Position numbers and translations under genes: made by a program. The notes under the pieces were generated by a model that was not told the origin of the DNA, made no database searches, and saw nothing but the letters and a program-made list of their open reading frames with translations. A DNA stretch of 64,000 nucleotides from Pseudomonas urmiensis (GTDB lineage Bacteria > Pseudomonadota > Gammaproteobacteria > Pseudomonadales > Pseudomonadaceae), in contig NZ_JABWRE020000001.1 in assembly GCF_014268815.2 (NCBI RefSeq), positions 2,175,001 to 2,239,000 of the forward strand. Direction: 5' to 3'. Positions within the stretch are counted from its first letter, which is position 1, and the number at the start of each line of letters is the position of its first letter. This document shows positions 1 to 64,000 of the stretch, piece after piece.

Positions 1-854
1 ACCGCCAGACCTTGATCCGGCAGATCTCGCAACACGCCCATTCGGAAATCGTCGGCATGCTGCCTGAAGGCAACTGGGTCACCCGTGCCCCCAGCCTCAA
101 GCGCAAGCTGCAACTGATGGCCAAGATCCAGGACGAAGCCGGCCACGGCCTGTACCTGTACAGCGCCATGGAAACCCTCGGCGCCGACCGCGACGAAGAA
201 ATCGCCAAGCTGCACAGCGGCAAGGCCAAGTATTCGAGCATCTTCAACTACCCGACCTTGAGCTGGGCCGACATGGGCGCGGTCGGCTGGCTGGTCGATG
301 GCGCGGCGATCGTCAATCAGGTGGTGCTGCAGCGCACCTCCTATGGCCCCTACTCGCGGGCGATGATCCGCATCTGCAAGGAAGAAAGCTTCCACCAGCG
401 CCAGGGCTACGAGTTGCTGCTGACCATGATGCGCCACGGCACCCAGGCGCAAAAAGACATGGTCCAGGATGCGATCAATCGCCTCTGGTGGCCGGCGCTG
501 ATGATGTTCGGCCCCAGCGACGAGCACTCGCCCAACAGCGCCCAATCAATGGCCTGGAAGATCAAGCGCCAGACCAACGACGAGCTGCGCCAGCGTTTCA
601 TCGACCAGACCATCCCCCAGCTCGAACTGCTTGGCTGCACCGCGCCCGACCCAGACCTCAAGTGGAACGAGGCGCGCGGCCACTACGACTTCGGCGAGAT
701 CCAGTGGGATGAATTCTACGAAGTGATCAAAGGCAACGGCCCCTGCAACCAGGAGCGCGTCGCCACCCGCCGCCAGGCCATCGAAGACGGCGCCTGGGTA
801 CGCGAGGCCGCCGTGGCCTACGCACGCAAGCAACAGAACAAGAACGCCGCCTGA
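1..854 (+). CDS. paaA: Phenylacetyl-CoA 1,2-epoxidase subunit A (5'-truncated)
   Basis: Catalytic diiron subunit of the cytoplasmic multicomponent oxygenase that epoxidises the ring of phenylacetyl-CoA. The open frame runs in from the window edge (codons start at base 3), so about 45 to 50 N-terminal residues are missing if the family length of about 330 holds. Visible family signatures are [17 protein letters not shown], the ferritin-like [20 protein letters not shown] helix with Glu and His iron ligands, and [13 protein letters not shown] with the second E-x2-H set. It heads a same-strand run paaABCDE with very short gaps, which supports the assignment. The truncation is only a window-edge effect. 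Confidence 0.97.
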
Positions 855-880
855 AGCGGCGATTGATGCGGAGATCGAAC

Positions 881-1162
881 ATGTCTGTCTGGACCCTCTA
901 CGAAGTATTCGTGCGCAGCAAGCACGGCCTGAACCATAAACATGTGGGCAGCGTGCATGCCGCCGATGCCGCCATGGCCATCGAGAACGCCCGTGAGCTG
1001 TACACCCGCCGCAGCGAAGGGGTGAGCCTGTGGGTCGTGCCCTCGGCACTGATCACCGCCTCCTCGCCAGATGACAAAGACCCGCTGTTCGCCCCTGCCG
1101 ACGACAAGGTTTACCGCCATGCCAGCTTCTACCAGCTGCCTGATGAAGTCGGACACATGTGA
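881..1162 (+). CDS. paaB: Phenylacetyl-CoA epoxidase subunit PaaB
   Basis: Small 93-residue subunit of the PaaABCE epoxidase, needed for the assembled complex though it carries no metal centre. The sequence opens MSVWTLYEVFVRSKHGLNH, a clear family start. The ATG at 881 is preceded by a GGAG ribosome site at suitable distance; an in-frame upstream ATT would add six residues without family similarity and was not used. It lies 26 bases after paaA and 8 bases before paaC, as expected for one transcript. Length matches the family exactly. Confidence 0.97.
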   Translation: MSVWTLYEVFVRSKHGLNHKHVGSVHAADAAMAIENARELYTRRSEGVSLWVVPSALITASSPDDKDPLFAPADDKVYRHASFYQLPDEVGHM

Positions 1163-1170
1163 GGCCCGCC

Positions 1171-1929
1171 ATGCACAATCAAGCACTCATCCAATACCTG
1201 CTGCTGCTCGGTGACAGCGCCCTGATCCAGGGCCAGCGCCTGTGCCAGTGGTGCGGCCATGCGCCGGCTCTGGAAGAAGAGCTGGCCCTGATGAACGTCG
1301 GCCTCGATTTGGTCGGCCAGGCACGCAACTGGCTGGAATACGCCGCCGAACTGAGCGACGACGGCCTCGACGCCGACGCCCTGGCGTTTCGCCGCGATGA
1401 GCGGGCCTATCGCAACCTGTTGCTGGTCGAACAACCCAATGGCGATTTCGCCGTGACCATGCTCAAGCAGTTCTTCTATGACGCCTGGCATTTCGCCGTG
1501 CTCCAAGAGCTGAGCCAATCGCAAGACCCGCGCATCGCCGGCATTGCCGCCAAGGCCCTGAAGGAAGTCACCTATCACCTGCGCCGCTCTGGCGAGTGGG
1601 TGCAGCGCTTGGGCGGCGGCACCGAAGAAAGCCGCCGGCGCATGCTCGCCGCGATCCCGCTGCTGTGGCGCTTCACCGTGGAACTGGCGGCCGGCAGCGA
1701 AGCCGAGCTGCGCCTGGCCGAAGCGGGCATTGGCGCAGATCCTGCGCAGGTCGGCGCGGCTTGGCTCAAGCAGGTCAGCGCGATCTTCGCCTCGGTCGAG
1801 CTGCCGCTGCCCAACGCGGCCAACCACTTCTATCTGAGTGGTCGCACAGGCCTGCACAGCGAGCACCTGGGCCTACTGCTGGCCGAGATGCAGTTCTTGC
1901 CACGGGCCTATCCCGATGCAACCTGGTGA
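1171..1929 (+). CDS. paaC: Phenylacetyl-CoA epoxidase structural subunit PaaC
   Basis: 252-residue ferritin-fold partner of PaaA, lacking the metal site but required for the PaaA-PaaC heterodimer of the phenylacetyl-CoA epoxidase. The start MHNQALIQYLLLLGDSALI at ATG 1171 is typical; an upstream in-frame GTG at 1159 overlaps the end of paaB and is less likely. The helix EVTYHLRRSGEWVQRLGGGT is characteristic of the family. Its last 14 bases overlap the start of paaD, implying translational coupling. Confidence 0.97.
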   Translation: MHNQALIQYLLLLGDSALIQGQRLCQWCGHAPALEEELALMNVGLDLVGQARNWLEYAAELSDDGLDADALAFRRDERAYRNLLLVEQPNGDFAVTMLKQFFYDAWHFAVLQELSQSQDPRIAGIAAKALKEVTYHLRRSGEWVQRLGGGTEESRRRMLAAIPLLWRFTVELAAGSEAELRLAEAGIGADPAQVGAAWLKQVSAIFASVELPLPNAANHFYLSGRTGLHSEHLGLLLAEMQFLPRAYPDATW

Positions 1930-2449
1930 GCTGATCGCCAGCGACCGTGGCGCCCGCGCGGCACGCGGCGATGACCTGGCGCGGGCCTGGGCGGTGCTGG
2001 AACAGGTGATGGACCCGGAGGTGCCGGTGGTCAGCGTGGTCGATCTGGGCATCGTGCGTGACCTCGACTGGCGCGCCGGCCACCTGCACCTGGTGGTGAC
2101 CCCGACGTACTCCGGCTGCCCGGCAACCGAAGTGATCGAGGGTGATATCCGCCAGGCGCTGGAGCAGGCCGGATTCGCCGAGCCGGACCTGGAGCGGCGA
2201 TTGACCCCGGCCTGGAGCAGCGACTGGATCAGCGACCAGGGCCGCGAGCGGCTACGGCGGTACGGCATCGCCCCGCCCGAGGGCAGCCAGAGCAAGCGCA
2301 GCCTGCTCGGCCAGGCGCCGCAGGTGTGCTGCCCGCAATGTGGCAGTAGCCATACCGAGCTGCTCAGCCAATTTGGCTCCACCGCCTGCAAAGCGCTGTA
2401 CCGCTGTCGCGAGTGCCTGGAGCCCTTCGACTATTTCAAATGCATTTGA
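1916..2449 (+). CDS. paaD: PaaD, DUF59/MIP18-type maturation protein of the epoxidase
   Basis: 177-residue protein with an N-terminal MIP18/DUF59 domain (about residues 20 to 100, with MDPEVPVVSVVDLGIVRD and PTYSGCPATEV including the conserved Cys). The C-terminal zinc-ribbon-like tail has two pairs, CCPQC and CRECLEPFDYFKC. The family is required for phenylacetate degradation and is thought to help deliver iron or Fe-S to the oxygenase. The ATG at 1916 overlaps paaC by 14 bases. A longer in-frame extension upstream translates paaC sequence in another frame and was rejected. Confidence 0.95.
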   Translation: MQPGELIASDRGARAARGDDLARAWAVLEQVMDPEVPVVSVVDLGIVRDLDWRAGHLHLVVTPTYSGCPATEVIEGDIRQALEQAGFAEPDLERRLTPAWSSDWISDQGRERLRRYGIAPPEGSQSKRSLLGQAPQVCCPQCGSSHTELLSQFGSTACKALYRCRECLEPFDYFKCI

Positions 2450-2464
2450 GCCGTGGAGAACACC

Positions 2465-3541
2465 ATGAGCCAGTTTCATAGCCTGACCATCAAAGACGTG
2501 CGCACCGAGACACGCGACGCGGTATCGATCGCCTTTGACGTGCCTGCGCACCTGCAGGCGGCATTTCGCTTCACCCAGGGCCAGTACCTGGTGATGCGCA
2601 CCCAGCTGGATGACGAAGAAGTGCGCCGCTCGTATTCGATCTGCAGCGCGGTGCACGATGGCGAGTTGCGCGTGGCAGTCAAGCGGGTACCCGGTGGGCG
2701 CTTTTCCTCGTTTGCCAACGAAGCGCTCAAACCGGGCCAGCAATTGGAGGTGATGCCCCCCGCCGGCAGCTTCTTCGTGCCGCTGGAGCCGAGCCGCCAG
2801 GGCAATTACCTGGGCGTGGCCGCTGGTAGTGGCATTACCCCAATCCTGTCGATCATCGCCAGCACCTTGGCCAGCGAGCCGCACAGCCGCTTCACCTTGC
2901 TGTATGGCAACCGCTCAAGCTCCGCTGCGTTGTTTCGCAACACGCTTGAAGACCTGAAAAACCAATACCTGGATCGCCTCAACCTGATCTTCGTGTTCAG
3001 CCGCGAGCAGCAAGACGTTGACCTGTACAACGGCCGTATCGACGCCGACAAGTGCGGCCAGCTGTTCTCCCGCTGGATGGATGTGGCGAGCCTGGATGCG
3101 GCATTCATCTGCGGTCCGCAAGCGATGACCGAAACCGTGCGTGACAGCCTGCAGGCCAATGGCATGGCCAAGGAGCGTATCCATTTCGAGCTGTTCGCCG
3201 CGGCCGGCAGCCAGGCGCGGCGTGAAGCGCGTGAGGCGGCGCGCCAGGTCGATTCGGCGATCAGCCAGGTCACCGTGATCAGCGATGGCCGCGCGCTGGC
3301 GTTCGACCTGCCGCGCAATACCCAGAACATCCTCGATGCCGGCAACGCGATTGGCGCCGAGCTGCCCTACTCGTGCAAGGCCGGCGTCTGCTCGACCTGC
3401 AAGTGCCGGGTGATCGAGGGCGAGGTGGAGATGGACAGCAACCATGCGCTGGAAGATTACGAGGTGGCGGCGGGCTATGTGCTGTCGTGCCAGACCTATC
3501 CGATCAGCGACAAGGTGGTGCTCGATTTCGACCAGCTGTGA
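2465..3541 (+). CDS. paaE: Phenylacetyl-CoA epoxidase reductase PaaE
   Basis: 358-residue NADPH-dependent electron-transfer subunit. An FNR-like FAD domain comes first (RRSYSICSAV flavin loop, then GVAAGSGITPILSI in the pyridine-nucleotide domain). A C-terminal plant-type 2Fe-2S ferredoxin domain follows, with ligands at Cys304, Cys309, Cys312 and Cys342. It passes electrons from NADPH to the PaaA diiron site. The ATG at 2465 is preceded by GGAG with six bases of spacing, so it is preferred over an in-frame GTG at 2453 that overlaps that site. It is the last gene of the paaABCDE block. Confidence 0.97.
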   Translation: MSQFHSLTIKDVRTETRDAVSIAFDVPAHLQAAFRFTQGQYLVMRTQLDDEEVRRSYSICSAVHDGELRVAVKRVPGGRFSSFANEALKPGQQLEVMPPAGSFFVPLEPSRQGNYLGVAAGSGITPILSIIASTLASEPHSRFTLLYGNRSSSAALFRNTLEDLKNQYLDRLNLIFVFSREQQDVDLYNGRIDADKCGQLFSRWMDVASLDAAFICGPQAMTETVRDSLQANGMAKERIHFELFAAAGSQARREAREAARQVDSAISQVTVISDGRALAFDLPRNTQNILDAGNAIGAELPYSCKAGVCSTCKCRVIEGEVEMDSNHALEDYEVAAGYVLSCQTYPISDKVVLDFDQL

Positions 3542-3607
3542 GATCCAGTAGACCTCAAAGCGGGGCCAGCCCGCGCCCACGTACCTCGTCGCAATCGAAT
3601 CCATTGC

Positions 3608-3637
3608 GTGGGAGCGGGCTTGCCCTGCGATGAGGCC
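3608..3637 (+). repeat. Degenerate REP element
   Basis: Single REP-like unit (GGGAGCGGGCTTGCCCTGCGATGAGG type) in the 163-base gap between paaE and the DUF485 gene. It shares the GCGGGCTTGCCC core seen elsewhere in the window but with a changed 3' arm. It may stabilise the paaE mRNA end; no T-tract follows. Confidence 0.7.
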
Positions 3638-3704
3638 CTCAGCAACACCGCACTAACCGCGTGACCTCAGCAAAAACAATTACAACACCAAGAGATCGCT
3701 TCCC

Positions 3705-4013
3705 ATGACCCCCGAGCACATCGAGCGCATCAGCAATCACCCCGATTTCCAGCAACTGATCCAGCGCAAACGCCGCCTCAACGGCTCGCTGACCCTGATC
3801 ATGCTGGCTGCCTACTACGGCTTCGTCCTGCTGGTGGCGTTCGCCCCCGGCCTCCTCGGTCAGTCGCTGAGCGGCGGCGTGACCAGTGTCGGCATGCTGG
3901 TCGGGGTGCTGATGGTGCTGTTGTCCTTCGCCCTTACCGGCATCTACATGCACCGCGCCAACAGCGTGATCGACCCGCTCAACGACAAGGTCAAGCAGGA
4001 GTTCGCCCAATGA
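3705..4013 (+). CDS. DUF485 (YjcH-like) membrane protein, partner of the permease PaaL
   Basis: 102-residue inner-membrane protein with two hydrophobic segments (about residues 27 to 48 and 60 to 82) and a charged N-terminus [18 protein letters not shown], the DUF485/YjcH pattern. Genes of this family precede acetate-permease-type sodium symporters; here the stop codon overlaps the start of such a gene (ATGA at 4010), so the two are co-translated. Its biochemical role is unknown in the family. By context it probably helps assemble or regulate the phenylacetate permease. Confidence 0.9.
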
Positions 4014-5572
4014 ACTGGACTGCCATCTCGATGTTCATGGTGTTCGTCTGCTTCACCTTGCTGGTGACCCGCTGGGCCGCCTTGCGCACCCGCTCGGCCA
4101 GCGATTTCTACACCGCCGGCGGTGGCCTGACCGGCATGCAGAACGGCTTGGCGATCGCCGGCGACATGATCAGCGCCGCGTCCTTCCTGGGCATCTCGGC
4201 GATGATGTTCATGAACGGCTACGACGGCCTGCTGTATGCCCTGGGCGTGCTGGCCGGCTGGCCGATCATCCTGTTCCTGATCGCCGAACGCCTGCGCAAC
4301 CTGGGCAAGTACACCTTCGCCGACGTGGTTTCCTACCGCCTGGCGCAAACCCCGGTGCGCCTGACCTCGGCATTCGGCACCCTGGCCGTGGCCTTGATGT
4401 ACCTGGTCGCGCAAATGGTCGGCGCCGGCAAGCTGATCGAACTGCTGTTTGGCATCAGCTACCTGTATGCGGTGGTGCTGGTCGGCGTGCTGATGGTGCT
4501 CTACGTGACCTTTGGCGGCATGCTGGCAACCACCTGGGTGCAGATCATCAAGGCGGTGATGCTGCTTTCGGGCACGACGTTCATGGCGTTCATGGTGCTC
4601 AAGCACTTTGGCTTCAGCACCGAGGCGATGTTTGCCAGCGCGGTGTCGGTGCATGCCAAAGGCCAGGCGATCATGGCCCCGGGCGGCTTGCTGTCCAACC
4701 CGATCGATGCGATTTCCCTAGGCTTGGGGATGATGTTCGGCACCGCTGGCCTGCCGCATATCCTGATGCGCTTCTTTACTGTCAGCGATGCCAAGGAAGC
4801 ACGCAAGAGCGTGTTCTACGCCACCGGCTTCATCGGCTACTTCTACCTGCTGCTGATCGTCATCGGCTTCGGCGCCATCGTCATGGTCGGCACCGAGCCG
4901 TCTTATCGCGATGCCAGCGGCGCAATCATCGGCGGTGGCAACATGATCGCCGTGCACCTGGCCCAGGCCGTAGGTGGCAACTTGTTCCTCGGCTTCATCT
5001 CGGCCGTGGCCTTCGCCACCATCCTGGCGGTGGTTGCAGGTCTGGCGTTGTCTGGCGCCTCGGCAGTCTCCCACGACCTGTACGCCTGCGTAATGCGCAA
5101 AGGCCAGGCCAGCGAGCAGGATGAAATGCGCGTGTCGCGCCTGGCAACGTTGGTTATCGGCGTGTTGGCGATCATTCTCGGTCTGATGTTCGAGTCGCAG
5201 AACATTGCCTTCCTCTCCGGCCTGGTGCTGGCGGTAGCGGCCTCGGTCAACTTCCCGGTGCTGCTGCTCTCGATGTTCTGGAAGGGCCTGACCACCCGTG
5301 GGGCGGTGTGCGGCAGCATGGCCGGGCTGATTTCGGCGATCGTGCTGGTGGTGCTCGGCCCGGCGGTGTGGGTCAACGTCCTGCACAACCAGCAAGCGCT
5401 GTTCCCCTACAGCAACCCGGCGTTGTTCTCCATGAGCCTGGCGTTCTTCAGCGCCTGGGCGTTCTCGGTCACCGACGGCTCTGAACGCGCCGCGCAGGAG
5501 CGTGGGCGCTACCTGGGCCAGTTCATCCGCTCCATGACCGGTATTGGCGCGGTTGGCGCCAGCAAACACTAA
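4010..5572 (+). CDS. paaL: Phenylacetate permease, sodium:solute symporter family (ActP-like)
   Basis: 520-residue SSS-family transporter with about 13 hydrophobic segments. Conserved stretches include [21 protein letters not shown] near the N-terminus and [15 protein letters not shown] in the middle, close to the acetate permease ActP. In phenylacetate clusters this gene is the uptake permease PaaL, and position between paaABCDE and paaM/paaZ supports that substrate. The start overlaps the DUF485 gene by four bases. Substrate preference between acetate and phenylacetate cannot be read from sequence, so the call depends on context. Confidence 0.92.
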
Positions 5573-5604
5573 CCCTTGAACTTCGAATGTCGGGTACAAC
5601 AATA

Positions 5605-6837
5605 ATGAACCACACTCGCTTCAAGTCGCTGGCCTGGCTGGCCAGCCTGGCCCTGCCCTCGCCCGCCATGGCGGATTTGATCGCAGACAGCCACGCGCGT
5701 ATCGAGCTGCGCAACCACTACATCAACCGCGATTTTCGCCAGGCCAATGCCCCGCAGTCCAAGGCCGAGGAATGGGGCCAAGGCTTCACCGCGCGCTTCG
5801 AGTCGGGCTTCAGCGAAGGCCCGCTGGGGGTTGGCCTCGACGCCATGGGACAGCTGGGGATCAAGCTCGACTCCAGCCGTGATCGGCGCAATACCGGCCT
5901 GCTGCCGTATGGGCCGAACAGCCACGAGCCGGTCGACAACTACAGTGAGCTGGGCCTGACCGGCAAGCTACGGCTGTCCAAGAGCACCCTGCGCCTGGGC
6001 ACCCTGCAGCCGATCCTGCCGGTGGTGGTGTACAACGACACCCGCTTGCTGTCATCGACCTTCCAAGGTGGCTTGCTGACCAGCCAGGAAATCGACGGGC
6101 TGACGGTCAATGCCGGGCGTCTGACCGAGGCCAACCTGCGTGACTCGTCCGGGCGTGACGATATCGGCTATGGCGCAGCGCAGAGCGATCATTTCGACTT
6201 TGCCGGTGGCAGCTACGCACTCACCCCACAGACCAGCCTGAGCTACTACTACGCCAAGCTCGACGAGATCTACCGTCAGCAGTATGTCGGCCTGCTGCAT
6301 ACCCAACCGCTGGGCGAAGGCCTGAGCCTGCGCAGCGACCTGCGCTACTTCGATAGCCGTGGTGACGGCGCCGAGCGCGCCGGGCGCATCGACAACCGCA
6401 ACTTCAACGCCATGTTCACCCTTGGGGTGCGCGCGCATAAGTTCACCGCGACCTGGCAGCAGATGTCCGGCGACAGCGCCTTCCCGTTCCTCAATGGCGG
6501 CGACCCCTACACCGTCAACCTGGTCACCTACAACACCTTCACCCGCGCCGGGCTCGACTCCTGGCAGTTGCGCTACGACTACGACTTTGTCGCCTTGGGC
6601 ATCCCCGGCCTGAGCTTCATGACCCGTTACACCGACGGCCGCCACGCCGAAACCGCAACCCTCAGCAATGGCCGCGAGCGCGAACGCGACACCGACCTTA
6701 CCTACGTCATCCAGAGCGGCCCATTCAAGGACGTCAGCCTGCGTTGGCGCAACGTCACCTTCCGCTCTGGCAACGGCCTGACCAGCAAGCTGGACGAGAA
6801 CCGCCTGATCATCGGCTACACCCTGGCGCTGTGGTAA
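5605..6837 (+). CDS. paaM: OprD-family outer-membrane porin PaaM
   Basis: 410-residue outer-membrane channel. A signal peptide (MNHTRFKSLAWLASLALPSPAMA) is followed by ADLIADSHARIELRNHYINRDFR, the usual mature start of OprD porins. The remainder alternates aromatic and polar residues as expected of an 18-strand barrel and ends LIIGYTLALW with a terminal aromatic. In phenylacetate clusters this porin is named PaaM and is thought to aid entry of phenylacetate. The start at 5605 gives a clean signal peptide; an in-frame ATG at 5587 would add six residues and cannot be excluded. Confidence 0.93.
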   Translation: MNHTRFKSLAWLASLALPSPAMADLIADSHARIELRNHYINRDFRQANAPQSKAEEWGQGFTARFESGFSEGPLGVGLDAMGQLGIKLDSSRDRRNTGLLPYGPNSHEPVDNYSELGLTGKLRLSKSTLRLGTLQPILPVVVYNDTRLLSSTFQGGLLTSQEIDGLTVNAGRLTEANLRDSSGRDDIGYGAAQSDHFDFAGGSYALTPQTSLSYYYAKLDEIYRQQYVGLLHTQPLGEGLSLRSDLRYFDSRGDGAERAGRIDNRNFNAMFTLGVRAHKFTATWQQMSGDSAFPFLNGGDPYTVNLVTYNTFTRAGLDSWQLRYDYDFVALGIPGLSFMTRYTDGRHAETATLSNGRERERDTDLTYVIQSGPFKDVSLRWRNVTFRSGNGLTSKLDENRLIIGYTLALW

Positions 6838-6874
6838 CCGCGCCCCTGTCCATCACAACCGCTTGGAGAACAGT

Positions 6875-8929
6875 ATGTCTGACGCCCCTACCCTGCAGAG
6901 CTTCATCGCTGGCCGCTGGATTGGCCAGCACGGCGCCCAGGCCCTGCGTAGCGCCCTGGACGGCCACATCCTGGCCTACAGCCATGAAGAGCGTCCTGAT
7001 TTCGCCGAGGCTGTGGCATTTGCTCGCAGCCAGGGCCTGGCCCAGTTGCTGGCCATGGATTTCCAGCAGCGCGCTGCGCGCCTCAAGGCGCTGGCCCTGT
7101 ACCTGGCCGAACGCAAGGAACAGCTCTACGCCCTGTCCCATCACAGCGGCGCGACCCGCGCCGACAGCTGGATCGACATCGAAGGCGGCAACGCCACGCT
7201 GTTTTCCTATGCCGGCATCGGCAGCCGCGAGTTGCCTTCGGGCAATCTGCTGCACGAAGGCCCGGCCATCGCACTGGGCAAGCAAGGGCACTTTGCCGGC
7301 AGCCATATCCTGGTGCCGCGTGCCGGCGTGGTAGTGCACATCAACGCCTTCAACTTCCCCATCTGGGGCATGCTGGAAAAGTTCGCCCCGACCTTCCTCG
7401 CGGGCATGCCGTGCATCGTCAAACCGGCCACTTCGACCAGCTACCTGACCGAGGCGGTGGTGCGCCTGATGAACGAGTCCGGCCTGCTGCCCACTGGCAG
7501 CCTGCAACTGGTGATCGGCAGTACCGGTGACCTGCTCGACCGCCTGCAAGGCCAGGATGTAGTGACCTTCACCGGGTCTGCCGACACCGCGGCCAAGCTG
7601 CGGGTAAACCCCAACCTGATCCGCCATTCGGTACCGTTCACCGCCGAGGCCGACTCGCTCAACTGTGCCATTCTCGGCCCGGACGTAACTCCGGACGACG
7701 AAGAGTTCGAACTGTACATCAAGGAGGTGGTGCGCGAGATGACCACCAAGGCCGGGCAGAAATGCACCGCCATCCGCCGCGCCATCGTCCCGGCCAAGCA
7801 CCTCGATGCGGTCGCCACTCGCCTGCGCGAGCGCCTGGCCAAGGTGGTGGTCGGCGATCCCTCGGTGGAAGGCGTGCGCATGGGCGCGCTGGCCTCGCAT
7901 GATCAACAGCGCGATGTTGGCGAGCGGGTGCGCAGCCTGCTCGCCAGCTGCGACCAGCTGTTCGGCGCCAGCGATGGCTTTGCGCCGGTGGGTGACGGTG
8001 TGGCTGAAGGGGCCTTCTTCGCGCCAACCCTGCTGCACGCGCGCGACCCGCATGCCGAAGGCGGCGCGCACGACATCGAGGCGTTTGGCCCGGTCAGCAC
8101 GCTGATGACCTACCACGATCTGGACGAAGCCCTGGCACTGGCCGCACGAGGTAAAGGCAGCCTGGTCGCGAGCCTGATCACTGGCGAGCGCGCGGTCGCC
8201 GCCAAGGCGATTCCGGTGGCGGCGGCGTGGCATGGCCGGCTGCTGGTGCTGGATCGTGAAGCGGCCAAGGAGTCGACCGGGCATGGATCGCCCCTGCCGC
8301 AGCTCAAGCACGGCGGCCCAGGGCGGGCCGGGGGTGGTGAGGAGCTGGGCGGCCTGCGAGCGGTCAAGCATTACCTGCAACGCGCGGCCGTGCAGGGCTC
8401 GCCGAGCATGCTCAGTGCGGTGACGGGCGAGTATGTGCGCGGCGCCGAGGTGATCGAGACCCAAGTGCATCCGTTCCGCCGCTATTTCGACGAGCTGCAA
8501 ATCGGCGAATCGCTGCTGACCCATCGACGCACGGTGACCGAGGCCGACCTGGTCAACTTCGGTTGCCTGTCGGGCGATCACTTCTACATGCACTTCGACG
8601 AGATTGCCGCCAAGCAGTCGCAGTTCGGCAAACGGATCGCCCACGGCTACTTCGTACTGTCGGCTGCCGCCGGCTTGTTCGTCTCGCCTGGCGAGGGGCC
8701 AGTGTTGGCCAACTATGGGTTGGATACCTTGCGCTTCATCAACCCGGTCGGGATCGGCGACACCATCCAGGCGCGGCTGACCTGCAAGCGCAAGATCGAC
8801 CAGGGCAAGAGCAGCCCGCTGGGGCAGCCGCAAGGTGTGGTGGCGTGGGATGTCGAGGTGACCAACCAGCTGGGTGAGTTGGTGGCCAGCTATGACATTT
8901 TGACCCTGGTGCTCAAGCGGGCGGGCTGA
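6875..8929 (+). CDS. paaZ: Bifunctional oxepin-CoA hydrolase / 3-oxo-5,6-dehydrosuberyl-CoA semialdehyde dehydrogenase
   Basis: 684-residue fusion enzyme (called PaaN in some Pseudomonas work) that opens the oxepin-CoA ring and oxidises the resulting aldehyde. Residues 1 to about 520 are an aldehyde dehydrogenase with Glu258 (TAEADSLN) and nucleophile Cys297 (GQKCTAIRR). Residues about 535 to 684 are a MaoC-like hydratase with Asp568 and His573 (SGDHFYMHFDE). Spacing of these pairs agrees with E. coli PaaZ. The ATG at 6875 has TTGGAGAA upstream; a TTG at 6863 is in frame but overlaps that site. All catalytic residues are intact in both halves. Confidence 0.96.
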   Translation: MSDAPTLQSFIAGRWIGQHGAQALRSALDGHILAYSHEERPDFAEAVAFARSQGLAQLLAMDFQQRAARLKALALYLAERKEQLYALSHHSGATRADSWIDIEGGNATLFSYAGIGSRELPSGNLLHEGPAIALGKQGHFAGSHILVPRAGVVVHINAFNFPIWGMLEKFAPTFLAGMPCIVKPATSTSYLTEAVVRLMNESGLLPTGSLQLVIGSTGDLLDRLQGQDVVTFTGSADTAAKLRVNPNLIRHSVPFTAEADSLNCAILGPDVTPDDEEFELYIKEVVREMTTKAGQKCTAIRRAIVPAKHLDAVATRLRERLAKVVVGDPSVEGVRMGALASHDQQRDVGERVRSLLASCDQLFGASDGFAPVGDGVAEGAFFAPTLLHARDPHAEGGAHDIEAFGPVSTLMTYHDLDEALALAARGKGSLVASLITGERAVAAKAIPVAAAWHGRLLVLDREAAKESTGHGSPLPQLKHGGPGRAGGGEELGGLRAVKHYLQRAAVQGSPSMLSAVTGEYVRGAEVIETQVHPFRRYFDELQIGESLLTHRRTVTEADLVNFGCLSGDHFYMHFDEIAAKQSQFGKRIAHGYFVLSAAAGLFVSPGEGPVLANYGLDTLRFINPVGIGDTIQARLTCKRKIDQGKSSPLGQPQGVVAWDVEVTNQLGELVASYDILTLVLKRAG

Positions 8930-8954
8930 TGCGGGTCATTCTCGCGTGAGTGTC

Positions 8955-9032
8955 CCGGCCTCTGCGCGGGCAAGGCCGCGCCTACACGATCAGCGCAACA
9001 CCTGTGGGGGCGGGCTTGCCCGCGAAGAGGCC
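8955..9032. repeat. Inverted pair of REP elements after paaZ
   Basis: Two REP units in opposite orientation (about 8955-8987 and 9002-9032) separated by about 15 bases; the second carries the canonical GGCGGGCTTGCCCGCGAAGAGG. The 276-base gap between paaZ and the lipoprotein gene is otherwise without a recognisable gene. Confidence 0.8.
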
Positions 9033-9205
9033 ATAACTGACACCCCATCAGTAGCGGCACTACGCCACCTCGTACATCTGCCCTAATCCCAGCGCCCCAT
9101 CCTCGGCGTTATAGTCCGGCCACTCACCCGCTTTCCACGCGCCGTCCCCGCGGCGCCAGGCCGGCGTGTGGCCGAACAATCAGAACAACGCCAAGGAAGC
9201 ACCCC

Positions 9206-9517
9206 ATGAAGCCCCGTCATCCCCTGCTCATGCCAATCCTGACCCTCGCAGCATTGGCCACCCTGGCTGGCTGCCAGACCGTCAAACCCACCGAAGACAC
9301 CCTCAAGCAGCGTTCCGAAATCGCCCTCGGCGTGCCGGTGACCAAGGTCTCCAACGTGCGCAACGACAGCACCCTGACCTACTTCACCGCCACCACCGCC
9401 AAAGGCGAGTACGACTGCCAGATGCCGAGCGGCGCTATCGTTGCCGTCGCTGGCATGGGCCTGTACGACCCAACGCCGTCGTGCCTCAAGGAAGGCCAGC
9501 CGCTGATTCTGCGCTGA
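9206..9517 (+). CDS. Small lipoprotein of unknown function
   Basis: 103 residues with a type II signal peptide and lipobox LAGC (Cys23 becomes the lipid-modified N-terminus); the residue after Cys is Gln, consistent with outer-membrane sorting. The mature part is about 80 residues and includes two further Cys (YDCQMPS and PSCLKEG) that could form a disulfide. The start has AAGGAA at suitable distance. I recognise no named domain. It is flanked by the end of the paa operon and a convergent sensor kinase, with no evident partner. Confidence 0.82.
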   Translation: MKPRHPLLMPILTLAALATLAGCQTVKPTEDTLKQRSEIALGVPVTKVSNVRNDSTLTYFTATTAKGEYDCQMPSGAIVAVAGMGLYDPTPSCLKEGQPLILR

Positions 9518-9557
9518 GCGACACTGTCCGCGTTTCCCCTTCAGCCCCGACGCCGGT

Positions 9558-11177
9558 CTAACCCACCGGCGTTGCTGGCTCCTCCCGCAAGGCCCGTAGG
9601 GCTGCACGCAGTTCGGCCGGACGTACCGGCTTGGACAAAATGGCGATATTCCGGTCATGTACTGCCGCCTGAATCCGTTCAATGTCGTGCCCGGTCATGA
9701 TCAGGGCCGGCACTTGCCTGCCGCGTTGCGCGCGCAGGCTGTCGATGCAGTCCAGCCCGGTGGCCTCCGGCCCCAGGTCGTAATCGGCGACGATCACGTC
9801 ACAGTCACTGCTCAGGCCCTTGGCCGAGCTTTCTGCCTGCACCTGGCAACCCCAGCGCCCGAGCAATGCCGAGGTGGCCTGCAATACGTTGTGGTCATCT
9901 TCCACCAGGCACACCCGCAGCCCGGTCAGCAGGCCCGCCTGCAAGGCTGGGTCGACGCCGCTGTGCACGGCTCGCGGCGCTACCCGCGCCAGCCCCTGCA
10001 GGGTGACGCTGGTGCCATGGCCCGGACGCGACCGCAGGCTCACGCGCAGATCCATCAGCTGGGCCAAGCGCTTGACGATGGCCAGACCCAGGCCGACGCC
10101 TTCGACATCCTTGTCGCGCATTTCGCGAATCCGGTAGAACTCCTCGAACACCTTGTCTTGATGCTCGGCGGCAATGCCGCGGCCTTGGTCATGAATCTCG
10201 ATCTGCAAGTGATCGCCGCGCCGGCGTACGCCAATCAGCAGCGGCCGCTGCGCGGCGTACTTGAAACTGTTGGACAGCACGTTCTGCACCATGGTGGCGA
10301 GCATGCCTGGGTCAGCCAACGTCCAGTGCCGACCGGCGCGCAAGCGCATCTCCACCCCCGCCCAGCGCGCAGCTTCGGCGTTCTGGCGCAGCAACTCGCG
10401 CAAGAACGGCTGCACAGCGAAGGTTTCGTACTTGGGTTGCACCCGGCCGTTGTCGAGGGTGTACAGGTCGAGAATCGAGCGAAACAGCTGGGAGACGTTG
10501 AGCAAGGAGCGATCGATATTGTCCACCAGGCGCCGTTCCTGCTCACCCAACTGCCCTTCGCGCAGGCAGGCGGTGAACAAGCCGATGGAGTGGATTGGCT
10601 GGCGCAGGTCGTGGCTGGCCTGGGCAAGGAACCGCGATTTCTCGCGGGTGGCAAGCATGGCCAGTTCCGAGGCCTTGCGCGTGCGCTCCAGCAGCAGGTG
10701 GGCATAAATCGGGATCAGTGTGCTGGTGGTCAACAGCATCAACACCATGAACGGCTGCTGCTGCCAATACGGCGTGATCTGGTACACCACCAGCAACGCC
10801 GCCAGCGCCAGCACCGTGGCGATGGCCAGGTAGCGCGAGCCGAAGCGCATGCCGTTGCCCAGGTTCACCCAGACCATCACCGCATACAGCGGCAAGGCCG
10901 CCTCGCCGCCGACCACCAGGCCAAAGCAGGTGCCGGTATAGTCATGCACCATGCCCAGCACGCGCCGCCACGGGTAATGCCCAGGCCAATGGGCGATGGC
11001 CTGGCGCAAGCCGATCGACACCAGCAGGAACGCTGCGATGTAGTACACCACTGGCAGGTAGGTCTGGTAGGTGCGCCCCGGCAGAAAGCCGAGCAACCCC
11101 ATGTAGACCAGTGCACAGGTCGCGACGATGATGCGCAGGTTGGCCTGGTCCAGTTCGTTATTCTTGTCAAAGTCCAT
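9558..11177 (-). CDS. Hybrid sensor histidine kinase with C-terminal receiver
   Basis: 539-residue inner-membrane kinase. About six hydrophobic segments occupy residues 12 to 162, with no periplasmic sensor domain. A short linker leads to the HisKA motif with phospho-acceptor His189 (SHDLRQPIHS), an HATPase domain (QNVLSNSFKYA, DQGRGI, GVGLGLAIVKRL) and a C-terminal receiver with Asp465 (VADYDLG) and a conserved SKP. I placed the start at 11177 because AAGGA lies eight bases upstream; an ATG at 11186 in frame is possible. It is divergent from a NarL-type regulator at 11293, the likely partner. The signal is unknown. Confidence 0.9.
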   Translation of the reverse strand: MDFDKNNELDQANLRIIVATCALVYMGLLGFLPGRTYQTYLPVVYYIAAFLLVSIGLRQAIAHWPGHYPWRRVLGMVHDYTGTCFGLVVGGEAALPLYAVMVWVNLGNGMRFGSRYLAIATVLALAALLVVYQITPYWQQQPFMVLMLLTTSTLIPIYAHLLLERTRKASELAMLATREKSRFLAQASHDLRQPIHSIGLFTACLREGQLGEQERRLVDNIDRSLLNVSQLFRSILDLYTLDNGRVQPKYETFAVQPFLRELLRQNAEAARWAGVEMRLRAGRHWTLADPGMLATMVQNVLSNSFKYAAQRPLLIGVRRRGDHLQIEIHDQGRGIAAEHQDKVFEEFYRIREMRDKDVEGVGLGLAIVKRLAQLMDLRVSLRSRPGHGTSVTLQGLARVAPRAVHSGVDPALQAGLLTGLRVCLVEDDHNVLQATSALLGRWGCQVQAESSAKGLSSDCDVIVADYDLGPEATGLDCIDSLRAQRGRQVPALIMTGHDIERIQAAVHDRNIAILSKPVRPAELRAALRALREEPATPVG

Positions 11178-11292
11178 TGCAAGCATCCTTGTGCGCCAGT
11201 CGACATCCGCGCCGTGCGCGCCAGGAAGGCTGCGCAGGCAGGTGCTAAATTAGCATGACCCGGACAACGGGCGTTTTCAGGAGCGACAAGAC

Positions 11293-11907
11293 GTGAGCTG
11301 CCGCATCATCGTCGCGGACGACCATCCGCTATTCAGGGAAGCCATGGTCCGTACCGTGCAACGGATATTACCGCAGGCTTGCCTGGAGGAAGCGGGCAAC
11401 CTCGGCCAAGTGCTGGAGCTGATCGATCACGGCGATACGCCGGATACGCTGATTCTCGACCTGCGTTTCCCCGGCCTGACCTGCCTTGAGCGGTTGGCTG
11501 CGCTGCGCAAGCAGTTGCGCCGCACCTCGCTGATCATTGTCTCGATGGTCGATGAACCGGAGCTGATCAGCCAGGTGATGGCCGCCGGCGCCGACGGCTT
11601 CATCGGCAAGAGCATCACCCCCGAGGAGCTCGGCGCGGCGATCCTGGCCATCCGTGAAGGTGAAGTCGTGGTCAAGTACCAGCCTTCTGGCCTGCTGCCC
11701 GCGCTGGGCGCAGAAAGCGAAGTCGAACAGCTCACCCAGCGCCAGCAAGACGTGCTGCGCCTGATCGCCCAAGGCAAGACCAACAAGGAAATCGCCCGCG
11801 AGTTGGATATCTCGCCGTTCACCGTGCGCATTCATGTGTCCTCGCTGTTGCGCACGCTGAATGTCTCGTCGCGTACAGCCGCTGCGGTCAAGTACACCGG
11901 CACCTGA
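11293..11907 (+). CDS. NarL/FixJ-type response regulator
   Basis: 204 residues: a receiver domain (acidic pair DDH at the N-terminus, phospho-acceptor Asp56 in LILDLRFPG, conserved GKS) followed by a LuxR-type helix-turn-helix (LTQRQQDVLRLIAQGKTNKEIA, about residues 139 to 200). The start is GTG at 11293 with AGGAG nine bases upstream. It is transcribed away from the hybrid kinase at 9558-11177 across a 115-base shared promoter region, suggesting a two-component pair. Target genes cannot be seen; the adjacent paa operon is only a positional candidate. Confidence 0.9.
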   Translation: MSCRIIVADDHPLFREAMVRTVQRILPQACLEEAGNLGQVLELIDHGDTPDTLILDLRFPGLTCLERLAALRKQLRRTSLIIVSMVDEPELISQVMAAGADGFIGKSITPEELGAAILAIREGEVVVKYQPSGLLPALGAESEVEQLTQRQQDVLRLIAQGKTNKEIARELDISPFTVRIHVSSLLRTLNVSSRTAAAVKYTGT

Positions 11908-11995
11908 TGCCGCTGGTCGGGCTGGTGTGGCTGGCCATGGAGCATTGAGGGTGCTGAGCGGTTCTCAATTGTTGAGGGCTTGCGGATTTTGGTCC

Positions 11996-12033
11996 GCTTC
12001 GCGGCCCTTCGCGGGCGAGCCCGCTCCCACAGG
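11996..12033. repeat. REP element
   Basis: Single REP unit (CCCTTCGCGGGCGAGCCCGCTCCCACAGG) with a short GCTTCGCGGC extension, between the response regulator and a small acidic ORF. Confidence 0.8.
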
Positions 12034-12092
12034 TTCCGCGCTGTTCTCTGGGTAAGCGCTGTACCTGGGGCAGCGGCGCCAAAGGAGGTGTT

Positions 12093-12263
12093 ATGAGCAA
12101 GATTCTGAACATGGGCGGCGGCAACGTCGAGGACGACTGGCCAGAACTGCAACCTGATCGGCGCAACGACCGCGCCGATGATCCCGATGCCGATCCGAAC
12201 CTCACCGACGAGGAAGAAAATCGCCCCGGCGTGCCGGCCAGTGATCCTGAGTCCGGTGCATGA
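12093..12263 (+). CDS. Small acidic protein of unknown function (56 aa)
   Basis: Short reading frame beginning MSKILNMGGGNVEDDWPELQ and ending in an acidic, Asp/Glu/Pro-rich tail. The ribosome site is unusually strong (AAAGGAGGTGTT directly before ATG), and codon use resembles the neighbouring genes, which argues for a real gene despite its length. It stops 12 bases before a strong hairpin. No domain is recognised, and no hydrophobic segment or cysteine is present, so it is likely soluble and perhaps intrinsically disordered. Confidence 0.6.
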   Translation: MSKILNMGGGNVEDDWPELQPDRRNDRADDPDADPNLTDEEENRPGVPASDPESGA

Positions 12264-12274
12264 GCTGAAAATGA

Positions 12275-12299
12275 CTGGGGCCGCAATCAGCGGCCCCAG
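12275..12299. terminator. Intrinsic terminator between convergent small genes
   Basis: Perfect 10-bp stem (CTGGGGCCGC / GCGGCCCCAG) with a 5-base loop lies between the acidic ORF (ends 12263, plus) and the DUF6555-like gene (ends 12302, minus). On the minus strand the stem is followed by a T-rich stretch (TCATTTTCAG), so it best serves the minus-strand gene. Confidence 0.7.
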
Positions 12300-12301
12300 G
12301 G

Positions 12302-12592
12302 TCAAGCAATAGGCGAAGTGGCCTGGGCATCGTCGCCGCTGGAGGCCTCGACCGGGGTCGGCCTACTGCCCGACAGGCGCCAGTTCACCTCACTGATTCC
12401 ATAGCGTTCAGCCATGGGCCGGCTGACCTTGCGAATCTTCTCCCGGCCAAACTTGGGAATGATGCCAATACCGGCATCGCAACTGGCCCAATGCCAAGCC
12501 TCGGCATTGTCCATCCGTTCCAGGCGAATAATGAAGCTACGCGGCTCGCCATGCAGCCGGTAGTCGATGATGTAAAGCTGTGGGTTTGGCAT
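12302..12592 (-). CDS. DUF6555-like small protein
   Basis: 96-residue soluble protein. The core YIIDYRLHGEPRSFIIRLER and MDNAEAWHWASCDAG matches, as far as I recall, a Pseudomonas family of unknown function (DUF6555). The start at 12592 (MPNPQLYIIDY) has AGGAGG nine bases upstream; in-frame ATGs further upstream sit within that ribosome site region and are less likely. The C-terminus beyond residue 75 is low-complexity. It ends at a strong terminator. No function is known to me. Confidence 0.72.
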   Translation of the reverse strand: MPNPQLYIIDYRLHGEPRSFIIRLERMDNAEAWHWASCDAGIGIIPKFGREKIRKVSRPMAERYGISEVNWRLSGSRPTPVEASSGDDAQATSPIA

Positions 12593-12708
12593 CTGTGGGG
12601 CCCTCCTCTTCTCCATGGATGACAAGCCAATGGATCAGCGATTTACGTGAAAATTCAAAACATTGTCGAACAATGTGAATGAGCGGTCAGGTGGCAAAAA
12701 GCCGCCCC

Positions 12709-13248
12709 TTAACTGCCGGCCGGATCAAGCTGCAAAAAAAGGCAATAGCCTCCCAATAGCACCCAAAACACCAGAAACAACCACGGCGCGCGAATCGAGA
12801 ACATCAGCGACTTGCGATAGCCGCGGTGGCTCGATTCGGTCTCGCAGAACAGCGGCCAGTCGTCATAGGCCATGCCGACGCTGGGCTCACTGCGTAACAG
12901 CTGGCTCTGCTTGAAGTGCCAGTGATCGATGATGCCGTAGGCGGCGCGAATACCTGGCCAGGCGTTGAGCGAACTGAGCGCGCCCAACAGTGCAAGAAAC
13001 GGTGGCACGATCAAGGTGAATTGCCCGCCCCATTTCTGGTTGAGATTGGCCATGCACGAGATGAAGGCAATCACCAGGAACGATTGCGCCGCCAGAAAGG
13101 CGTCGGTGCGGTTGGCCAGAATGGTGGTCTCGTACTGGATCTCGCGTCGATAGAACTCCAGGCGCTCGCGTGGGCTTTCAAACAGCAGGCCCTGCTGGGG
13201 CGGATGTAAATCCTCGCTGTTGACTGAAGTGATGATGCGTTGTGACAT
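12709..13248 (-). CDS. Membrane protein of unknown function
   Basis: 179 residues with three hydrophobic segments (about 50 to 66, 76 to 95 and 153 to 172). A charged N-terminus (RERLEFYRREIQYE) and a cytoplasmic-looking loop with WPGIRAAYGIIDHWHFKQ are also visible. I do not recognise a named family; the layout resembles small SLATT-like or RipA-like membrane proteins, but I cannot show homology. It starts 9 bases after the Zn alcohol dehydrogenase stop codon, with GAGG upstream, so the two are likely cotranscribed. Confidence 0.8.
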   Translation of the reverse strand: MSQRIITSVNSEDLHPPQQGLLFESPRERLEFYRREIQYETTILANRTDAFLAAQSFLVIAFISCMANLNQKWGGQFTLIVPPFLALLGALSSLNAWPGIRAAYGIIDHWHFKQSQLLRSEPSVGMAYDDWPLFCETESSHRGYRKSLMFSIRAPWLFLVFWVLLGGYCLFLQLDPAGS

Positions 13249-13257
13249 GCAATCCTC

Positions 13258-14460
13258 TCAAGGGTGAACGCTGAGCACGGCGTCTGCTGCCTCACCGGGC
13301 ACCATGATTACCTTGCGGCAGCGTTCTTGTTGTTCATCGAACATCTCATAGCCGCGGATCGCGTCTTCCAGGGCGATGCGGTGGGTGACGATGGCTTCGG
13401 GGTTCAGGCGGCCGGCTTCGATATGTTCGAGCAGCTCCGGCAAGTAGCGCTGTACATGGGTCTGCCCCATGCGGAAGGTCAGGCCTTTGTCGAAGGCGTC
13501 GCCAAACAAGAAACCGTGGATAAAACCGGCGTAGACCCCTGGCACGCTGACCACACCGCCGCGACGAACGGCTGCCATGCTCTGGCGCAACGCCTTGCCA
13601 CTGCTGCCTTCGAGTTTGAGCGCGGTGAGCACCGACTCGGTGGTACTGCCTTTGGCTTCAAAACCCACGGCGTCGATCACCGCATCCACACCGCGCATGC
13701 CGCGGGTTTGGCGGATGATGGTGTCGGCCGGATCATCATCGTGGGAAAAATCGATAGGGATCACGCCGTAGGCGTCACGGGCGTAGTCGAGGCGATAACC
13801 GCACTCATCGACCATGAAGATCTGTTCAACCCCCAGCATCCGCGCGCAAGCCGCCGACAGCAGCCCAACCGGGCCTGCGCCGAAGATCGCCAGTGACGCG
13901 CCTTGGCCGACCTCGGCATTGAGCACCGCCTGCCAGGCAGTGGGCAGAATGTCGGAGAGAAACAGCACCTTGTCGTCCGCCAGGTGACCCGGCACTTTGA
14001 ACGGCCCGACATTGGCCTTGGGCACGCGCACGTAATCGGCTTGGCCGCCAGGGATACCACCGTACAGGTGGCTGTAACCGAACAGCGCCGCACCCGGTGG
14101 GATGGCCTTTTTGTTGAGGATGGCGCCGCGACCGGTGTTGGTGGTTTCGCATGCGGCAAACAAATCGTGCTGGCAGAAGAAACAGCTACCGCAGGCAATC
14201 ACGAACGGGATCACCACCCGATCACCCGGGCTGACCGCGGTCACTTCGCTGCCCACCTCTTCGACAATACCCATGAATTCATGGCCAAGGATGTCGCCAG
14301 ACTCAACCGCTGGAATCTTGCCGCGGTACAGATGCAAGTCCGAGCCACAGATGGCCGTGGCGGTCACCCGCAGCACGATATCGTCATTTGCCTGAATCAC
14401 TGGATCAGGCACAGTATCGACCCGTACGTCGCCAGCACCGTGGTAGGTCAATGCGCGCAT
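13258..14460 (-). CDS. Zinc-dependent alcohol/formaldehyde-type dehydrogenase (MDR family)
   Basis: 400-residue medium-chain dehydrogenase. Catalytic zinc ligands are Cys38 (TAICGSDLH) and His60-Glu61 (GHEF). Structural zinc is held by Cys90, Cys93, Cys96 and Cys104, and a Rossmann motif [10 protein letters not shown] binds the cofactor. It is closest in layout to glutathione-independent formaldehyde-dehydrogenase-like proteins; the true substrate is unknown. The start [14 protein letters not shown] at 14460 is the family start; the frame stays open upstream without similarity. It is followed closely by the membrane protein at 12709. Similar genes occur in stress-induced regions of other pseudomonads. 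Confidence 0.93.
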
Positions 14461-14557
14461 GATCAGGTCTCCTTGGCACGAATTGCTCTTGTCATTAACT
14501 CCGAGCGTCTTGACTGCCCTGGCGCTCAATCGCGGTCGGTTCTAACTGACGAGCGGC

Positions 14558-15109
14558 TCATGCATGCACGCTCCATTGGCTGTCGTGCTCCTCGATGGGC
14601 CGCTCATCGATGGCGTGGATCATGCCGCTGGCCAATGCCTCGCTCGGCCCAAGAATGCGCGGATAAGCCATCAGGTAGCGTTGTACATCGAGCGCTTCGG
14701 TGGCGCCTTGGGTACGTTCGGCGACGATCTCGGCGTACAGGCGCAGGTCGTAGTCCAGGCTCATGGCGTATTCGGCCATGCGCGCGTGGTCGACCGAGCC
14801 ATGCAAGGTCCAATGAAACGGGTGGAACAAGAATTTGCTCAGTGCACAGGCCGTGCGATGGGCGCCAGCGAGAAAGATTATGTTGCCCATCGACTCCACT
14901 GTGCCCAGGTTATGGGTGTGCACCGGCACCGGCAGCGAGCGCAGGAAGTTGTACAAGGTAAAGCCGTAGCTGCACTCCCCGCCCATGGTGGCGATGTTGA
15001 GCTGCAGTACCTCAGGGCTCTGCTGGAGAATGCGCGAGCAGGTATTGATCAGGTTGCCGCAGGTGCTTGAGTTGATCGGGCCGGTGAAGTGAACGATATG
15101 CCTGGCCAT
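14558..15109 (-). CDS. ClpP-like (crotonase-fold) serine protease family protein
   Basis: 183 residues with the ClpP fold pattern: HIVHFTGPINSSTCGNLI at the N-terminus, LNIATMGGECSYGFTLYNFL, and GTVESMGNIIFLAGAHR holding the candidate nucleophile Ser in the ESMG motif. A His-containing FLFHPFHWTLHG follows where ClpP has its catalytic His. It is not the housekeeping ClpP: it lacks neighbours clpX and tig and differs around the His. It sits 44 bases downstream of an iron-permease-family gene in the same direction. Substrate and activity are not known. Confidence 0.85.
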   Translation of the reverse strand: MARHIVHFTGPINSSTCGNLINTCSRILQQSPEVLQLNIATMGGECSYGFTLYNFLRSLPVPVHTHNLGTVESMGNIIFLAGAHRTACALSKFLFHPFHWTLHGSVDHARMAEYAMSLDYDLRLYAEIVAERTQGATEALDVQRYLMAYPRILGPSEALASGMIHAIDERPIEEHDSQWSVHA

Positions 15110-15153
15110 GCGTGCCTCCAGAGTCGGCGGGTCTTGCCCGGATGGGCGAACGC

Positions 15154-15534
15154 TCAATCGGATGTGTCCTTGGCGGATGCTTGATCGCCCTGCTCGCCCA
15201 TGCGCTGGTACTGCTTGCGTAAGGCATGCAGCTGGGCGGGATCCATGTCTTCCAGATCCAGCAGGGCCTTGTGCGCCTTGCGCGTGGTGCGCAGCAGTTC
15301 GTCGATTTTCACGTGCAGCTCGTCGCTGTCGCGGTTCTGGGTGTTCTGGATCAGAAACACCATCAAGAAGGTGATGATGGTGGTGGAGGTGTTGATCACC
15401 AGCTGCCAGGTGTCGTTGAAGTCGAACAGTGGGCCGCTGATCCCCCAGATCAAGATCATCAACATGGCGATGGCGAACGTAACCGGGCGTCCCGTGCAGT
15501 TGGCCAGCCATTGGGCGAAGCGATCGAACTTCAT
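15154..15534 (-). CDS. Low-affinity iron permease family membrane protein
   Basis: 126 residues with two hydrophobic segments (about 16 to 36 and 43 to 65) and the family pattern WLANCTGRP, WGISGPLFDFNDTWQLVINTSTTIITF and FLIQNTQNRD. A charged, helical C-terminal tail follows. Despite the family name (PF04120), iron transport is shown only for fungal relatives; bacterial function is uncertain. The start MKFDRFAQWL at 15534 is the family start; an extension to 15573 is unsupported. It precedes the ClpP-like gene. Confidence 0.86.
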   Translation of the reverse strand: MKFDRFAQWLANCTGRPVTFAIAMLMILIWGISGPLFDFNDTWQLVINTSTTIITFLMVFLIQNTQNRDSDELHVKIDELLRTTRKAHKALLDLEDMDPAQLHALRKQYQRMGEQGDQASAKDTSD

Positions 15535-15730
15535 CGGCGTGTCCTCCAATGTCAGGCGAGCGATGAAACTCATGGCCCACCTTTGGTGGAATCGTCCGAC
15601 GCGGCAAAGTTCAACTCATGCACACCTGCAAGCCCGGGCCATTCGTCAAATCCTGCTGAACCCTGGGCGGCGCGCCAAGGTCGCAACTCAAGGATTGCCT
15701 GATTCCCGTTCCAGGATTGAAGGAGGCAGT

Positions 15731-16648
15731 GTGAGCGAGATCCGTATCGGTATTTCAGGCTGGCGTTATGGCCCCTGGCGCAAAGATTTCTACCCCGAGG
15801 GGCTGCCCCAGGACAGCGAACTGGCGTTCGCCTCGCGGGCAGTCAACAGCATCGAGATCAATGGCTCGTTCTACAGCCTGCAAACGCCAGAGCGCTATCT
15901 TCATTGGGCTGAGCAAACCCCGCAGGACTTCGTGTTTTCGGTCAAGGGCCCGCGCTATATCACCCATATGCGCAGGCTTAAAGACATCGAACAGCCGCTG
16001 GCCAACTTTTTCGCCTCCGGCCCCTTACTGCTGGGCGACAAGCTCGGGCCGATTGTTTGGCAGTTTCCACCGAACATGCACTATGACGAGGAGCGTTTCA
16101 GCCAGTTTCTCGAGCTGTTGCCGTTCGATCGCAAGGCCGCCCGGCGCTGTGCCCAGCATTGCGCCGAGCGCTTGGTGGGCAATAGCGGTACCCAGATCAA
16201 GGGCGATGCGCCGTTGCGCCATGCCGTGGAGATCCGCCACGAGAGCTTTCTCTGTGAGTCGTTCATCAAGCTGCTGCGTACCCACAATGTCGCTCTGGTG
16301 GTCGCCGACAGTGCCGGCAAATGGCCCTACGTCGAAGATCTGACCGCCGATTTCGTCTATATGCGCTTGCATGGCGATGTCGAGCTGTACAGCAGCGGCT
16401 ATACCTCGCGCGCCCTACGCCGTTGGCGCATGCGCGTCGAAGCCTGGAGCCAGGGTGAGCAGCCGGCAGATGTCCAGCTGGTCAGCGCGCACGCGCCGCG
16501 CAAACGGCGTTCGCGAGATGTGTACTGCTATTTCGATAATGACCAGAAGGTCCATGCGCCCTATGACGCCCGCCGCCTGCTGGCCAAGCTCAATCTCGAT
16601 GGTGAGCTGGTGACCGAGCCCGGCGTGGAACCGGAGGTAGAATTGTGA
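15731..16648 (+). CDS. DUF72 (YecE-like) protein
   Basis: 305-residue TIM-barrel-like protein of the DUF72 family. Signatures are IRIGISGWRYGPWR at the start, INGSFYSLQTPERY, FVFSVKGPRYITHMRRL and FVYMRLHGDVELYSSGY. The start is GTG at 15731 with AGGAGG exactly upstream; the long open extension before it has no similarity. It is the first gene of an operon with the nuclease-like, ClsB and YbhN genes (overlaps of 1 to 4 bases). The molecular activity of DUF72 proteins is unknown. Confidence 0.92.
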   Translation: MSEIRIGISGWRYGPWRKDFYPEGLPQDSELAFASRAVNSIEINGSFYSLQTPERYLHWAEQTPQDFVFSVKGPRYITHMRRLKDIEQPLANFFASGPLLLGDKLGPIVWQFPPNMHYDEERFSQFLELLPFDRKAARRCAQHCAERLVGNSGTQIKGDAPLRHAVEIRHESFLCESFIKLLRTHNVALVVADSAGKWPYVEDLTADFVYMRLHGDVELYSSGYTSRALRRWRMRVEAWSQGEQPADVQLVSAHAPRKRRSRDVYCYFDNDQKVHAPYDARRLLAKLNLDGELVTEPGVEPEVEL

Positions 16649-17430
16649 ACTCACCGCTTACCGACCCTCGCCAGATCACCGACAGCGATACAGCGGTGCA
16701 CCGGCTCAATGTGCTGACGATCAACGTGCACAAGGGCTTCACCTTCTTCAATCGGCGTTTCATCCTGCCCGAGCTGCGCGAAGCGGTGCGGGCCACGGGG
16801 GCTGACCTGGTGTTCTTGCAGGAGGTGCATGGCAGCCACGAGCGCCATGCCGAGCGCCATGCCGCCTGGCCGCAGACCCCGCAGTACGAGTTTCTTGCCG
16901 ACAGCATGTGGCCGCAGTTCGCCTATGGGCGCAATGCGGTGTACCCCGACGGTGACCACGGCAACGCGCTGCTGTCGAAATTTCCCATCAGCGAATACCA
17001 CAACCTGGATGTGAGTATTGCCGGCAACGAGCAGCGCGGTTTGTTGCATTGCCGCCTGCAAGTGCCTGGGCATGAGCAGGTGCATGCCATCTGCGTGCAT
17101 TTGGGCTTGCGCGAAGCCCATCGCCAGCGCCAGGTACGTTTGCTGTTGGAGTTTCTTGACAGCCTGCCAGCGAAGGCGCCGGTGATCGTCGCCGGAGACT
17201 TCAATGACTGGCGGCTCAAGGCTGATGCGCTGCTATCGGAGCGGCTGGTAGAGGCGTTCGGCGAGCACTTTGGCACGCCCGCCCGCAGCTTTCCGGCACG
17301 CCTGCCGTTGCTCCGGCTGGACCGCATCTACCTGCGTAACGCCATGCCCTGCAAAGCCCAGGTGTTGGCCAAATACCCGTGGTCGCACTTGTCTGACCAT
17401 GCGCCCTTGGTTGCGGAGGTGAGCCTGTGA
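16645..17430 (+). CDS. Endonuclease/exonuclease/phosphatase (EEP) family protein, YbhP-like
   Basis: 261 residues with the EEP fold: VLTINVHKGF, LVFLQEVHG with the metal-binding Glu, VIVAGDFNDW with the Asp-Asn pair, and LSDHAPLVAE with the catalytic Asp-His. The GTG start at 16645 overlaps the DUF72 stop and has GGAGG upstream. In E. coli the homologous ybhP lies next to clsB and ybhN, the same order as here. That suggests a lipid-related phosphodiesterase or phosphatase activity rather than DNA cleavage, but this is inference. Confidence 0.92.
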   Translation: MNSPLTDPRQITDSDTAVHRLNVLTINVHKGFTFFNRRFILPELREAVRATGADLVFLQEVHGSHERHAERHAAWPQTPQYEFLADSMWPQFAYGRNAVYPDGDHGNALLSKFPISEYHNLDVSIAGNEQRGLLHCRLQVPGHEQVHAICVHLGLREAHRQRQVRLLLEFLDSLPAKAPVIVAGDFNDWRLKADALLSERLVEAFGEHFGTPARSFPARLPLLRLDRIYLRNAMPCKAQVLAKYPWSHLSDHAPLVAEVSL

Positions 17431-18629
17431 AAACCCCTTGGACAGACGGCAACAGTGTACAGCTGCTGATCAATGGCGAGGAGTACTACCCGCGCGTGTT
17501 CGAGGCCATGGCCCAGGCGCGTGAAGAGATCCTGCTGGAAACCTTCATCATCTTCGAGGACAAGGTCGGCCAGCAGTTGCAGCAAGTGCTGATCGACGCT
17601 GCCAAGCGCGGCGTGCGTGTCGAAGTGGCGGTCGACGGCTACGGCACAGCGGACCTGACCGATCAGTTCATCGCGGCCATGACCGAGGCTGGGGTCAGTT
17701 TCCATGCTTTCGATCCGCAGCCGCGGCTGGTCGGGATGCGCACCAACCTGTTCCGTCGCTTGCACCGCAAGATCGTCGTGGTCGACGGCGAGCGGGCGTT
17801 TATTGGCGGAATCAACTACTGCCTCGACCACTTGGGCGAATTCGGGCCGATGGCCAAGCAGGATTACGCCGTGGAAGTCACAGGGCCGGTGGTGGCCCAG
17901 GTCCATGCGTCCAGCCGACGGCTACTGGCGCCCGTCCTGCAACCGCCAAGCCAGGTGCGGCCAGTCAGCGCGCCTACCGGCAACGCCAGTGCGGTCTTGG
18001 TGGAGCGCGACAACAACCGCCACCGCACCGATATCGAGCAGCAGTACCTGCAGGTGTTTCGCCAGGCCCAGCGGCGAATTGTAGTGGCCAATGCCTACTT
18101 CTTCCCCGGCTATCGCTTGCTGCGAGAACTGCGCAATGCCGCCCGCCGCGGGGTCGAGGTGACCTTGATCCTGCAAGGGCAACCGGACATGCGCTGGGTC
18201 CGGGCGTTGTCCCGGCTGCTCTATAACTACCTGCTGCGCGATAACGTGCGCATTCACGAGTACTGCCAGCGGCCGCTGCACGGCAAGGTTGCGCTGGTCG
18301 ACGAGGAGTGGTCGACGGTCGGTTCGAGCAACCTCGACCCGTTGAGCCTGTCGCTCAACCTGGAGGCCAATCTGCTGATTCGCGATCGCGCCTTCAACCA
18401 GATGCTCTACAAGCACCTCAGCGAACTGGCCATGCAGCAATGCAAGGCGGTAACCCTGGAGCGGATGATTCGCGGCTATTGGTGGCGGGCACCGTTGATT
18501 TTCATGGGTTTCCACCTGACCCGCTGGTTCCCCCGCGTCGCCGGCTGGTTCCCGGCCCATCGCCAGCGCCTGCAATCGCTGCAACCGGACACCGATAGCC
18601 ACGCCAACTTTCACGAGGGTAAGACCTGA
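17427..18629 (+). CDS. clsB: Cardiolipin synthase B
   Basis: 400-residue phospholipase-D-family enzyme that makes cardiolipin at the inner membrane. Two HKD motifs are intact: His113-Lys115-Asp120 (HRKIVVVDGERAFIGG) and His285-Lys287-Asp292 (HGKVALVDEEWSTVGSSN). There is no N-terminal transmembrane pair, which fits ClsB rather than ClsA. The GTG start overlaps the stop of the EEP gene by four bases. Gene order DUF72, EEP, clsB, ybhN makes a membrane-lipid remodelling operon. Confidence 0.94.
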   Translation: MKTPWTDGNSVQLLINGEEYYPRVFEAMAQAREEILLETFIIFEDKVGQQLQQVLIDAAKRGVRVEVAVDGYGTADLTDQFIAAMTEAGVSFHAFDPQPRLVGMRTNLFRRLHRKIVVVDGERAFIGGINYCLDHLGEFGPMAKQDYAVEVTGPVVAQVHASSRRLLAPVLQPPSQVRPVSAPTGNASAVLVERDNNRHRTDIEQQYLQVFRQAQRRIVVANAYFFPGYRLLRELRNAARRGVEVTLILQGQPDMRWVRALSRLLYNYLLRDNVRIHEYCQRPLHGKVALVDEEWSTVGSSNLDPLSLSLNLEANLLIRDRAFNQMLYKHLSELAMQQCKAVTLERMIRGYWWRAPLIFMGFHLTRWFPRVAGWFPAHRQRLQSLQPDTDSHANFHEGKT

Positions 18630-19588
18630 TGCAGACCAAGCGCTGGCATACCTGGGCCAAACGGCTGTTCACCGTGGCGTTCCTGATCCTGATTCCTGTG
18701 CTGCTGTATACCCTGGCGCGCAATCTGGACTGGAACGAGGTGCGCCAATCGTTGCTCGCCTATAAACCCAGCACCTTGGTGATCGGCCTGGTGCTGGCGT
18801 TATGCAGCTATCTGGTATTTGCCAGCTACGATCTGCTCGGCCGGGCCTACACGGGGCACTCGTTGCCGGCGCGCCAGGTATTGCCGGTGGCGTTCGTCTG
18901 CTATGCCTTCAACCTCAATTTCACCACCTGGGTGGGTGGCGTGGCCCTGCGTTATCGGCTGTATGGCCGGCTAGGGCTGGATACCGCGACCATCACCAAG
19001 ATCCTCACCCTGGGTCTGCTGACCAACTGGATGGGCTACATGCTGCTCGCTGGGGTGGTGTTCGCTTCACGTCAGGTCAAGCTGCCGGACAGCTGGGCAG
19101 TGGGCGTTAGCGGGCTACAGCTAATCGGTTTTCTGTTGTTGGCTATCGTTACCGGATACCTGTTGGCCTGCGCCTTTGCCAAGCGGCGTACCTGGCAGTG
19201 GCGTGAGCATGAGATCACCCTGCCCTCGCTGCGCCTGGCGCTGTGTCAGGTAGCACTGGGGGCCAGCAATTGGGCCTTGATGGCCGCACTGATTCATTGG
19301 CTGTTGCCGCATGAGCTGTTCTACCCCTCGGTGCTGGGTATTTTGCTGATCAGCTGTGTGGCCGGTGTAGTGGCGCACATCCCGGCAGGCCTGGGGGTGC
19401 TCGAAGCGGTGTTCCTCGCCCTGCTCCATGGGCAGTTGGGCCAGGGCACGCTGGTGGCGGCGCTGCTTGGCTATCGCACTTTGTATTACCTGATTCCATT
19501 ACTGCTGGCGGTGGTCGCCTATCTGGTCCTGGAAAAGCGCGCCAGGGCCATGCGCCAGCAGGGCAAGGCGACATTGCGCAAGACCTGA
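18629..19588 (+). CDS. YbhN-like lysylphosphatidylglycerol synthase TM region protein
   Basis: 319-residue inner-membrane protein with about eight hydrophobic segments, of the UPF0104/YbhN family related to the flippase part of MprF. Recognisable stretches are NFTTWVGGVALRYRLY and VVAHIPAGLGVLEAVFLALL. The start overlaps the clsB stop by one base. Together with clsB this points to phospholipid handling, for example lipid translocation, but YbhN function has not been settled as far as I know. Confidence 0.9.
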   Translation: MQTKRWHTWAKRLFTVAFLILIPVLLYTLARNLDWNEVRQSLLAYKPSTLVIGLVLALCSYLVFASYDLLGRAYTGHSLPARQVLPVAFVCYAFNLNFTTWVGGVALRYRLYGRLGLDTATITKILTLGLLTNWMGYMLLAGVVFASRQVKLPDSWAVGVSGLQLIGFLLLAIVTGYLLACAFAKRRTWQWREHEITLPSLRLALCQVALGASNWALMAALIHWLLPHELFYPSVLGILLISCVAGVVAHIPAGLGVLEAVFLALLHGQLGQGTLVAALLGYRTLYYLIPLLLAVVAYLVLEKRARAMRQQGKATLRKT

Positions 19589-19617
19589 ACAAGGGCCGAC
19601 GGCCCAGGAGGTTAGCC

Positions 19618-20046
19618 ATGCGTGTCCCTGTTCTGCTGTTGGTGCTGGCAAGCTTGACCAGCACCCAAGTGCTGGCCGAGGCCTGCGATGTGATCACGCG
19701 TTCGTCCAGCGAGGCGGTCAAACCGGTGGACCGACATACCTGCTACAGCTACAGCAATATGCCTGCCGAAGCGATCAACTGGTCGTGCAGCAATGAAAGC
19801 AAGGACATGCTCAGCACCGAGAAGCACAAGGTCGCCCGCTGCGCCGATGGCAGCGTTGGCAGTTGCATCGCGCCGTTGACCCAGGAATCGCTCGCCAATC
19901 CGAAAGCCGCTGGCAGTGACCAACCCTCGACCCGGCCAGCTCTGCCCAAGGATGCGCGGGTGATCACCTACTACTACGACACCCCAAGCCTGGGGCAGGC
20001 GCGTAACGATTGTGAGCGGAACAATGGTATCTGGCAGACTCATTGA
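19618..20046 (+). CDS. Secreted Cys-containing protein of unknown function
   Basis: 142 residues with a signal peptide (MRVPVLLLVLASLTSTQVLA, cleavage before EACDV). The mature part carries six Cys (in ACDVI, HTCYSY, WSCSN, ARCAD, GSCIA and NDCER), enough for three disulfides, so a periplasmic or exported protein is likely. AGGAGG precedes the ATG. It follows the clsB-ybhN operon by 29 bases and is probably its last gene. No family is recognised. Confidence 0.82.
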   Translation: MRVPVLLLVLASLTSTQVLAEACDVITRSSSEAVKPVDRHTCYSYSNMPAEAINWSCSNESKDMLSTEKHKVARCADGSVGSCIAPLTQESLANPKAAGSDQPSTRPALPKDARVITYYYDTPSLGQARNDCERNNGIWQTH

Positions 20047-20061
20047 CCGGTGAGATGGCTG

Positions 20062-20230
20062 TTGGGGCCGCTTTGCGGCCCTTCGCGGCGGTTCGGCGCC
20101 CCGACTAGCCCGCTCCCACAGGGACGGCGTGGACTTCAAAATAGGTATCTTTCTGATACGACGCTATCTTGGCTCGCCGCCGTCCCTGTGGGAGCGGGCT
20201 CGCCCGCGAAGGGCCGCAGCGCGGCCCCAA
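20062..20230. repeat. Inverted REP pair (BIME) downstream of a frameshifted metallothionein
   Basis: Two extended REP units in opposite orientation. The left arm (about 20062-20124) begins TTGGGGCCGCTTTGCGGCCC and the right arm (about 20180-20230) ends GGGCCGCAGCGCGGCCCCAA; about 55 bases lie between. It sits between convergent genes and could act as an mRNA end. The frameshifted metallothionein frame reads into this repeat. Confidence 0.85.
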
Positions 20231-20234
20231 AAAC

Positions 20235-20410
20235 TTAGGTCTGCTCAGATGGATCAGGCGTGCCGCAGGAACAACCCCCATCCGGCACCGTTCACCATTA
20301 CGATGCCCCGTGGCACAGGCTTCACAGCAATAAGCCTTGCCCCCTTGCTGCACGGCATTGGCGTCTACCGTGCAATTGCAGTGTGGGCAGGCGCAGCGTT
20401 GCTCTTTCAT
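20235..20410 (-). pseudogene. Metallothionein with a -1 frameshift in a G run
   Basis: N-terminal 44 codons encode a clear pseudomonad metallothionein (EQRCACPHCNCTVDANAV, YCCEACATGH, CRM), with Cys at positions 6, 8, 11, 13, 28, 29, 32 and 42, the PmtA spacing. After CRM the frame leaves the family. Shifting one base restores GGCSCGTPDPSEQT and a stop at 20235, putting the last two Cys at 47 and 49, again as in PmtA. The break lies in a run of five G (coding strand) at about 20276-20280 where six are needed. Without correction the protein reads on into a REP to 20105. It may be a true mutation, phase variation or a sequencing error. The start is 2 bases after the upstream gene. Confidence 0.85.
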
Positions 20411-20412
20411 GG

Positions 20413-20889
20413 TCAGCTCCTTTTCTCTTCATCGTGCGAATCAACCGGCGAGACCTCATCGGTCCAGGGCTCGCCGTCCAGCGGTGCTGAGCGGGCCAGC
20501 TCTGCTTCATCCAGGCCAATCCCACCGCCAATCTCATTGGCCTCGACTTCGCGCAGGGTTTGATCAGCCGGGCCATCGCCGTCACCCAGTTCATCGGCAT
20601 CGCGGGCACCGGTCTCGTCATACAAGGTGTCGGGGCTAAGGTCGTCGAGGGTGACGTTGTCCTCGTGCAGGCTGTCGCTCAGCGCCTCACCGCCGGTCAT
20701 GCCACTCTCGGCAACGCGCCGGGCGGGGTATTCGTGGTCCACTTCGCGTGCCGGACGCTCATCGCCAATGCGGCCTCGGCGCTGGTCATTGCGCTCGTCG
20801 AAATCCAGTTCGTGGACGCTGCCCATACGGTCCTCGGTGTCGTCGATCTCGACCTGAGGGCGGTTTTTCCGATCATCTGGCTGGGCCAT
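20413..20889 (-). CDS. Acidic hydrophilic protein, so-called serine kinase/phosphatase family
   Basis: 158 residues, very rich in Asp and Glu, without hydrophobic segments, probably disordered. It opens MAQPDDRKNRPQVEIDDTED and contains DNVTLDDLSPDTLYDETGARDADE. Pseudomonad proteins of this type are often labelled serine kinase/phosphatase, but I see no kinase or phosphatase motif and would not assert that activity. Its stop lies 2 bases before the metallothionein start, whose AAGGAG lies inside this gene, so they form one transcript. It is divergent from ligD. Confidence 0.78.
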   Translation of the reverse strand: MAQPDDRKNRPQVEIDDTEDRMGSVHELDFDERNDQRRGRIGDERPAREVDHEYPARRVAESGMTGGEALSDSLHEDNVTLDDLSPDTLYDETGARDADELGDGDGPADQTLREVEANEIGGGIGLDEAELARSAPLDGEPWTDEVSPVDSHDEEKRS

Positions 20890-21042
20890 CTTGGTTCTCC
20901 GGCAAAGGGTTCATTCGGTCGACTGCCAACCCCTGGCAATGATTCAGAGTTTCTGCCAGGTGGCGCCTGCCAACAGATTGAACTCTGTCTGGCGCCGGCC
21001 TCTCCCACCTCTAGAGACCCGCGAATCGTCCCGGAGCCGGCC

Positions 21043-23532
21043 ATGGCCAAACCCTTGCAGGAGTACCAACGCAAGCGCGACTTCAGCGCTACCCCTGAGC
21101 CTGCTGGCAAGCGCCAGCGCGGCAAGCAGGTGCATGCCTTGCAGTACTGCATCCAGAAACACGATGCCAGCCACCTGCACTACGACTTTCGCCTGGAGCT
21201 CGATGGCACGCTGAAAAGCTGGGCCATCCCCAAGGGGCCGTCTCTGGATCCGAAGGTCCGGCGCCTGGCCGTGCACGTCGAAGATCACCCGCTCGATTAC
21301 GCCGATTTCGAGGGCAATATCCCCGAGGGGCACTACGGCGCGGGCGATGTGATCGTCTGGGACCGCGGCATCTGGGAGCCCGAAGGCGATCCGCATGCCA
21401 GCTACGCCAAGGGCAAGCTGCGTTTTCGCTTGCAAGGAGAAAAGCTCTCCGGGGTGTGGAACCTGTTTCGCACTCATCTGGCAGGCAAGAAAGAGCAGTG
21501 GATGCTGGTCAAGTCGCATGATGACGAGGCGCGTAGCGAAGCCGAATACAGCATCGTCGAGGCGCAACCTGATAGCGTGCTCAGTGATCGCACGCTGGTG
21601 TCCCGGCGCGCCAAGGTCGCCGACCAACCGGCCAAGCGCCCCGCGGCCAGCCGCAAGCGCGCCAGCTCTACAGCCAAGACAGCGTTGCCTGATCATTTGC
21701 AGCCGCAACTGGCGACCCTGGTCGACTCCCCACCCAGCGGCGATTGGCACTATGAGGTGAAATTCGACGGCTACCGGATTCTGGCCCGCATCGATGGCGA
21801 GGACGTGCGCCTGTTCACCCGCAACGGCCATGACTGGAGCGCGAAGATGCCGCATCAGGTGCAGGCGCTGCGCAAGCTCAAGCTCAAGTCCGCCTGGCTC
21901 GACGGCGAAATGGTGGTCACTGGCGACAACGGCGTGGCTGATTTTCAAGCGTTGCAGAACGCCTTCGACACCGAGCGCGACGAGCAGATCAGCTACTACC
22001 TGTTCGACCTGCCGTTCTTCGATGGCCAGGACCTGCGCCAGGCGCCGCTGCAGGCGCGTCGTGAGCAGCTTGCCAAGCTGTTGAAGAAAGATCGCAGCGA
22101 TGTGCTCAATTTTTCCGCCGATTTCGATGAGCCGGTGCAGTCGTTGCTCGACAGTGCTTGCCGCCTGGGGCTTGAAGGGCTGATTGGCAAGCGCCTGGAC
22201 AGCCCCTACGTCAGCCGCCGCAGCAATGACTGGATCAAGCTCAAGTGCCAACAGCGCCAGGAATTCGTCATCGTCGGCTACACCGATCCCAAGGGCAGCC
22301 GCAGTGGCTTCGGCGCCTTGCTGCTGGCGCTGCATGACAGCGACAGCGGCGCGCTGCGCTATGCCGGCAAGGTCGGCACCGGGTTCACCGCCACCACCCT
22401 GGCCAGTATTCATGCCCGGCTCAAGCCCCTTGAGGTCGGCAAATCCGCCCTGGCCAAGCCACCCACAGGCGCCGAGGCGCGTGGCGTGCATTGGCTCAAG
22501 CCGACGCTGCTGGCCGAGGTCGCCTATGCCCAGATGACCCGCGACGGCGTGGTGCGCCATGCGGTGTTTCATGGCCTTCGCGACGACAAGCCGGCGCAGT
22601 CGATCGACCTGGAACGCCCGGCGAACAAAACCGCCAAGAACAAGGAGAACACGCTTTTGAGCGACCTGCACCTGACCCACCCCGAGCGGGTCATCGACGC
22701 CACCACGGGTGTGACCAAACGCGAGATCGCCGAGTACTACGCTGACGTCGCCAAGTGGCTCATGCCCCAGCTGAAAAACCGCCCCGTGGCGCTGGTCCGC
22801 GCCCCTGAGGGGCTAAGCGGCGAGCTGTTCTTTCAAAAAAATGCCGGCCAGCTGCACATCCCAGGCGTGCTCAGTTACGAAAAAGCCGAGGCGGGCCAGG
22901 CGGCGATGGTCCTCAATCGGCCTGACTCGTTACTGGGCGCGGTGCAGATGAACATGCTCGAACTGCACACCTGGAACGCCACCGACAAGGATTTCGACAA
23001 GCCCGATCGGTTCGTCCTGGACCTCGACCCAGACCCTGCGCTGCCGTGGAAATCGATGGTCGAGGCGACCCAGTTGACCCTGACCCTGCTCGATGAGCTG
23101 GGTTTGAAGGTGTTCCTCAAGACCAGCGGCGGCAAGGGCATGCACCTGGTCATACCGCTGAGCCGGCGCGACAGCTGGGACCAGGTCAAGGACTTCAGTC
23201 ACGCCATCGTCGACTACCTGGCCAAGCTGTTTCCGGATCGGCTCAGTGCGGTGTCCGGGCCGAAAAACCGCGTCGGACGGATCTTCATCGACTACCTGCG
23301 CAACGGCAAAGGCGCCACCACCGCGTGCGCCTATTCGCTGCGCGCGCGCGAAGGGCTACCGGTCTCGGTGCCGATCTGGCGCGAAGAGCTGACCCAGCTC
23401 AAGGCCGCCAATCAATGGACTATCAGCACTATTCGCGAGCGTCTGGCCGAGGTCGATGACCCCTGGGCGCAGTTAGGCAAAACCCGCCAGATGATTACCG
23501 CGCGGATGCGCAAGCAGCTGGGGTTGACGTAA
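21043..23532 (+). CDS. ligD: Multidomain DNA ligase D (end joining)
   Basis: 829-residue NHEJ enzyme in the Pseudomonas order phosphoesterase, ligase, polymerase. The 3'-phosphoesterase (1 to about 160) shows His40, His46, Asp48 and Arg50 (QKHDASHLHYDFRLE). The ATP-dependent ligase (about 210 to 520) has nucleotidyl-acceptor Lys240 in VKFDGYR. The primase/polymerase (about 540 to 829) has metal-binding Asp660 and Asp662 (LDLDPDP). The ATG at 21043 has GGAG upstream; the open frame further upstream runs antisense to the acidic gene and is not credible. It works with Ku, encoded at 27251-28123 on the other strand. Confidence 0.97.
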   Translation: MAKPLQEYQRKRDFSATPEPAGKRQRGKQVHALQYCIQKHDASHLHYDFRLELDGTLKSWAIPKGPSLDPKVRRLAVHVEDHPLDYADFEGNIPEGHYGAGDVIVWDRGIWEPEGDPHASYAKGKLRFRLQGEKLSGVWNLFRTHLAGKKEQWMLVKSHDDEARSEAEYSIVEAQPDSVLSDRTLVSRRAKVADQPAKRPAASRKRASSTAKTALPDHLQPQLATLVDSPPSGDWHYEVKFDGYRILARIDGEDVRLFTRNGHDWSAKMPHQVQALRKLKLKSAWLDGEMVVTGDNGVADFQALQNAFDTERDEQISYYLFDLPFFDGQDLRQAPLQARREQLAKLLKKDRSDVLNFSADFDEPVQSLLDSACRLGLEGLIGKRLDSPYVSRRSNDWIKLKCQQRQEFVIVGYTDPKGSRSGFGALLLALHDSDSGALRYAGKVGTGFTATTLASIHARLKPLEVGKSALAKPPTGAEARGVHWLKPTLLAEVAYAQMTRDGVVRHAVFHGLRDDKPAQSIDLERPANKTAKNKENTLLSDLHLTHPERVIDATTGVTKREIAEYYADVAKWLMPQLKNRPVALVRAPEGLSGELFFQKNAGQLHIPGVLSYEKAEAGQAAMVLNRPDSLLGAVQMNMLELHTWNATDKDFDKPDRFVLDLDPDPALPWKSMVEATQLTLTLLDELGLKVFLKTSGGKGMHLVIPLSRRDSWDQVKDFSHAIVDYLAKLFPDRLSAVSGPKNRVGRIFIDYLRNGKGATTACAYSLRAREGLPVSVPIWREELTQLKAANQWTISTIRERLAEVDDPWAQLGKTRQMITARMRKQLGLT

Positions 23533-23780
23533 TGGAACGCTGGATCGACATGCTGCAATGGCCCGCCATGCTCCTGACCGTACTGGCCGCCTGGTGCATT
23601 GGCTCGCGCCAGCCCGGGCGGCGGCGACTGGGTTTTTGCTGCTTTATCACCAGCAACGTGTTGTGGGTGCTGTGGGGCTGGCAGATCCAGGCCTGGGCGC
23701 TGATCGTGCTGCAGTTCTGCCTGGCAGCCATGAACCTGCGCGGCTGGAAGAAGAACATGAGCATGGAGTCGCAGACATGA
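23532..23780 (+). CDS. Small membrane protein of unknown function
   Basis: 82 residues with two or three hydrophobic stretches (about 8 to 24, 34 to 49 and 52 to 68) and a basic loop RQPGRRRLG, Trp-rich (WVLWGWQIQAW). The ATG at 23532 overlaps the ligD stop, and its own stop overlaps the next gene's ATG, so it couples ligD translation to the downstream operon. I recognise no family beyond a general small inner-membrane protein. It is a candidate membrane anchor for the operon that follows. Confidence 0.8.
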   Translation: MERWIDMLQWPAMLLTVLAAWCIGSRQPGRRRLGFCCFITSNVLWVLWGWQIQAWALIVLQFCLAAMNLRGWKKNMSMESQT

Positions 23781-24820
23781 ATACCTTTTCACATCTTGCC
23801 CCACCGCGCCTGGAAGGCCTGCTACAGGCATTCGCCGAGCGCAAGCAGCCGCTGCTGATCGAGGATCAGCTGGCGCAGCTGATGCGCGCGCTGCAGGCCG
23901 ATCATCTGGATGTGCTGCCGTTGCCAGGTCAAGGCCAGACCCTGCAACGTTGGCAGATCCTGGCGCAAGTCGCTGGCTGCGACCTGGCACTGGCCAAGCT
24001 CTACGAAGGGCACACCGACGCCCTGGCGATTCTGGCCGAATGCGGTGCACCGGAACTGGCAGATGATGGCATCTGGGGGGTGTACGCCGCTGAGCCGCCC
24101 GATGCTCGGGTAGAGATCGTCGACCGTGCCGGCGACCAGCTGCGTCTGCGCGGGCGCAAGGCCTGGTGTTCGGGTGCCTTGCAGATCGACCGCGCGTTGA
24201 TCACGGCCTGGGACCAGAATCAGCAGCCGCAACTGGTGGCCATCGATTTGTCCGATCCCAGTCTCACTCTTGCGGCGGATCATTGGCAGGCGGTGGGCAT
24301 GGCCAGCACTGCCAGCGCCGATATCCTCTTCGACGACTCGCTTGGCACCGCGGTGGGCCAACCGGGTCAGTACCTGGCCCGCCCTGGGTTCTGGCACGGC
24401 GGCGCAGGGATCGCCGCGTGCTGGTATGGCGCGGCGCAGGCGCTCGCTGGGTATTTGCGTGCGCATTGCGCAAAGCCGAGCCCCGAGCCGCACGCCGCTG
24501 CCCACCTTGGCGCTGTAGATGCGGCGCTCCTGGGTGCCAGCGCCGCCCTGCGCGAATGTGCCGGCTGGATCGACCAGCAGCCGATGGCGGACGCCAGTTT
24601 GCAGGTACGCCGCACCCGCGCCCAAGTCGAGCAGGCGGTGGACTGCGTGATCCAGCACGTCGGCCGCGCCCTTGGCGCCACCCCGTTCTGCCGCAACAGT
24701 CACTTCGCCAGGCTCAGCGCCGACCTGCCGGTCTATCTGCGGCAAAGCCATGCCGAACGCGATCTGGCTGCCCTTGGCGTACAGCTGGCGCAGCTGCCAA
24801 CAGGAGCCTGGCAACTATGA
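23777..24820 (+). CDS. Acyl-CoA dehydrogenase-like protein (divergent)
   Basis: 347 residues, shorter than the usual 380 or so. The N-terminal helical part and central beta domain (WGVYAAEPPDARVEIV, LRGRKAWCSGALQID) fit the acyl-CoA dehydrogenase fold. The C-terminal four-helix region ends RQSHAERDLAALG. I cannot find the usual catalytic Glu motif YEGSSEI in it, so classical alpha-beta dehydrogenation is doubtful; it may be a flavin oxidase or monooxygenase of the same fold. ATGA overlaps on both sides tie it to the small membrane protein and the PIG-L deacetylase. Confidence 0.85.
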   Translation: MNTFSHLAPPRLEGLLQAFAERKQPLLIEDQLAQLMRALQADHLDVLPLPGQGQTLQRWQILAQVAGCDLALAKLYEGHTDALAILAECGAPELADDGIWGVYAAEPPDARVEIVDRAGDQLRLRGRKAWCSGALQIDRALITAWDQNQQPQLVAIDLSDPSLTLAADHWQAVGMASTASADILFDDSLGTAVGQPGQYLARPGFWHGGAGIAACWYGAAQALAGYLRAHCAKPSPEPHAAAHLGAVDAALLGASAALRECAGWIDQQPMADASLQVRRTRAQVEQAVDCVIQHVGRALGATPFCRNSHFARLSADLPVYLRQSHAERDLAALGVQLAQLPTGAWQL

Positions 24821-25572
24821 GCGAAAACCTGATCCAGTCCAGCACTGGCACCCCGTGGGCCGACTGGCAACACTCTGCGCACCTGGCCCGGGCCAGTTGG
24901 ATCGCCCCCCAGCAGCTATGTCCGCCAGGCCGCCGCCTGGTGCTGGTGGCGCCGCACCCGGACGATGAAATCCTCATGGCTGGCGGTTTGCTGGCCAGCT
25001 TCAAGGGCCGTGAACAGGAGCTGGTGCTGATCTCGGTCACCGATGGCGAAGGCAGTCACCCACATTCGACACAATGGACCGAGCATCGCCTGCGCCGCCA
25101 GCGCCCACTGGAGAGTCGCCATGCCTTGCAACAACTGGAACTGGACCTCAATACCCTGGACTGGCGGCGACTGAACCTCAAAGACGGCGCCCTGTCCCGC
25201 GACGAGGCGTTTCTGGTCAATCACCTGAACCAGCTGCTCAAGCCCGACGACCTGCTCCTGACCACTTGGCGCAACGATGGCCATTGCGATCACGAGGCGG
25301 TTGGCCGTGCTGCCGCTCAAGCGGCGCTGGCGCGCAAGGCGCAGCTGGCCGAGGTGCCGGTATGGGCCTGGCACTGGGCGACCCCAGACGACCCCCGCCT
25401 GCCCTGGCCACGAGCGCATCGTATCCAGTTGGGTGAGGCCCTTGTGGCCCGTAAGCGTCAGGCGCTCGCCGCCCATGCCAGCCAGTTGCAGCCTGACGGC
25501 GACACGCCAGCGGTGCTGCCCCAACGTTTGCTCGATTGCCTACTGCAACCTTTCGAATTGGTATTCCTATGA
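24817..25572 (+). CDS. PIG-L/LmbE family deacetylase
   Basis: 251 residues with the zinc-site motif APHPDDEILMAGG (about residues 45 to 57), the family signature for N-acetyl-sugar deacetylases such as GlcNAc-PI de-N-acetylase and MshB. A later HCDHEAVGRAA supplies the expected His ligand. About 30 residues precede the core. It overlaps both neighbours by four bases. In other bacteria this domain is found fused to a class I methyltransferase like the next gene, supporting a joint pathway. The substrate is unknown; an N-acetylated amino sugar is the natural guess. Confidence 0.92.
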   Translation: MSENLIQSSTGTPWADWQHSAHLARASWIAPQQLCPPGRRLVLVAPHPDDEILMAGGLLASFKGREQELVLISVTDGEGSHPHSTQWTEHRLRRQRPLESRHALQQLELDLNTLDWRRLNLKDGALSRDEAFLVNHLNQLLKPDDLLLTTWRNDGHCDHEAVGRAAAQAALARKAQLAEVPVWAWHWATPDDPRLPWPRAHRIQLGEALVARKRQALAAHASQLQPDGDTPAVLPQRLLDCLLQPFELVFL

Positions 25573-26168
25573 GCCTCGATGCGCAGTACTTCGCCCAGTT
25601 GTATGCCGGTAATGATGACCCCTGGGCCTTTCGCACCCGCTGGTACGAGCGGCGCAAGCGCGACCTGGTCATGGCCAGCCTCCCACGCCAATGCTACGAG
25701 CGAGTGTTCGAGCCGGCCTGCGCCAATGGCGAACTCAGCGTATTGCTGGCCGATCGCTGTGCCAGCTTGCTGTGCCAGGACCTTGACCCCACCGCAGTGA
25801 ACCTTGCCCGTGAGCGACTGGCCGGAGTGGATCATGCCCGCGTCGAACAAGGCCACTTGCCCGCAGACTGGCCGGGGCAACGCTTCGACCTGATCGTGTT
25901 GAGTGAAGTGGGTTATTACCTGGATCCGACCGATTGGCTGCAAGTCATCGAGCAATCGGTCGCCAGCCTTGACTACGACGGCGGCCTGCTGGCTTGTCAT
26001 TGGCGCCATCCGATTGCCGGTTGCCCGCAGGATGGCCGCCACGTGCATGACCTGCTGGCCAAGCATTTGCCGCTGTACCCCGTGCTTCGCCATGAAGAAG
26101 CCGATTTTCTGCTCGAATACTGGTCATGTCAGCCCAGCGTGGTCGACCTGGATGAGAGGTGCGAATGA
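25569..26168 (+). CDS. SAM-dependent methyltransferase, NodS-like
   Basis: 199 residues. The start YFAQLYAGNDDPWAFRTRWYERRKRDL resembles the NodS family, the N-methyltransferases of rhizobial Nod factor. It is followed by a SAM-binding motif VFEPACANGELSVLLADRC (Glu in place of the usual first Gly-rich loop residues) and DLIVLSEVGYYL. Start and stop overlap the neighbours by four bases. With a deacetylase before it and a glycosyltransferase after it, N-methylation of a freed sugar amine is a reasonable inference. Confidence 0.9.
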   Translation: MSLDAQYFAQLYAGNDDPWAFRTRWYERRKRDLVMASLPRQCYERVFEPACANGELSVLLADRCASLLCQDLDPTAVNLARERLAGVDHARVEQGHLPADWPGQRFDLIVLSEVGYYLDPTDWLQVIEQSVASLDYDGGLLACHWRHPIAGCPQDGRHVHDLLAKHLPLYPVLRHEEADFLLEYWSCQPSVVDLDERCE

Positions 26169-26827
26169 TTGCAGTGATCATCCCCGCGCATAACGAAGCC
26201 CGGCGTCTGGGGCGATGCCTGAAATCGGTCAAGGCCGCCGCTCTGCTGGCCGAGCAGGCAGGCCATCGGGTCGAGGTGTTGGTCGTGCTCGATCGCTGCA
26301 GCGACGGCAGTGCCGCCATTGCGAGGCGCCATGGGGTCGACACGCTCGCCGTCGATGCGGGTAACGTGGGCGTTGCCCGGCGTGCCGGGGCGGCGCTGAT
26401 GCTTGAACGTGGCGCCTCGTGGTTGGCCTGTACAGACGCCGACAGCCGCGTGCCCAGTCATTGGCTGTTGTGGCAGCTCGCCTGTGCCGCCGATGCGGTG
26501 TGCGGCACCGTGCACATCGAGCGTTGGCAGCCCTGGCAGAAGGCGGCGTTGCGCGAGCTGTATCGCAGCCGCTATGAAGCGCGTGAGGGGCATCGGCATA
26601 TCCACGGGGCGAACCTGGGCGTGTGCGCCAAGGCGTATGAAAAAGTGGGCGGGTTCGCGCCGTTGCCGGCGCATGAAGATGTGCATCTGGTACGTGCGTT
26701 GGAAGCCCACGGAGCGCAGATCGTCTGGACGGCCAAGCACAGTGTCGCGACCAGTAGCCGGCGGGACAGCCGTGCCCGCGAAGGCTTTGGGGATTATCTG
26801 GCGGGGTTGGAAACTGTGAGTGTTTGA
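26165..26827 (+). CDS. Family 2 glycosyltransferase
   Basis: 220 residues with a GT-A fold: IIPAHNEARRLGRCLKS at the start, VLVVLDRCSDGSAAIA for nucleotide-sugar binding, and CTDADSRVP holding the DxD metal motif. No membrane segments are visible, so it differs from processive NodC-type synthases. It is the last gene of the operon and its start overlaps the methyltransferase stop. Its 3' end runs into the first copy of a 135-base tandem repeat, so the last residues may be repeat-derived. Confidence 0.9.
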   Translation: MIAVIIPAHNEARRLGRCLKSVKAAALLAEQAGHRVEVLVVLDRCSDGSAAIARRHGVDTLAVDAGNVGVARRAGAALMLERGASWLACTDADSRVPSHWLLWQLACAADAVCGTVHIERWQPWQKAALRELYRSRYEAREGHRHIHGANLGVCAKAYEKVGGFAPLPAHEDVHLVRALEAHGAQIVWTAKHSVATSSRRDSRAREGFGDYLAGLETVSV

Positions 26828-27232
26828 GGGGCTGTGCTGGCCTTTTCGCGGGCAAGCCCGCTCCCACAGGGATCGCGGTGTTTTCAGATCTGCGCTGTGC
26901 CTTTTGAAGACGCAAGCACAGCGCAAACTGGAAATCACCTAGATTACTGTGTGAGTGTTGAGGGCTGTGCTGGCCTCTTCGCGGGCAAGCCCGCTCCCAC
27001 AGGGATCGTGGTGTTTTCAGGTCTGGGCTGTGCCTTTTGAAGACGCAAGTACAGCGCGCACTGGAGAACAACTAGATTACTGTGTGAGTGTTGAGGGGCT
27101 GTGCTGGCCTCTTCGCAGGCAAGCCCACTTCCCCAGGGATCGCGGTGTTTTCAGGTCATTGGAGCCACAAGCACAGCGCGCACTGGAGAACACCTAGATC
27201 CCTGTGGGAGCGGGCTTGCCCGCGAAGAGGCC
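26816..27232 (+). repeat. Three-copy tandem repeat built on REP elements, with a terminal inverted REP
   Basis: Near-identical units start at about 26816, 26951 and 27084 (period about 133 to 135). Each contains GTGAGTGTTGAGG, a REP (GCGGGCAAGCCCGCTCCC, slightly altered in copy 3), a GTGTTTTCAGG stretch and an AAGNACAGCGC tract. Copy 3 is shortened after TTTTCAGG. A REP in the opposite orientation ends the array (27200-27232). No gene is visible in this 424-base gap between the glycosyltransferase and ku. Confidence 0.88.
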
Positions 27233-27250
27233 GATACAGTCCCCATAAGA

Positions 27251-28123
27251 TCAAGAAGCCTTGCGCGTGCGCTTGGCTGGTTTCTTGTCAGTTTCTTTGG
27301 CCGGTGCAGCCTTCTTCTTCGGCGCAGGCGCCCCCTTGCCACCCAGGCTGCGTTTGAGCAGCTCGGTCAAGTCGATGATATCGGCGCCTTTCGAAGCGCC
27401 CTCGCCTTCGGCTTTCTCCACCACGCTGATCTTGCCTTTGCTGGCCTTTTCTTCGACCAGGTCCATGATGGTCTGGCGGAAGGCATCGTGATATTCGTCG
27501 GGGTTCCACGGCCCGCTCATGTCCTGCACCAGCCGCTTGGCCATGTCCAGCTCACGCTTGTCGAGCTTGCTGTCGGTCACGCTCTTGTCCAGCTCCAGGG
27601 TATCGATGCCGCGCACTTCCTCGGGCCAGCGCAAGGTGATCATCACCAGCGCATCCTCAAGCGGCCGCAGCAGCGCCAAGTGTTGCCGGGTGTGCAAGAC
27701 CACCGTGGCCAGGGCCACCTTGCCGGTGCCTTCCAAGGTTTCGCGCAGCAAGGCATAGACCTTGCCGCCACGCCGGTCTGGGCTCAGGTAGTAGGGGGTA
27801 TCGAAGTGCTGCAAGGGAATGTCACTGGCCTCGACGAACGAAAAGATGTCGATGGTCTGGGTCGCTTCCGGGCGGGCATTGCGGATTTCTTCTTCGCTGA
27901 TGATCACGTAGCGGCCTTTCTCGTACTGCACGCCCTTGACGATGTTGTCCTTGTCGATTTCCTTGCCGGTGGCCTTGTTCACCCGTTTGTAGCCGACCGG
28001 ATCCATGCTGCGCTTGTCCAGCCAGTCGAAATCGACCCGCTCGGTACGCACGGCGGTGTTGAGGGTGACAGGGATGTGCACGAGGCCGAAGCTGATCGCG
28101 CCTTTCCAGATTGCCCGGGCCAT
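27251..28123 (-). CDS. ku: Ku homodimeric DNA end-binding protein
   Basis: 290-residue bacterial Ku. The core starts MARAIWKGAISFGLVHIPV and contains the bridge region ETLEGTGKVALATVVLHTRQHL. A Lys/Ala-rich tail (about 255 to 290, KKKAAPAKETDKKPAKRTRK) matches the basic C-terminal extensions that help DNA threading. Ku binds double-strand breaks and recruits LigD, encoded 3.7 kb away on the other strand. AGGAG lies before the ATG. A 45-residue Cys-rich gene ends 13 bases upstream and is probably cotranscribed. Confidence 0.97.
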   Translation of the reverse strand: MARAIWKGAISFGLVHIPVTLNTAVRTERVDFDWLDKRSMDPVGYKRVNKATGKEIDKDNIVKGVQYEKGRYVIISEEEIRNARPEATQTIDIFSFVEASDIPLQHFDTPYYLSPDRRGGKVYALLRETLEGTGKVALATVVLHTRQHLALLRPLEDALVMITLRWPEEVRGIDTLELDKSVTDSKLDKRELDMAKRLVQDMSGPWNPDEYHDAFRQTIMDLVEEKASKGKISVVEKAEGEGASKGADIIDLTELLKRSLGGKGAPAPKKKAAPAKETDKKPAKRTRKAS

Positions 28124-28136
28124 GGTCGGTCAGCTC

Positions 28137-28274
28137 CTAGGGTTGGCAGGTTTGGCCAGATTGGCAGTAGCGCAAGGCGCCGCAACGCTCGCAGCATTGG
28201 CACTGCAGCCCGGCAATTTCACCACTGAGCGTGGTGCGCCACTGGCAGCCACGCAGTAGGCAGAGGAGTTTCAT
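28137..28274 (-). CDS. Cys-rich microprotein (PSPA7_2676-like)
   Basis: 45-residue protein beginning MKLLCLLRGCQW and containing LQCQCCERCGALRYC. It has eight Cys in all (5, 10, 25, 27, 28, 31, 37 and 43), fitting a zinc-binding or redox role. It matches my memory of the PSPA7_2676 family of Pseudomonas Cys-rich small proteins. AAGGAGG stands at good distance from the ATG at 28274, and the gene ends 13 bases before ku. Function is unknown; co-transcription with ku suggests a stress link. Confidence 0.75.
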   Translation of the reverse strand: MKLLCLLRGCQWRTTLSGEIAGLQCQCCERCGALRYCQSGQTCQP

Positions 28275-28355
28275 CAGCCACCTCCTTGACCCGCGCTTTC
28301 GCGGGCTCTTACTTGCACTGACTGCGCGCTGGCGCGAAGGTTTACTCGTATTGCC

Positions 28356-29498
28356 CTATGGCAGCGGTTTTGCGCCGCTGGCGCTGCTGCGGCCCTCGGC
28401 CAGTACCTGAGCGACCACCTGATGCAATGCCTTGGCGCTGTCCAGCCCGGCACCGCGCGCCTCTGCCAGGCAGCTGAGCTGGCGATCGGCGCTGGTGCCG
28501 TGCTCAAGGATGTTCAGACCATGGATGAAGGCTCGCTCGGCATCTGCGGTATCCGGTGGGTGCTGGCTGCGCAATTGCGCCAGCCAGGCTTGGGCGGTGA
28601 CCGGCTGTTGCTGATGAACGCCGAGGAACTGGCCGTGGCGGCCGTAGCGCAGCGCGCGCCAGTAGTTTTCCTGGGTAATCCAGTGCTGTTCACGGCTGAG
28701 TGGCAAGGGGCTGTAATGCGCCAGGGCGCACTGCTCGACCAGATGACGAAATACAGCAGCGATGGCCAGCGCGTCCTCCAGCTGCGGGCAGGCATCGCAA
28801 ATGCGCAGCTCGACCGTGGGATAGCGCTGCGAGGGCCGTATCGCCCACCAGAACGCGCCGTCCTTGGCCAGGGCGCCGGTGCGCTGGTGCAAGGCGCGAT
28901 AGCGCTGGTAGGCGGCCCAGTCGGCCAAGGGCTCGGGCAGCCCCATGTGCGGCCACTCGCCACAGATCACCCGCCGATAACTCATGTAGCCGGTGTTCTG
29001 CCCGCTCCACAACGGCGAAGAGGTGCTCATGGCCAGCAGCAACGGCAGCCAATACAGCACGCGGTTGATCAACTGCATGCGATCGCAGCCGGGCGGCACG
29101 CCGACATGCACGTGCAGGCCAGATAACAGACTGCGCTTGGCCACCTGCTGATAGTCGTCGAACAACTGCCGAAAGTGCGTTGAGGTCCGCGGTCGTTGTC
29201 GCCGCCAATGGGCGCTGGGGTGGCTGGCAGCGCAGTAGAGGCCAGCGCCCTCCTCGGCCAGTGCTTGGTTCAGGCGTTGCCGGTATTCAACGAAAAAGCT
29301 TCGTGCCTGGTGCAGGTTGGCAAACACCGGTGAGGCGATTTCGATCTGGCTGCGAAACATTTCTTCGGCAAAGTAGCTGCCGGCGACTTCTCGGCAACGC
29401 CGGGCTATCGCTGGCGAGGGTGAGGCCAGCACACGACCGCTGGCGAGGTCCACCAACAGGTATTCCTCCTCGATGCCAAAGGTACATGGCCGGTACAT
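28356..29498 (-). CDS. Carboxylate-amine ligase, YbdK/GCS2 family
   Basis: 380-residue ATP-dependent ligase of the glutamate-cysteine ligase type 2 family. The N-terminal FGIEEEYLLVD supplies metal/ATP-binding glutamates; LSGLHVHVGVPPG and TVELRICDACPQLEDALAIAA are also characteristic. E. coli YbdK has only weak gamma-glutamylcysteine synthetase activity, so the true acid and amine are open. It is the third gene after a diiron-oxygenase-like protein and a methyltransferase, with a 6-base gap and no ribosome site of its own, implying coupling. It may condense a product of those enzymes. Confidence 0.9.
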   Translation of the reverse strand: MYRPCTFGIEEEYLLVDLASGRVLASPSPAIARRCREVAGSYFAEEMFRSQIEIASPVFANLHQARSFFVEYRQRLNQALAEEGAGLYCAASHPSAHWRRQRPRTSTHFRQLFDDYQQVAKRSLLSGLHVHVGVPPGCDRMQLINRVLYWLPLLLAMSTSSPLWSGQNTGYMSYRRVICGEWPHMGLPEPLADWAAYQRYRALHQRTGALAKDGAFWWAIRPSQRYPTVELRICDACPQLEDALAIAAVFRHLVEQCALAHYSPLPLSREQHWITQENYWRALRYGRHGQFLGVHQQQPVTAQAWLAQLRSQHPPDTADAERAFIHGLNILEHGTSADRQLSCLAEARGAGLDSAKALHQVVAQVLAEGRSSASGAKPLP

Positions 29499-29504
29499 GG
29501 CCCG

Positions 29505-30458
29505 TCAGCCAATGCGGGTAACGCGCAAGGCAACCGCGGCGATGCGCTCGACCTGCTCATAGCCAGGCTCAAGCAGTTGCTCGCCAAACACATCCGGATC
29601 CAGCTCTTGATACAGCCAACTCCAGCGCGGCCCCGCCAGGCGTTGGCGGGCAGCTTGCAGGAGGGCATCGCGACCTTCGACGATGGCAACGCCGGTGTAC
29701 AGCAGCAAGGTCCCGCCAAGGCTCAGGCGCTGGCAGGCTTGCTCGATGATCCGCATCGACAGCTCAGCGCCGAGCGCAGCGCCACCATGGCGATACTGGC
29801 GCTGCTGGGTATCGAGCATGTACGGCGGGTTGGCGACGATCAGGTCGAAGCTGCCCGTCAGCCCCTGGAGCAGGTCGCTCGGCTCGACCGACACGTTGCT
29901 GAGCCCGGCCAACGCGGCATTGATCGCGGTGTAGCGCAGCGCCAGGGGGTTGATGTCGACCGCGCTGACTTGCGCATGGGGTGCGGCCTGGGCGATCAAC
30001 AGCGCACCAATACCCGCGCCGCAGCCGATGTCGACGGCGTGCTGGACCGGCTCGGGGCTGCGTTGTAGATGATCGCCAATGACCTGGGCGAAGCGGTAGC
30101 TGTCCGGGCCGAAAAACACCGCGTCACTGGCCTCGGTAGGATAGGCTGAGTGCACCAGCAGCAGCTCATCCAGGTTCGACCATCGGACCTTGCTGCGCAG
30201 CAGCTCAGCCTGCTGCTCGACAACCTGCGCACTGTGTAGCAGTGCCAGCTCATCGGCAGACACCAGCGAGGGGGCAAACGGTCGGCTCCAGCCAAACACA
30301 TCGCGCACATTGTGCGCCTGCTCGGCGCCGGGGCGAGCGTTGTTGCGCGCATGGGTGGCGGGCGTGACGCAGGTAAAGCGGTAGCCATCGGCGCGTAGGC
30401 GTTGGCCCAGCTGCAGCAGGGCTTGGTCGGCGTGGATTTGCCCCTGGGACAGTTGCAT
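29505..30458 (-). CDS. Class I SAM-dependent methyltransferase with NPPY motif
   Basis: 317 residues. A roughly 120-residue N-terminal region of its own is followed by a Rossmann methyltransferase: VDIGCGAGIGALLIAQ (motif I), SAVDINPLALRYTAINA (motif II) and IVANPPYML (motif IV, NPPY). NPPY usually marks methylation of a planar amide or amine nitrogen, as in PrmC/HemK or adenine methylases. It lies between the diiron-oxygenase-like gene (1-base overlap) and ybdK (6-base gap). Small-molecule N-methylation would fit the operon, but a protein target is equally possible. Confidence 0.88.
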   Translation of the reverse strand: MQLSQGQIHADQALLQLGQRLRADGYRFTCVTPATHARNNARPGAEQAHNVRDVFGWSRPFAPSLVSADELALLHSAQVVEQQAELLRSKVRWSNLDELLLVHSAYPTEASDAVFFGPDSYRFAQVIGDHLQRSPEPVQHAVDIGCGAGIGALLIAQAAPHAQVSAVDINPLALRYTAINAALAGLSNVSVEPSDLLQGLTGSFDLIVANPPYMLDTQQRQYRHGGAALGAELSMRIIEQACQRLSLGGTLLLYTGVAIVEGRDALLQAARQRLAGPRWSWLYQELDPDVFGEQLLEPGYEQVERIAAVALRVTRIG

Positions 30459-31780
30459 CAGTGCGCGCCCTCCTGGGTAAGCCCGGTGGCGCGGATATAC
30501 GCCTGGGTCGCCAGCAGGCCTTCTGGCAATGCGTGACGGTTGCCAGCCATCCGCTCGATCAGTACGTCAATAGGCTCAAGTGCCGGGTCGGCCGCCGAGG
30601 GTTGCACGGATGAATCAGCCTCCCAGCTGCCGGGTATCAGCCGGCGCGGTTTGGGCCCTTGCCAGTCACCGGCAATCCAGTCGTACCAAAGCTGCTTCTC
30701 GTAGGCGCTGAACACCCCGAACATAGCGGCCGAAGGGCCCTCAATCAAACCCCAGAAGCGGCTCTGATCCGGCGCTTGATTGCGCTTTATCCAGCCTTGC
30801 GCTTGCATGGCTTGGACGAACTCGGCGATCGCCTCTGAGCCTGCCAGCCATTGGTTGACCGTACGGCCTTGCAGCTTGCAGTGGTCAGAGTGCATGAACT
30901 GGCCAAACCCACGCTTGCGCTCCAGGGCTGCGAACAGCTCGCCTTGCAGGTCAAAACGGGCTATCAACTCGGCGGCCGGAACGCCCAGGTCATTCAAGCG
31001 ATAACCGCCTCGCACGCGTTGGTAGAACGCCTGCGGATCTGATTGCGGACACAGGTGCAGCAGTGCCTGGATCGAGCGCTGGGCATGGCCGCTGGCAGCA
31101 TTGTCGATGGTGACGTGGAGCTGGAAATAGTGCCCGTCGATACCCAGCTCAGCCAGCTCGTAGGTGGTGATCAACAGGTGCAGCGGCGGTTGCTCGTAGC
31201 CCAGGTTGTAGCCGATCACTTCAGCCAGGAACTGCTCGGTGTTCTGCCCCAAGGCCAATTGCACAGCGCCTTGTAGATAGCGGGCGTCGTCCAGCGCGAT
31301 CGACTCAAGGCAACCCAGGCGACTGAGCAGGCGCTGGTAGATCAACACATGGTTACAGCGCGAATCGCCGTCGCCCAGCTCTTCCAGATAAGTGCGGATC
31401 AGGCCGTGGTAGCGTGGGTCGCGCCACTGGTGCAAGGTGCCGTGCAACCAGGCGCCATCGACCGCCTTGGTCGGAGCGACTTGCTGCAAGTACCACAGCG
31501 CCTGCGCCCGGTTGGCGAAATACCGCCGGGGTTCGCCCTGGCGGCGCTGTTGGAGATAGGTAGCGTAGTCACGCGCGACCCGGGCAGCGGCGTGTGCGCT
31601 CCACTGCGCCAGTTGCTGCGGATCATCAGGCAGGTCATCAGGCATTTGCGCGGCCCGTTGCAACTGCTCGGCAAGCCACTGCGCGCCGTTGCCGCCTTGC
31701 AGCAAGGCGTGGTAGCGCTGCTGTAGGCTGCTGCTCTGGGCCGGTACCAGCAGGTCAGTCTTGCGGGTCATCACCGTCAT
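30458..31780 (-). CDS. Iron-containing redox enzyme family protein (haem-oxygenase-like diiron fold)
   Basis: 440 residues. The central part shows the family pattern with candidate iron ligands EELGDGDSRCNHVLIYQRLL and YELAELGIDGHYFQLHVTIDNAASGHAQ (Glu, Asp and His residues), as in haem-oxygenase-like diiron oxidases/oxygenases (HDO). An N-terminal helical region of about 130 residues precedes it, and the C-terminal 180 residues are unassigned. The start at 31780 is chosen for AAGGAG six bases upstream. It opens the operon with the methyltransferase and ybdK. HDO members act on amino-acid-like substrates in several natural-product pathways. Confidence 0.85.
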   Translation of the reverse strand: MTVMTRKTDLLVPAQSSSLQQRYHALLQGGNGAQWLAEQLQRAAQMPDDLPDDPQQLAQWSAHAAARVARDYATYLQQRRQGEPRRYFANRAQALWYLQQVAPTKAVDGAWLHGTLHQWRDPRYHGLIRTYLEELGDGDSRCNHVLIYQRLLSRLGCLESIALDDARYLQGAVQLALGQNTEQFLAEVIGYNLGYEQPPLHLLITTYELAELGIDGHYFQLHVTIDNAASGHAQRSIQALLHLCPQSDPQAFYQRVRGGYRLNDLGVPAAELIARFDLQGELFAALERKRGFGQFMHSDHCKLQGRTVNQWLAGSEAIAEFVQAMQAQGWIKRNQAPDQSRFWGLIEGPSAAMFGVFSAYEKQLWYDWIAGDWQGPKPRRLIPGSWEADSSVQPSAADPALEPIDVLIERMAGNRHALPEGLLATQAYIRATGLTQEGAH

Positions 31781-31798
31781 GCCTGACTCCTTGCCCAA

Positions 31799-31993
31799 CT
31801 ACGGACGTTTGCTGTCTTGGGGGATCGGCTCAGGGCCGGGGGTTGGCTGCGGTGCAGGTTGATCGGGTTTTTGCATTTGCAGGGAAGGCTTGCTTTGGTC
31901 GGCGTCTTCGGCCGGATGATCGGTGTCTCGGTCAAAGCAACCGCCAAGCAGTGCAAGGCTGCTCAACAGGCAAACGGTAGATACCAGGCGCAT
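31799..31993 (-). CDS. Short proline-rich lipoprotein
   Basis: 64 residues: type II signal peptide with lipobox LGGC (Cys19), then a 45-residue acidic and Pro/Gln-rich tail (QPAPQPTPGPEP). AGGAGG is present before the ATG. It lies 18 bases upstream of the start of the diiron-type operon in the same direction, so it may lead that transcript. The tail looks disordered; no function is recognised. Confidence 0.75.
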   Translation of the reverse strand: MRLVSTVCLLSSLALLGGCFDRDTDHPAEDADQSKPSLQMQKPDQPAPQPTPGPEPIPQDSKRP

Positions 31994-32010
31994 GGGCTGT
32001 CCTCCTGCGA

Positions 32011-32045
32011 ATAAAAAACGCAGTGCCGCGCAAACGGCACTGCGT
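32011..32045 (-). terminator. Intrinsic terminator after the KGG gene
   Basis: Perfect 11-bp stem (ACGCAGTGCCG / CGGCACTGCGT) with a 6-base loop, followed on the minus strand by TTTTTTAT. It lies 8 bases past the stop codon of the KGG-motif gene. Strong candidate. Confidence 0.88.
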
Positions 32046-32052
32046 GCTTCAT

Positions 32053-32220
32053 TTACGAGCGGCCACCTTTGCGGCCCGACTCGCTGCGGTCGGTAGTGGT
32101 GCCCGATTGCTGGCCGCCTTTACGGCCAGCCTCGGAGGCTTTCTGCCGGTCATTGGCGAAATTGCCAGGGTTCTTGGTGCCGCCCTGACTGCCCGACTTG
32201 CCACTTTCTTTGTTAGCCAT
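32053..32220 (-). CDS. KGG-motif stress-induced protein (con-10/YciG-like)
   Basis: 55-residue hydrophilic protein with repeated Gly-Gly motifs (SGSQGG, GRKGGQQSG, GRKGGRS) typical of the KGG family, which is general-stress induced and linked to desiccation or stationary phase. GAGG lies upstream of the start at 32220; longer in-frame starts exist but the family begins near MANKESGKSG. A strong terminator follows directly. Together with LigD, Ku and ClsB it suggests a stress-responsive region. Confidence 0.86.
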   Translation of the reverse strand: MANKESGKSGSQGGTKNPGNFANDRQKASEAGRKGGQQSGTTTDRSESGRKGGRS

Positions 32221-32336
32221 GGTCATGAACCTCATGAGGCTTGGGAAAATGCACAGCGCTGCGCCGTACATAGTGTGGGAGTACGGCGATAAGCGCGGAT
32301 TCGCTTTATTTCCGAAGCGGCCTGACCGGTGGCATT

Positions 32337-32359
32337 AAATAAGCACCAGGCGCTTATTT
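32337..32359. terminator. Symmetric AU-rich hairpin after the porin gene
   Basis: Perfect 8-bp stem (AAATAAGC / GCTTATTT) with a 7-base loop lies just past the porin stop on the minus strand, with T residues on its 3' side in either direction. A weak to moderate terminator candidate. Confidence 0.45.
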
Positions 32360-32378
32360 GGTGCGCAAGCCTTGCGCG

Positions 32379-33560
32379 CTACCAGGTCAGCACTGCGCCC
32401 ACCGCGAAGGTGTCAGTGTCTTCGTTCTGCGCATCCCCTTCATGGCCTTCGATCTCGAATTGGTTGTACTCGGCGACCAATTTGAGGTTGTCATTGATGT
32501 CGTGAAACAGGGCAATGCCGCGGGTTTGATAATCGGCCCCGGTATTGACCGCGCCATTGCCATCATCCTTGGTCTTGCCATACGACAGCGCCAGGCGGTT
32601 CTTGCCCAAGCGATACGAGCCCTGCAGCAGGTAGCCCTTGCTGTCGACCTCGCGCAGGGTCGCCTCGCCGGCATTGTTGGTGAAAAACGGGTTGATGCCT
32701 TTGGCGGTAAAGCCAGAACCGGTCAGGGAAAACGCCCCCATTTTGGCCTGCACGCCATAGCCCACGCCCTTGGAGGTCACCGACTCGACCGTGCTGTCGG
32801 TGTTGTCGGAGGTCTGGTAGCTGCCGTTGAGCCAGCTGTAGATCTGCGCGCCGGCCAGGTCGAACTGGTAGGTAATCTCGCTCTCGGTGCGCGGATTTTC
32901 CTGGTAGGCCTTGCCCACCGCGCTGTCATCGTTGGTATCGACCGGGTCCATGATGCCCACGGCGATGCGCAGGCCGTGCATTTGCGGGCTGCGGTAGGTG
33001 ATCTGCGAGGTCGGGAACGGGTACGGGTAACCGCTGCCGATGTTGCCGAACGACACCCCGCCGCCGTCCACCAGGCCCAGGGTATCGCTGACCTGACCGT
33101 AACCGGCGAGCAGTTCATCGAGGAGGATGTTGGAGCGGGCGAACAGGCCAAAATCCTTGCCGATCAGCACTTCGCCCCATTCAGGGTTGGCCACGGTGCC
33201 GTAGAACTGGCGCACATCGATGGCAGTGTCGGTGCCGTTGGTCTCGCTGTCGTTGATGGTGACCCAGAACGAGGAGCGCCCGCCGAGCTTGAGATCGTCG
33301 ATCTGGCGGGTCATGTTGAAGCCTAGGGTGTTGGGCAAAAAGCCCATTTTTACCCGCGATTGGCGCCGGTCGTACTGCTCGCCAGCCCGGTCGATATCGC
33401 TGTTGACGTAGAAGGCGTTGATGTAGCCGTCGGTGGAAAAGGTGGTCTGGTCCTTGTCATAGAGCATGATTTCGGCGCTGGCCATTGGGCTCAGGGCCAG
33501 GCTGGCAAGGCCGCCAAGCAGCGGCAGGATACGGCGTTGGGCATTGTTATTGTTGTGCAT
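32379..33560 (-). CDS. Outer-membrane porin (Gram-negative general porin type)
   Basis: 393 residues. A signal peptide (hydrophobic run LPLLGGLASLALSP ending ASA) is followed by EIMLYDKDQTTFSTDGYINAFY, the usual start of trimeric porins. The barrel has alternating patterns and ends in a terminal Trp (AVGAVLTW). Asp/Tyr-rich segments such as DKDFGLFARSNIL-like loops suggest a constriction loop. GGAG precedes the ATG. It is monocistronic between the KGG gene and a 327-base gap. Substrate cannot be predicted. Confidence 0.9.
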   Translation of the reverse strand: MHNNNNAQRRILPLLGGLASLALSPMASAEIMLYDKDQTTFSTDGYINAFYVNSDIDRAGEQYDRRQSRVKMGFLPNTLGFNMTRQIDDLKLGGRSSFWVTINDSETNGTDTAIDVRQFYGTVANPEWGEVLIGKDFGLFARSNILLDELLAGYGQVSDTLGLVDGGGVSFGNIGSGYPYPFPTSQITYRSPQMHGLRIAVGIMDPVDTNDDSAVGKAYQENPRTESEITYQFDLAGAQIYSWLNGSYQTSDNTDSTVESVTSKGVGYGVQAKMGAFSLTGSGFTAKGINPFFTNNAGEATLREVDSKGYLLQGSYRLGKNRLALSYGKTKDDGNGAVNTGADYQTRGIALFHDINDNLKLVAEYNQFEIEGHEGDAQNEDTDTFAVGAVLTW

Positions 33561-33887
33561 GGCGCGCTCCGCAATCGGTAGGGACGGGTGTCGGGCCGAT
33601 TATCGAAAGCGCGTGCGCCCTGCCCTACGCTGCCTTGGCAGCGATTGGCCAGTGCCTTGGCCGGGCGCGAGTGGATGGCGGCACAGCGAACTAATCCCTT
33701 GTCCACCCGTGTCACACGGCTAAAGTGGCAAGACCCGGTCCGGAAGGCGCGCCTTTAAGGCAAAAATGCAAGCAGGCCCTGCATATTTGTCGATTGTGCA
33801 AGGCAAAATCGCATGACAGGATCCCCTGATCCTCCAGCGCCCTCCAGACTTCACTTGGAAAATCAATAACAAAGCAGGGAGAACGCG
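33561..33887. other. Intergenic region between porin and hydrolase genes
   Basis: 327 bases between divergent genes hold no ORF with a ribosome site or family similarity. The right half is AT-richer than its surroundings (around GGCAAAAATGCAAGC and GCATATTTGTCGATTG) and probably contains both promoters. A short palindrome GGATCCCCTGATCC occurs at about 33820-33833. No named regulator site is recognised. Confidence 0.5.
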
Positions 33888-34958
33888 ATGACCGCGCATG
33901 CTCACATTTCGGCAACGGATCATGTCTTGGCCGAAGTCCGCAATCAGATTGGCCACCTCACCCTCAACCGCCCCGCCGGCCTCAATGCCCTGACCCTGGA
34001 TATGGTGCGCAGCCTGCAGCAGCACTTGGACGCCTGGGCCGATGACAGCCAGGTGCAGGCCATTGTCCTGCGTGGCGAAGGCCCCAAGGGCTTTTGCGCC
34101 GGCGGCGATATCCGCTCGCTGTATGACAGCTTCAAGGCCGGTAGCACGCTGCACGAGCAGTTCTTCGTCGAGGAGTACGCCCTCGACCAGTGCATCCACC
34201 GCTACCGCAAGCCGGTACTGGTGCTGATGGACGGCTACACCTTGGGCGGTGGCATGGGCCTGGCCCAGGGCGCCGACCTGCGGGTGGTCACCGAGCGCAG
34301 CCGTTTAGGTATGCCGGAGACTGCCATCGGTTACTTCCCGGATGTCGGCGGCAGCTATTTCCTGTCGCGCATTCCCGGCGAGCTAGGTACTTACCTGGGC
34401 GTCAGTGGCGCGCAGATCCAGGCGGCCGATGCCTTGTATTGCGGTCTGGCCGACTGGTACCTGGCCAGCGACAAGCTATCGGCCCTGGATCAAGCACTGG
34501 AGCGCATCAGCTTCGGCGAGCATCCGCTAAAAGACCTCCAGGGCCTGCTGGCCAAGCTTGGCACCCAGGTCCTCGACGACGCGCCGCTGGCCAGGCTGCG
34601 CCCAGTGATCGATCACTTCTTCGCCCAGCCCGACCTGGCCAGCATCATCGAGCAACTGCGTGCGGTGACCATTGGCGACAGCCATCAATGGGCACTGGCC
34701 ACCGCCGACCAGCTGGAAAGCCGCTCGCCGCTGGCAATGGCGGTTACCCTGCAGATGTTGCGCCGTGGTCGCCATCTGGGGCTGGAGGACTGCTTTGCCA
34801 TGGAGCTGCACCTGGACCGCCAGTGGTTCGAATACGGCGACCTCATCGAAGGTGTGCGCGCGCTGATCATCGACAAGGACAAGCAGCCCCGCTGGAATCC
34901 ACCGAGCCTCAAGCAGCTGCAACAGGCCCGAGTCGACCAATTCTTCGAAGGCCTGTAA
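33888..34958 (+). CDS. Enoyl-CoA hydratase/isomerase family protein, 3-hydroxyisobutyryl-CoA hydrolase-like
   Basis: 356 residues of the crotonase superfamily. The oxyanion segment is [13 protein letters not shown] and the signature [18 protein letters not shown] is typical of the HIBCH branch, which is longer than ordinary hydratases (about 260) and carries an extra C-terminal domain, as here. HIBCH frees 3-hydroxyisobutyrate from its CoA ester in valine degradation. It is followed 16 bases later by an acyl-CoA dehydrogenase, a common pairing in branched-chain catabolism. An ordinary hydratase role remains possible. Confidence 0.9.
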
Positions 34959-34974
34959 GGCCGGGAGTACGCAG

Positions 34975-36126
34975 ATGCAAGACCTGGAACTGAGCGAAGA
35001 GCAAATCATGATCCGCGATATGGCCCGGGACTTTGCCCGTGGCGAGATCGCCCCGCATGCCCAGGCCTGGGAAAAAGCCGCCTGGATCGATGATGGCGTG
35101 GTGCGCAAGATGGGCGAGTTGGGCCTGCTGGGCATGGTCGTTCCGGAAGACTTTGGCGGCAGCTACACCGATTACGTCGCCTACGCCCTGGCGGTTGAAG
35201 AGATTGCCGCAGGTGACGGCGCCACGGGCGCCTTGATGAGCATCCACAACTCGGTCGGCTGCGGGCCGCTGCTCGCCTACGGCACGCCTGAACAGCAACA
35301 GGCCTGGCTGCCACGCCTGGCCAGCGGCGAAGTCATTGGTTGCTTCTGCCTGACCGAACCCCAGGCCGGTTCCGAGGCGCACAACCTGCGCACCCGCGCC
35401 GAGCTGGTGGATGGCCAGTGGGTGATCAACGGCGCCAAGCAGTTTGTCAGCAATGCCCGTCGCGCCGGGTTGGCGATTGTGTTCGCGGTGACGGACCCGG
35501 AGCTTGGCAAGAAGGGCCTGTCAGCCTTCCTGGTGCCCACCGACAACCCTGGCTTCAAGGTTGATCGCAGCGAGCACAAGATGGGCATTCGCGCCTCCGA
35601 TACCTGTGCGGTGACGTTGGACAACTGCCGCATTCCCGCTGCCAACCTGCTCGGTGAACGCGGCAAGGGGCTGGCGATTGCCCTGTCCAACCTGGAAGGC
35701 GGGCGCATCGGCATCGCTGCGCAAGCATTGGGTATTGCCCGCGCCGCATTTGAAGCAGCGCTGGTCTACTCGCGTGATCGCATCCAGTTTGGCAAGCCGA
35801 TCAATGAGCACCAGAGCATCGCCAACCTGCTGGCGGACATGCAGGTGCAGATCAATGCCACGCGCCTGTTGATCTTGCATGCCGCGCGTCTGCGCAGTGC
35901 CGGCAAGCCGTGCTTGTCGGAGGCCTCACAGGCCAAGCTGTTCGCCTCGGAGATGGCTGAGCGGGTGTGCTCGATGGCGATTCAGGTACATGGTGGCTAT
36001 GGCTATCTGGAGGACTACCCGGTGGAGCGCTATTACCGGGATGCGCGGATTACCCAGATTTATGAAGGGTCGAGCGAGATTCAACGGATGCTGATTGCGC
36101 GGGAACTGAAGAACTATCCGTTGTAG
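34975..36126 (+). CDS. Acyl-CoA dehydrogenase (isobutyryl-CoA dehydrogenase-like)
   Basis: 383 residues, full length. Features are [12 protein letters not shown] (flavin loop), [30 protein letters not shown], and a C-terminal [16 protein letters not shown] with the candidate catalytic Glu364. It would transfer electrons from a short or branched acyl-CoA to ETF. Pairing with the HIBCH-like gene suggests isobutyryl-CoA or 2-methyl-branched substrates in valine degradation; chain length cannot be read from sequence alone. The start ATG at 34975 follows CGGGAG. Confidence 0.92.
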
Positions 36127-36137
36127 GCGCAACACCT

Positions 36138-36208
36138 ACCGGCCTCATTGCGGGGCCGGCCCGCGCCTACCCGCTGGGGGGGCGGGCTTGTCCCGCGATG
36201 AGGCCGGC
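36138..36208. repeat. Inverted REP pair between convergent genes
   Basis: Left unit CCGGCCTCATTGCGGGGCCGGC and right unit GGCGGGCTTGTCCCGCGATGAGGCCGG are inverted copies lying between the acyl-CoA dehydrogenase and the cytochrome gene, which converge. Likely transcript-end structure. Confidence 0.82.
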
Positions 36209-36218
36209 CCTGCCGCAA

Positions 36219-36656
36219 TCATTCCGTCACATGCACACTGTCCAGGTAGGTACGCACTGCCCACAACGCCTCCTGGCTGAGAAAATCCGCCATCTTGGGC
36301 ATATACACCCGCCCATCGCGTACCGCGCCATTGCGCACGCGCTCGACAAACCACTCATCCCCCGCCGCGCCTTCATCGAGCATGCGCAGATCCGGGGCAA
36401 TCCCGCCCGACTTGGCCTCCAGGCCATGGCATGCCGCGCAGTTCTGGTTATACGCCGACGCACCGATGGACACCGCCTTGTCGTGATCCTTGCTGTCGCG
36501 ATACGGGTTTTCGGCGCGCCATTCGCTGCCAAGCGGCTCCAGCCCTTCGGTATTGACTGCCGTTGGGGTGACGTTGCCATGGGCGCTGGCAGCGCCGGCA
36601 GCGCACAGGCCAAGCATCAGCAGGGTGGATTTGCAGGCGTTTTTCACGATTGTCAT
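36219..36656 (-). CDS. pedF: Cytochrome c550 of the PQQ alcohol dehydrogenase
   Basis: 145-residue periplasmic cytochrome c (ExaB/PedF type). A signal peptide of about 26 residues (ends ASA before HGN) is followed by the single haem site Cys73-x-x-Cys76-His77 (NCAACHGLE) and a later MPKM that can give the axial Met. It takes electrons from the quinoprotein dehydrogenase, encoded divergently at 36915. The start at 36656 has GAGG upstream; a longer frame adds 12 residues without a signal-peptide character. Symbol by synteny with the ped/exa loci. Confidence 0.92.
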   Translation of the reverse strand: MTIVKNACKSTLLMLGLCAAGAASAHGNVTPTAVNTEGLEPLGSEWRAENPYRDSKDHDKAVSIGASAYNQNCAACHGLEAKSGGIAPDLRMLDEGAAGDEWFVERVRNGAVRDGRVYMPKMADFLSQEALWAVRTYLDSVHVTE

Positions 36657-36818
36657 TGTTCTGGCCTCGACTTCTGAGAGTGCACGCGCCACCTCTGAGA
36701 GCGAGGCGGTTGGAGCATCCTAGAAAGCGGCCAGGCCGGCCCCCATGCTGCTTTGGTGGCCGCGCCCTCCTCCCTTGGTCGTAGCCCGTGCGGGGCAGTG
36801 CCAAATCATGCCCGCCCT

Positions 36819-36853
36819 GGGAAGTTTTCCCGTAATGGCCGGGAAGATTTCCG
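36819..36853. promoter_or_regulatory. Two palindromic operator-like sites in the pedF-pedE promoter region
   Basis: GGGAAGTTTTCCC at 36819-36831 is a perfect inverted repeat, and GGGAAGATTTCCG at 36841-36853 is nearly so. Their starts are 22 bases apart, about two helical turns. They lie 62 bases and more upstream of the pedE start in the divergent region. A dimeric LuxR-type regulator such as AgmR is the obvious candidate; this assignment is inference. Confidence 0.5.
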
Positions 36854-36914
36854 TATCTCGCCGCGCGGTGGCGTTCCAGGCTATGCAGGCCACAACCTCA
36901 CTGGGAACTCCACC

Positions 36915-38774
36915 ATGACAACAAGAACGTTACCCGCCATGCTTTCGCCCCTTTCTGCTGCCCTGCTGCTGGCGAGCCTGGCCATTGGCGGTACCGCCCA
37001 GGCCAAGCCGGTCACCTGGGAAGACATCGCCGACGACCACAAGACCACCAACAACGTGCTGCAGTACGGCATGGGCACCAACGCCCAGCGCTGGAGCCCG
37101 CTGGCGCAGGTCAACGAGCAGAACGTGTTCAAGCTCACGCCAGCCTGGTCGTTCTCCTTCGGCGATGAGAAACAGCGCGGCCAGGAGTCCCAGGCCATCG
37201 TCAACGACGGGGTGATCTACGTCACCGGCTCCTACTCGCGGGTATTTGCCCTCGACGCCAAGACCGGCAAGCGCCTGTGGACCTACAACCACCGCCTGCC
37301 GGACAACATTCGCCCCTGCTGTGACGTGGTCAACCGCGGCGCGGCCATCTATGGCGACAAGATCTACTTCGGCACCCTCGATGCACGCTTGGTCGCGCTG
37401 AACAAGGACACCGGCAAGGTGGTGTGGAACAAGAAGTTCGGCGACCACAGCGCTGGCTACACCATGACCGGCGCCCCGACCATCGTCAAAGACCAGAAGA
37501 GCGGCAAGGTGCTGTTGATCCATGGCAGTTCTGGCGATGAGTTCGGTGTGGTCGGCCAGCTGTATGCACGTGACCCGGACACCGGTGAAGAGGTATGGAT
37601 GCGGCCCTTCGTCGAAGGCCACATGGGCCGCCTCAATGGTAAGGACAGCACGCCCACCGGCGACGTCAAGGCGCCCTCCTGGCCGGATGATCCGAGCACC
37701 GAGACCGGCAAGGTCGAGGCCTGGAGCCACGGTGGCGGCGCGCCTTGGCAGAGCGCCAGTTTCGATGCCGAAACCAACACCATCATCGTCGGTGCCGGTA
37801 ACCCCGGCCCCTGGAACACCTGGGCGCGCACCTCAAAGGACGGCAACCCGCACGACTACGACAGCCTGTACACCTCAGGCCAGGTCGGGGTCGACCCCAC
37901 CACCGGTGAGGTCAAGTGGTTCTACCAGCACACCCCCAACGATGCCTGGGACTTCTCGGGTAACAACGAGCTGGTGCTGTTCGACTACAAGGACAAGGAC
38001 GGCAAGCAGTTCAAGGCCACCGCCCACGCCGACCGCAACGGCTTCTTCTATGTGGTCGATCGCAGCAACGGCAAGCTGAAAAACGCCTTCCCGTTCGCCG
38101 ACAACATCACCTGGGCCAGCCATATCGACCTGAAAACCGGCCGCCCGGTGGAAAATGAAGGTCAGCGCCCGGCCAAGCCGGAGCCTGGGCAGACCAAGGG
38201 CAAGCCCGTGGAAGTGTCGCCGCCGTTCCTCGGCGGCAAGAACTGGAACCCCATGGCTTACAGCCAGGACACCGGCCTGTTCTATGTACCGTCCAACCAG
38301 TGGAAAGAAGAGTATTGGACCGAAGAGGTCAACTACAAGAAGGGCTCGGCGTACCTGGGCATGGGCTTTCGGATCAAGCGCATGTACGAGGACCACGTAG
38401 GCTCGCTGCGCGCCATGGACCCGACCACCGGCAAGATGGTCTGGGAGCACAAGGAGCGCTTGCCGCTGTGGGCCGGGGTGCTGGCAACCAAGGGCAACCT
38501 GGTGTTCACCGGCACCGGTGACGGCTACTTCAAGGCCTTCAACGCCAAAACCGGCGATGAGCTGTGGAAGTTCCAGACCGGCAGCGGCATCGTCTCCCCG
38601 CCTATCACTTGGGAGCAGGATGGTGAGCAGTACATCGGTGTGACCGTGGGCTACGGCGGCGCGGTGCCGCTGTGGGGTGGCGACATGGCCGAGCTGACCA
38701 AGCCGGTGGCGCAGGGTGGATCGTTCTGGGTGTTCAAGATCCCTGCGTGGGACACCAAGACCGCTCAGCGCTGA
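36915..38774 (+). CDS. pedE: PQQ-dependent alcohol dehydrogenase (ExaA/PedE type)
   Basis: 619-residue periplasmic quinoprotein. A signal peptide (ends AQAKPVTW) is followed by an eight-bladed propeller. The adjacent Cys135-Cys136 pair ([10 protein letters not shown]) forms the disulfide at the PQQ face. Catalytic Asp346 (NDAWDFSG) is followed two residues later by Ser348. In lanthanide-dependent enzymes an extra Asp stands there, so this copy should be the calcium type, PedE rather than PedH. It oxidises primary alcohols, including 2-phenylethanol in P. putida. The ATG at 36915 gives a proper signal peptide. Confidence 0.94.
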
Positions 38775-38800
38775 GCTAGATCACCGATTCACACCTCCCC

Positions 38801-38829
38801 TGCAGGAGCGGCGCACCGCCGCTCCTGCA
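38801..38829 (+). terminator. Strong hairpin after pedE
   Basis: Perfect 13-bp stem (TGCAGGAGCGGCG / CGCCGCTCCTGCA) with a 3-base loop, 26 bases past the pedE stop and 23 bases before the pentapeptide gene, followed by CATTT. With only a weak T-tract it may attenuate rather than end transcription, or protect the pedE mRNA. Confidence 0.6.
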
Positions 38830-38852
38830 CATTTGAAACCCTGGAGCCTGTC

Positions 38853-39497
38853 ATGAACTACCTGCCACTGGCCCTGCTGCTACTGCTCCCCAGCGCCTTC
38901 GCCGACGACCAGGCCGACGCGCCGCTGACGATCAATGGCTGCGTCATCGCCGCAGAAAGCAAATGCCCCAACGCCAACCTGCGGGGCGCCGACTTGAACA
39001 ACCAGGACCTGCGCAAGATGGACCTGTCCGGCGCTGACCTGCGCGAGGCCAATCTGCGCCATGCCCGGCTTGATCTGGCCAATCTGGAAAAAGCCGATCT
39101 GCGCGGCGCCAACCTGACCCGTGCCAGCCTGCAACAGAGCAACCTGCGCCTGGCCCAGCTGCAAGGGGCGACACTGGTCGCGGTCCAGGCCTGGGGGATG
39201 TTTGCCCAGGGTGCCAACTTCGAAAAAGCCGACCTGTCTGCGGCCTACCTGGAGTTCGCCAGGCTGTCGGGGGCCAAGCTGCATGGCACCTCGCTGAAGG
39301 CGGCCGACCTGGAAATGACCTGGCTGAGCAAGGCTGACCTCAAGGGCGCGAGCCTGGCCGATGCCAATTTGCAGGAGGCCAAGTTTGGCGAGAGCAACCT
39401 TGAGAATGCCGACCTGCGCGGGACGCGGCAGCACTATGCGAATTTCCAGGACAGCAATATGGAAGGTTGCCAGGGCTGCCCGGATTCTTGGCAGTGA
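38853..39497 (+). CDS. Exported pentapeptide-repeat protein
   Basis: 214 residues: signal peptide (MNYLPLALLLLLPSAFA), a CVIAAESKCPNANL segment, then about 25 tandem pentapeptides of the A(D/N)LXX type (ADLNNQDLRKMDLSGADLRE and so on), predicting a right-handed quadrilateral beta-helix. Two Cys near the end (GCQGCPD) may bond. Homologues sit beside quinoprotein dehydrogenase genes in several pseudomonads, so a role in the periplasmic PQQ system is plausible but untested as far as I know. Confidence 0.92.
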   Translation: MNYLPLALLLLLPSAFADDQADAPLTINGCVIAAESKCPNANLRGADLNNQDLRKMDLSGADLREANLRHARLDLANLEKADLRGANLTRASLQQSNLRLAQLQGATLVAVQAWGMFAQGANFEKADLSAAYLEFARLSGAKLHGTSLKAADLEMTWLSKADLKGASLADANLQEAKFGESNLENADLRGTRQHYANFQDSNMEGCQGCPDSWQ

Positions 39498-39518
39498 AGC
39501 GGCTTGGTGAGTCAGTTG

Positions 39519-39611
39519 CGGCCTCTTCGCGGGGCAAGCCCGCTCCCACGGGCTCAGCGCCAGCTTCAAGAACAGCCGGTATCTGTGGGAGCGGGCTTGC
39601 CCCGCGAAGGG
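39519..39611. repeat. Inverted REP pair between convergent genes
   Basis: Left REP GCGGCCTCTTCGCGGGGCAAGC at about 39519-39552 and right REP CTGTGGGAGCGGGCTTGCC at about 39581-39611 in opposite orientation, with about 28 bases between. They separate the pentapeptide gene from the convergent response regulator. Confidence 0.85.
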
Positions 39612-39629
39612 TCCTAACTAACACGCCAG

Positions 39630-40265
39630 TCAGGCCGCAACCCGCAGCAACCCCGCCTCGATGGCCAGGTGCACCAGTTCGGCCTGGCAACTGACCTGCA
39701 ATTTGCTCTTGAGCAAGGTCAGGTGATTGGACACGGTCTTGCTGCTGATACACAGCTGCTCGGCGATAGTGCGCACCGCCGTGCCCTTGGCCAGCATCAG
39801 GAAGATCTCCGTTTCACGCTGGGTCAACCCCTGCAAACGATCATCCCCATGTTGACGCGGCTGGCAGGCCAGCGCGGTCGCCAAGGCTTGCTCGATATAG
39901 GCATGTCCAGCCAAGGTTCGCTGCACCGCTTCGAGCAACACCTGCGGCGCCACCTGCTTGGACAAGAACCCACACGCCCCCGCTGCCAGGGCCTGACGTA
40001 CCAAGCCAAGCTCGGTATGTTCACTGAGAAACAGCACGCGTAACTGCGGCAGGCGCTGGCGCAGTCGCTTGGTAGTTTCCAATCCGCTGATGCCGGGCAA
40101 ATCGAAGTCCATGATCACCAGCCCCGGCACCTGGGCCTGGACCTGGGCCAGGGCCGCCTCGCCACTGTCGGCCTGCAGCACTCGCATCTCGGGCATCGCC
40201 TGGGCCAGGGTCGCCGCCAGGCCGATGCGCAGCAGCGGATGATCGTCCACCAGCAAAATGGCCAT
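39630..40265 (-). CDS. LuxR-type response regulator (EraR/ExaE-like)
   Basis: 211 residues: receiver with DDH and phospho-acceptor Asp53 (VIMDFDLPG) and a C-terminal LuxR helix-turn-helix (LTQRETEIFLMLAKGTAVRTIA). AGGAG precedes the ATG at 40265. By position beside pedE and agmR it corresponds to EraR (ExaE) of P. aeruginosa, which together with a sensor EraS controls agmR/erbR. No sensor kinase gene is present between it and agmR here, so it is an orphan at this locus. The match to EraR is by synteny. Confidence 0.88.
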   Translation of the reverse strand: MAILLVDDHPLLRIGLAATLAQAMPEMRVLQADSGEAALAQVQAQVPGLVIMDFDLPGISGLETTKRLRQRLPQLRVLFLSEHTELGLVRQALAAGACGFLSKQVAPQVLLEAVQRTLAGHAYIEQALATALACQPRQHGDDRLQGLTQRETEIFLMLAKGTAVRTIAEQLCISSKTVSNHLTLLKSKLQVSCQAELVHLAIEAGLLRVAA

Positions 40266-40466
40266 GGGGTGCTGCTCCTGCGCAAAGGTGTCGCCCCATG
40301 CTAGAAGTAGCGCGCCTGCCACCCTCTACTACTTTGGTACTGGTTTGCCTGGCGATGGTCGCATTCACAAAGCCTTGCTACCGGCTCTTAATAGCGGCAT
40401 AACAAGGGCTGCCGAGCAATTTGCCCCTTGCGTGCGAGCACACATACAACAATAAGGTGCACAGCC

Positions 40467-41132
40467 ATGTACAAGATCCTCATTGCCGACGATCACCCGT
40501 TGTTTCGCGAGGCCATCCACAATGTGATCGCCGATGGCTTTCCCGGTAGCGAAGTGATGGAGACCGCCGACCTCGACAGCGCCCTGGCCCTGACCGGTGA
40601 ACACGATGATCTGGACTTGATCCTGCTGGATCTGAACATGCCGGGCATGCATGGGCTGGGCGGGTTGATGAACCTGCGCAACGAAGCCCCGACCATTCCG
40701 GTGGTGATCGTGTCAGCCGAACAGGACAAGCAAGTGGTGTTGCAGGCGATCACCTATGGCGCGGTGGGATTTATCACCAAGTCCTCGCCGCGCTCGCAGA
40801 TGACCGAGGCGATCGAGCAGATTCTCAACGGCAACGTCTACCTGCCACCGGACATCATCCGCACCCAGAAACCGGGCAGCCGCCGCACGACCAGCGAGCA
40901 CCACGGCTTTGCCCCGGAGCTGCTGCAGGCGCTGACGCGCAAGCAACTGCTGGTGCTCGAGCGGATGACCAAGGGCGAGTCGAACAAGCAGATCGCCTAC
41001 AACCTGGATATCGCCGAGACCACGGTCAAGGCGCATGTCTCGGCGATTTTGCGCAAGCTCAATGTGCATAACCGCGTGCAGGCGATTCTCAGTGCTGGGG
41101 ATATCGATTTCAGTGCTTATCTGCGCCGGTGA
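40467..41132 (+). CDS. agmR: AgmR/ErbR-type response regulator of alcohol oxidation
   Basis: 221 residues, the length of AgmR/ErbR (PedR2 in P. putida). The receiver starts [20 protein letters not shown] with phospho-acceptor Asp55 ([10 protein letters not shown]); the C-terminal LuxR domain is [22 protein letters not shown]. In P. putida and P. aeruginosa this regulator activates pedE/exaA and PQQ-related genes. The ATG at 40467 follows AAGG; upstream in-frame starts lack similarity. It is divergent from the EraR-like gene across about 200 bases. Its cognate sensor PedS2/ErbS is not in the window. Confidence 0.92.
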
Positions 41133-41139
41133 ACCTTAG

Positions 41140-41171
41140 TGCCTATTCGCGGGCAAGCCCGCTCCTACAGG
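41140..41171. repeat. REP element after agmR
   Basis: Single REP (TATTCGCGGGCAAGCCCGCT with CTACAGG) directly past the agmR stop codon. Confidence 0.82.
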
Positions 41172-41290
41172 GGGCCTTGCTGGTTTTGAGCGCAATGGTG
41201 TGTCAGAAAAATCATTGCGCCGATAGCATTTATCCATTGAACACCTTGTTACAGGTGCAGTAAGCTCGGGCTCATTCACTGGAGAGCAAC

Positions 41291-41410
41291 ATGACCCACA
41301 GCATCCACGACCACGCCAACCACACCGCTCGCATCCTGCGCCGCGTGCTGGCCGTTGTCGGCTGCTCGTCCGTTGCCAGCTTTTATTTTGGGTATTGGTT
41401 TAGCCACTAG
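41291..41410 (+). CDS. Candidate aromatic leader peptide of the DAHP synthase gene (39 aa)
   Basis: Short frame with a good ribosome site (GGAG, 6 bases before ATG). It starts MTHSIHDHANHTARILRRVL and ends SFYFGYWFSH. Six of its last nine residues are Phe, Tyr or Trp (codons 41381-41401). It is followed by a small hairpin, a strong terminator at 41471-41508 and then a DAHP synthase gene. This is the layout of an attenuation leader that senses charged aromatic tRNAs, as in pheA and trp leaders. Alternatively it is an independent small membrane-like peptide gene. Confidence 0.6.
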   Translation: MTHSIHDHANHTARILRRVLAVVGCSSVASFYFGYWFSH

Positions 41411-41508
41411 GCGCCGCTGATACCCCAACGGCGCCCACTCTTCGAGGGGCCGCCGAATACGAGAATACTCAACCCCCGGTCGGCTCCCCGACCGGGGGTT
41501 TTGCTTTT
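41410..41508 (+). promoter_or_regulatory. Putative transcription attenuator before the DAHP synthase gene
   Basis: Directly after the leader stop lies a 7-bp hairpin (GGCGCCG 41410-41416 / CGGCGCC 41429-41435). Next is GAGGGGCCGCCG at 41444-41455, which can pair in part with CGGCTCCCC (41481-41489). The terminator is AACCCCCGGTCGG / CCGACCGGGGGTT (41471-41500, perfect 13 bp, 4-base loop) followed by TTGCTTTT. Stalling at the aromatic codons would cover the first hairpin and could favour antitermination. The terminator itself is certain from sequence; the regulatory reading is inference. Confidence 0.6.
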
Positions 41509-41552
41509 CCAGACCTTTGAAAAACACACAGATTGCACCTGAGGACAGATCG

Positions 41553-41702
41553 ATGAACTACGCCACCTACGCCTACCCAAGCACCTGCGCCTGGCGATTT
41601 AGCCAATCCCGTTCGGGCCAGCCTGCCGCCTCCGTTCGGTCGATTCGTGGTGGCAATGCCGCACAACAACCCCATTTGACGATCTGTCGAACACCTCGAT
41701 AG
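41553..41702 (+). CDS. Second small ORF before the DAHP synthase gene, Tyr-rich start (49 aa)
   Basis: Reads MNYATYAYPSTCAWRFSQ, with three Tyr among the first eight residues and Trp-Arg-Phe shortly after, then a Gly/Arg/Gln-rich tail of low complexity. AGGA lies 7 bases before the ATG. It lies after the terminator and 50 bases before the DAHP synthase start. It could be a second leader controlling translation of the enzyme, or only a chance frame; nothing in the tail looks like a folded protein. Confidence 0.45.
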   Translation: MNYATYAYPSTCAWRFSQSRSGQPAASVRSIRGGNAAQQPHLTICRTPR

Positions 41703-41752
41703 GGCCGACTGCGCGGGCATCAACCCGCCGTCCGCCCAGGGAACAATACGCC

Positions 41753-42829
41753 ATGCAAGCCTCCAACCTCGCCCTGCCCCTGACCCAACCGCAAGCTGCC
41801 AACACCACCGTCAGCCAGCGTCTACCCAGCCCACACCTGCTCAAGCAGCAGATGCCGCTCTCCAGCGAGCTCGCCCAGCAAGTGCAGCAGCACCGCCAGG
41901 CCATCCGCAATATTCTTGAAGGCCGCGATTCGCGCCTGCTGGTCGTGGTTGGCCCGTGCTCGATCCACGACCCACGTTCAGCCCTGGAATACGCTGACCG
42001 CCTCGCCGCCTTGAGCCGTGAGGTCGATGACCAGTTGCTGCTGGTGATGCGCGCCTACGTGGAAAAACCGCGCACCACGGTCGGCTGGAAAGGCCTGGCC
42101 TACGATCCGCACCTCGATGGCAGCGACGACATGCACGCCGGTATCGCCCTCTCCCGTGGCTTGATGCTGAACATGCTCGAACGCGGGCTGCCGATTGCCA
42201 CCGAGCTGCTACAACCGATGGCTGCTGGCTACTTCGATGATCTGCTGGGCTGGGCCGCGATTGGTGCGCGCACTACCGAATCGCAGATTCACCGCGAGAT
42301 GGTCAGTGGGCTTGAGTTGCCAGTGGGCTTCAAGAATGGCACCGATGGCGGTATTGGCATTGCTTGCGATGCCATGCGCAGCGCGGCGCACCCGCATCGC
42401 CACTTCGGGATGGATGCGCAAGGCTACCCGGCGATCATCGAGACGCTGGGCAATCCTGATACACACCTGGTGCTGCGCGGTGGCCACAAAGGGCCGAACT
42501 ACGATGCCGATAGCGTGGCTCAGGCACGCATTGGCTTGGCCAAGGTCGGCCTGGCGGCGCGGATCATGGTGGACTGCAGCCATGCCAACAGTGGCAAGGA
42601 TCCGGCCAGGCAGCCGGCGGTGTTCGAACAGGTGCTGGCGCAACGCTTAGCAGGCGATACGTCGTTGGTAGGGGTGATGCTCGAGGGGCATTTGTTCGAT
42701 GGGTGCCAGGCGCTGGGCAAAACACCGTTGAAATACGGTGTGTCCATCACTGATGGTTGTTTGGGTTGGGACAAAACAGCGCAACTTCTCACGACTGCAG
42801 CGAGCAAACTCGCCCGCCAGGGTGCTTGA
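41753..42829 (+). CDS. aroF: 3-deoxy-7-phosphoheptulonate (DAHP) synthase, class I AroAI-beta/alpha type
   Basis: 358 residues. It condenses phosphoenolpyruvate and erythrose 4-phosphate, the first step of aromatic amino acid synthesis. Signatures are VVGPCSIHDPRSALEYADRL, RAYVEKPRTTVGWKGLAYDP (substrate Arg and Lys), GFKNGTDGG, LRGGHKGPNYD and IMVDCSHANSGKD (metal His). Length and the N-terminal extension fit the feedback-inhibited E. coli AroF/G/H group. Which aromatic acid inhibits it cannot be stated with certainty; the upstream leader region suggests aromatic control. The symbol is by family. Confidence 0.93.
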   Translation: MQASNLALPLTQPQAANTTVSQRLPSPHLLKQQMPLSSELAQQVQQHRQAIRNILEGRDSRLLVVVGPCSIHDPRSALEYADRLAALSREVDDQLLLVMRAYVEKPRTTVGWKGLAYDPHLDGSDDMHAGIALSRGLMLNMLERGLPIATELLQPMAAGYFDDLLGWAAIGARTTESQIHREMVSGLELPVGFKNGTDGGIGIACDAMRSAAHPHRHFGMDAQGYPAIIETLGNPDTHLVLRGGHKGPNYDADSVAQARIGLAKVGLAARIMVDCSHANSGKDPARQPAVFEQVLAQRLAGDTSLVGVMLEGHLFDGCQALGKTPLKYGVSITDGCLGWDKTAQLLTTAASKLARQGA

Positions 42830-42842
42830 GCCTTGGCCCAAA

Positions 42843-42877
42843 AGCACCCGCACTGCTGTAGGGCGGTTGCGGGTGCT
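42843..42877. terminator. Hairpin between convergent aroF and Ig-like gene
   Basis: 10-bp perfect stem (AGCACCCGCA / TGCGGGTGCT) with a 15-base loop, 14 bases past the aroF stop and 12 bases from the end of the minus-strand gene. It is likely shared by both; on the minus side the hairpin is followed by TTTTGGGCC. Confidence 0.6.
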
Positions 42878-42889
42878 GCTTAGCTGCAT

Positions 42890-45847
42890 TTAGGCGTTGT
42901 ACAGCCTCGCGCAGACTCCATTCAAGCGCTGGTGTGGGCCACCATCAGCGCCCCAGGCAGCGCTGGCGCGAGTGGTTGTGTGGAAGAACCACCAATATCG
43001 CGGAGTATTTGGAGGAACGCTTAACCAGGTAAACTGGCTCAGCTGCATGGCGCCATACACTCGAGCGATGTCATAGCTCATTGGGTGGCTCAGATGCACA
43101 CCCGTCTGTCTCAGCCAGGTATTGAACTGAGCGTCACTAAGCTTGCCGGTATTGACTACCAGAGTGTAGACGTTACTCACCTGCACCTGATAGGAGACCC
43201 GTGTTCCTCTTGCATCTGCAATAGTGATGGTTGCACTTCCATTTCTTTCTCCCACCACGCGCCCGGTAGAGGTCACTGATGCAACCGCAGGATTGCTAGA
43301 ACTGTAGGTGTAGGGTGCTTGTCCACCAGTCGCGGCCCTAATGGCGGTGTTATTAATAGAGTCCGCCCCGGTTCTTGTCCAACCTGGCATTTTTACAGAA
43401 ATGCCATTAAGCACCAGCCGACGTTGATCCACCATCAGCGGTGGGTTGACCAATAAGTCTAATTGGGCTGAGTGCTGAGGAGCTTGCCCGTTTCGAGTCA
43501 AGGTGTAATAAACCCGCACGGTCTTCAGCAGACTGGACAAAATGACGTTTCGAGGAACAACAAACGTGAGCGGCCCAGGACGGCTGACGGTTTGAACTGC
43601 GCTGGCATGTGAACCAACACCGCTCACCAATAATTGCACTTGATCCAGCGGGAGCATCCCGGGGAAATTCACGGTAAAGGTTGCACCGGGCATGTCTGGA
43701 ATCACGGCTGGAGCGAGCAGCCCACCGACAGCAAGCGGCGACTCTGGGCGCACCAGGTTCAACGGTTGAGGGTCGGCAACGATTATCGTCTCTTGCTGCG
43801 ATAGACGTACGCGGCCGTTGCGATCCCTCACTGTGTAGAAGACCTGCACTACTTCATTCAGCCAGCTGGCAACGACATCTTGCTTAACGGTGATCGACAC
43901 CGGCGTGGTAGAGCCGAACTGTTCGATGGTATGAGTTGCACTCCTCGATGGTACCAACACCAGACTTACAAAATCTTCCGAGTTCATGCCGTCGTAAGTG
44001 ACCGTGACGGTAGCGCTGCTAGTGGAGGGTAAGGTTCTGTTCTGGCTCAGCCCCTGCACTAACGGAGCGGGTAGCAATGCCACTTGATCACCCACCAGCA
44101 AGTTAAGCACTGCGGACGACACCGGCTCAGCCTCGCCTTGCTGCACTCGGTAACTTACCGTCAGCCGGCCACCATTCAAATCAGCCAACATCCCAGACGC
44201 ATTGAGCCTTACAACTTTGACCCCGCTCTCGACATCCCGGCTATCGATGGGAAATGCAAATGTACTCTGGAAGCTCCGATTAGCGGCCGACGTGCCATCG
44301 AGCACGACTGTAACCCGCTCCTGCAGACTGATCGTCGGCCAGCGCAGCTCAACCGTCAGTTCAGGCAGATTGGCGGCTAGCAACAGCCCCCGGGCTTCGC
44401 GTACGACGGGCGCCGGCAGACGACGAACCGCAGCTCTGATAAACCGGCTGATGCGCGGCGAACGATCGATCTGAACGCCGTTACGTAACTGCACATAGTT
44501 GACCCACAACTGACCGGCGGCGCCAAGCAGTAGATCAGCATTGGGGAGTGCACTGTCATGGTCCCCCCCCACTGCGTCACCTACTGGCAAGATGGGTAGG
44601 TTTCTGCTTAGGACCGATTGCCCATCGCTGGAGGTGATTTCATAGCTGGTGACGATTTGATCTGAAGTCAAAAACGGTGGGCTGGTCGCGCGAATGCGGA
44701 CCTGAAGATCTTGCCTGCCAAGCTCGTCCAGATGAATTTCAGTATCCTGCCGCACGTTGTCGATCAGCAGCAGCGGGACACCAAGTCGTCCATCGCTGAA
44801 ATTGGGCCTGAGCAGTGTTGATTGGGAGGGTTTGGGCTGAGGGTTGAGCACCAGGTCGACCACCCTCCAGAACACCGTTACCGTGTCCAGACTCTGGATA
44901 GGTTCCAGCGCAGTGCTGGAGACCATCAGTACCAACGGTTGGCCCGTAATGACTTGGCTTGCCAACACCGTATGGCTGATCACCACGTTGCCGATGAACA
45001 GACTGATGACATCGCCCGCAGTTAGATTCACATACGGCGCAATGGTGACGGCAATCTGTGACTCGGGTACCAGCTGCGGCGGAAGCGTCAGTGTGGGCGC
45101 CAGTAAGCCCGGGTGCGTTGCAGCAGGACTGTCGTCGACACCGCCGGGCACAGTGTCCTTATAGAACACATCGAGCGGTACAGTTTCAATTGGGTTGCCA
45201 ACCCCGGCAGTGGTGACCCTGAGATACCACAAGCCGTTACCGACTACCGCAGCGGCTGCCGGAATAACCGCCAGAATAGTTTCCTGTTCTTGCCCAGCCC
45301 GGACCGGCACGGTCAATACCGGAGCAGGATTGACGATGCCTGCTTCATGCCAGAACAGCTGGTAAGTGTGCTGGGTTGACCGGCCTTCGAACGGTCTGAG
45401 TGCCACCTGTAAACCCACGACTGCTTGGTTGGTATCGGGATCGAGGTGGCGCCCCAGCACGCCGGCCAGATTGAGCCCGATAACCGGGTCATCTTCAGTG
45501 CCGATCAAGACAAACACTGTCGGTACCGCTGGCCCGAAACCGTCTGGCTCCTGCTGGGTGGATACCGTCAATGCGCGGTTAGTCGCCTGTCTTGCTACAA
45601 CTGAAGCATAGGTCGACTTCATTGTTTCGATTGCTGCTTCCCCCTCCAGCAACCGATGGGATCGTTCAGGTTCCAGGAAAGTCAGGCCGAAGTGCATCCT
45701 CCCTTCAATTTTAGGCTCACTGTCTGGTTGCGAGGGTTCAACGGAGGGTTCCTCAACTGGGGTTGGCGTGGGTTGGGCACTTGTCGGATTGTTGGCAGCT
45801 TCTAGCTTCTTTTGGTACATCGCATCGAAAGCTTTCAGATCGGTCAT
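42890..45847 (-). CDS. Large Ig-like repeat protein with a BIG2 domain, unknown function
   Basis: 985 residues with no signal peptide or membrane segment. Residues 1 to about 50 are a Pro/Glu/Ser linker. About 50 to 810 are repeated beta-rich units of some 100 residues with recurring patterns (VTVFWRVVDL, QLWVNYVQLRNG, VQVFYTVRDRNG, VRVYYTLTRNGQ). Residues 813 to 892 are a BIG2-type Ig domain (YSSSNPAVASVTSTGRVVGERNGSATIT). The last 93 form an aromatic-rich end domain (YWWFFHTTTRASAAW). AGGAA precedes the ATG. Codon use and lower GC differ from the neighbours, suggesting later acquisition. Adhesin, scaffold or effector carrier are all possible. Confidence 0.82.
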   Translation of the reverse strand: MTDLKAFDAMYQKKLEAANNPTSAQPTPTPVEEPSVEPSQPDSEPKIEGRMHFGLTFLEPERSHRLLEGEAAIETMKSTYASVVARQATNRALTVSTQQEPDGFGPAVPTVFVLIGTEDDPVIGLNLAGVLGRHLDPDTNQAVVGLQVALRPFEGRSTQHTYQLFWHEAGIVNPAPVLTVPVRAGQEQETILAVIPAAAAVVGNGLWYLRVTTAGVGNPIETVPLDVFYKDTVPGGVDDSPAATHPGLLAPTLTLPPQLVPESQIAVTIAPYVNLTAGDVISLFIGNVVISHTVLASQVITGQPLVLMVSSTALEPIQSLDTVTVFWRVVDLVLNPQPKPSQSTLLRPNFSDGRLGVPLLLIDNVRQDTEIHLDELGRQDLQVRIRATSPPFLTSDQIVTSYEITSSDGQSVLSRNLPILPVGDAVGGDHDSALPNADLLLGAAGQLWVNYVQLRNGVQIDRSPRISRFIRAAVRRLPAPVVREARGLLLAANLPELTVELRWPTISLQERVTVVLDGTSAANRSFQSTFAFPIDSRDVESGVKVVRLNASGMLADLNGGRLTVSYRVQQGEAEPVSSAVLNLLVGDQVALLPAPLVQGLSQNRTLPSTSSATVTVTYDGMNSEDFVSLVLVPSRSATHTIEQFGSTTPVSITVKQDVVASWLNEVVQVFYTVRDRNGRVRLSQQETIIVADPQPLNLVRPESPLAVGGLLAPAVIPDMPGATFTVNFPGMLPLDQVQLLVSGVGSHASAVQTVSRPGPLTFVVPRNVILSSLLKTVRVYYTLTRNGQAPQHSAQLDLLVNPPLMVDQRRLVLNGISVKMPGWTRTGADSINNTAIRAATGGQAPYTYSSSNPAVASVTSTGRVVGERNGSATITIADARGTRVSYQVQVSNVYTLVVNTGKLSDAQFNTWLRQTGVHLSHPMSYDIARVYGAMQLSQFTWLSVPPNTPRYWWFFHTTTRASAAWGADGGPHQRLNGVCARLYNA

Positions 45848-46008
45848 GGCAGCGTTTCCTGGGCGAAGAGCGGCGGTGCTCTAACGGCCAATCTGATGCC
45901 GCGCCGCAAAACCAACAACTGGCAAAAATGCTAGGTCCGCACCACAGCCCAGCTGTCAAAACGCAGCGATTAGGCTACCCTGTGCCTTTTCTCACAAGGA
46001 GTTACCCC

Positions 46009-46290
46009 ATGGCCCGCGCCACTGCCCGTCACATCCTGGTTGCCAGCGAAGAGAAGTGCAACGAACTCAAAGCCCAGATCGAAGCGGGTGCCGATTTCGC
46101 CGAAGTTGCCAAAGCCAACTCGACCTGCCCGTCCAGCCGCCAAGGCGGTGACCTGGGCTCGTTCGGCCCAGGCCAGATGGTCAAGGAATTCGACACCGTG
46201 GTGTTCAGCGCGCCGATCAACGTCGTGCAAGGCCCGGTCAAGACTCAGTTCGGTTACCACCTGTTGGAAGTGACCAGCCGTCAGGACTGA
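46009..46290 (+). CDS. ppiC: Parvulin-type peptidyl-prolyl cis-trans isomerase
   Basis: 93-residue single-domain cytoplasmic parvulin. Signatures are ARHILVASEEKCNELKAQI at the start, the STCPSSRQGGDLGSFGPGQM loop with the active-site Cys, and FGYHLLEV with the conserved His. AAGGAG lies upstream of the ATG. It precedes the yej-like genes by a REP-containing gap. A second parvulin of 91 residues is encoded at 56859, about 11 kb away. Confidence 0.94.
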   Translation: MARATARHILVASEEKCNELKAQIEAGADFAEVAKANSTCPSSRQGGDLGSFGPGQMVKEFDTVVFSAPINVVQGPVKTQFGYHLLEVTSRQD

Positions 46291-46381
46291 TCGGCGATTG
46301 TTCCTCAGGAACGCTATGCAGCCTGTGGGGGTGGGGTGCTCCGTCGAGGGTGATCCGGCTGGTAACTGTGGTGACTTTGCT

Positions 46382-46414
46382 GGCGCTATCGCGGGGCAAG
46401 CCCGCTCCTACAAG
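46382..46414. repeat. REP element abutting or overlapping the start of the solute-binding protein gene
   Basis: REP unit GCTATCGCGGGGCAAGCCCG CTCCTACAAG lies directly before the first plausible start codon of the yejA-like gene, so the region where its ribosome site should be is repeat sequence. Confidence 0.8.
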
Positions 46415-48271
46415 GTGCTGAATCGTTTGGGGAAATGCGCCTGGCGCGGGTTGCTGGTCGGTCTGCTGGTGCAGTCATCCAGCGCCTATGCCGGTGCTTC
46501 ACACGCACTCACGGTCTATGGCGAAGCCCCCCGCTACGCCGAAGCGTTCCGCCACTTCGATTACGTCAATCCCGATGCCCCCAAGGGCGGCACGCTGCGC
46601 CGCTCGGCGATCGAGATTGGTCAGTTCGACCATATTTTGCCTTACATCGACAAGGGCACTGGCGTCAGTGAAGTCGATGGCTGGCTGTATGCACCGCTGG
46701 CAGTGCGTTCGTTCGATGAGCCTTATACCGTTTATGGGCTGATCGCCCGTCGCATGGAGCGTGGACCGGACGATGCCTGGCTGCGCTTTGACCTCGATCC
46801 GCGCGCGACCTTCGCCGATGGCAAGCCGGTGCGTGCCGAGGATGTGCGTTTTACCTTCGAGCTGCTGATGAGCAAGGGCAGCCTGAAATTCCGCACCCAG
46901 TTCGCTGAAGTCGCCAAGGTGACGGTCGAAGGCCCGCAGCGGGTGCGCTTTGATTTCAAGCAGCCTCATGGCCGTACCCTGCCCTTGGATCTGGCCAGTC
47001 TGCCGGTTTTGCCCGAGCACGATTGGCAACAGCGTGACTTCGCCAATGGCGCAGGCTTCAGCAAACCCGTTGGCAGTGGGCCTTATCGTATTGGCCGGAT
47101 CGACAACGGGCGCAGCATTACCTTCGAGCGCGATGCCAATTGGTGGGCCAAAGACCTGCCGGTCAGCCGTGGGCGCTATAACTTCGAACGTATCCGCATC
47201 GAGTTTTTCGGCGATACCGAAGTCGCGCGCCAGGTATTGCGGGGCGGTGGCTACGATTACAACCGCGAGTTTTCCGCCACCGCCTACACCATTGGCTACA
47301 ACGGCGCGCAACTCGACGATGGCCGCTTGCAACGTGCACACCTGGGGCCTGCCAAGCCACAGACCGCCCAGGGTTTTGTGTTCAACCTGGACCACGCCAT
47401 GTTCAAGGACCGTCGCACCCGCCAGGCGCTGGCCATGCTCTGGGATTTCGAATGGAGCAACCGGCAGATGATGCGCAAGATGTACATCCGCCAGCAGAGC
47501 GTGTTCTCCAATACCCCCCTGGCCGCGCGGCAACTGCCGGATGCCGAAGAGCTCAAGCTGCTGGAACCGCTGCGCGGCCAGGTGCCGGATGAGGTGTTCA
47601 GCACAGTCTTCAGCGCGCCGGTCACCGATGCCTCCGGGATCATCCGCCCACAGCAGTTGCAAGCGTTGCAGCTGCTGCAAAGCGCTGGTTGGCAGCCCGA
47701 GGGGGATCGCCTGGTGAACGCCCAGGGCGAGCCACTGGCGTTCACCTTCCTCAACGGCCAGTCTGGCCTTGAGCGGTTGTTGCTGCCGTGGAAGCGCAAC
47801 CTGGCACAGATCGGCATCACCCTGAACATCCGCAACCTCGACTCGGCGCAATACATCAACCGGGTGATGGCGCGCGACTACGACATGATCGTCACCGGCT
47901 ACCCAGTCACCCTGTCGCCGGGCGCTGAGCTATACAACTACTTTGGCTCGGCGTCGGCCAACGACCCGGGCTCGAACAACCTCATGGTGCTCAAGGACCC
48001 TGCCGTGGACACCCTGCTCGATGGCCTGGTGCGGGCCGACAGCCAGGCGAGCATGTTGCGCTACGCCCACGCCCTGGACCGGGTGCTGCAATGGAACTAC
48101 TACTGGATCCCCAACTACTACCCGCCCGGCAGCTCGACCGTGTGGTGGAATCGCTTCGGCCTGCCCAAGGTGCAAGCGAGCTATGACGAAGGCCTGGATA
48201 CCTGGTGGGAAATCAGCCCCACCGCCCTGACCAACGAACAGATGGCCGAGCGCCGGAAGACTTCGCCATGA
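46415..48271 (+). CDS. Peptide/oligopeptide ABC transporter substrate-binding protein, YejA-like
   Basis: About 618 residues, periplasmic, family SBP_bac_5. A hydrophobic signal sequence ([19 protein letters not shown]) is followed by [25 protein letters not shown], typical of YejA. The start is uncertain: the frame is open upstream but encodes a REP, so I used GTG 46415; TTG 46427 is an alternative, and neither has a good ribosome site. An out-of-frame ATG at 46435 should be checked. It overlaps yejB by four bases. In enterobacteria YejABEF imports peptides such as microcin C. Confidence 0.9.
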
Positions 48272-49326
48272 CGACCTACATCCTGCGCCGGCTGTTGTTG
48301 ATCATTCCCACCTTGCTGGCGATCCTGCTGGTCAACTTCGCCATCGTCCAGGCAGCGCCTGGTGGCCCCGTGGAGCAAGCAGTCGCGCGTCTGCAAGGTA
48401 TTGGCGGTGGCGCACCTGGGGCACGGGTCGAGACGCTCCAGGGGGAATCGCGGGCGACCCGCGGGCTGGACCCAAAGCTGATCGAAGAGATCAAGCGCCA
48501 GTACGGTTTCGACAAGACCGCCCCGGAACGCCTTTGGTTGATGCTCGGCCAGTACGCCAGGCTCGACTTTGGCAACAGTTTCTTTCGCGGCGCCAAGGTC
48601 ACCGAGCTGATCCTGGAAAAACTACCGGTGACCCTGTCGCTGGGCTTTTGGGCGACGCTGATCACCTACCTGGTGTCCATCCCCCTGGGCATTCGCAAAG
48701 CCGTGCACCACGGCAGTCGGTTCGACGCCTGGAGCAGTGCGCTGATCGTGATTGGCTATGCCCTGCCCTCGTTCCTGTTCGCCTTGCTGTTGATCGTGCT
48801 GTTCGCGGGCGGCACGTCGCTGAACTGGTTCCCGGTGCGCGGGCTGGTCTCGGAAAACTTCGACCAGCTCAGCTTGCTGGGCAAAGTCGCGGATTACTTC
48901 TGGCACTTGGTGCTGCCAGTCGGCGCCTTGGTGATCGGCGGTTTCGCGACGCTGACCCTGCTGACCAAAAATGCCTTTCTCGATGAGATTTCCCGTCAGT
49001 ACGTGGTCACCGCCCGCGCCAAGGGCCTGAGCGAGCGGCGGGTGCTGTATGGGCATGTGCTGCGCAATGCCATGCTGCTGGTGGTGGCTGGAGTGCCGCA
49101 GGCGTTGATCACGGTGTTTTTCGCAGGCTCCTTGCTGATCGAAGTGATCTTCTCGCTCGATGGCCTGGGGCGGATGAGCTACGAGGCCGCTGTATCACGC
49201 GACTATCCGGTGGTGTTCGGCACGCTGTTCATCTTCACCCTGGCCGGGCTGCTGATTCGCTTGATCGGTGACCTGTGCTACACCCTGCTCGATCCGCGTA
49301 TCGACTTCGACACGAGGGCGCACTGA
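48268..49326 (+). CDS. yejB: ABC transporter permease, YejB-like
   Basis: 352-residue inner-membrane permease with about six hydrophobic segments. It begins [20 protein letters not shown], the standard DppB/YejB start. A long extracytoplasmic loop after the first segment holds [17 protein letters not shown], and the EAA motif region is [30 protein letters not shown] overlap with the binding-protein gene, and a 1-base overlap with yejE. Confidence 0.93.
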
Positions 49327-50342
49327 TGCTCTCGCCTGTCTCGCGACGCCGCCTGCGACGCTTTCGCGACAATCGTCGCGGCTGGATTTCCCTGTGGCTG
49401 TTTGCCGGGCTGTTGCTGCTGAGCCTGGGCGCTGAGCTGGTGGCCAACGACAAACCGCTGCTGCTGTCTTACAAGGGCGAGCTGTACGTACCGGCGCTCA
49501 AGCGTTACACCGAGCAGGCGTTTGGCGGGCAATTGCCGTTCCAGCCGGACTATCGCAGCCAGTACGTACGCGAGCTGATCGAGGGCCAAGGGGGATGGAT
49601 GCTGTTTGCCCCGATCCCGTTCAGTGCCGATACCCCCAACTACGACTTGCAAGTGCCGACACCCAGCCCGCCGTCCACCGCTAACTGGCTGGGCACCGAT
49701 GATCAGGGGCGCGATGTGCTGGCGCGGGTGCTGTATGGCACGCGGGTATCGCTGCTGTTCGCTTTCGCCCTGACGGTTGTCAGTGTGCTGATCGGGCTGC
49801 TTGCCGGGGCCTTGCAGGGCTATCACGGCGGTTGGGTCGACTTGCTCGGGCAGCGCTTGTTGGAGGTCTGGTCGGGGTTGCCGGTGCTGTATTTGCTGAT
49901 CATCCTCAGCGGCTTTGTCGAGCCGGATTTCTGGTGGCTGCTGGGGATCATGGCGTTGTTTTCCTGGCTGACCCTGGTCGATGTGGTACGTGCAGAGTTC
50001 CTGCGCGGGCGCAACCTTGAGTACGTCAAGGCGGCCCGTGCGCTGGGCATGGCGGACAGCCAGATCATGCTGCGGCATATCCTGCCCAATGCCATGAATG
50101 CCACCCTGACGCTCATCCCGTTCATGCTCACCGGCGCCATCACCACCCTCACCGCCCTGGATTTCCTCGGTTTCGGCATGCCTGCTGGCAGCGCCTCGCT
50201 GGGCGAGTTGGTGACTCAGGGCAAGCAGCATCTGGAGGCGCCTTGGCTAGGCTTCACCGCGTTCTTTGCCCTGGCCTTGATTCTCTCGTTGCTGGTATTC
50301 ATGGGTGATGCCCTGCGCGAGGCGTTCGACCCGCGCAGGTAA
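49326..50342 (+). CDS. yejE: ABC transporter permease, YejE-like
   Basis: 338-residue second permease. An N-terminal RFRDNRRGWISLWLF segment precedes the first membrane helix. A long periplasmic stretch (FAPIPFSADTPNYDLQVPTPSP, broken by GTDDQGRDV) is the family mark of YejE. The EAA loop is YVKAARALGMADSQIMLRHILPNAM. It is the last gene of the set: no ATP-binding subunit (YejF) follows, although the permeases need one. A sigma-54 regulator of another locus starts 120 bases later. Confidence 0.93.
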   Translation: MLSPVSRRRLRRFRDNRRGWISLWLFAGLLLLSLGAELVANDKPLLLSYKGELYVPALKRYTEQAFGGQLPFQPDYRSQYVRELIEGQGGWMLFAPIPFSADTPNYDLQVPTPSPPSTANWLGTDDQGRDVLARVLYGTRVSLLFAFALTVVSVLIGLLAGALQGYHGGWVDLLGQRLLEVWSGLPVLYLLIILSGFVEPDFWWLLGIMALFSWLTLVDVVRAEFLRGRNLEYVKAARALGMADSQIMLRHILPNAMNATLTLIPFMLTGAITTLTALDFLGFGMPAGSASLGELVTQGKQHLEAPWLGFTAFFALALILSLLVFMGDALREAFDPRR

Positions 50343-50375
50343 CAGGCTCAGCACTGGCAAGCGGATCGCTGCGAT

Positions 50376-50402
50376 CCCTGTGGGAGTGGGCTTGCCCGCG
50401 AA
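50376..50402. repeat. REP element after yejE
   Basis: Single REP (CCTGTGGGAGTGGGCTTGCC CGCGAA) in the 120-base gap between yejE and the sigma-54 regulator, at the point where an ATPase gene would be expected. Confidence 0.8.
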
Positions 50403-50462
50403 ACAGACAACCCGCTACGACTGACAAACCTTTAATCATGCTCCACCTATCCAGGCCTCCCC

Positions 50463-51854
50463 ATGCACGACAGCGACAGCCTCAAGGACTATCCCCAAGT
50501 ACGCCAGTTGGCGATCCGATCGCTGTTCGAGATCATCGAGCAGTCCAGCGAAGGCACGGTGATCGTCGACCGCCAGGCGCGCATCGTCTGGATGAACGAG
50601 CGCTACGCCCGCCGCTTTGGCCTGCCGGACGCCGCCACTGCCATCGGCCAGCCGTGCGAGGCGGTGATTCCCGGTAGCCTGATGCGCGAGGTGGTCAGCG
50701 ATGGCAAGCCGATCCTGCTGGATATGCTCGATACGCCCAATGAACCCTTGGTGGTCATGCGCCTGCCGATTCATGACGACCAGGGCAAGCTGATCGGGGC
50801 GATTGGCTTTGCCTTGTTCGATGAACTGCGCAGCTTGTCACCGCTGCTCAAACGTTATTCGAGCATGCAGCAGGAACTGGCATCGACCCGTTCGCAGTTG
50901 CGGGCGCGCCAGGCCAAGTACACCTTCGCCCAGTTCGTCGGCACCAGCCCAGCCAGCCTTGAAGCCAAACGCCGTGCCCGGCGTGGGGCCAACAGTGATT
51001 CGCCGGTGTTGCTGCTGGGTGAAACCGGCACCGGCAAGGAGCTGCTGGCCCACGCCATCCACGCCGCCTCGGCCAGGGCACACAAGGCCTTTGTCAGCAT
51101 CAACAGCGCCGCGATTCCTGAAACGCTGCTTGAGGCCGAGTTCTTTGGCACCGCGCCGGGTGCCTTTACCGGCGCTGAGCGCAAGGGCCGTTCCGGCAAG
51201 CTGCAATTGGCCGAAGGCGGCACGCTGTTTCTCGATGAGATCGGCGATATGCCGCTGGCATTACAGAGCAAGCTGCTGCGGGTGCTGCAAGAGAAAGAGT
51301 ACGAGCCGGTTGGTTCCAACCAGATGCTGCGCAGCGATGTGCGGATCATCGCTGCAACGTCCATCGATCTGCAGGCAGCCATGGCCGAAGGCCGGTTCCG
51401 TGCGGATTTGTACTACCGGCTGAACGTGCTGCCGATCCAGGTGCCGCCGCTGCGTGAGCGTCTGGATGACCTGCCGGCACTGTGTGAGGCGATTCTGGCG
51501 GATTTGGGCAGTCAGTATGAGCTTGAAGATGAGGCGCAGGCCTTGCTGATGCGCCATGCCTGGCCGGGCAATATTCGTGAGCTGCGTAACGTGCTGGAGC
51601 GGGCGACGCTGTTGGCGGATCAGCCGCGCTTGGGGTTGTGTGATTTGCAGGAAGCGCTAGGGCCTCTGCTGGTTGTGGAAGGGGCGCCGGTTGCGTTGAA
51701 TCTGCGCGAAGCGTGTGAGCAGTTTGAGCGTAAGGTGATTGTCGAGGCCTTGGCGCGTTGTGCCGGGAATGTGCCGCAAACGGCGCAGAGCCTGGGGGTG
51801 GGACGGTCGACGTTATACAAGAAGATGGTCGCGCTGGGGGTTTTGTCTCAATAA
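50463..51854 (+). CDS. hbcR: Sigma-54-dependent activator of 3-hydroxybutyrate catabolism (HbcR-like)
   Basis: 463 residues: N-terminal PAS domain (about 20 to 130, EGTVIVDRQARIVWMNERYA), short coiled linker, AAA+ domain with Walker A GETGTGKE, the sigma-54 contact loop GAFTGAE, Walker B GGTLFLDEIGDM, arginine-containing LYYRLNVLPI, and a Fis-type helix-turn-helix at the end (AQSLGVGRSTLYKKM). It stands directly before a permease and bdhA with a -24/-12 promoter, the arrangement of HbcR in P. aeruginosa. A small-molecule signal via PAS is likely. Confidence 0.9.
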   Translation: MHDSDSLKDYPQVRQLAIRSLFEIIEQSSEGTVIVDRQARIVWMNERYARRFGLPDAATAIGQPCEAVIPGSLMREVVSDGKPILLDMLDTPNEPLVVMRLPIHDDQGKLIGAIGFALFDELRSLSPLLKRYSSMQQELASTRSQLRARQAKYTFAQFVGTSPASLEAKRRARRGANSDSPVLLLGETGTGKELLAHAIHAASARAHKAFVSINSAAIPETLLEAEFFGTAPGAFTGAERKGRSGKLQLAEGGTLFLDEIGDMPLALQSKLLRVLQEKEYEPVGSNQMLRSDVRIIAATSIDLQAAMAEGRFRADLYYRLNVLPIQVPPLRERLDDLPALCEAILADLGSQYELEDEAQALLMRHAWPGNIRELRNVLERATLLADQPRLGLCDLQEALGPLLVVEGAPVALNLREACEQFERKVIVEALARCAGNVPQTAQSLGVGRSTLYKKMVALGVLSQ

Positions 51855-51888
51855 TGAGATTGGCGATCTATAGTTAGAGACCGCAGAG

Positions 51889-51964
51889 TTGGGGCCGCGT
51901 TGCGGCCATCGGAGCGGTTCGGCGCCCCGACGAACCGCTCCGATGGGCCGCAACGCGGCCCCAA
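51889..51964. repeat. Very long inverted repeat (REP doublet) after hbcR
   Basis: Left arm 51889-51921 and right arm 51931-51964 are complementary over 33 of 34 positions with a single bulged C; the loop is 9 bases (GCGCCCCGA). Arms start TTGGGGCCGCGTTGCGGCC. No T-tract follows. It lies between hbcR and the sigma-54 promoter of the next operon. Confidence 0.9.
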
Positions 51965-52034
51965 CAATCTCAAATCAGAGACATACATTCCTGAGCTAAA
52001 AGATAAACACATATAAATCAATCACTTAAGCAGC

Positions 52035-52050
52035 TGGCACGATTCCCGCT
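52035..52050 (+). promoter_or_regulatory. Sigma-54 promoter of the 3-hydroxybutyrate operon
   Basis: TGGCACGATTCCCGCT matches the -24/-12 consensus TGGCAC-N5-TTGCW with correct GG to GC spacing; the only deviation is CC for TT in the -12 element. It lies 48 bases upstream of the permease ATG. Initiation is expected near 52061. The adjacent sigma-54 activator gene supports function. Confidence 0.85.
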
Positions 52051-52098
52051 ATCCCCTCCAAACCCATAAAAACAAGATTCACCCAGGAGATAGACCCG

Positions 52099-53490
52099 AT
52101 GACTGTGCTCATCGCCTTGGCAGCCCTCGCGCTGCTGATGCTCGCCGCCTACCGCGGCTACAGCGTAATCCTCTTCGCCCCCATCGCCGCCCTCGGCGCG
52201 GTGCTGCTCACCGACCCTTCTGCTGTTGCCCCCGCTTTCACCGGCGTGTTCATGGAAAAAATGGTCGGCTTCATCAAGCTGTACTTCCCGGTATTTCTGC
52301 TCGGCGCGGTGTTCGGCAAGCTGATCGAGCTGTCTGGCTTCTCGCGCTCGATCGTTGCCGCCGCCATCCGCCTACTGGGCACCCGCCAGGCCATGCTGGT
52401 GATCGTGCTGGTCTGCGCCCTGCTCACCTATGGCGGTGTGTCGCTGTTCGTGGTGGTGTTCGCGGTGTACCCGTTCGCTGCGGAAATGTTCCGCCAGAGC
52501 AATATCCCTAAGCGCCTGATCCCGGCGACCATTGCCCTGGGTGCGTTCTCCTTCACCATGGACGCCCTGCCCGGCACGCCACAAATCCAGAACATCATCC
52601 CCAGCACCTTCTTCAACACCACGGCCTGGGCCGCGCCCTGGCTGGGCTTGATTGGCACAATCTTCGTGTTCTGTACCGGCATGCTCTACCTGCAGCGCCA
52701 ACGCAACAAGGCTCAGCGAGCCGGCGAAGGCTATGGCAGCGAACTGCGCAATGAGCCAGAAACCGCTGACGACCTGGCCCTGCCCAACCCGCTGCTGGCA
52801 CTCGCCCCGCTGCTGCTGGTGGGGGTGATGAACCTACTGTTCACCCACTGGATCCCCCAGTGGTACGGCAGCAGCCATAGCCTGCAACTGCCGGGGATGG
52901 CCGCGCCAGTGCAGAGCGATGTGGCCAAGCTGACCGCGATCTGGGCGGTGCAGGCGGCCTTGCTGGTGGGCATCTTGATGGTGCTGGTGTGCGCCTTCGG
53001 CGCAATCCGCCAGCGCCTGGCCGAGGGCACCAAAAGCGCTGTCAGCGGCGCCTTGCTCGCTGCCATGAACACCGCATCGGAATACGGCTTCGGTGCGGTG
53101 ATCGCCTCGCTGCCGGGCTTCTTGGTGCTGGCCGATGCGCTACGCGGTATCCCTAATCCGCTGGTCAACGAAGCCATCACCGTGACCTTGCTGGCGGGCA
53201 TCACTGGCTCGGCATCAGGCGGGATGAGTATTGCCCTGGCGGCGATGGGCGACAGTTTCATCGCAGCGGCCAACGCCGCCAACATCCCGCTTGAAGTGCT
53301 GCACCGGGTGGCGGCGATGGCCAGTGGCGGCATGGACACCCTGCCGCACAACGGCGCGGTGATCACGTTGCTGGCCGTCACCGGCCTGACCCACCGCGAA
53401 GCCTACAAAGATATTTTTGGGATTACCCTGATCAAGACCCTGGCGGTTTTCGTGGTCATCGCGACTTTCTACGCCACCGGCATCGTCTAA
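52099..53490 (+). CDS. GntP-family permease, probably for 3-hydroxybutyrate
   Basis: 463-residue inner-membrane transporter with about 12 hydrophobic segments. It has GntP features such as GAVFGKLIELSGFSRSIV, FTMDALPGTPQIQNIIPSTFF and GGMDTLPHNGAVITLL. AGGAG before the ATG, and bdhA begins 11 bases after the stop. Neighbours (3-hydroxybutyrate dehydrogenase and acetoacetyl-CoA synthetase) indicate a short hydroxy- or keto-acid substrate rather than gluconate. Confidence 0.9.
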   Translation: MTVLIALAALALLMLAAYRGYSVILFAPIAALGAVLLTDPSAVAPAFTGVFMEKMVGFIKLYFPVFLLGAVFGKLIELSGFSRSIVAAAIRLLGTRQAMLVIVLVCALLTYGGVSLFVVVFAVYPFAAEMFRQSNIPKRLIPATIALGAFSFTMDALPGTPQIQNIIPSTFFNTTAWAAPWLGLIGTIFVFCTGMLYLQRQRNKAQRAGEGYGSELRNEPETADDLALPNPLLALAPLLLVGVMNLLFTHWIPQWYGSSHSLQLPGMAAPVQSDVAKLTAIWAVQAALLVGILMVLVCAFGAIRQRLAEGTKSAVSGALLAAMNTASEYGFGAVIASLPGFLVLADALRGIPNPLVNEAITVTLLAGITGSASGGMSIALAAMGDSFIAAANAANIPLEVLHRVAAMASGGMDTLPHNGAVITLLAVTGLTHREAYKDIFGITLIKTLAVFVVIATFYATGIV

Positions 53491-53501
53491 GGAGCTTTTG
53501 C

Positions 53502-54272
53502 ATGACACTGACTGGCAAAACTGCACTCGTCACCGGTTCCACCAGCGGCATCGGCCTGGGCATTGCCCAAGTGCTGGCAGGCGCTGGGGCGAACATCATC
53601 CTCAACGGCTTTGGCGATCCGGCGCCGGCACTGGCCGAGATCGCCCGCCACGGGGTGAAGGTTGCCCATCACCCGGCAGACTTGTCCCAGGTCACGCAGA
53701 TTGAAGACCTGTTCGCCCTGGCTGAGCGCGACTTTGGCGGGGTCGATATCCTCGTCAATAACGCCGGGATCCAGCACGTCGCCCCGGTCGAGAACTTTCC
53801 CCTCGAAAGCTGGGACAAGATCATTGCCCTGAACCTCTCGGCGGTGTTTCATGGCACGCGTCTGGCCTTGCCCGGCATGCGTGCGCGCAACTGGGGGCGG
53901 ATCGTCAATATCGCTTCGGTGCATGGTTTGGTGGGCTCTACTGGCAAGGCCGCGTATGTGGCTGCCAAACATGGCGTGATCGGCCTGACCAAGGTGGTGG
54001 GGCTGGAAACCGCTACCAGCAATGTCACCTGCAACGCCATCTGCCCCGGTTGGGTGTTGACCCCGCTGGTGCAGAAGCAGATCGACGATCGCGCAGCGGC
54101 CGGGGCTGATCCGCAGCAAGCGCAGCACGATTTGCTCGCCGAAAAACAACCTTCTTTGGCGTTCGTCACCCCCCAGCATCTGGGTGAGCTGGTATTGTTC
54201 CTGTGCAGCGAGGCCGCAAGCCAGGTCCGCGGCGCCGCCTGGAACGTCGATGGTGGCTGGCTGGCCCAGTGA
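53502..54272 (+). CDS. bdhA: 3-hydroxybutyrate dehydrogenase
   Basis: 256-residue short-chain dehydrogenase that converts 3-hydroxybutyrate to acetoacetate with NAD. Visible are [12 protein letters not shown] (cofactor loop), NNAG, and the catalytic set Ser139, Tyr152 and Lys156 (YVAAKHG). Substrate-site features typical of BdhA include [11 protein letters not shown] and the C-terminal [19 protein letters not shown] before the ATG. Cotranscribed with the permease. Confidence 0.95.
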
Positions 54273-54327
54273 GGGTTGGCGGTGGGCCTGGCGCGGTCTT
54301 GCATTCGTTCAATTGCAAGGAGGCCGT

Positions 54328-54807
54328 ATGCGCCCATTCCCACTGACCGCGATCTTCTCCCTGACCCTGGCCGCCGCCGTTCCGGCAATGGCGGCCACGC
54401 TCAAGGACGTCGCGCCCTATCCTGAGGCGGAACAAGGCTTCACCCGCCAGGTCATCCGCCTGCCCGCGCAGGCAGATGAATCGGCCCACAAGCTGGAGAT
54501 TCTGGCTGGCAAAACCCTTGAGGTGGACTGCAATCGTCAGCGTCTGGCAGGAACCCTGGAAGAAAAAACCCTGGAAGGCTGGGGCTACAGCTACTACCGG
54601 CTGGAAACAGTCGGCGGCCCGGCCAGCACCCTGATGGCCTGCCCGGATGGCAAGAAAACCAAGGCCTTCGTGCCGGTAATCGGCGAAGGCTTCATGCTGC
54701 GCTACAACAGCAAGCTGCCGGTGGTGGTCTACGTGCCCAAAGGTGTCGAGGTGCGTTATCGCGTATGGTCGGCGTCCGAAAAGGTAGAAACAGCTAAAGT
54801 GGAGTAA
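54328..54807 (+). CDS. eco: Ecotin, periplasmic serine protease inhibitor
   Basis: 159 residues: signal peptide ([22 protein letters not shown]), then the ecotin fold with [17 protein letters not shown], a reactive loop [15 protein letters not shown] with Met at the position of the P1 residue and Cys for the loop disulfide (partner Cys in EVDCNRQ), and [25 protein letters not shown]. It inhibits trypsin-like and elastase-like proteases in the periplasm. It lies between bdhA and aacS in the same direction but has AAGGAGG of its own and no metabolic link to them. Confidence 0.95.
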
Positions 54808-54816
54808 TAGAGCCCT

Positions 54817-54844
54817 TGTAGGCGCGGGCTTACTCGCGCCTACA
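54817..54844 (+). repeat. Inverted repeat between ecotin and aacS
   Basis: Perfect 10-bp stem (TGTAGGCGCG / CGCGCCTACA) with an 8-base loop, a diverged REP (core GCGGGCTTACTCGC). It starts 9 bases after the ecotin stop and ends 21 bases before the aacS ATG. Possible terminator or mRNA-stabilising element. Confidence 0.65.
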
Positions 54845-54865
54845 CGCCTTTGCGGAGATTTCGGC

Positions 54866-56824
<1,959 letters not shown>

Positions 56825-56858
56825 TGGCGCCCTTTTTTGCCCGATACACAGGTGTCCC

Positions 56859-57134
56859 ATGAAAGCTCAAGCCCGTCACATCCTGGTCAAGACCGCTGCC
56901 GAGGCCGAACAGCTCAAGCAGCGCATCGCCAAGGGCGAGGCCTTCGACGTCCTGGCGAAGAAGTTTTCCACCTGCCCGTCGGGCAAGCGCGGCGGCGATC
57001 TGGGTGAAGTGCGCCCAGGGCAGATGGTCGGCGCGATCGACCAGGTGATCTTCAAGAAAGCCCTGCGAGAGATCCACGGGCCGATCAAGTCCAAGTTTGG
57101 CTATCACCTGGTGCAGGTGTTCTACCGCGATTGA
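56859..57134 (+). CDS. Second parvulin-type peptidyl-prolyl isomerase
   Basis: 91-residue single-domain parvulin: KAQARHILVKTAAEAEQLKQ, STCPSGKRGGDLGEVRPGQM with the active-site Cys, and FGYHLVQV. It is a paralogue of the 93-residue parvulin at 46009, clearly diverged in the middle (KKALREIHGPIKSKFG). Preceded by aacS with 34 bases between and convergent with lysE, whose end is 6 bases away, so any terminator must be inside one of the genes. Confidence 0.93.
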   Translation: MKAQARHILVKTAAEAEQLKQRIAKGEAFDVLAKKFSTCPSGKRGGDLGEVRPGQMVGAIDQVIFKKALREIHGPIKSKFGYHLVQVFYRD

Positions 57135-57140
57135 TGAAGC

Positions 57141-57764
57141 CTAGCGCCGCGCTGCCAGCAACCCTAACCCGGCACAGCCAAGCAGCGAAGCACTGACCCG
57201 GTTGAACACCCGTCGTGGTCCAGGCCGATTGAACCAGCGCTGCAGGTAAGCGCCCAGCCCCGCATAGATCGCGATTGCCGCCCACTCCAACAGCAGGAAC
57301 AGCCCGCCCAGCCAGAGGAACTGTTCACTGACCGGCGTGGCGCTGTTCATCGATACGAACTGCGGCAAAAAGGCGGTGAACAGCAAAATCGCTTTCGGAT
57401 TACCCGCCGCCACCCAGAACTCTTGCCGCGCCAGGCGCCAAGTGCCGCGCGGGTGTTCACCCGTCAGTTGTGCCTCAGCAACCGGTGCCCGCCACAGTTG
57501 CCAGGCGATGTAGAACAGGTAGGCCGCGCCAATCACCTTGATGCTTAGAAACAGGTATTCGCTGGTGTGCAGCACCACCGCCAGGCCCATTGCCGCCAGG
57601 GTGATCATGCCGCTGAAGGCGAGAATCCGCCCAGCGCCGGCCACACAGGCAGTGCGCAGGCCATAACGGCTGGCGTTGTGCAGGGACAAGAGGTTGTTGG
57701 GGCCAGGTGCCATGTTCAGGGCAAAGCAGGCGGGGATGAAAAGCAGCAGGCTCGACAGGTCCAT
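57141..57764 (-). CDS. LysE-family amino acid exporter
   Basis: 207-residue inner-membrane protein with about six hydrophobic segments. Family marks are MAPGPNNLLSLHNASRYG near the N-terminus and WVAAGNPKAILLFTAFLPQFV in the middle. LysE/RhtB proteins export amino acids or related metabolites by proton motive force. GGAG before ATG. It is divergent from an AraC-family regulator at 57898 with 133 bases between, a typical pairing, so that regulator probably controls it. Confidence 0.92.
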   Translation of the reverse strand: MDLSSLLLFIPACFALNMAPGPNNLLSLHNASRYGLRTACVAGAGRILAFSGMITLAAMGLAVVLHTSEYLFLSIKVIGAAYLFYIAWQLWRAPVAEAQLTGEHPRGTWRLARQEFWVAAGNPKAILLFTAFLPQFVSMNSATPVSEQFLWLGGLFLLLEWAAIAIYAGLGAYLQRWFNRPGPRRVFNRVSASLLGCAGLGLLAARR

Positions 57765-57897
57765 TATTGTTCTCCGTTGCGACCGGGCCAGCCTCGCCGC
57801 CCTGGCCTGCCGGCGTCAAGCACAGTCACGGGGTAAATGGCCGCAACAGTGGGCCACAGGTTAGACTGCGCGCTCCGCTGACACCCGAGACAGGCCC

Positions 57898-58800
57898 ATG
57901 CATTGCGCAAGCAGCGAAATCTGGCATGACCCCGCCCTGCCCTTCGTCGAAAGTCGCCGCGCTTGTCATAGCCGCGCCTGTTACAAGGCCCATAGCCACC
58001 CAACGTTTTCCATAGGTGCGGTCGATGTGGGTTTTAGCCGTTTCAGCGGTGCCGGCAAACGGCAAGTGCGCCTGACGCCAGGCACCCTGGTGCTGGTGCC
58101 GGCGCAGCGGGTGCACGCTTGCAACCCGGAACCGGGTACGGCCTGGAGTTACCAGATGCTGCACCTGGATGCCCAATGGTTGCAGCAATTGCGCCTGGAG
58201 ATGGGCACGCCAGCGGCTGATGCGGGTGAACCGGCGCGCATCGTCCGCTCAGTGGAGCTTTACCAGCACTTTTGTCAGCTCAATGCGCTGTTGTTCTCAG
58301 ACGCCGGGGTTGCCGAGAAGCACGCAGCGTTGGTGACGTTCATGGGGGACCATGATTTCAGTGCATACCCTGCGCTGGAGGCAGCTCCCATTGCACCGCT
58401 GGGGCGGTCTGTTCTGGGTCAACTGATTGAGCATATCGAACAGGCGGAATTGGCCGAGTTGAGCCTCGACTCGCTGGCACGCCAAGCCGACCTTGGGCGC
58501 TATCAGCTGATTCGCGCCTTCCGTGCAGCCACTGGTTTTACGCCCCACGCTTATCTGCTCAACGCCCGGATCAACCGGGCGCGGCAGCTGCTTCGCCAAG
58601 GTGAGGAACTTGCCGAGGTGGCCTACCGCCTGGGTTTCGCTGATCAGAGCCATTTTCAGCGGGTATTCAAGGCCCATACGGCGGCTACCCCAGGGTATTA
58701 CCGAACTGCTGGGTCGCCTGTATTGGGGCTGCTGTGCAGCCCTTCGCGGCGGTTCGGCGCCCCGACAAGCCCGCTCCCACAGGTACAGCGCAAAACTTAA
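57898..58800 (+). CDS. AraC-family transcriptional regulator with a repeat-derived C-terminus
   Basis: 300 residues: N-terminal cupin-like sensing domain (HSHPTFSIGAVDVGFSRF, GTLVLVPAQRVHACNPEPG) and a C-terminal AraC double helix-turn-helix (about 175 to 270: LSLDSLARQADLGRYQLIRAF and AYRLGFADQSHFQRVFKAHT). After the usual end (ATPGYYRTAG) about 27 more residues (LCSPSRRFGAPTSPLPQ and so on) are encoded by a REP arm, so the ancestral stop seems lost. Divergent from lysE, its likely target. Confidence 0.9.
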   Translation: MHCASSEIWHDPALPFVESRRACHSRACYKAHSHPTFSIGAVDVGFSRFSGAGKRQVRLTPGTLVLVPAQRVHACNPEPGTAWSYQMLHLDAQWLQQLRLEMGTPAADAGEPARIVRSVELYQHFCQLNALLFSDAGVAEKHAALVTFMGDHDFSAYPALEAAPIAPLGRSVLGQLIEHIEQAELAELSLDSLARQADLGRYQLIRAFRAATGFTPHAYLLNARINRARQLLRQGEELAEVAYRLGFADQSHFQRVFKAHTAATPGYYRTAGSPVLGLLCSPSRRFGAPTSPLPQVQRKT

Positions 58801-58874
58801 GAGCAGCGCTACCCCTGTGGGAGCGGGCTTGTCGGGGCGCCGAACCGCCGCGAAGGGCCGCACAGCGGCCCCAA
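58723..58874. repeat. Long inverted repeat (REP pair) overlapping the araC 3' end
   Basis: Arms of about 60 bases (58723-58785 and 58810-58874) are nearly perfect complements, containing GCGGTTCGGCGCCCCGACAA and GCGGGCTTGTCGGGGCGCC. About 25 bases lie between, including the araC stop. The right arm ends 9 bases before the end of the MFS gene. This is the largest hairpin in the window. Confidence 0.92.
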
Positions 58875-58883
58875 GGCCGCATT

Positions 58884-60161
58884 TCAGTTTCGCTCCTCCA
58901 GCCCCCGCTGACGGCGACCCAGCCAACCCCCGGTAACCGCCCAGCCCAGGGCAATCGCCGCACCGATCAGCATGGCCAGCTGCGGGTGGTCGCCCATCAC
59001 ATCCAGCGCACGCTTGACCCAGCCGCTCAAGGCATCGCCGCCGCGATAGACCACGGTGTCGATGAAGTTCTTGGCCTTGTACTTGTCTTCGGCAGGTAAC
59101 ACCGTAAACAGCATTTCTCGCCCAGGGCGAACCAAGGCGTATTCACCGGCGCGGCGTACCACCATCACCACCACGAACACAGCAAACACCGGCGCCATGG
59201 CCAGCCAGATGAAACCGGCCGCCATCACCAGCGGTACTGCCACCAAAAGCACGCCGACCCCAAGGCGCCGGGCCAGCCGCCCGGTGATAAACACCTGGGT
59301 CAGTATGGCCAGCGCCTGCACCACGCTGTCGATCAGGCCAAACACCTGGGTTTGGCGGGTCCGGTCAGAGAACGTTTCACTGACGATGCGTGCCTGTTCG
59401 AAGTACAAAAACGTACTGACACTGGCCAGCAGCACCACGAACAGTGCGATACCCAGTAGATACGGCGAGCGCAGCACCGCGGTAGCGCCGGCGAACGGAT
59501 TGCCACCCAAGGGCTTGGAGGCCGGATGCTCACTCATCGCCGGCAACGGATGGCGGTCACGCCAGCGCTGCAGGTAGAGGGTGGCGCCGATGCTGCCAAG
59601 CAGCAACAGACACGCCAGGACCAGCAGCCCAGCATGCCCCAGCGGCGCCACCAGCAAAGTGCCGAGCACCGGACCGGTCAAGCCGCCCAAGCTGGCGCCG
59701 GCCGCCAGCAGGCCGAACAGCCGCTTGCCCTGTTCGCTGGAAAACAGGTCAGCCAACACGCTCCAGGCCAGAGATATGGCCAGCAGGTTGAACACCGACA
59801 GCCAGATGTAAAAAGCCCGCGCCTGCCAGATATCGTCAGGGTCGCGGGCAAACAGCACGGCAAATAGCAGCAGGTTGCTGGCAAAGAAGGCATAGGTCCA
59901 AGGCAGGATGCGCCGTCGTTTGACCCGCGAAGCCAGCCAGCCGAACAGCGGCAGGCAGATCAGCGTCACCACGAAGGTGCCAGTGAACAGCCATTGCAGG
60001 TTGTCCACCCCGCCAGCTACGCCCATGGTCTCGCGTACCGGCCGCAGCATGAAGTAACCGGTGAACAGCAGGTAGAACAAGGCCAGACCGGCGATTACCG
60101 CCGGGCCCTCGTCGGGCTTGAGGTTGAGCCCTTGATCCAGGCGCCGCCGCCAGTTGCTCAT
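58884..60161 (-). CDS. MFS-type transporter, Npt1/Npt2 (NTP/NDP exchange)-like
   Basis: 425 residues with about 12 hydrophobic segments. The start region PDEGPAVIAGLALFYLLFTGYFMLRPVRETMG resembles nucleotide transporter-like MFS proteins related to ATP/ADP translocases. Other marks are AAGASLGGLTGPVLGTLL and VVRRAGEYALVRPGREMLFTVL. Free-living bacteria carry such homologues with unknown substrates, so ATP/ADP exchange should not be assumed. It starts 4 bases after the aldo/keto reductase stop and is cotranscribed with it. Confidence 0.85.
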   Translation of the reverse strand: MSNWRRRLDQGLNLKPDEGPAVIAGLALFYLLFTGYFMLRPVRETMGVAGGVDNLQWLFTGTFVVTLICLPLFGWLASRVKRRRILPWTYAFFASNLLLFAVLFARDPDDIWQARAFYIWLSVFNLLAISLAWSVLADLFSSEQGKRLFGLLAAGASLGGLTGPVLGTLLVAPLGHAGLLVLACLLLLGSIGATLYLQRWRDRHPLPAMSEHPASKPLGGNPFAGATAVLRSPYLLGIALFVVLLASVSTFLYFEQARIVSETFSDRTRQTQVFGLIDSVVQALAILTQVFITGRLARRLGVGVLLVAVPLVMAAGFIWLAMAPVFAVFVVVMVVRRAGEYALVRPGREMLFTVLPAEDKYKAKNFIDTVVYRGGDALSGWVKRALDVMGDHPQLAMLIGAAIALGWAVTGGWLGRRQRGLEERN

Positions 60162-60165
60162 CGGC

Positions 60166-61074
60166 TCAGGCGAACTGCTCGATCAGCGCTTGCTGCTGCG
60201 TCTGGCTGAGTAACGCACCACTGCCGGCCTTGAGTTGATCGAGCTGGCGGTCCGGGCGACTGGTCGCGGGGATCACCGCCGTCACGGCCGGATGGCTGAT
60301 GGCGAACTTCAGAAACAACTGCGCCCAGCTGCTAACCCCGGCCTCTGCCGCCCAGCCCGGCAACGGCTGATCCTTGACCTTGGCGAACAGCCGGCCGTCA
60401 TCGAAGGCACGGTTGATCAGCACCGCCACGCCCTTGTCCTGGCACAGCGGTAGCAGGCTTTTCGCCGCCTCAGGCGAGTTGACCGAATAGTTGATCTGGA
60501 TGAAATCGAGCTTTTCGCTGCGCACAATCCGCTCGACATCATCCTGGCCGCTGGCCAGGTAGTGGGTAATGCCGATATAGCGGGTCTTGCCCTGGGCCTT
60601 GAGCTCGCGGGCGTAGGGCAGTTGGCGTTGCCAGTCTCGCAGGTTGTGGATCTGCAGCAAATCGACCTTGTCGGTGCGCAGGCTCTTGAGCGTACCCGCC
60701 CACTGCTCCTGGGCGGCAGCGGCGCTGTCGGCGGCGATCTTGGTGGCGATGAAGCACTGGCGGTGCCAGCCGCCCTCCTCCAGCAACTGGCCGAGAATGG
60801 CATCGGCGCCGCCGTAGTTGGGCGAGGTGTCGATGACCTTGCCGCCACCGTCGAAAAACGCCTTGAGTACTTGCTTGAGCTGCTGGTACTGCGCAGAGCC
60901 CGCCTCGACCTCGAAACTGCCAGAGGTGCCAGCGCCGATGACCGGCAAGGCTTCACCGGTTGCGGGGACCTTGCGGGTGAGCATGCCGCTGGCGGCTTCA
61001 GCGCGTAGCCAAGGGCTGGCAGCCAGTAGGCCTAAAGCCGCACCAGTGCGTAGGACATCACGACGACCGTACAT
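60166..61074 (-). CDS. Tat-exported aldo/keto reductase
   Basis: 302 residues. A twin-arginine signal (GRRDVLRTGAALGLLAASPW) directs the folded enzyme to the periplasm. The TIM-barrel reductase follows with VIDTSPNYGGAD (catalytic Asp and Tyr), LLQIHNL and GVAVLINRAFDDGRLF. Cofactor-bearing export by Tat fits a nucleotide-binding enzyme, but NADPH is scarce in the periplasm, so its real substrate or cofactor state is unclear. GGGAGC before the ATG; it leads a two-gene operon with the MFS transporter. Confidence 0.92.
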   Translation of the reverse strand: MYGRRDVLRTGAALGLLAASPWLRAEAASGMLTRKVPATGEALPVIGAGTSGSFEVEAGSAQYQQLKQVLKAFFDGGGKVIDTSPNYGGADAILGQLLEEGGWHRQCFIATKIAADSAAAAQEQWAGTLKSLRTDKVDLLQIHNLRDWQRQLPYARELKAQGKTRYIGITHYLASGQDDVERIVRSEKLDFIQINYSVNSPEAAKSLLPLCQDKGVAVLINRAFDDGRLFAKVKDQPLPGWAAEAGVSSWAQLFLKFAISHPAVTAVIPATSRPDRQLDQLKAGSGALLSQTQQQALIEQFA

Positions 61075-61162
61075 AGAAAAGCTCCCGTCATGAATCGGAA
61101 ACTTTCAAGGCTAGCCGCTCTACCCCGCACCGGTGGGTGTTTCTGTATCTGGATGTTTAGCT

Positions 61163-62044
61163 TTAGGCCTGCAGCAGCAAGCTCAAGTCCAGACCGCCAG
61201 CATTGAGCGGTGGGCACCAGTAGTAACCGCCGGTCAGTGGCCGGCTGAAGCGGTACAGGCCGTCGATCACGCCGTCTTCCAGGCCGCTCATGCGGCGCAG
61301 CTGCACCTCGAAAGCGTCGAAGCTATGCCCGAGGGCAACGAATGCCAGGCCCGCGCCACGCTCATCGGTCCAGGCGACCGAACGCCTGACCATGAAGGCT
61401 TCAGGGTCGAAGCTCTCCTGAGCGGTACGTTTGACGTGTGCCGACTCTGGCGCATCGTCCAGCTCTTCGTTGTCGCTGAGACGGCGGCCAATGATGTTGT
61501 CTTGCTCAGCCTGCGGCAGCGACTTGAAGTAGTTCAGGTCATGCTTCCACAGCTGGAAGGCAGCAAAGCTCGAACCGCTCAGGCCTGGCTGCTCGCCGGC
61601 AACGATTGCCGCGTCTACTGCCGCTTGCTCGACCGGGTTCTCAGTACCGTCCTCATAGCCGGTCAGGTCGTGACCGCCGCGGTGCAGGAAGCCATCGACA
61701 CTGTCTACCAGGCGCAAGGCCGGTGCCAGCAGTTGTTCCAAGGCCTGCGCGCGCAGGAACAGCTCACCGCGCTCAGCACCGCGCAGCCATAGCCACAGGG
61801 CGTGCTGGGTGCTAGGGTTCTCGACCGCCGCGTCCAGTTGCGGGAAGCTGCGTAGCCCCGGGACTTCGCGGCCCAGGGCCTTGGCCAGCGGCGCGCCGAT
61901 GCCGACGATCAGTTGCTGGCCATCGACGTGCGTCAGCAAAGCGTCGAGCACCGCAGGCAGCGCCTGGCTTGCGTGCAAGGTGAAGAACAGGTGACGGGCG
62001 TGCGCCGGCACCGGGGTGGCAAGCAGACCTTGCTGGAACGGCAT
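61163..62044 (-). CDS. Dyp-type haem peroxidase (YfeX-like)
   Basis: 293 residues with the defining motif GYEDGTENP (Asp132 catalytic) and proximal haem ligand His203 (SAHVKRT); also AFMVRRSVAWTDERGAGL with the distal Arg region. No signal peptide, so cytoplasmic, as for YfeX or encapsulin cargo; I see no encapsulin gene nearby. Start ATG at 62044 follows GAGG. Stands alone between the aldo/keto reductase and a divergent BASS transporter gene. Confidence 0.94.
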   Translation of the reverse strand: MPFQQGLLATPVPAHARHLFFTLHASQALPAVLDALLTHVDGQQLIVGIGAPLAKALGREVPGLRSFPQLDAAVENPSTQHALWLWLRGAERGELFLRAQALEQLLAPALRLVDSVDGFLHRGGHDLTGYEDGTENPVEQAAVDAAIVAGEQPGLSGSSFAAFQLWKHDLNYFKSLPQAEQDNIIGRRLSDNEELDDAPESAHVKRTAQESFDPEAFMVRRSVAWTDERGAGLAFVALGHSFDAFEVQLRRMSGLEDGVIDGLYRFSRPLTGGYYWCPPLNAGGLDLSLLLQA

Positions 62045-62238
62045 GACAGGCTAATCCTCGGCAAAAGCGCGAATCCTACTGCGCCCGCCGCCAGTAAGCA
62101 ACGCGGCGCAGGGCCGCTGTGACGGTGCTTTGGCCACAGGCGCAGTAACAAAACTTTACCAAGACCTGGCCTAGTGCGATTAGCGATCGTTCGGGCGCCA
62201 CCTACACTGCTGGCACTACTTTGCTCGAGACAGTGCCC

Positions 62239-63144
62239 ATGACCGCCTCACCCTTGCTTACCGCCGTCCTGCCTATCGCCTTGGGCATCATCATGCTCGG
62301 GCTTGGCTTGTCGCTGACCCTGGCTGACTTCGCCCGGGTGGTGAAGTACCCCAAGCCGGTAGTGATTGGCCTGGCTTGCCAGATCCTGCTGCTGCCGTTG
62401 GTGTGCTTCCTGATCGCCAATGGCTTTGGCCTGGAGTCGGCACTGGCGGTCGGCCTGATGCTGTTGGCAGCCTCGCCCGGCGGCACTACGGCCAACCTGT
62501 TCAGCCACCTGGCCCATGGCGATGTGGCGCTGAACATCACCTTGACCGCGGTCAACTCGCTGATCGCGATCCTGACCATGCCGCTGCTGGTCAATCTGTC
62601 GCTGATCTGGTTCATGGAATCGGACCAGGCCATTCCGCTGCAATTTGCCAAGGTCATGCAAGTGTTCGCCATCGTCTTGCTGCCAGTGGCGCTGGGCATG
62701 ATGATCCGCCGCTGGGCGCCGGGCTTTGCCGCGCGCATGGAGAAACCGATGAAGCTGGTGGCGGCGCTGTTCCTGGCGTTCACCATCGTCCTGGCGCTGG
62801 CCAAGGATTGGCAGACCGTGGTCGAGTACGCACCGATCGTCGGCGGCGCAGCGCTATTGTTCAACCTGCTCAGCCTGGGCGTGGGCTACTGGGTGCCGCG
62901 CTTGTTGAACATCCCCAAGCGCCAGGCGATTGCCATTGGCATGGAGATCGGTATTCACAACGGCACCTTGGCCATTGCCCTGGCCTTGAGCCCGTCGCTG
63001 CTCAATAACGCCACCATGGCAGTGCCAGCGGCGATCTATAGCTTGCTGATGTTCTTCACCGCGGCGGGGTTTGGCTGGTGGGTGAGTCGTGGCCACACGC
63101 TAGAGCCGGGCGCGGCGGGTTCTGGGCGTACCGCTGAAGATTGA
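62239..63144 (+). CDS. Bile acid:sodium symporter (BASS) family transporter
   Basis: 301 residues with about nine to ten hydrophobic segments. Conserved stretches are IALGIIMLGLGLSLTLADF, LMLLAASPGGTTANLFSHLAHGDVALNITLTAVNS and MEIGIHNGTLAIALAL, typical of the BASS family. Bacterial substrates vary (keto acids, pantoate and others) and cannot be read here. The ATG at 62239 is preferred to a TTG at 62221. CTACACT at 62202-62208 is a possible -10 element. Confidence 0.9.
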   Translation: MTASPLLTAVLPIALGIIMLGLGLSLTLADFARVVKYPKPVVIGLACQILLLPLVCFLIANGFGLESALAVGLMLLAASPGGTTANLFSHLAHGDVALNITLTAVNSLIAILTMPLLVNLSLIWFMESDQAIPLQFAKVMQVFAIVLLPVALGMMIRRWAPGFAARMEKPMKLVAALFLAFTIVLALAKDWQTVVEYAPIVGGAALLFNLLSLGVGYWVPRLLNIPKRQAIAIGMEIGIHNGTLAIALALSPSLLNNATMAVPAAIYSLLMFFTAAGFGWWVSRGHTLEPGAAGSGRTAED

Positions 63145-63149
63145 CCTTT

Positions 63150-63178
63150 GCAGGGGCGGGCTTGATCCGGGATGAGGC
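63150..63178. repeat. Degenerate REP between BASS and crtZ-like genes
   Basis: GGGGCGGGCTTGATCCGGGA with TGAGGCCC, a diverged REP between convergent genes. Confidence 0.65.
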
Positions 63179-63186
63179 CCGCTGCT

Positions 63187-63660
63187 TCAGCGCTCGATGT
63201 GCGTACGCCGTGCACGCAATTGGCGCTTGAGCACGGCCAAGGGCGGTGCATAGAAAAACCCGAACGACACGCAGCCCTGGCGCCCCTTAACCGCATGGTG
63301 TAGCCGGTGCGCCCGATGCAGTCGCTTCAGGTATCGATTGGCTGGGCGCAGCTTGCGCGGCCAATGCCGGTGAAACCAGCCGTCATGGGCCAGCACATAC
63401 AGCAGGCCATAACCCGCTACCCCGCCGCCGACCCACTGCAATGGCGTATGCCCGGCCTTGCCCAGCGCCACCAGGCCGGTCGCAATCAAGGCCAGCGCCA
63501 CCAGGTAGACGTCGTTGGTTTCCAGCATGCCCAGCTGCGGCTGATGGTGCGAGCGGTGCAACCACCAGCCCCAGCCATGCATGATGTACTTGTGCGCCAA
63601 GGTGCCGACGCCTTCCATGGCCAGCACGGTGGCGAAGAGGATGGCGAGATTGAACAGCAT
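63187..63660 (-). CDS. Beta-carotene hydroxylase-like (CrtZ) fatty acid hydroxylase superfamily protein
   Basis: 157 residues, membrane-bound non-haem diiron hydroxylase fold. The His clusters of CrtZ are all visible: HKYIMHGWGWWLHRSHH near residues 23 to 38 and HRAHRLHHAVKG with GCVSFGFFYAPPL towards the end, plus YGLLYVLAHDGWFH. This is close to Pantoea CrtZ, which makes zeaxanthin, yet no other carotenoid gene is present in the window. Start at 63660; a longer frame to 63702 lacks similarity. Its real substrate in a non-pigmented Pseudomonas is open. Confidence 0.88.
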   Translation of the reverse strand: MLFNLAILFATVLAMEGVGTLAHKYIMHGWGWWLHRSHHQPQLGMLETNDVYLVALALIATGLVALGKAGHTPLQWVGGGVAGYGLLYVLAHDGWFHRHWPRKLRPANRYLKRLHRAHRLHHAVKGRQGCVSFGFFYAPPLAVLKRQLRARRTHIER

Positions 63661-64000
63661 GGGAAAATCCGCAGTAGGTAACCAAAGGCGCAAGATTACC
63701 ACCGCAGCCGGTACGGATCAGCCCAGCCTGATCGAGCAAACGCCTCTATGACGCAATTGTCATCTTTGTGTCGTTGACCTTGCCCCGTGCCAGGGGTAAG
63801 GTCCGCCGCGCAATTACGCATCCCCGCACAGGAGTCCTGCATTGGACAGTAGCCCCAGTCGATTGCGACAGGTCCACACGGCGAGCTAGTCCGGCAGTAT
63901 TTCTGCCACTGTCTCGCCAAACTCGGTAGACGGTGGTTCAGCACGGCCCAAACGGGTCAATGCTCCCTCCCCCCTCTTCTCTACACCGCCGCCCGATGGG
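63661..64000. other. Intergenic region at the right window edge
   Basis: 340 bases upstream of the crtZ-like gene contain the dyad at 63774-63803 and a GC-balanced stretch with several short inverted repeats (for example CCGGCAGTATTTCTGCC at about 63891-63907), which may be the leader of a gene beyond the edge. No ORF with a ribosome site is seen; ATG at 63996 is too near the edge to judge. Confidence 0.45.
63774..63803 (+). promoter_or_regulatory. MerR-type dyad or hairpin overlapping a -35-like element
   Basis: TTGACC at 63774-63779 overlaps an inverted repeat GACCTTGCCCC / GGGGTAAGGTC (63776-63803; one mismatch in 11, 6-base spacer), which resembles CueR/MerR-family operators. I cannot place a convincing -10 at 19 to 20 bases, so a plain hairpin is an alternative. 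Confidence 0.35.

Follow-up and report, generated by a model that had tools for sequence, protein, structure and literature searches.

A 64,000-nucleotide stretch of Pseudomonas urmiensis DNA (the window) carries five intact open reading frames directly behind ligD and on the same (+) strand. The core unit consists of four of them, encoding a flavoprotein, a PIG-L deacetylase, a NodS-like methyltransferase, and a GT2 glycosyltransferase; the membrane protein gene is optional. The features are:

21043..23532, + strand: ligD, 829 aa, with PE, ligase, and primase-polymerase domains; in this lineage the cassette's host
23532..23780, + strand: small membrane protein gene, 82 aa; optional member
23777..24820, + strand: acyl-CoA-dehydrogenase-fold flavoprotein gene, 347 aa; predicted flavin-dependent oxygenase
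24817..25572, + strand: PIG-L (LmbE-like) de-N-acetylase gene, 251 aa; PHPDDE and GHCDH motifs intact
25569..26168, + strand: NodS-like SAM-dependent methyltransferase gene, 199 aa; predicted N-methyltransferase
26165..26827, + strand: GT2 glycosyltransferase gene, 220 aa; GT-A fold
27251..28123, - strand: ku, convergent with ligD across a repeat array; context, outside the cassette

The ligD frame starts at the ATG at 21043 and stops at 23532, sharing 1 base with the membrane gene, and each of the four junctions that follow overlaps by 4 bases (1, 4, 4, 4, and 4 in order), as the earlier note had claimed in reporting overlaps of 1 to 4 bases at every junction from ligD to GT2. Genes for a cardiolipin synthase and for an MprF-flippase-like protein lie farther upstream in the window.

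That note described a five-gene operon, and the five coupled frames stand, but the membrane gene is no regular member. Among the 29 fetched genus loci closest to the window, ligD lies upstream in 27, and in 6 the membrane gene separates ligD from the flavoprotein gene. A relaxed search recovered homologues in 12 loci: seven (L042, L179, L183, L184, L190, L195, and L202) have one flanked by ligD and the flavoprotein gene, and five (L024, L106, L110, L111, and L112) have one at another position; L152 gave a weaker match. We rejected this protein as a core member. It has about three hydrophobic stretches and a weak PnuC-like Pfam match (18.9 bits, cut-off 27.3).

The four core genes travel together through many proteobacteria, in classes beyond that of the window. 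The flavoprotein is present in 16/299 genomes sampled across the phylum and in 152/249 genomes of the window's genus. Close relatives occur in Pseudomonas putida, and the cassette is expected in its laboratory strain KT2440. In the phylum sample the methyltransferase lies within 1 kb of it in 16/16 genomes and PIG-L in 14/16, and within 6 kb at 80 named loci we found PIG-L at 80, the methyltransferase at 79, and GT2 at 73. Some cassettes lack PIG-L (L026, L031, L147, L148, L201, and L204), and no GT2 match was found in 19 kb each at L019 and L022 or in 9 kb each at L208, L209, and L216. Pairwise distances of the four proteins are correlated across 26 loci (r 0.84–0.93, uncorrected for species relatedness). 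Clustering of these genes is not due to chance. The single pathway proposed in the earlier note would have been hard to uphold had the genes rarely co-occurred elsewhere; they co-occur consistently (16/16 and 14/16), which supports one conserved pathway unit.

The cassette is repeatedly found beside stress-survival genes, and ligD is one host among several. Among the 80 named loci, 66 contain treY/glgX genes, 8 contain ligD, and 6 contain neither. An otsA homologue adjoins the cassette in L024 and L027, the L026 cassette is catalase-linked, and the neighbor in L031 is a glycosyltransferase/sucrose-phosphatase fusion. Within the phylum sample, 8/16 cassettes (window included) lie directly beside a tested stress marker, the markers having been picked after the neighborhoods had been seen. 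The loci with no adjoining marker are L021, L022, L023, L025, L029, L030, L032, and L033; L025 has otsA 5.9 kb away, and L030 a ligD match 8.9 kb away. Nor does one of these markers adjoin the cassette in L206–L214 or in the five Duganella loci.

The tie to end-joining repair drawn in the earlier note is unsupported by this distribution, with 66/80 named loci linked to trehalose genes and 8/80 to ligD. Consistent linkage to ligD, which would be expected of an accessory of nonhomologous end joining (NHEJ), is not seen, and we rejected a special tie as a general rule. A direct part for the cassette in end joining is scarcely credible: the ligD overlap in the Pseudomonas putida group and, in L146 from another class, adjoining genes resembling katE, ku, and ligD point that way, but ligD is absent from the fetched DNA in 72/80 named loci and none of the five genes encodes a DNA-acting domain. 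The ligD host is itself variable, since in L041 the upstream ligD homologue lies within a 179-codon reading frame. L037 retains the cassette, but the DNA fetched for it shows no ligD match.

The frequency of loci with treY/glgX (66/80), together with the otsA homologues beside the cassette in L024 and L027 and the sucrose-phosphatase fusion beside it in L031, could instead mean that the cassette's substrate is trehalose, sucrose, or a similar solute, which it would turn into a charged, N-methylated oligosaccharide osmolyte. We consider this rather unlikely, since no such gene adjoins the ligD-linked cassette of the window or the catalase-linked L026, and the window's own treZ-malQ-treY-glgX operon lacks the cassette.

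Domain and structure matches support the combination of a deacetylase, an amino-sugar-type N-methyltransferase, and a glycosyltransferase on which the earlier note built. The GT2 protein, a single compact GT-A domain of 220 aa, matches PF00535 at 49.2 bits (cut-off 23.3), and both the GT-A fold and the DxD motif expected of the family are present; DxD (D91-A92-D93) and ED (E171-D172) are invariant across 19 orthologues. Its fold matches (AvpGT, WrtF, TarP, and heparosan synthase) do not fix the likely donor or acceptor. The PIG-L protein matches PF02585 at 89.2 bits (cut-off 28.2) and has both family motifs (PHPDDE at residues 46–51; HxDH residues 156 and 159). PHPDDE and both His residues of GHxDH are kept in 14/17 aligned copies, and the 3 deviating copies represent a second paralogue.

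In the PDB, PIG-L matches diacetylchitobiose deacetylase, and its best NCBIfam matches are BshB2, BshB1, and MshB, all below cut-off (37.7, 31.7, and 25.2 bits vs. 195.25, 182.5, and 224.35). These matches recall mycothiol and bacillithiol synthesis, where a glycosyltransferase (MshA or BshA) and a PIG-L deacetylase (MshB or BshB) free an amine for tailoring. In the cassette, by contrast, the predicted fate of the amine is methylation and not coupling to cysteine, and none of the window's five genes matches BshC or MshC. Eukaryotic PIG-L enzymes act on lipid-linked sugars, and the cassette might likewise decorate a glycolipid or envelope glycan, with PIG-L acting on a lipid-linked N-acetyl sugar ahead of the methyltransferase and the flavoprotein desaturating an acyl chain. 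Additional glycosyltransferases flanking the cassette in L146 and L150, and the window's upstream cardiolipin synthase and MprF-flippase-like gene, are consistent with such a role. It is nonetheless unlikely, as the five genes have no match to a polyprenyl-phosphate (lipid-carrier) transferase, flippase, or polymerase, GT2 is a single compact domain, and the flavoprotein is missing the dehydrogenase Glu.

The methyltransferase is predicted from its matches to be an N-methyltransferase of the amino-sugar type. It matches the Pfam NodS family (PF05401) at 41.2 bits, above the gathering cut-off of 24, but scores 52 bits against the NodS equivalog NF041650 (cut-off 300), and we therefore call it NodS-like rather than NodS. 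PDB entry 4ISC is a solved orthologue (E 6e-56, residues 24–186) that carries only the name Methyltransferase, with no reaction given; the next matches are NodS (E 1.6e-9) and a gentamicin N-methyltransferase (E 6e-5). The earlier note had mentioned fusions of PIG-L with methyltransferase domains. A methyltransferase match occurs in 31/299 phylum genomes, and in the 25 whose neighborhoods we read (the window, L019–L033, and nine more within L146–L155; G051, G123, G171, G200, G253, and G274 were left out), all of one phylum, no open frame joins the two domains. Two distant methyltransferase homologues are instead fusions of GT2, NodS, and polysaccharide deacetylase.

The flavoprotein is predicted, also from sequence comparison, to be a flavin-dependent oxygenase. 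The window protein has no match to PF00441 and falls below the cut-off for PF02770 (26.1 vs. 33.3 bits), while close relatives do pass the latter (L019 at 34.4 bits; 17/120 relatives listed carry PF02770), and PF00441 is carried by 5/120 relatives of the Sphingomonas flavoprotein. In acyl-CoA dehydrogenases the catalytic Glu lies within a YEG motif; in an alignment extended by eye its position is taken by Ser324, next to Gln323, which is invariant (33/33 aligned sequences), as anticipated by the earlier suggestion that the normal catalytic Glu is lacking. The protein shares Cys-Ser-Gly, within a KAWCSGA motif, with DszC-type flavin monooxygenases (C131 in 31/33; S132 and G133 in 33/33), and the Ser163 equivalent of DszC is present.

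TdsC, MsuC, and DszC top the profile ranking, followed by two type-2-domain entries and isobutyryl-CoA dehydrogenase (1e-10), with KijD3 (2e-9) and DnmZ (3e-7) lower. These top-ranked two-component monooxygenases share the K-x-(W/F)-C-S-G motif, but identity to the window protein is about 15 to 20 percent, and no sulfur gene or flavin reductase is among the window's five. DszC His92, which we take to have a functional role, aligns with Lys74 (Lys in 30/33, Arg in 3/33), so the putative oxygenase site is only partly DszC-like; the next DszC His aligns with His79, which is kept in 33/33. A true acyl-CoA or acyl-carrier dehydrogenase, yielding a product with an unsaturated acyl group, is very unlikely given the missing PF00441 match, Ser324 at the Glu position with a CSG motif instead, and the ranking by the family profile of same-genome SfnB-/DszC-like proteins above two strong PF00441 dehydrogenases.

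Together, the four genes probably build a methylated amino-sugar compound. Nod-factor synthesis offers one parallel, with NodB as deacetylase, NodS as N-methyltransferase, and NodC as glycosyltransferase, and the window likewise pairs a Pfam NodS protein with a deacetylase and GT2. It differs in having PIG-L and no polysaccharide deacetylase, a GT2 of only 220 aa, a NodS equivalog score far under cut-off, and an added flavoprotein; by Pfam and NCBIfam, neither a NodA acyltransferase nor a NodB-type deacetylase is among the five genes. The gentamicin N-methyltransferase and KijD3/DnmZ, which N-methylate and flavin-oxidize amino sugars, are matched by the methyltransferase and the flavoprotein, respectively, but the similarity is remote and the five genes include no nucleotide-deoxysugar gene. 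In the order of reactions that we favor, GT2 would glycosylate a soluble acceptor with an N-acetyl-hexosamine, PIG-L would remove the acetyl group, and the NodS-like enzyme would N-methylate the freed amine. The flavoprotein may then carry out FMN-dependent oxygenation of the product, perhaps at nitrogen, the site where the amino-sugar oxygenases KijD3 and DnmZ act.

Stress regulation of the cassette would come from its hosts. The window has no match to an RpoS-type -10 element (CTATACT), and a sigma-70 scan of 20400–27250 gave just 2 sites, neither of them on the + strand, vs. 0.7 expected. Since the promoter scans lend no support, co-regulation rests on operon structure and on presumed RpoS control. 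Searching the open-licence literature by title or abstract, we found no publication on the cassette, and a query with PP_3256 to PP_3259, presumably its P. putida locus tags, returned matches that look like accession numbers. For an alphaproteobacterium, PMC7083833 assigns ku-ligD and katA to the general stress regulon, and its main text has no mention of acyl-CoA dehydrogenase, glycosyl, PIG-L, LmbE, or methyltransferase; PMC4727817 names ligD and none of these terms. A Pseudomonas syringae treY/Z operon study deleted PSPTO3125 to glgX PSPTO3130 (PMC8982409), a deletion that, judging from the P. syringae locus L043, stops just short of the cassette.

Our best reading is that of a soluble pathway to an N-methylated, flavin-oxidized amino-sugar metabolite, recruited into stress operons. 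That the cassette is self-contained, makes a small amino-sugar glycoside, and has been placed behind different stress operons has about even odds (roughly 0.5). Behind ligD, trehalose, otsA, catalase, and sucrose-phosphatase-fusion operons it would borrow the expression of its host. More tentatively, and less likely than not, an undescribed compound of this kind might serve stationary, dry, or salt-stressed cells of many proteobacteria as a general survival compound, the cassette having been independently recruited into operons for NHEJ, catalase, trehalose, and sucrose. A four-enzyme pathway whose flavoprotein is found in most genomes of the genus (152/249) sits right next to well-studied stress operons, and its product could be a new stress metabolite or signal.

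The four core genes beside ligD, encoding an acyl-CoA-dehydrogenase-fold flavoprotein, a PIG-L deacetylase, a NodS-like methyltransferase and a GT2 enzyme (the cassette), form a real, conserved unit that is more general than the earlier note supposed. It is uncharacterized as far as the literature was searched, and that search found no publication on it. Sequence searches place the flavoprotein in 16/299 Pseudomonadota genomes (E ≤ 1e-20) and in 152/249 genomes of the window's genus (E ≤ 1e-30). A neighborhood survey bore out the proposed co-occurrence of the families elsewhere: a methyltransferase gene lies within 1 kb of the flavoprotein gene in 16/16 phylum-sample genomes, and PIG-L lies between or beside the two in 14/16 (missing in the fetched loci L026 and L031). 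GT2 falls within the stretch in 12/16 cassettes, window counted; L031 and L033 carry a more divergent GT2-type enzyme, and a similarity search found no GT2 within the fetched stretches of L019 and L022. Some queries for these neighbor searches came from L031 and L032 themselves, and matches were judged on sequence similarity alone. Scanning contigs with exact peptides of the window flavoprotein, a procedure biased to close relatives, gave 96 relatives; all 80 named loci kept have PIG-L nearby, 79 have the methyltransferase and 73 have GT2. Pairwise protein distances are correlated among the four members (r 0.84 to 0.93, 26 loci) and among the three members without GT2 (r 0.87 to 0.93, 28 loci), both uncorrected for species relatedness. 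L151, whose flavoprotein is identical to a Sphingomonas sp. S1-29 entry, has GT2, flavoprotein, PIG-L and methyltransferase consecutively. The ligD-linked loci L201 and L204 have no PIG-L match, and their methyltransferase gene is directly 3′ of the flavoprotein gene.

By sequence, the window belongs to a Pseudomonas species close to the P. putida group, and the nearest named relatives of its flavoprotein (95 percent identical) are from P. urmiensis. Two features frame the locus:

21043 (ATG) to 23532, + strand: ligD, host gene upstream of the cassette
26813-27210: repeat array between the cassette and ku; 67-base repeat, three copies

Five genes follow ligD on the same strand without gaps, and the measured overlaps of 1, 4, 4, 4 and 4 bases agree with the 1 to 4 bases previously described from ligD through GT2. 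A sigma-70 promoter scan of the locus found zero sites on the cassette strand. On the far side of the array, ku is convergent to ligD and the cassette. The repeat copies, spaced at 133 and 134 bases with inverted arms, are REP-like. In other genomes, homologues of the small membrane gene adjoin otsB, run divergently from the cassette or lie close to it (L024:12718-12951, L106:7531-7767, L152:14799-15056).

The suggested tie to end-joining repair proved local, a feature of one lineage: 8/80 named loci contain ligD, 66 contain treY/glgX genes, and six (L037 and five Duganella) have neither. The typical trehalose-linked order is treZ, malQ, treY, DUF2934, glgX, then the cassette; the window's genome has a cassette-free glgA-treZ-malQ-treY-DUF2934-glgX operon at a separate site. 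Within the genus, ligD is upstream in 27/29 fetched loci most like the window, and 19 further loci hand-picked lower in the list divide into ligD (3), treY/glgX (7) and neither (9), counts that leave about 100 other genus matches outside and give no genus-wide share. Short ligD homologues lie upstream of the cassette at L041:7468-8004 and L205:3214-3840, the former aligning with the N-terminal part of LigD only. The nearest related work found is a P. syringae treY/Z operon deletion from PSPTO3125 to glgX PSPTO3130 (PMC8982409).

Other hosts occur as well. Upstream of the cassette, L024 and L027 have an otsA homologue, with otsB farther out in L024; L028 carries glgA together with homologues of treZ and treY (the latter of 1709 residues), L031 has a fusion of a glycosyltransferase with a sucrose-phosphatase, and L026 has CinA and a large catalase. 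In L146, from another class, catalase-, ku- and ligD-like genes stand next to one another and to the cassette. Using markers chosen after the neighborhoods had been viewed, we find a stress marker directly beside the cassette in 8/16 phylum-sample loci, window included, and none in the other 8. Examples in which no tested marker adjoins the cassette are L021, with molybdenum hydroxylase genes; L022, with genes for LacI, an epimerase and PfkB; L206-L214, with SCO1, a copper chaperone, Nramp and GntR among other genes; and the Duganella loci, with Nramp. The stress-operon link recurs and is not universal; from the background on these hosts, we infer that their operons share stress control.

The flavoprotein is better read as an oxygenase than as a dehydrogenase. 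Its predicted structure (mean pLDDT 90.5) covers the complete acyl-CoA-dehydrogenase fold. A profile built from 33 cassette members has its best matches in TdsC, MsuC and DszC (E 6e-15 to 8e-14). Next come two entries that carry the deposited name type 2 domain proteins (1e-11), then isobutyryl-CoA dehydrogenase (1e-10) and KijD3 (2e-9); short-chain dehydrogenases and DnmZ (3e-7) rank below these. PF00441 matches 17 places in the window's genome, the cassette flavoprotein not among them. Among 26 frames drawn from these places, the profile gives 59.2 and 50.9 bits to two SfnB proteins, 52.9 to a DszC-like protein (under the DszC equivalog cut-off) and 39.9 to one other; two strong PF00441 dehydrogenases score below all four (33.8 and 33.6). 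The dehydrogenase YEG motif is replaced, and in an alignment extended by eye the glutamate position is Ser324, in keeping with the catalytic Glu earlier thought missing; neighboring Gln323 is Q in 33/33 cassette flavoproteins. The C-S-G of its KAWCSGA motif is common to DszC, TdsC and MsuC, with S132 and G133 invariant in 33/33 and C131 in 31/33. His92 and Ser163 are functional residues of DszC; at the place of His92 the cassette proteins have Lys or Arg (33/33), and His79 aligns with the next His of DszC. Against the oxygenase reading, PF02770 matches 17/120 flavoprotein relatives and PF00441 matches 5/120 relatives of the Sphingomonas member.

The best match of the methyltransferase, covering residues 24-186, is the orthologue PDB 4ISC (E 6e-56), whose entry gives no reaction; NodS (1.6e-9) and a gentamicin N-methyltransferase (6e-5) follow. 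In PIG-L the PHPDDE and GHxDH motifs are retained, and its PDB match is diacetylchitobiose deacetylase. GT2 has a GT-A fold in which DxD and ED are invariant, and its fold matches are broad. Cassettes linked to trehalose genes also contain another PIG-L paralogue (L019:11308-12123, L043:11067-11966, L047:11061-11981) in which, across three aligned copies, PHPDDE becomes PHPGDE and the GHxDH His becomes Thr or Asn, possibly making it a deacetylase-dead duplicate or partner subunit. The methyltransferase matches in 31/299 phylum-sample genomes, two of which, when scanned, encode single-chain fusions:

L153:6947-9877, − strand: 976-residue GT2/NodS/polysaccharide deacetylase protein
L154:6379-9384, + strand: 1001-residue GT2/NodS/polysaccharide deacetylase protein

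The same three activities are therefore joined elsewhere, with another deacetylase type.

Most likely, the cassette encodes a soluble biosynthetic pathway, with step order, substrates and product all predicted: GT2 would transfer an N-acetyl amino sugar, PIG-L would de-N-acetylate it, the NodS-like enzyme would N-methylate it, and the flavoprotein would carry out a flavin-dependent oxidation. Mycothiol and bacillithiol share the logic of glycosyltransferase plus PIG-L, but by the features tested the cassette does not belong with them. The earlier Nod-factor parallel holds for the logic of deacetylase plus NodS, although the tested features likewise do not place the cassette among Nod-factor systems. 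In other classes the cassette sits in wider clusters:

L146:1572-5685 and L150:8502-14707: GT4, further GT2 enzymes, x392

Here GT4, GT2, a relative of the unassigned protein family x392 and a further GT2-type enzyme adjoin the cassette. The x392 proteins of L031 and L146 have no Pfam match, and a relative in L152 matches the GT28 C-terminal domain. These wider clusters suggest a larger product in other classes.
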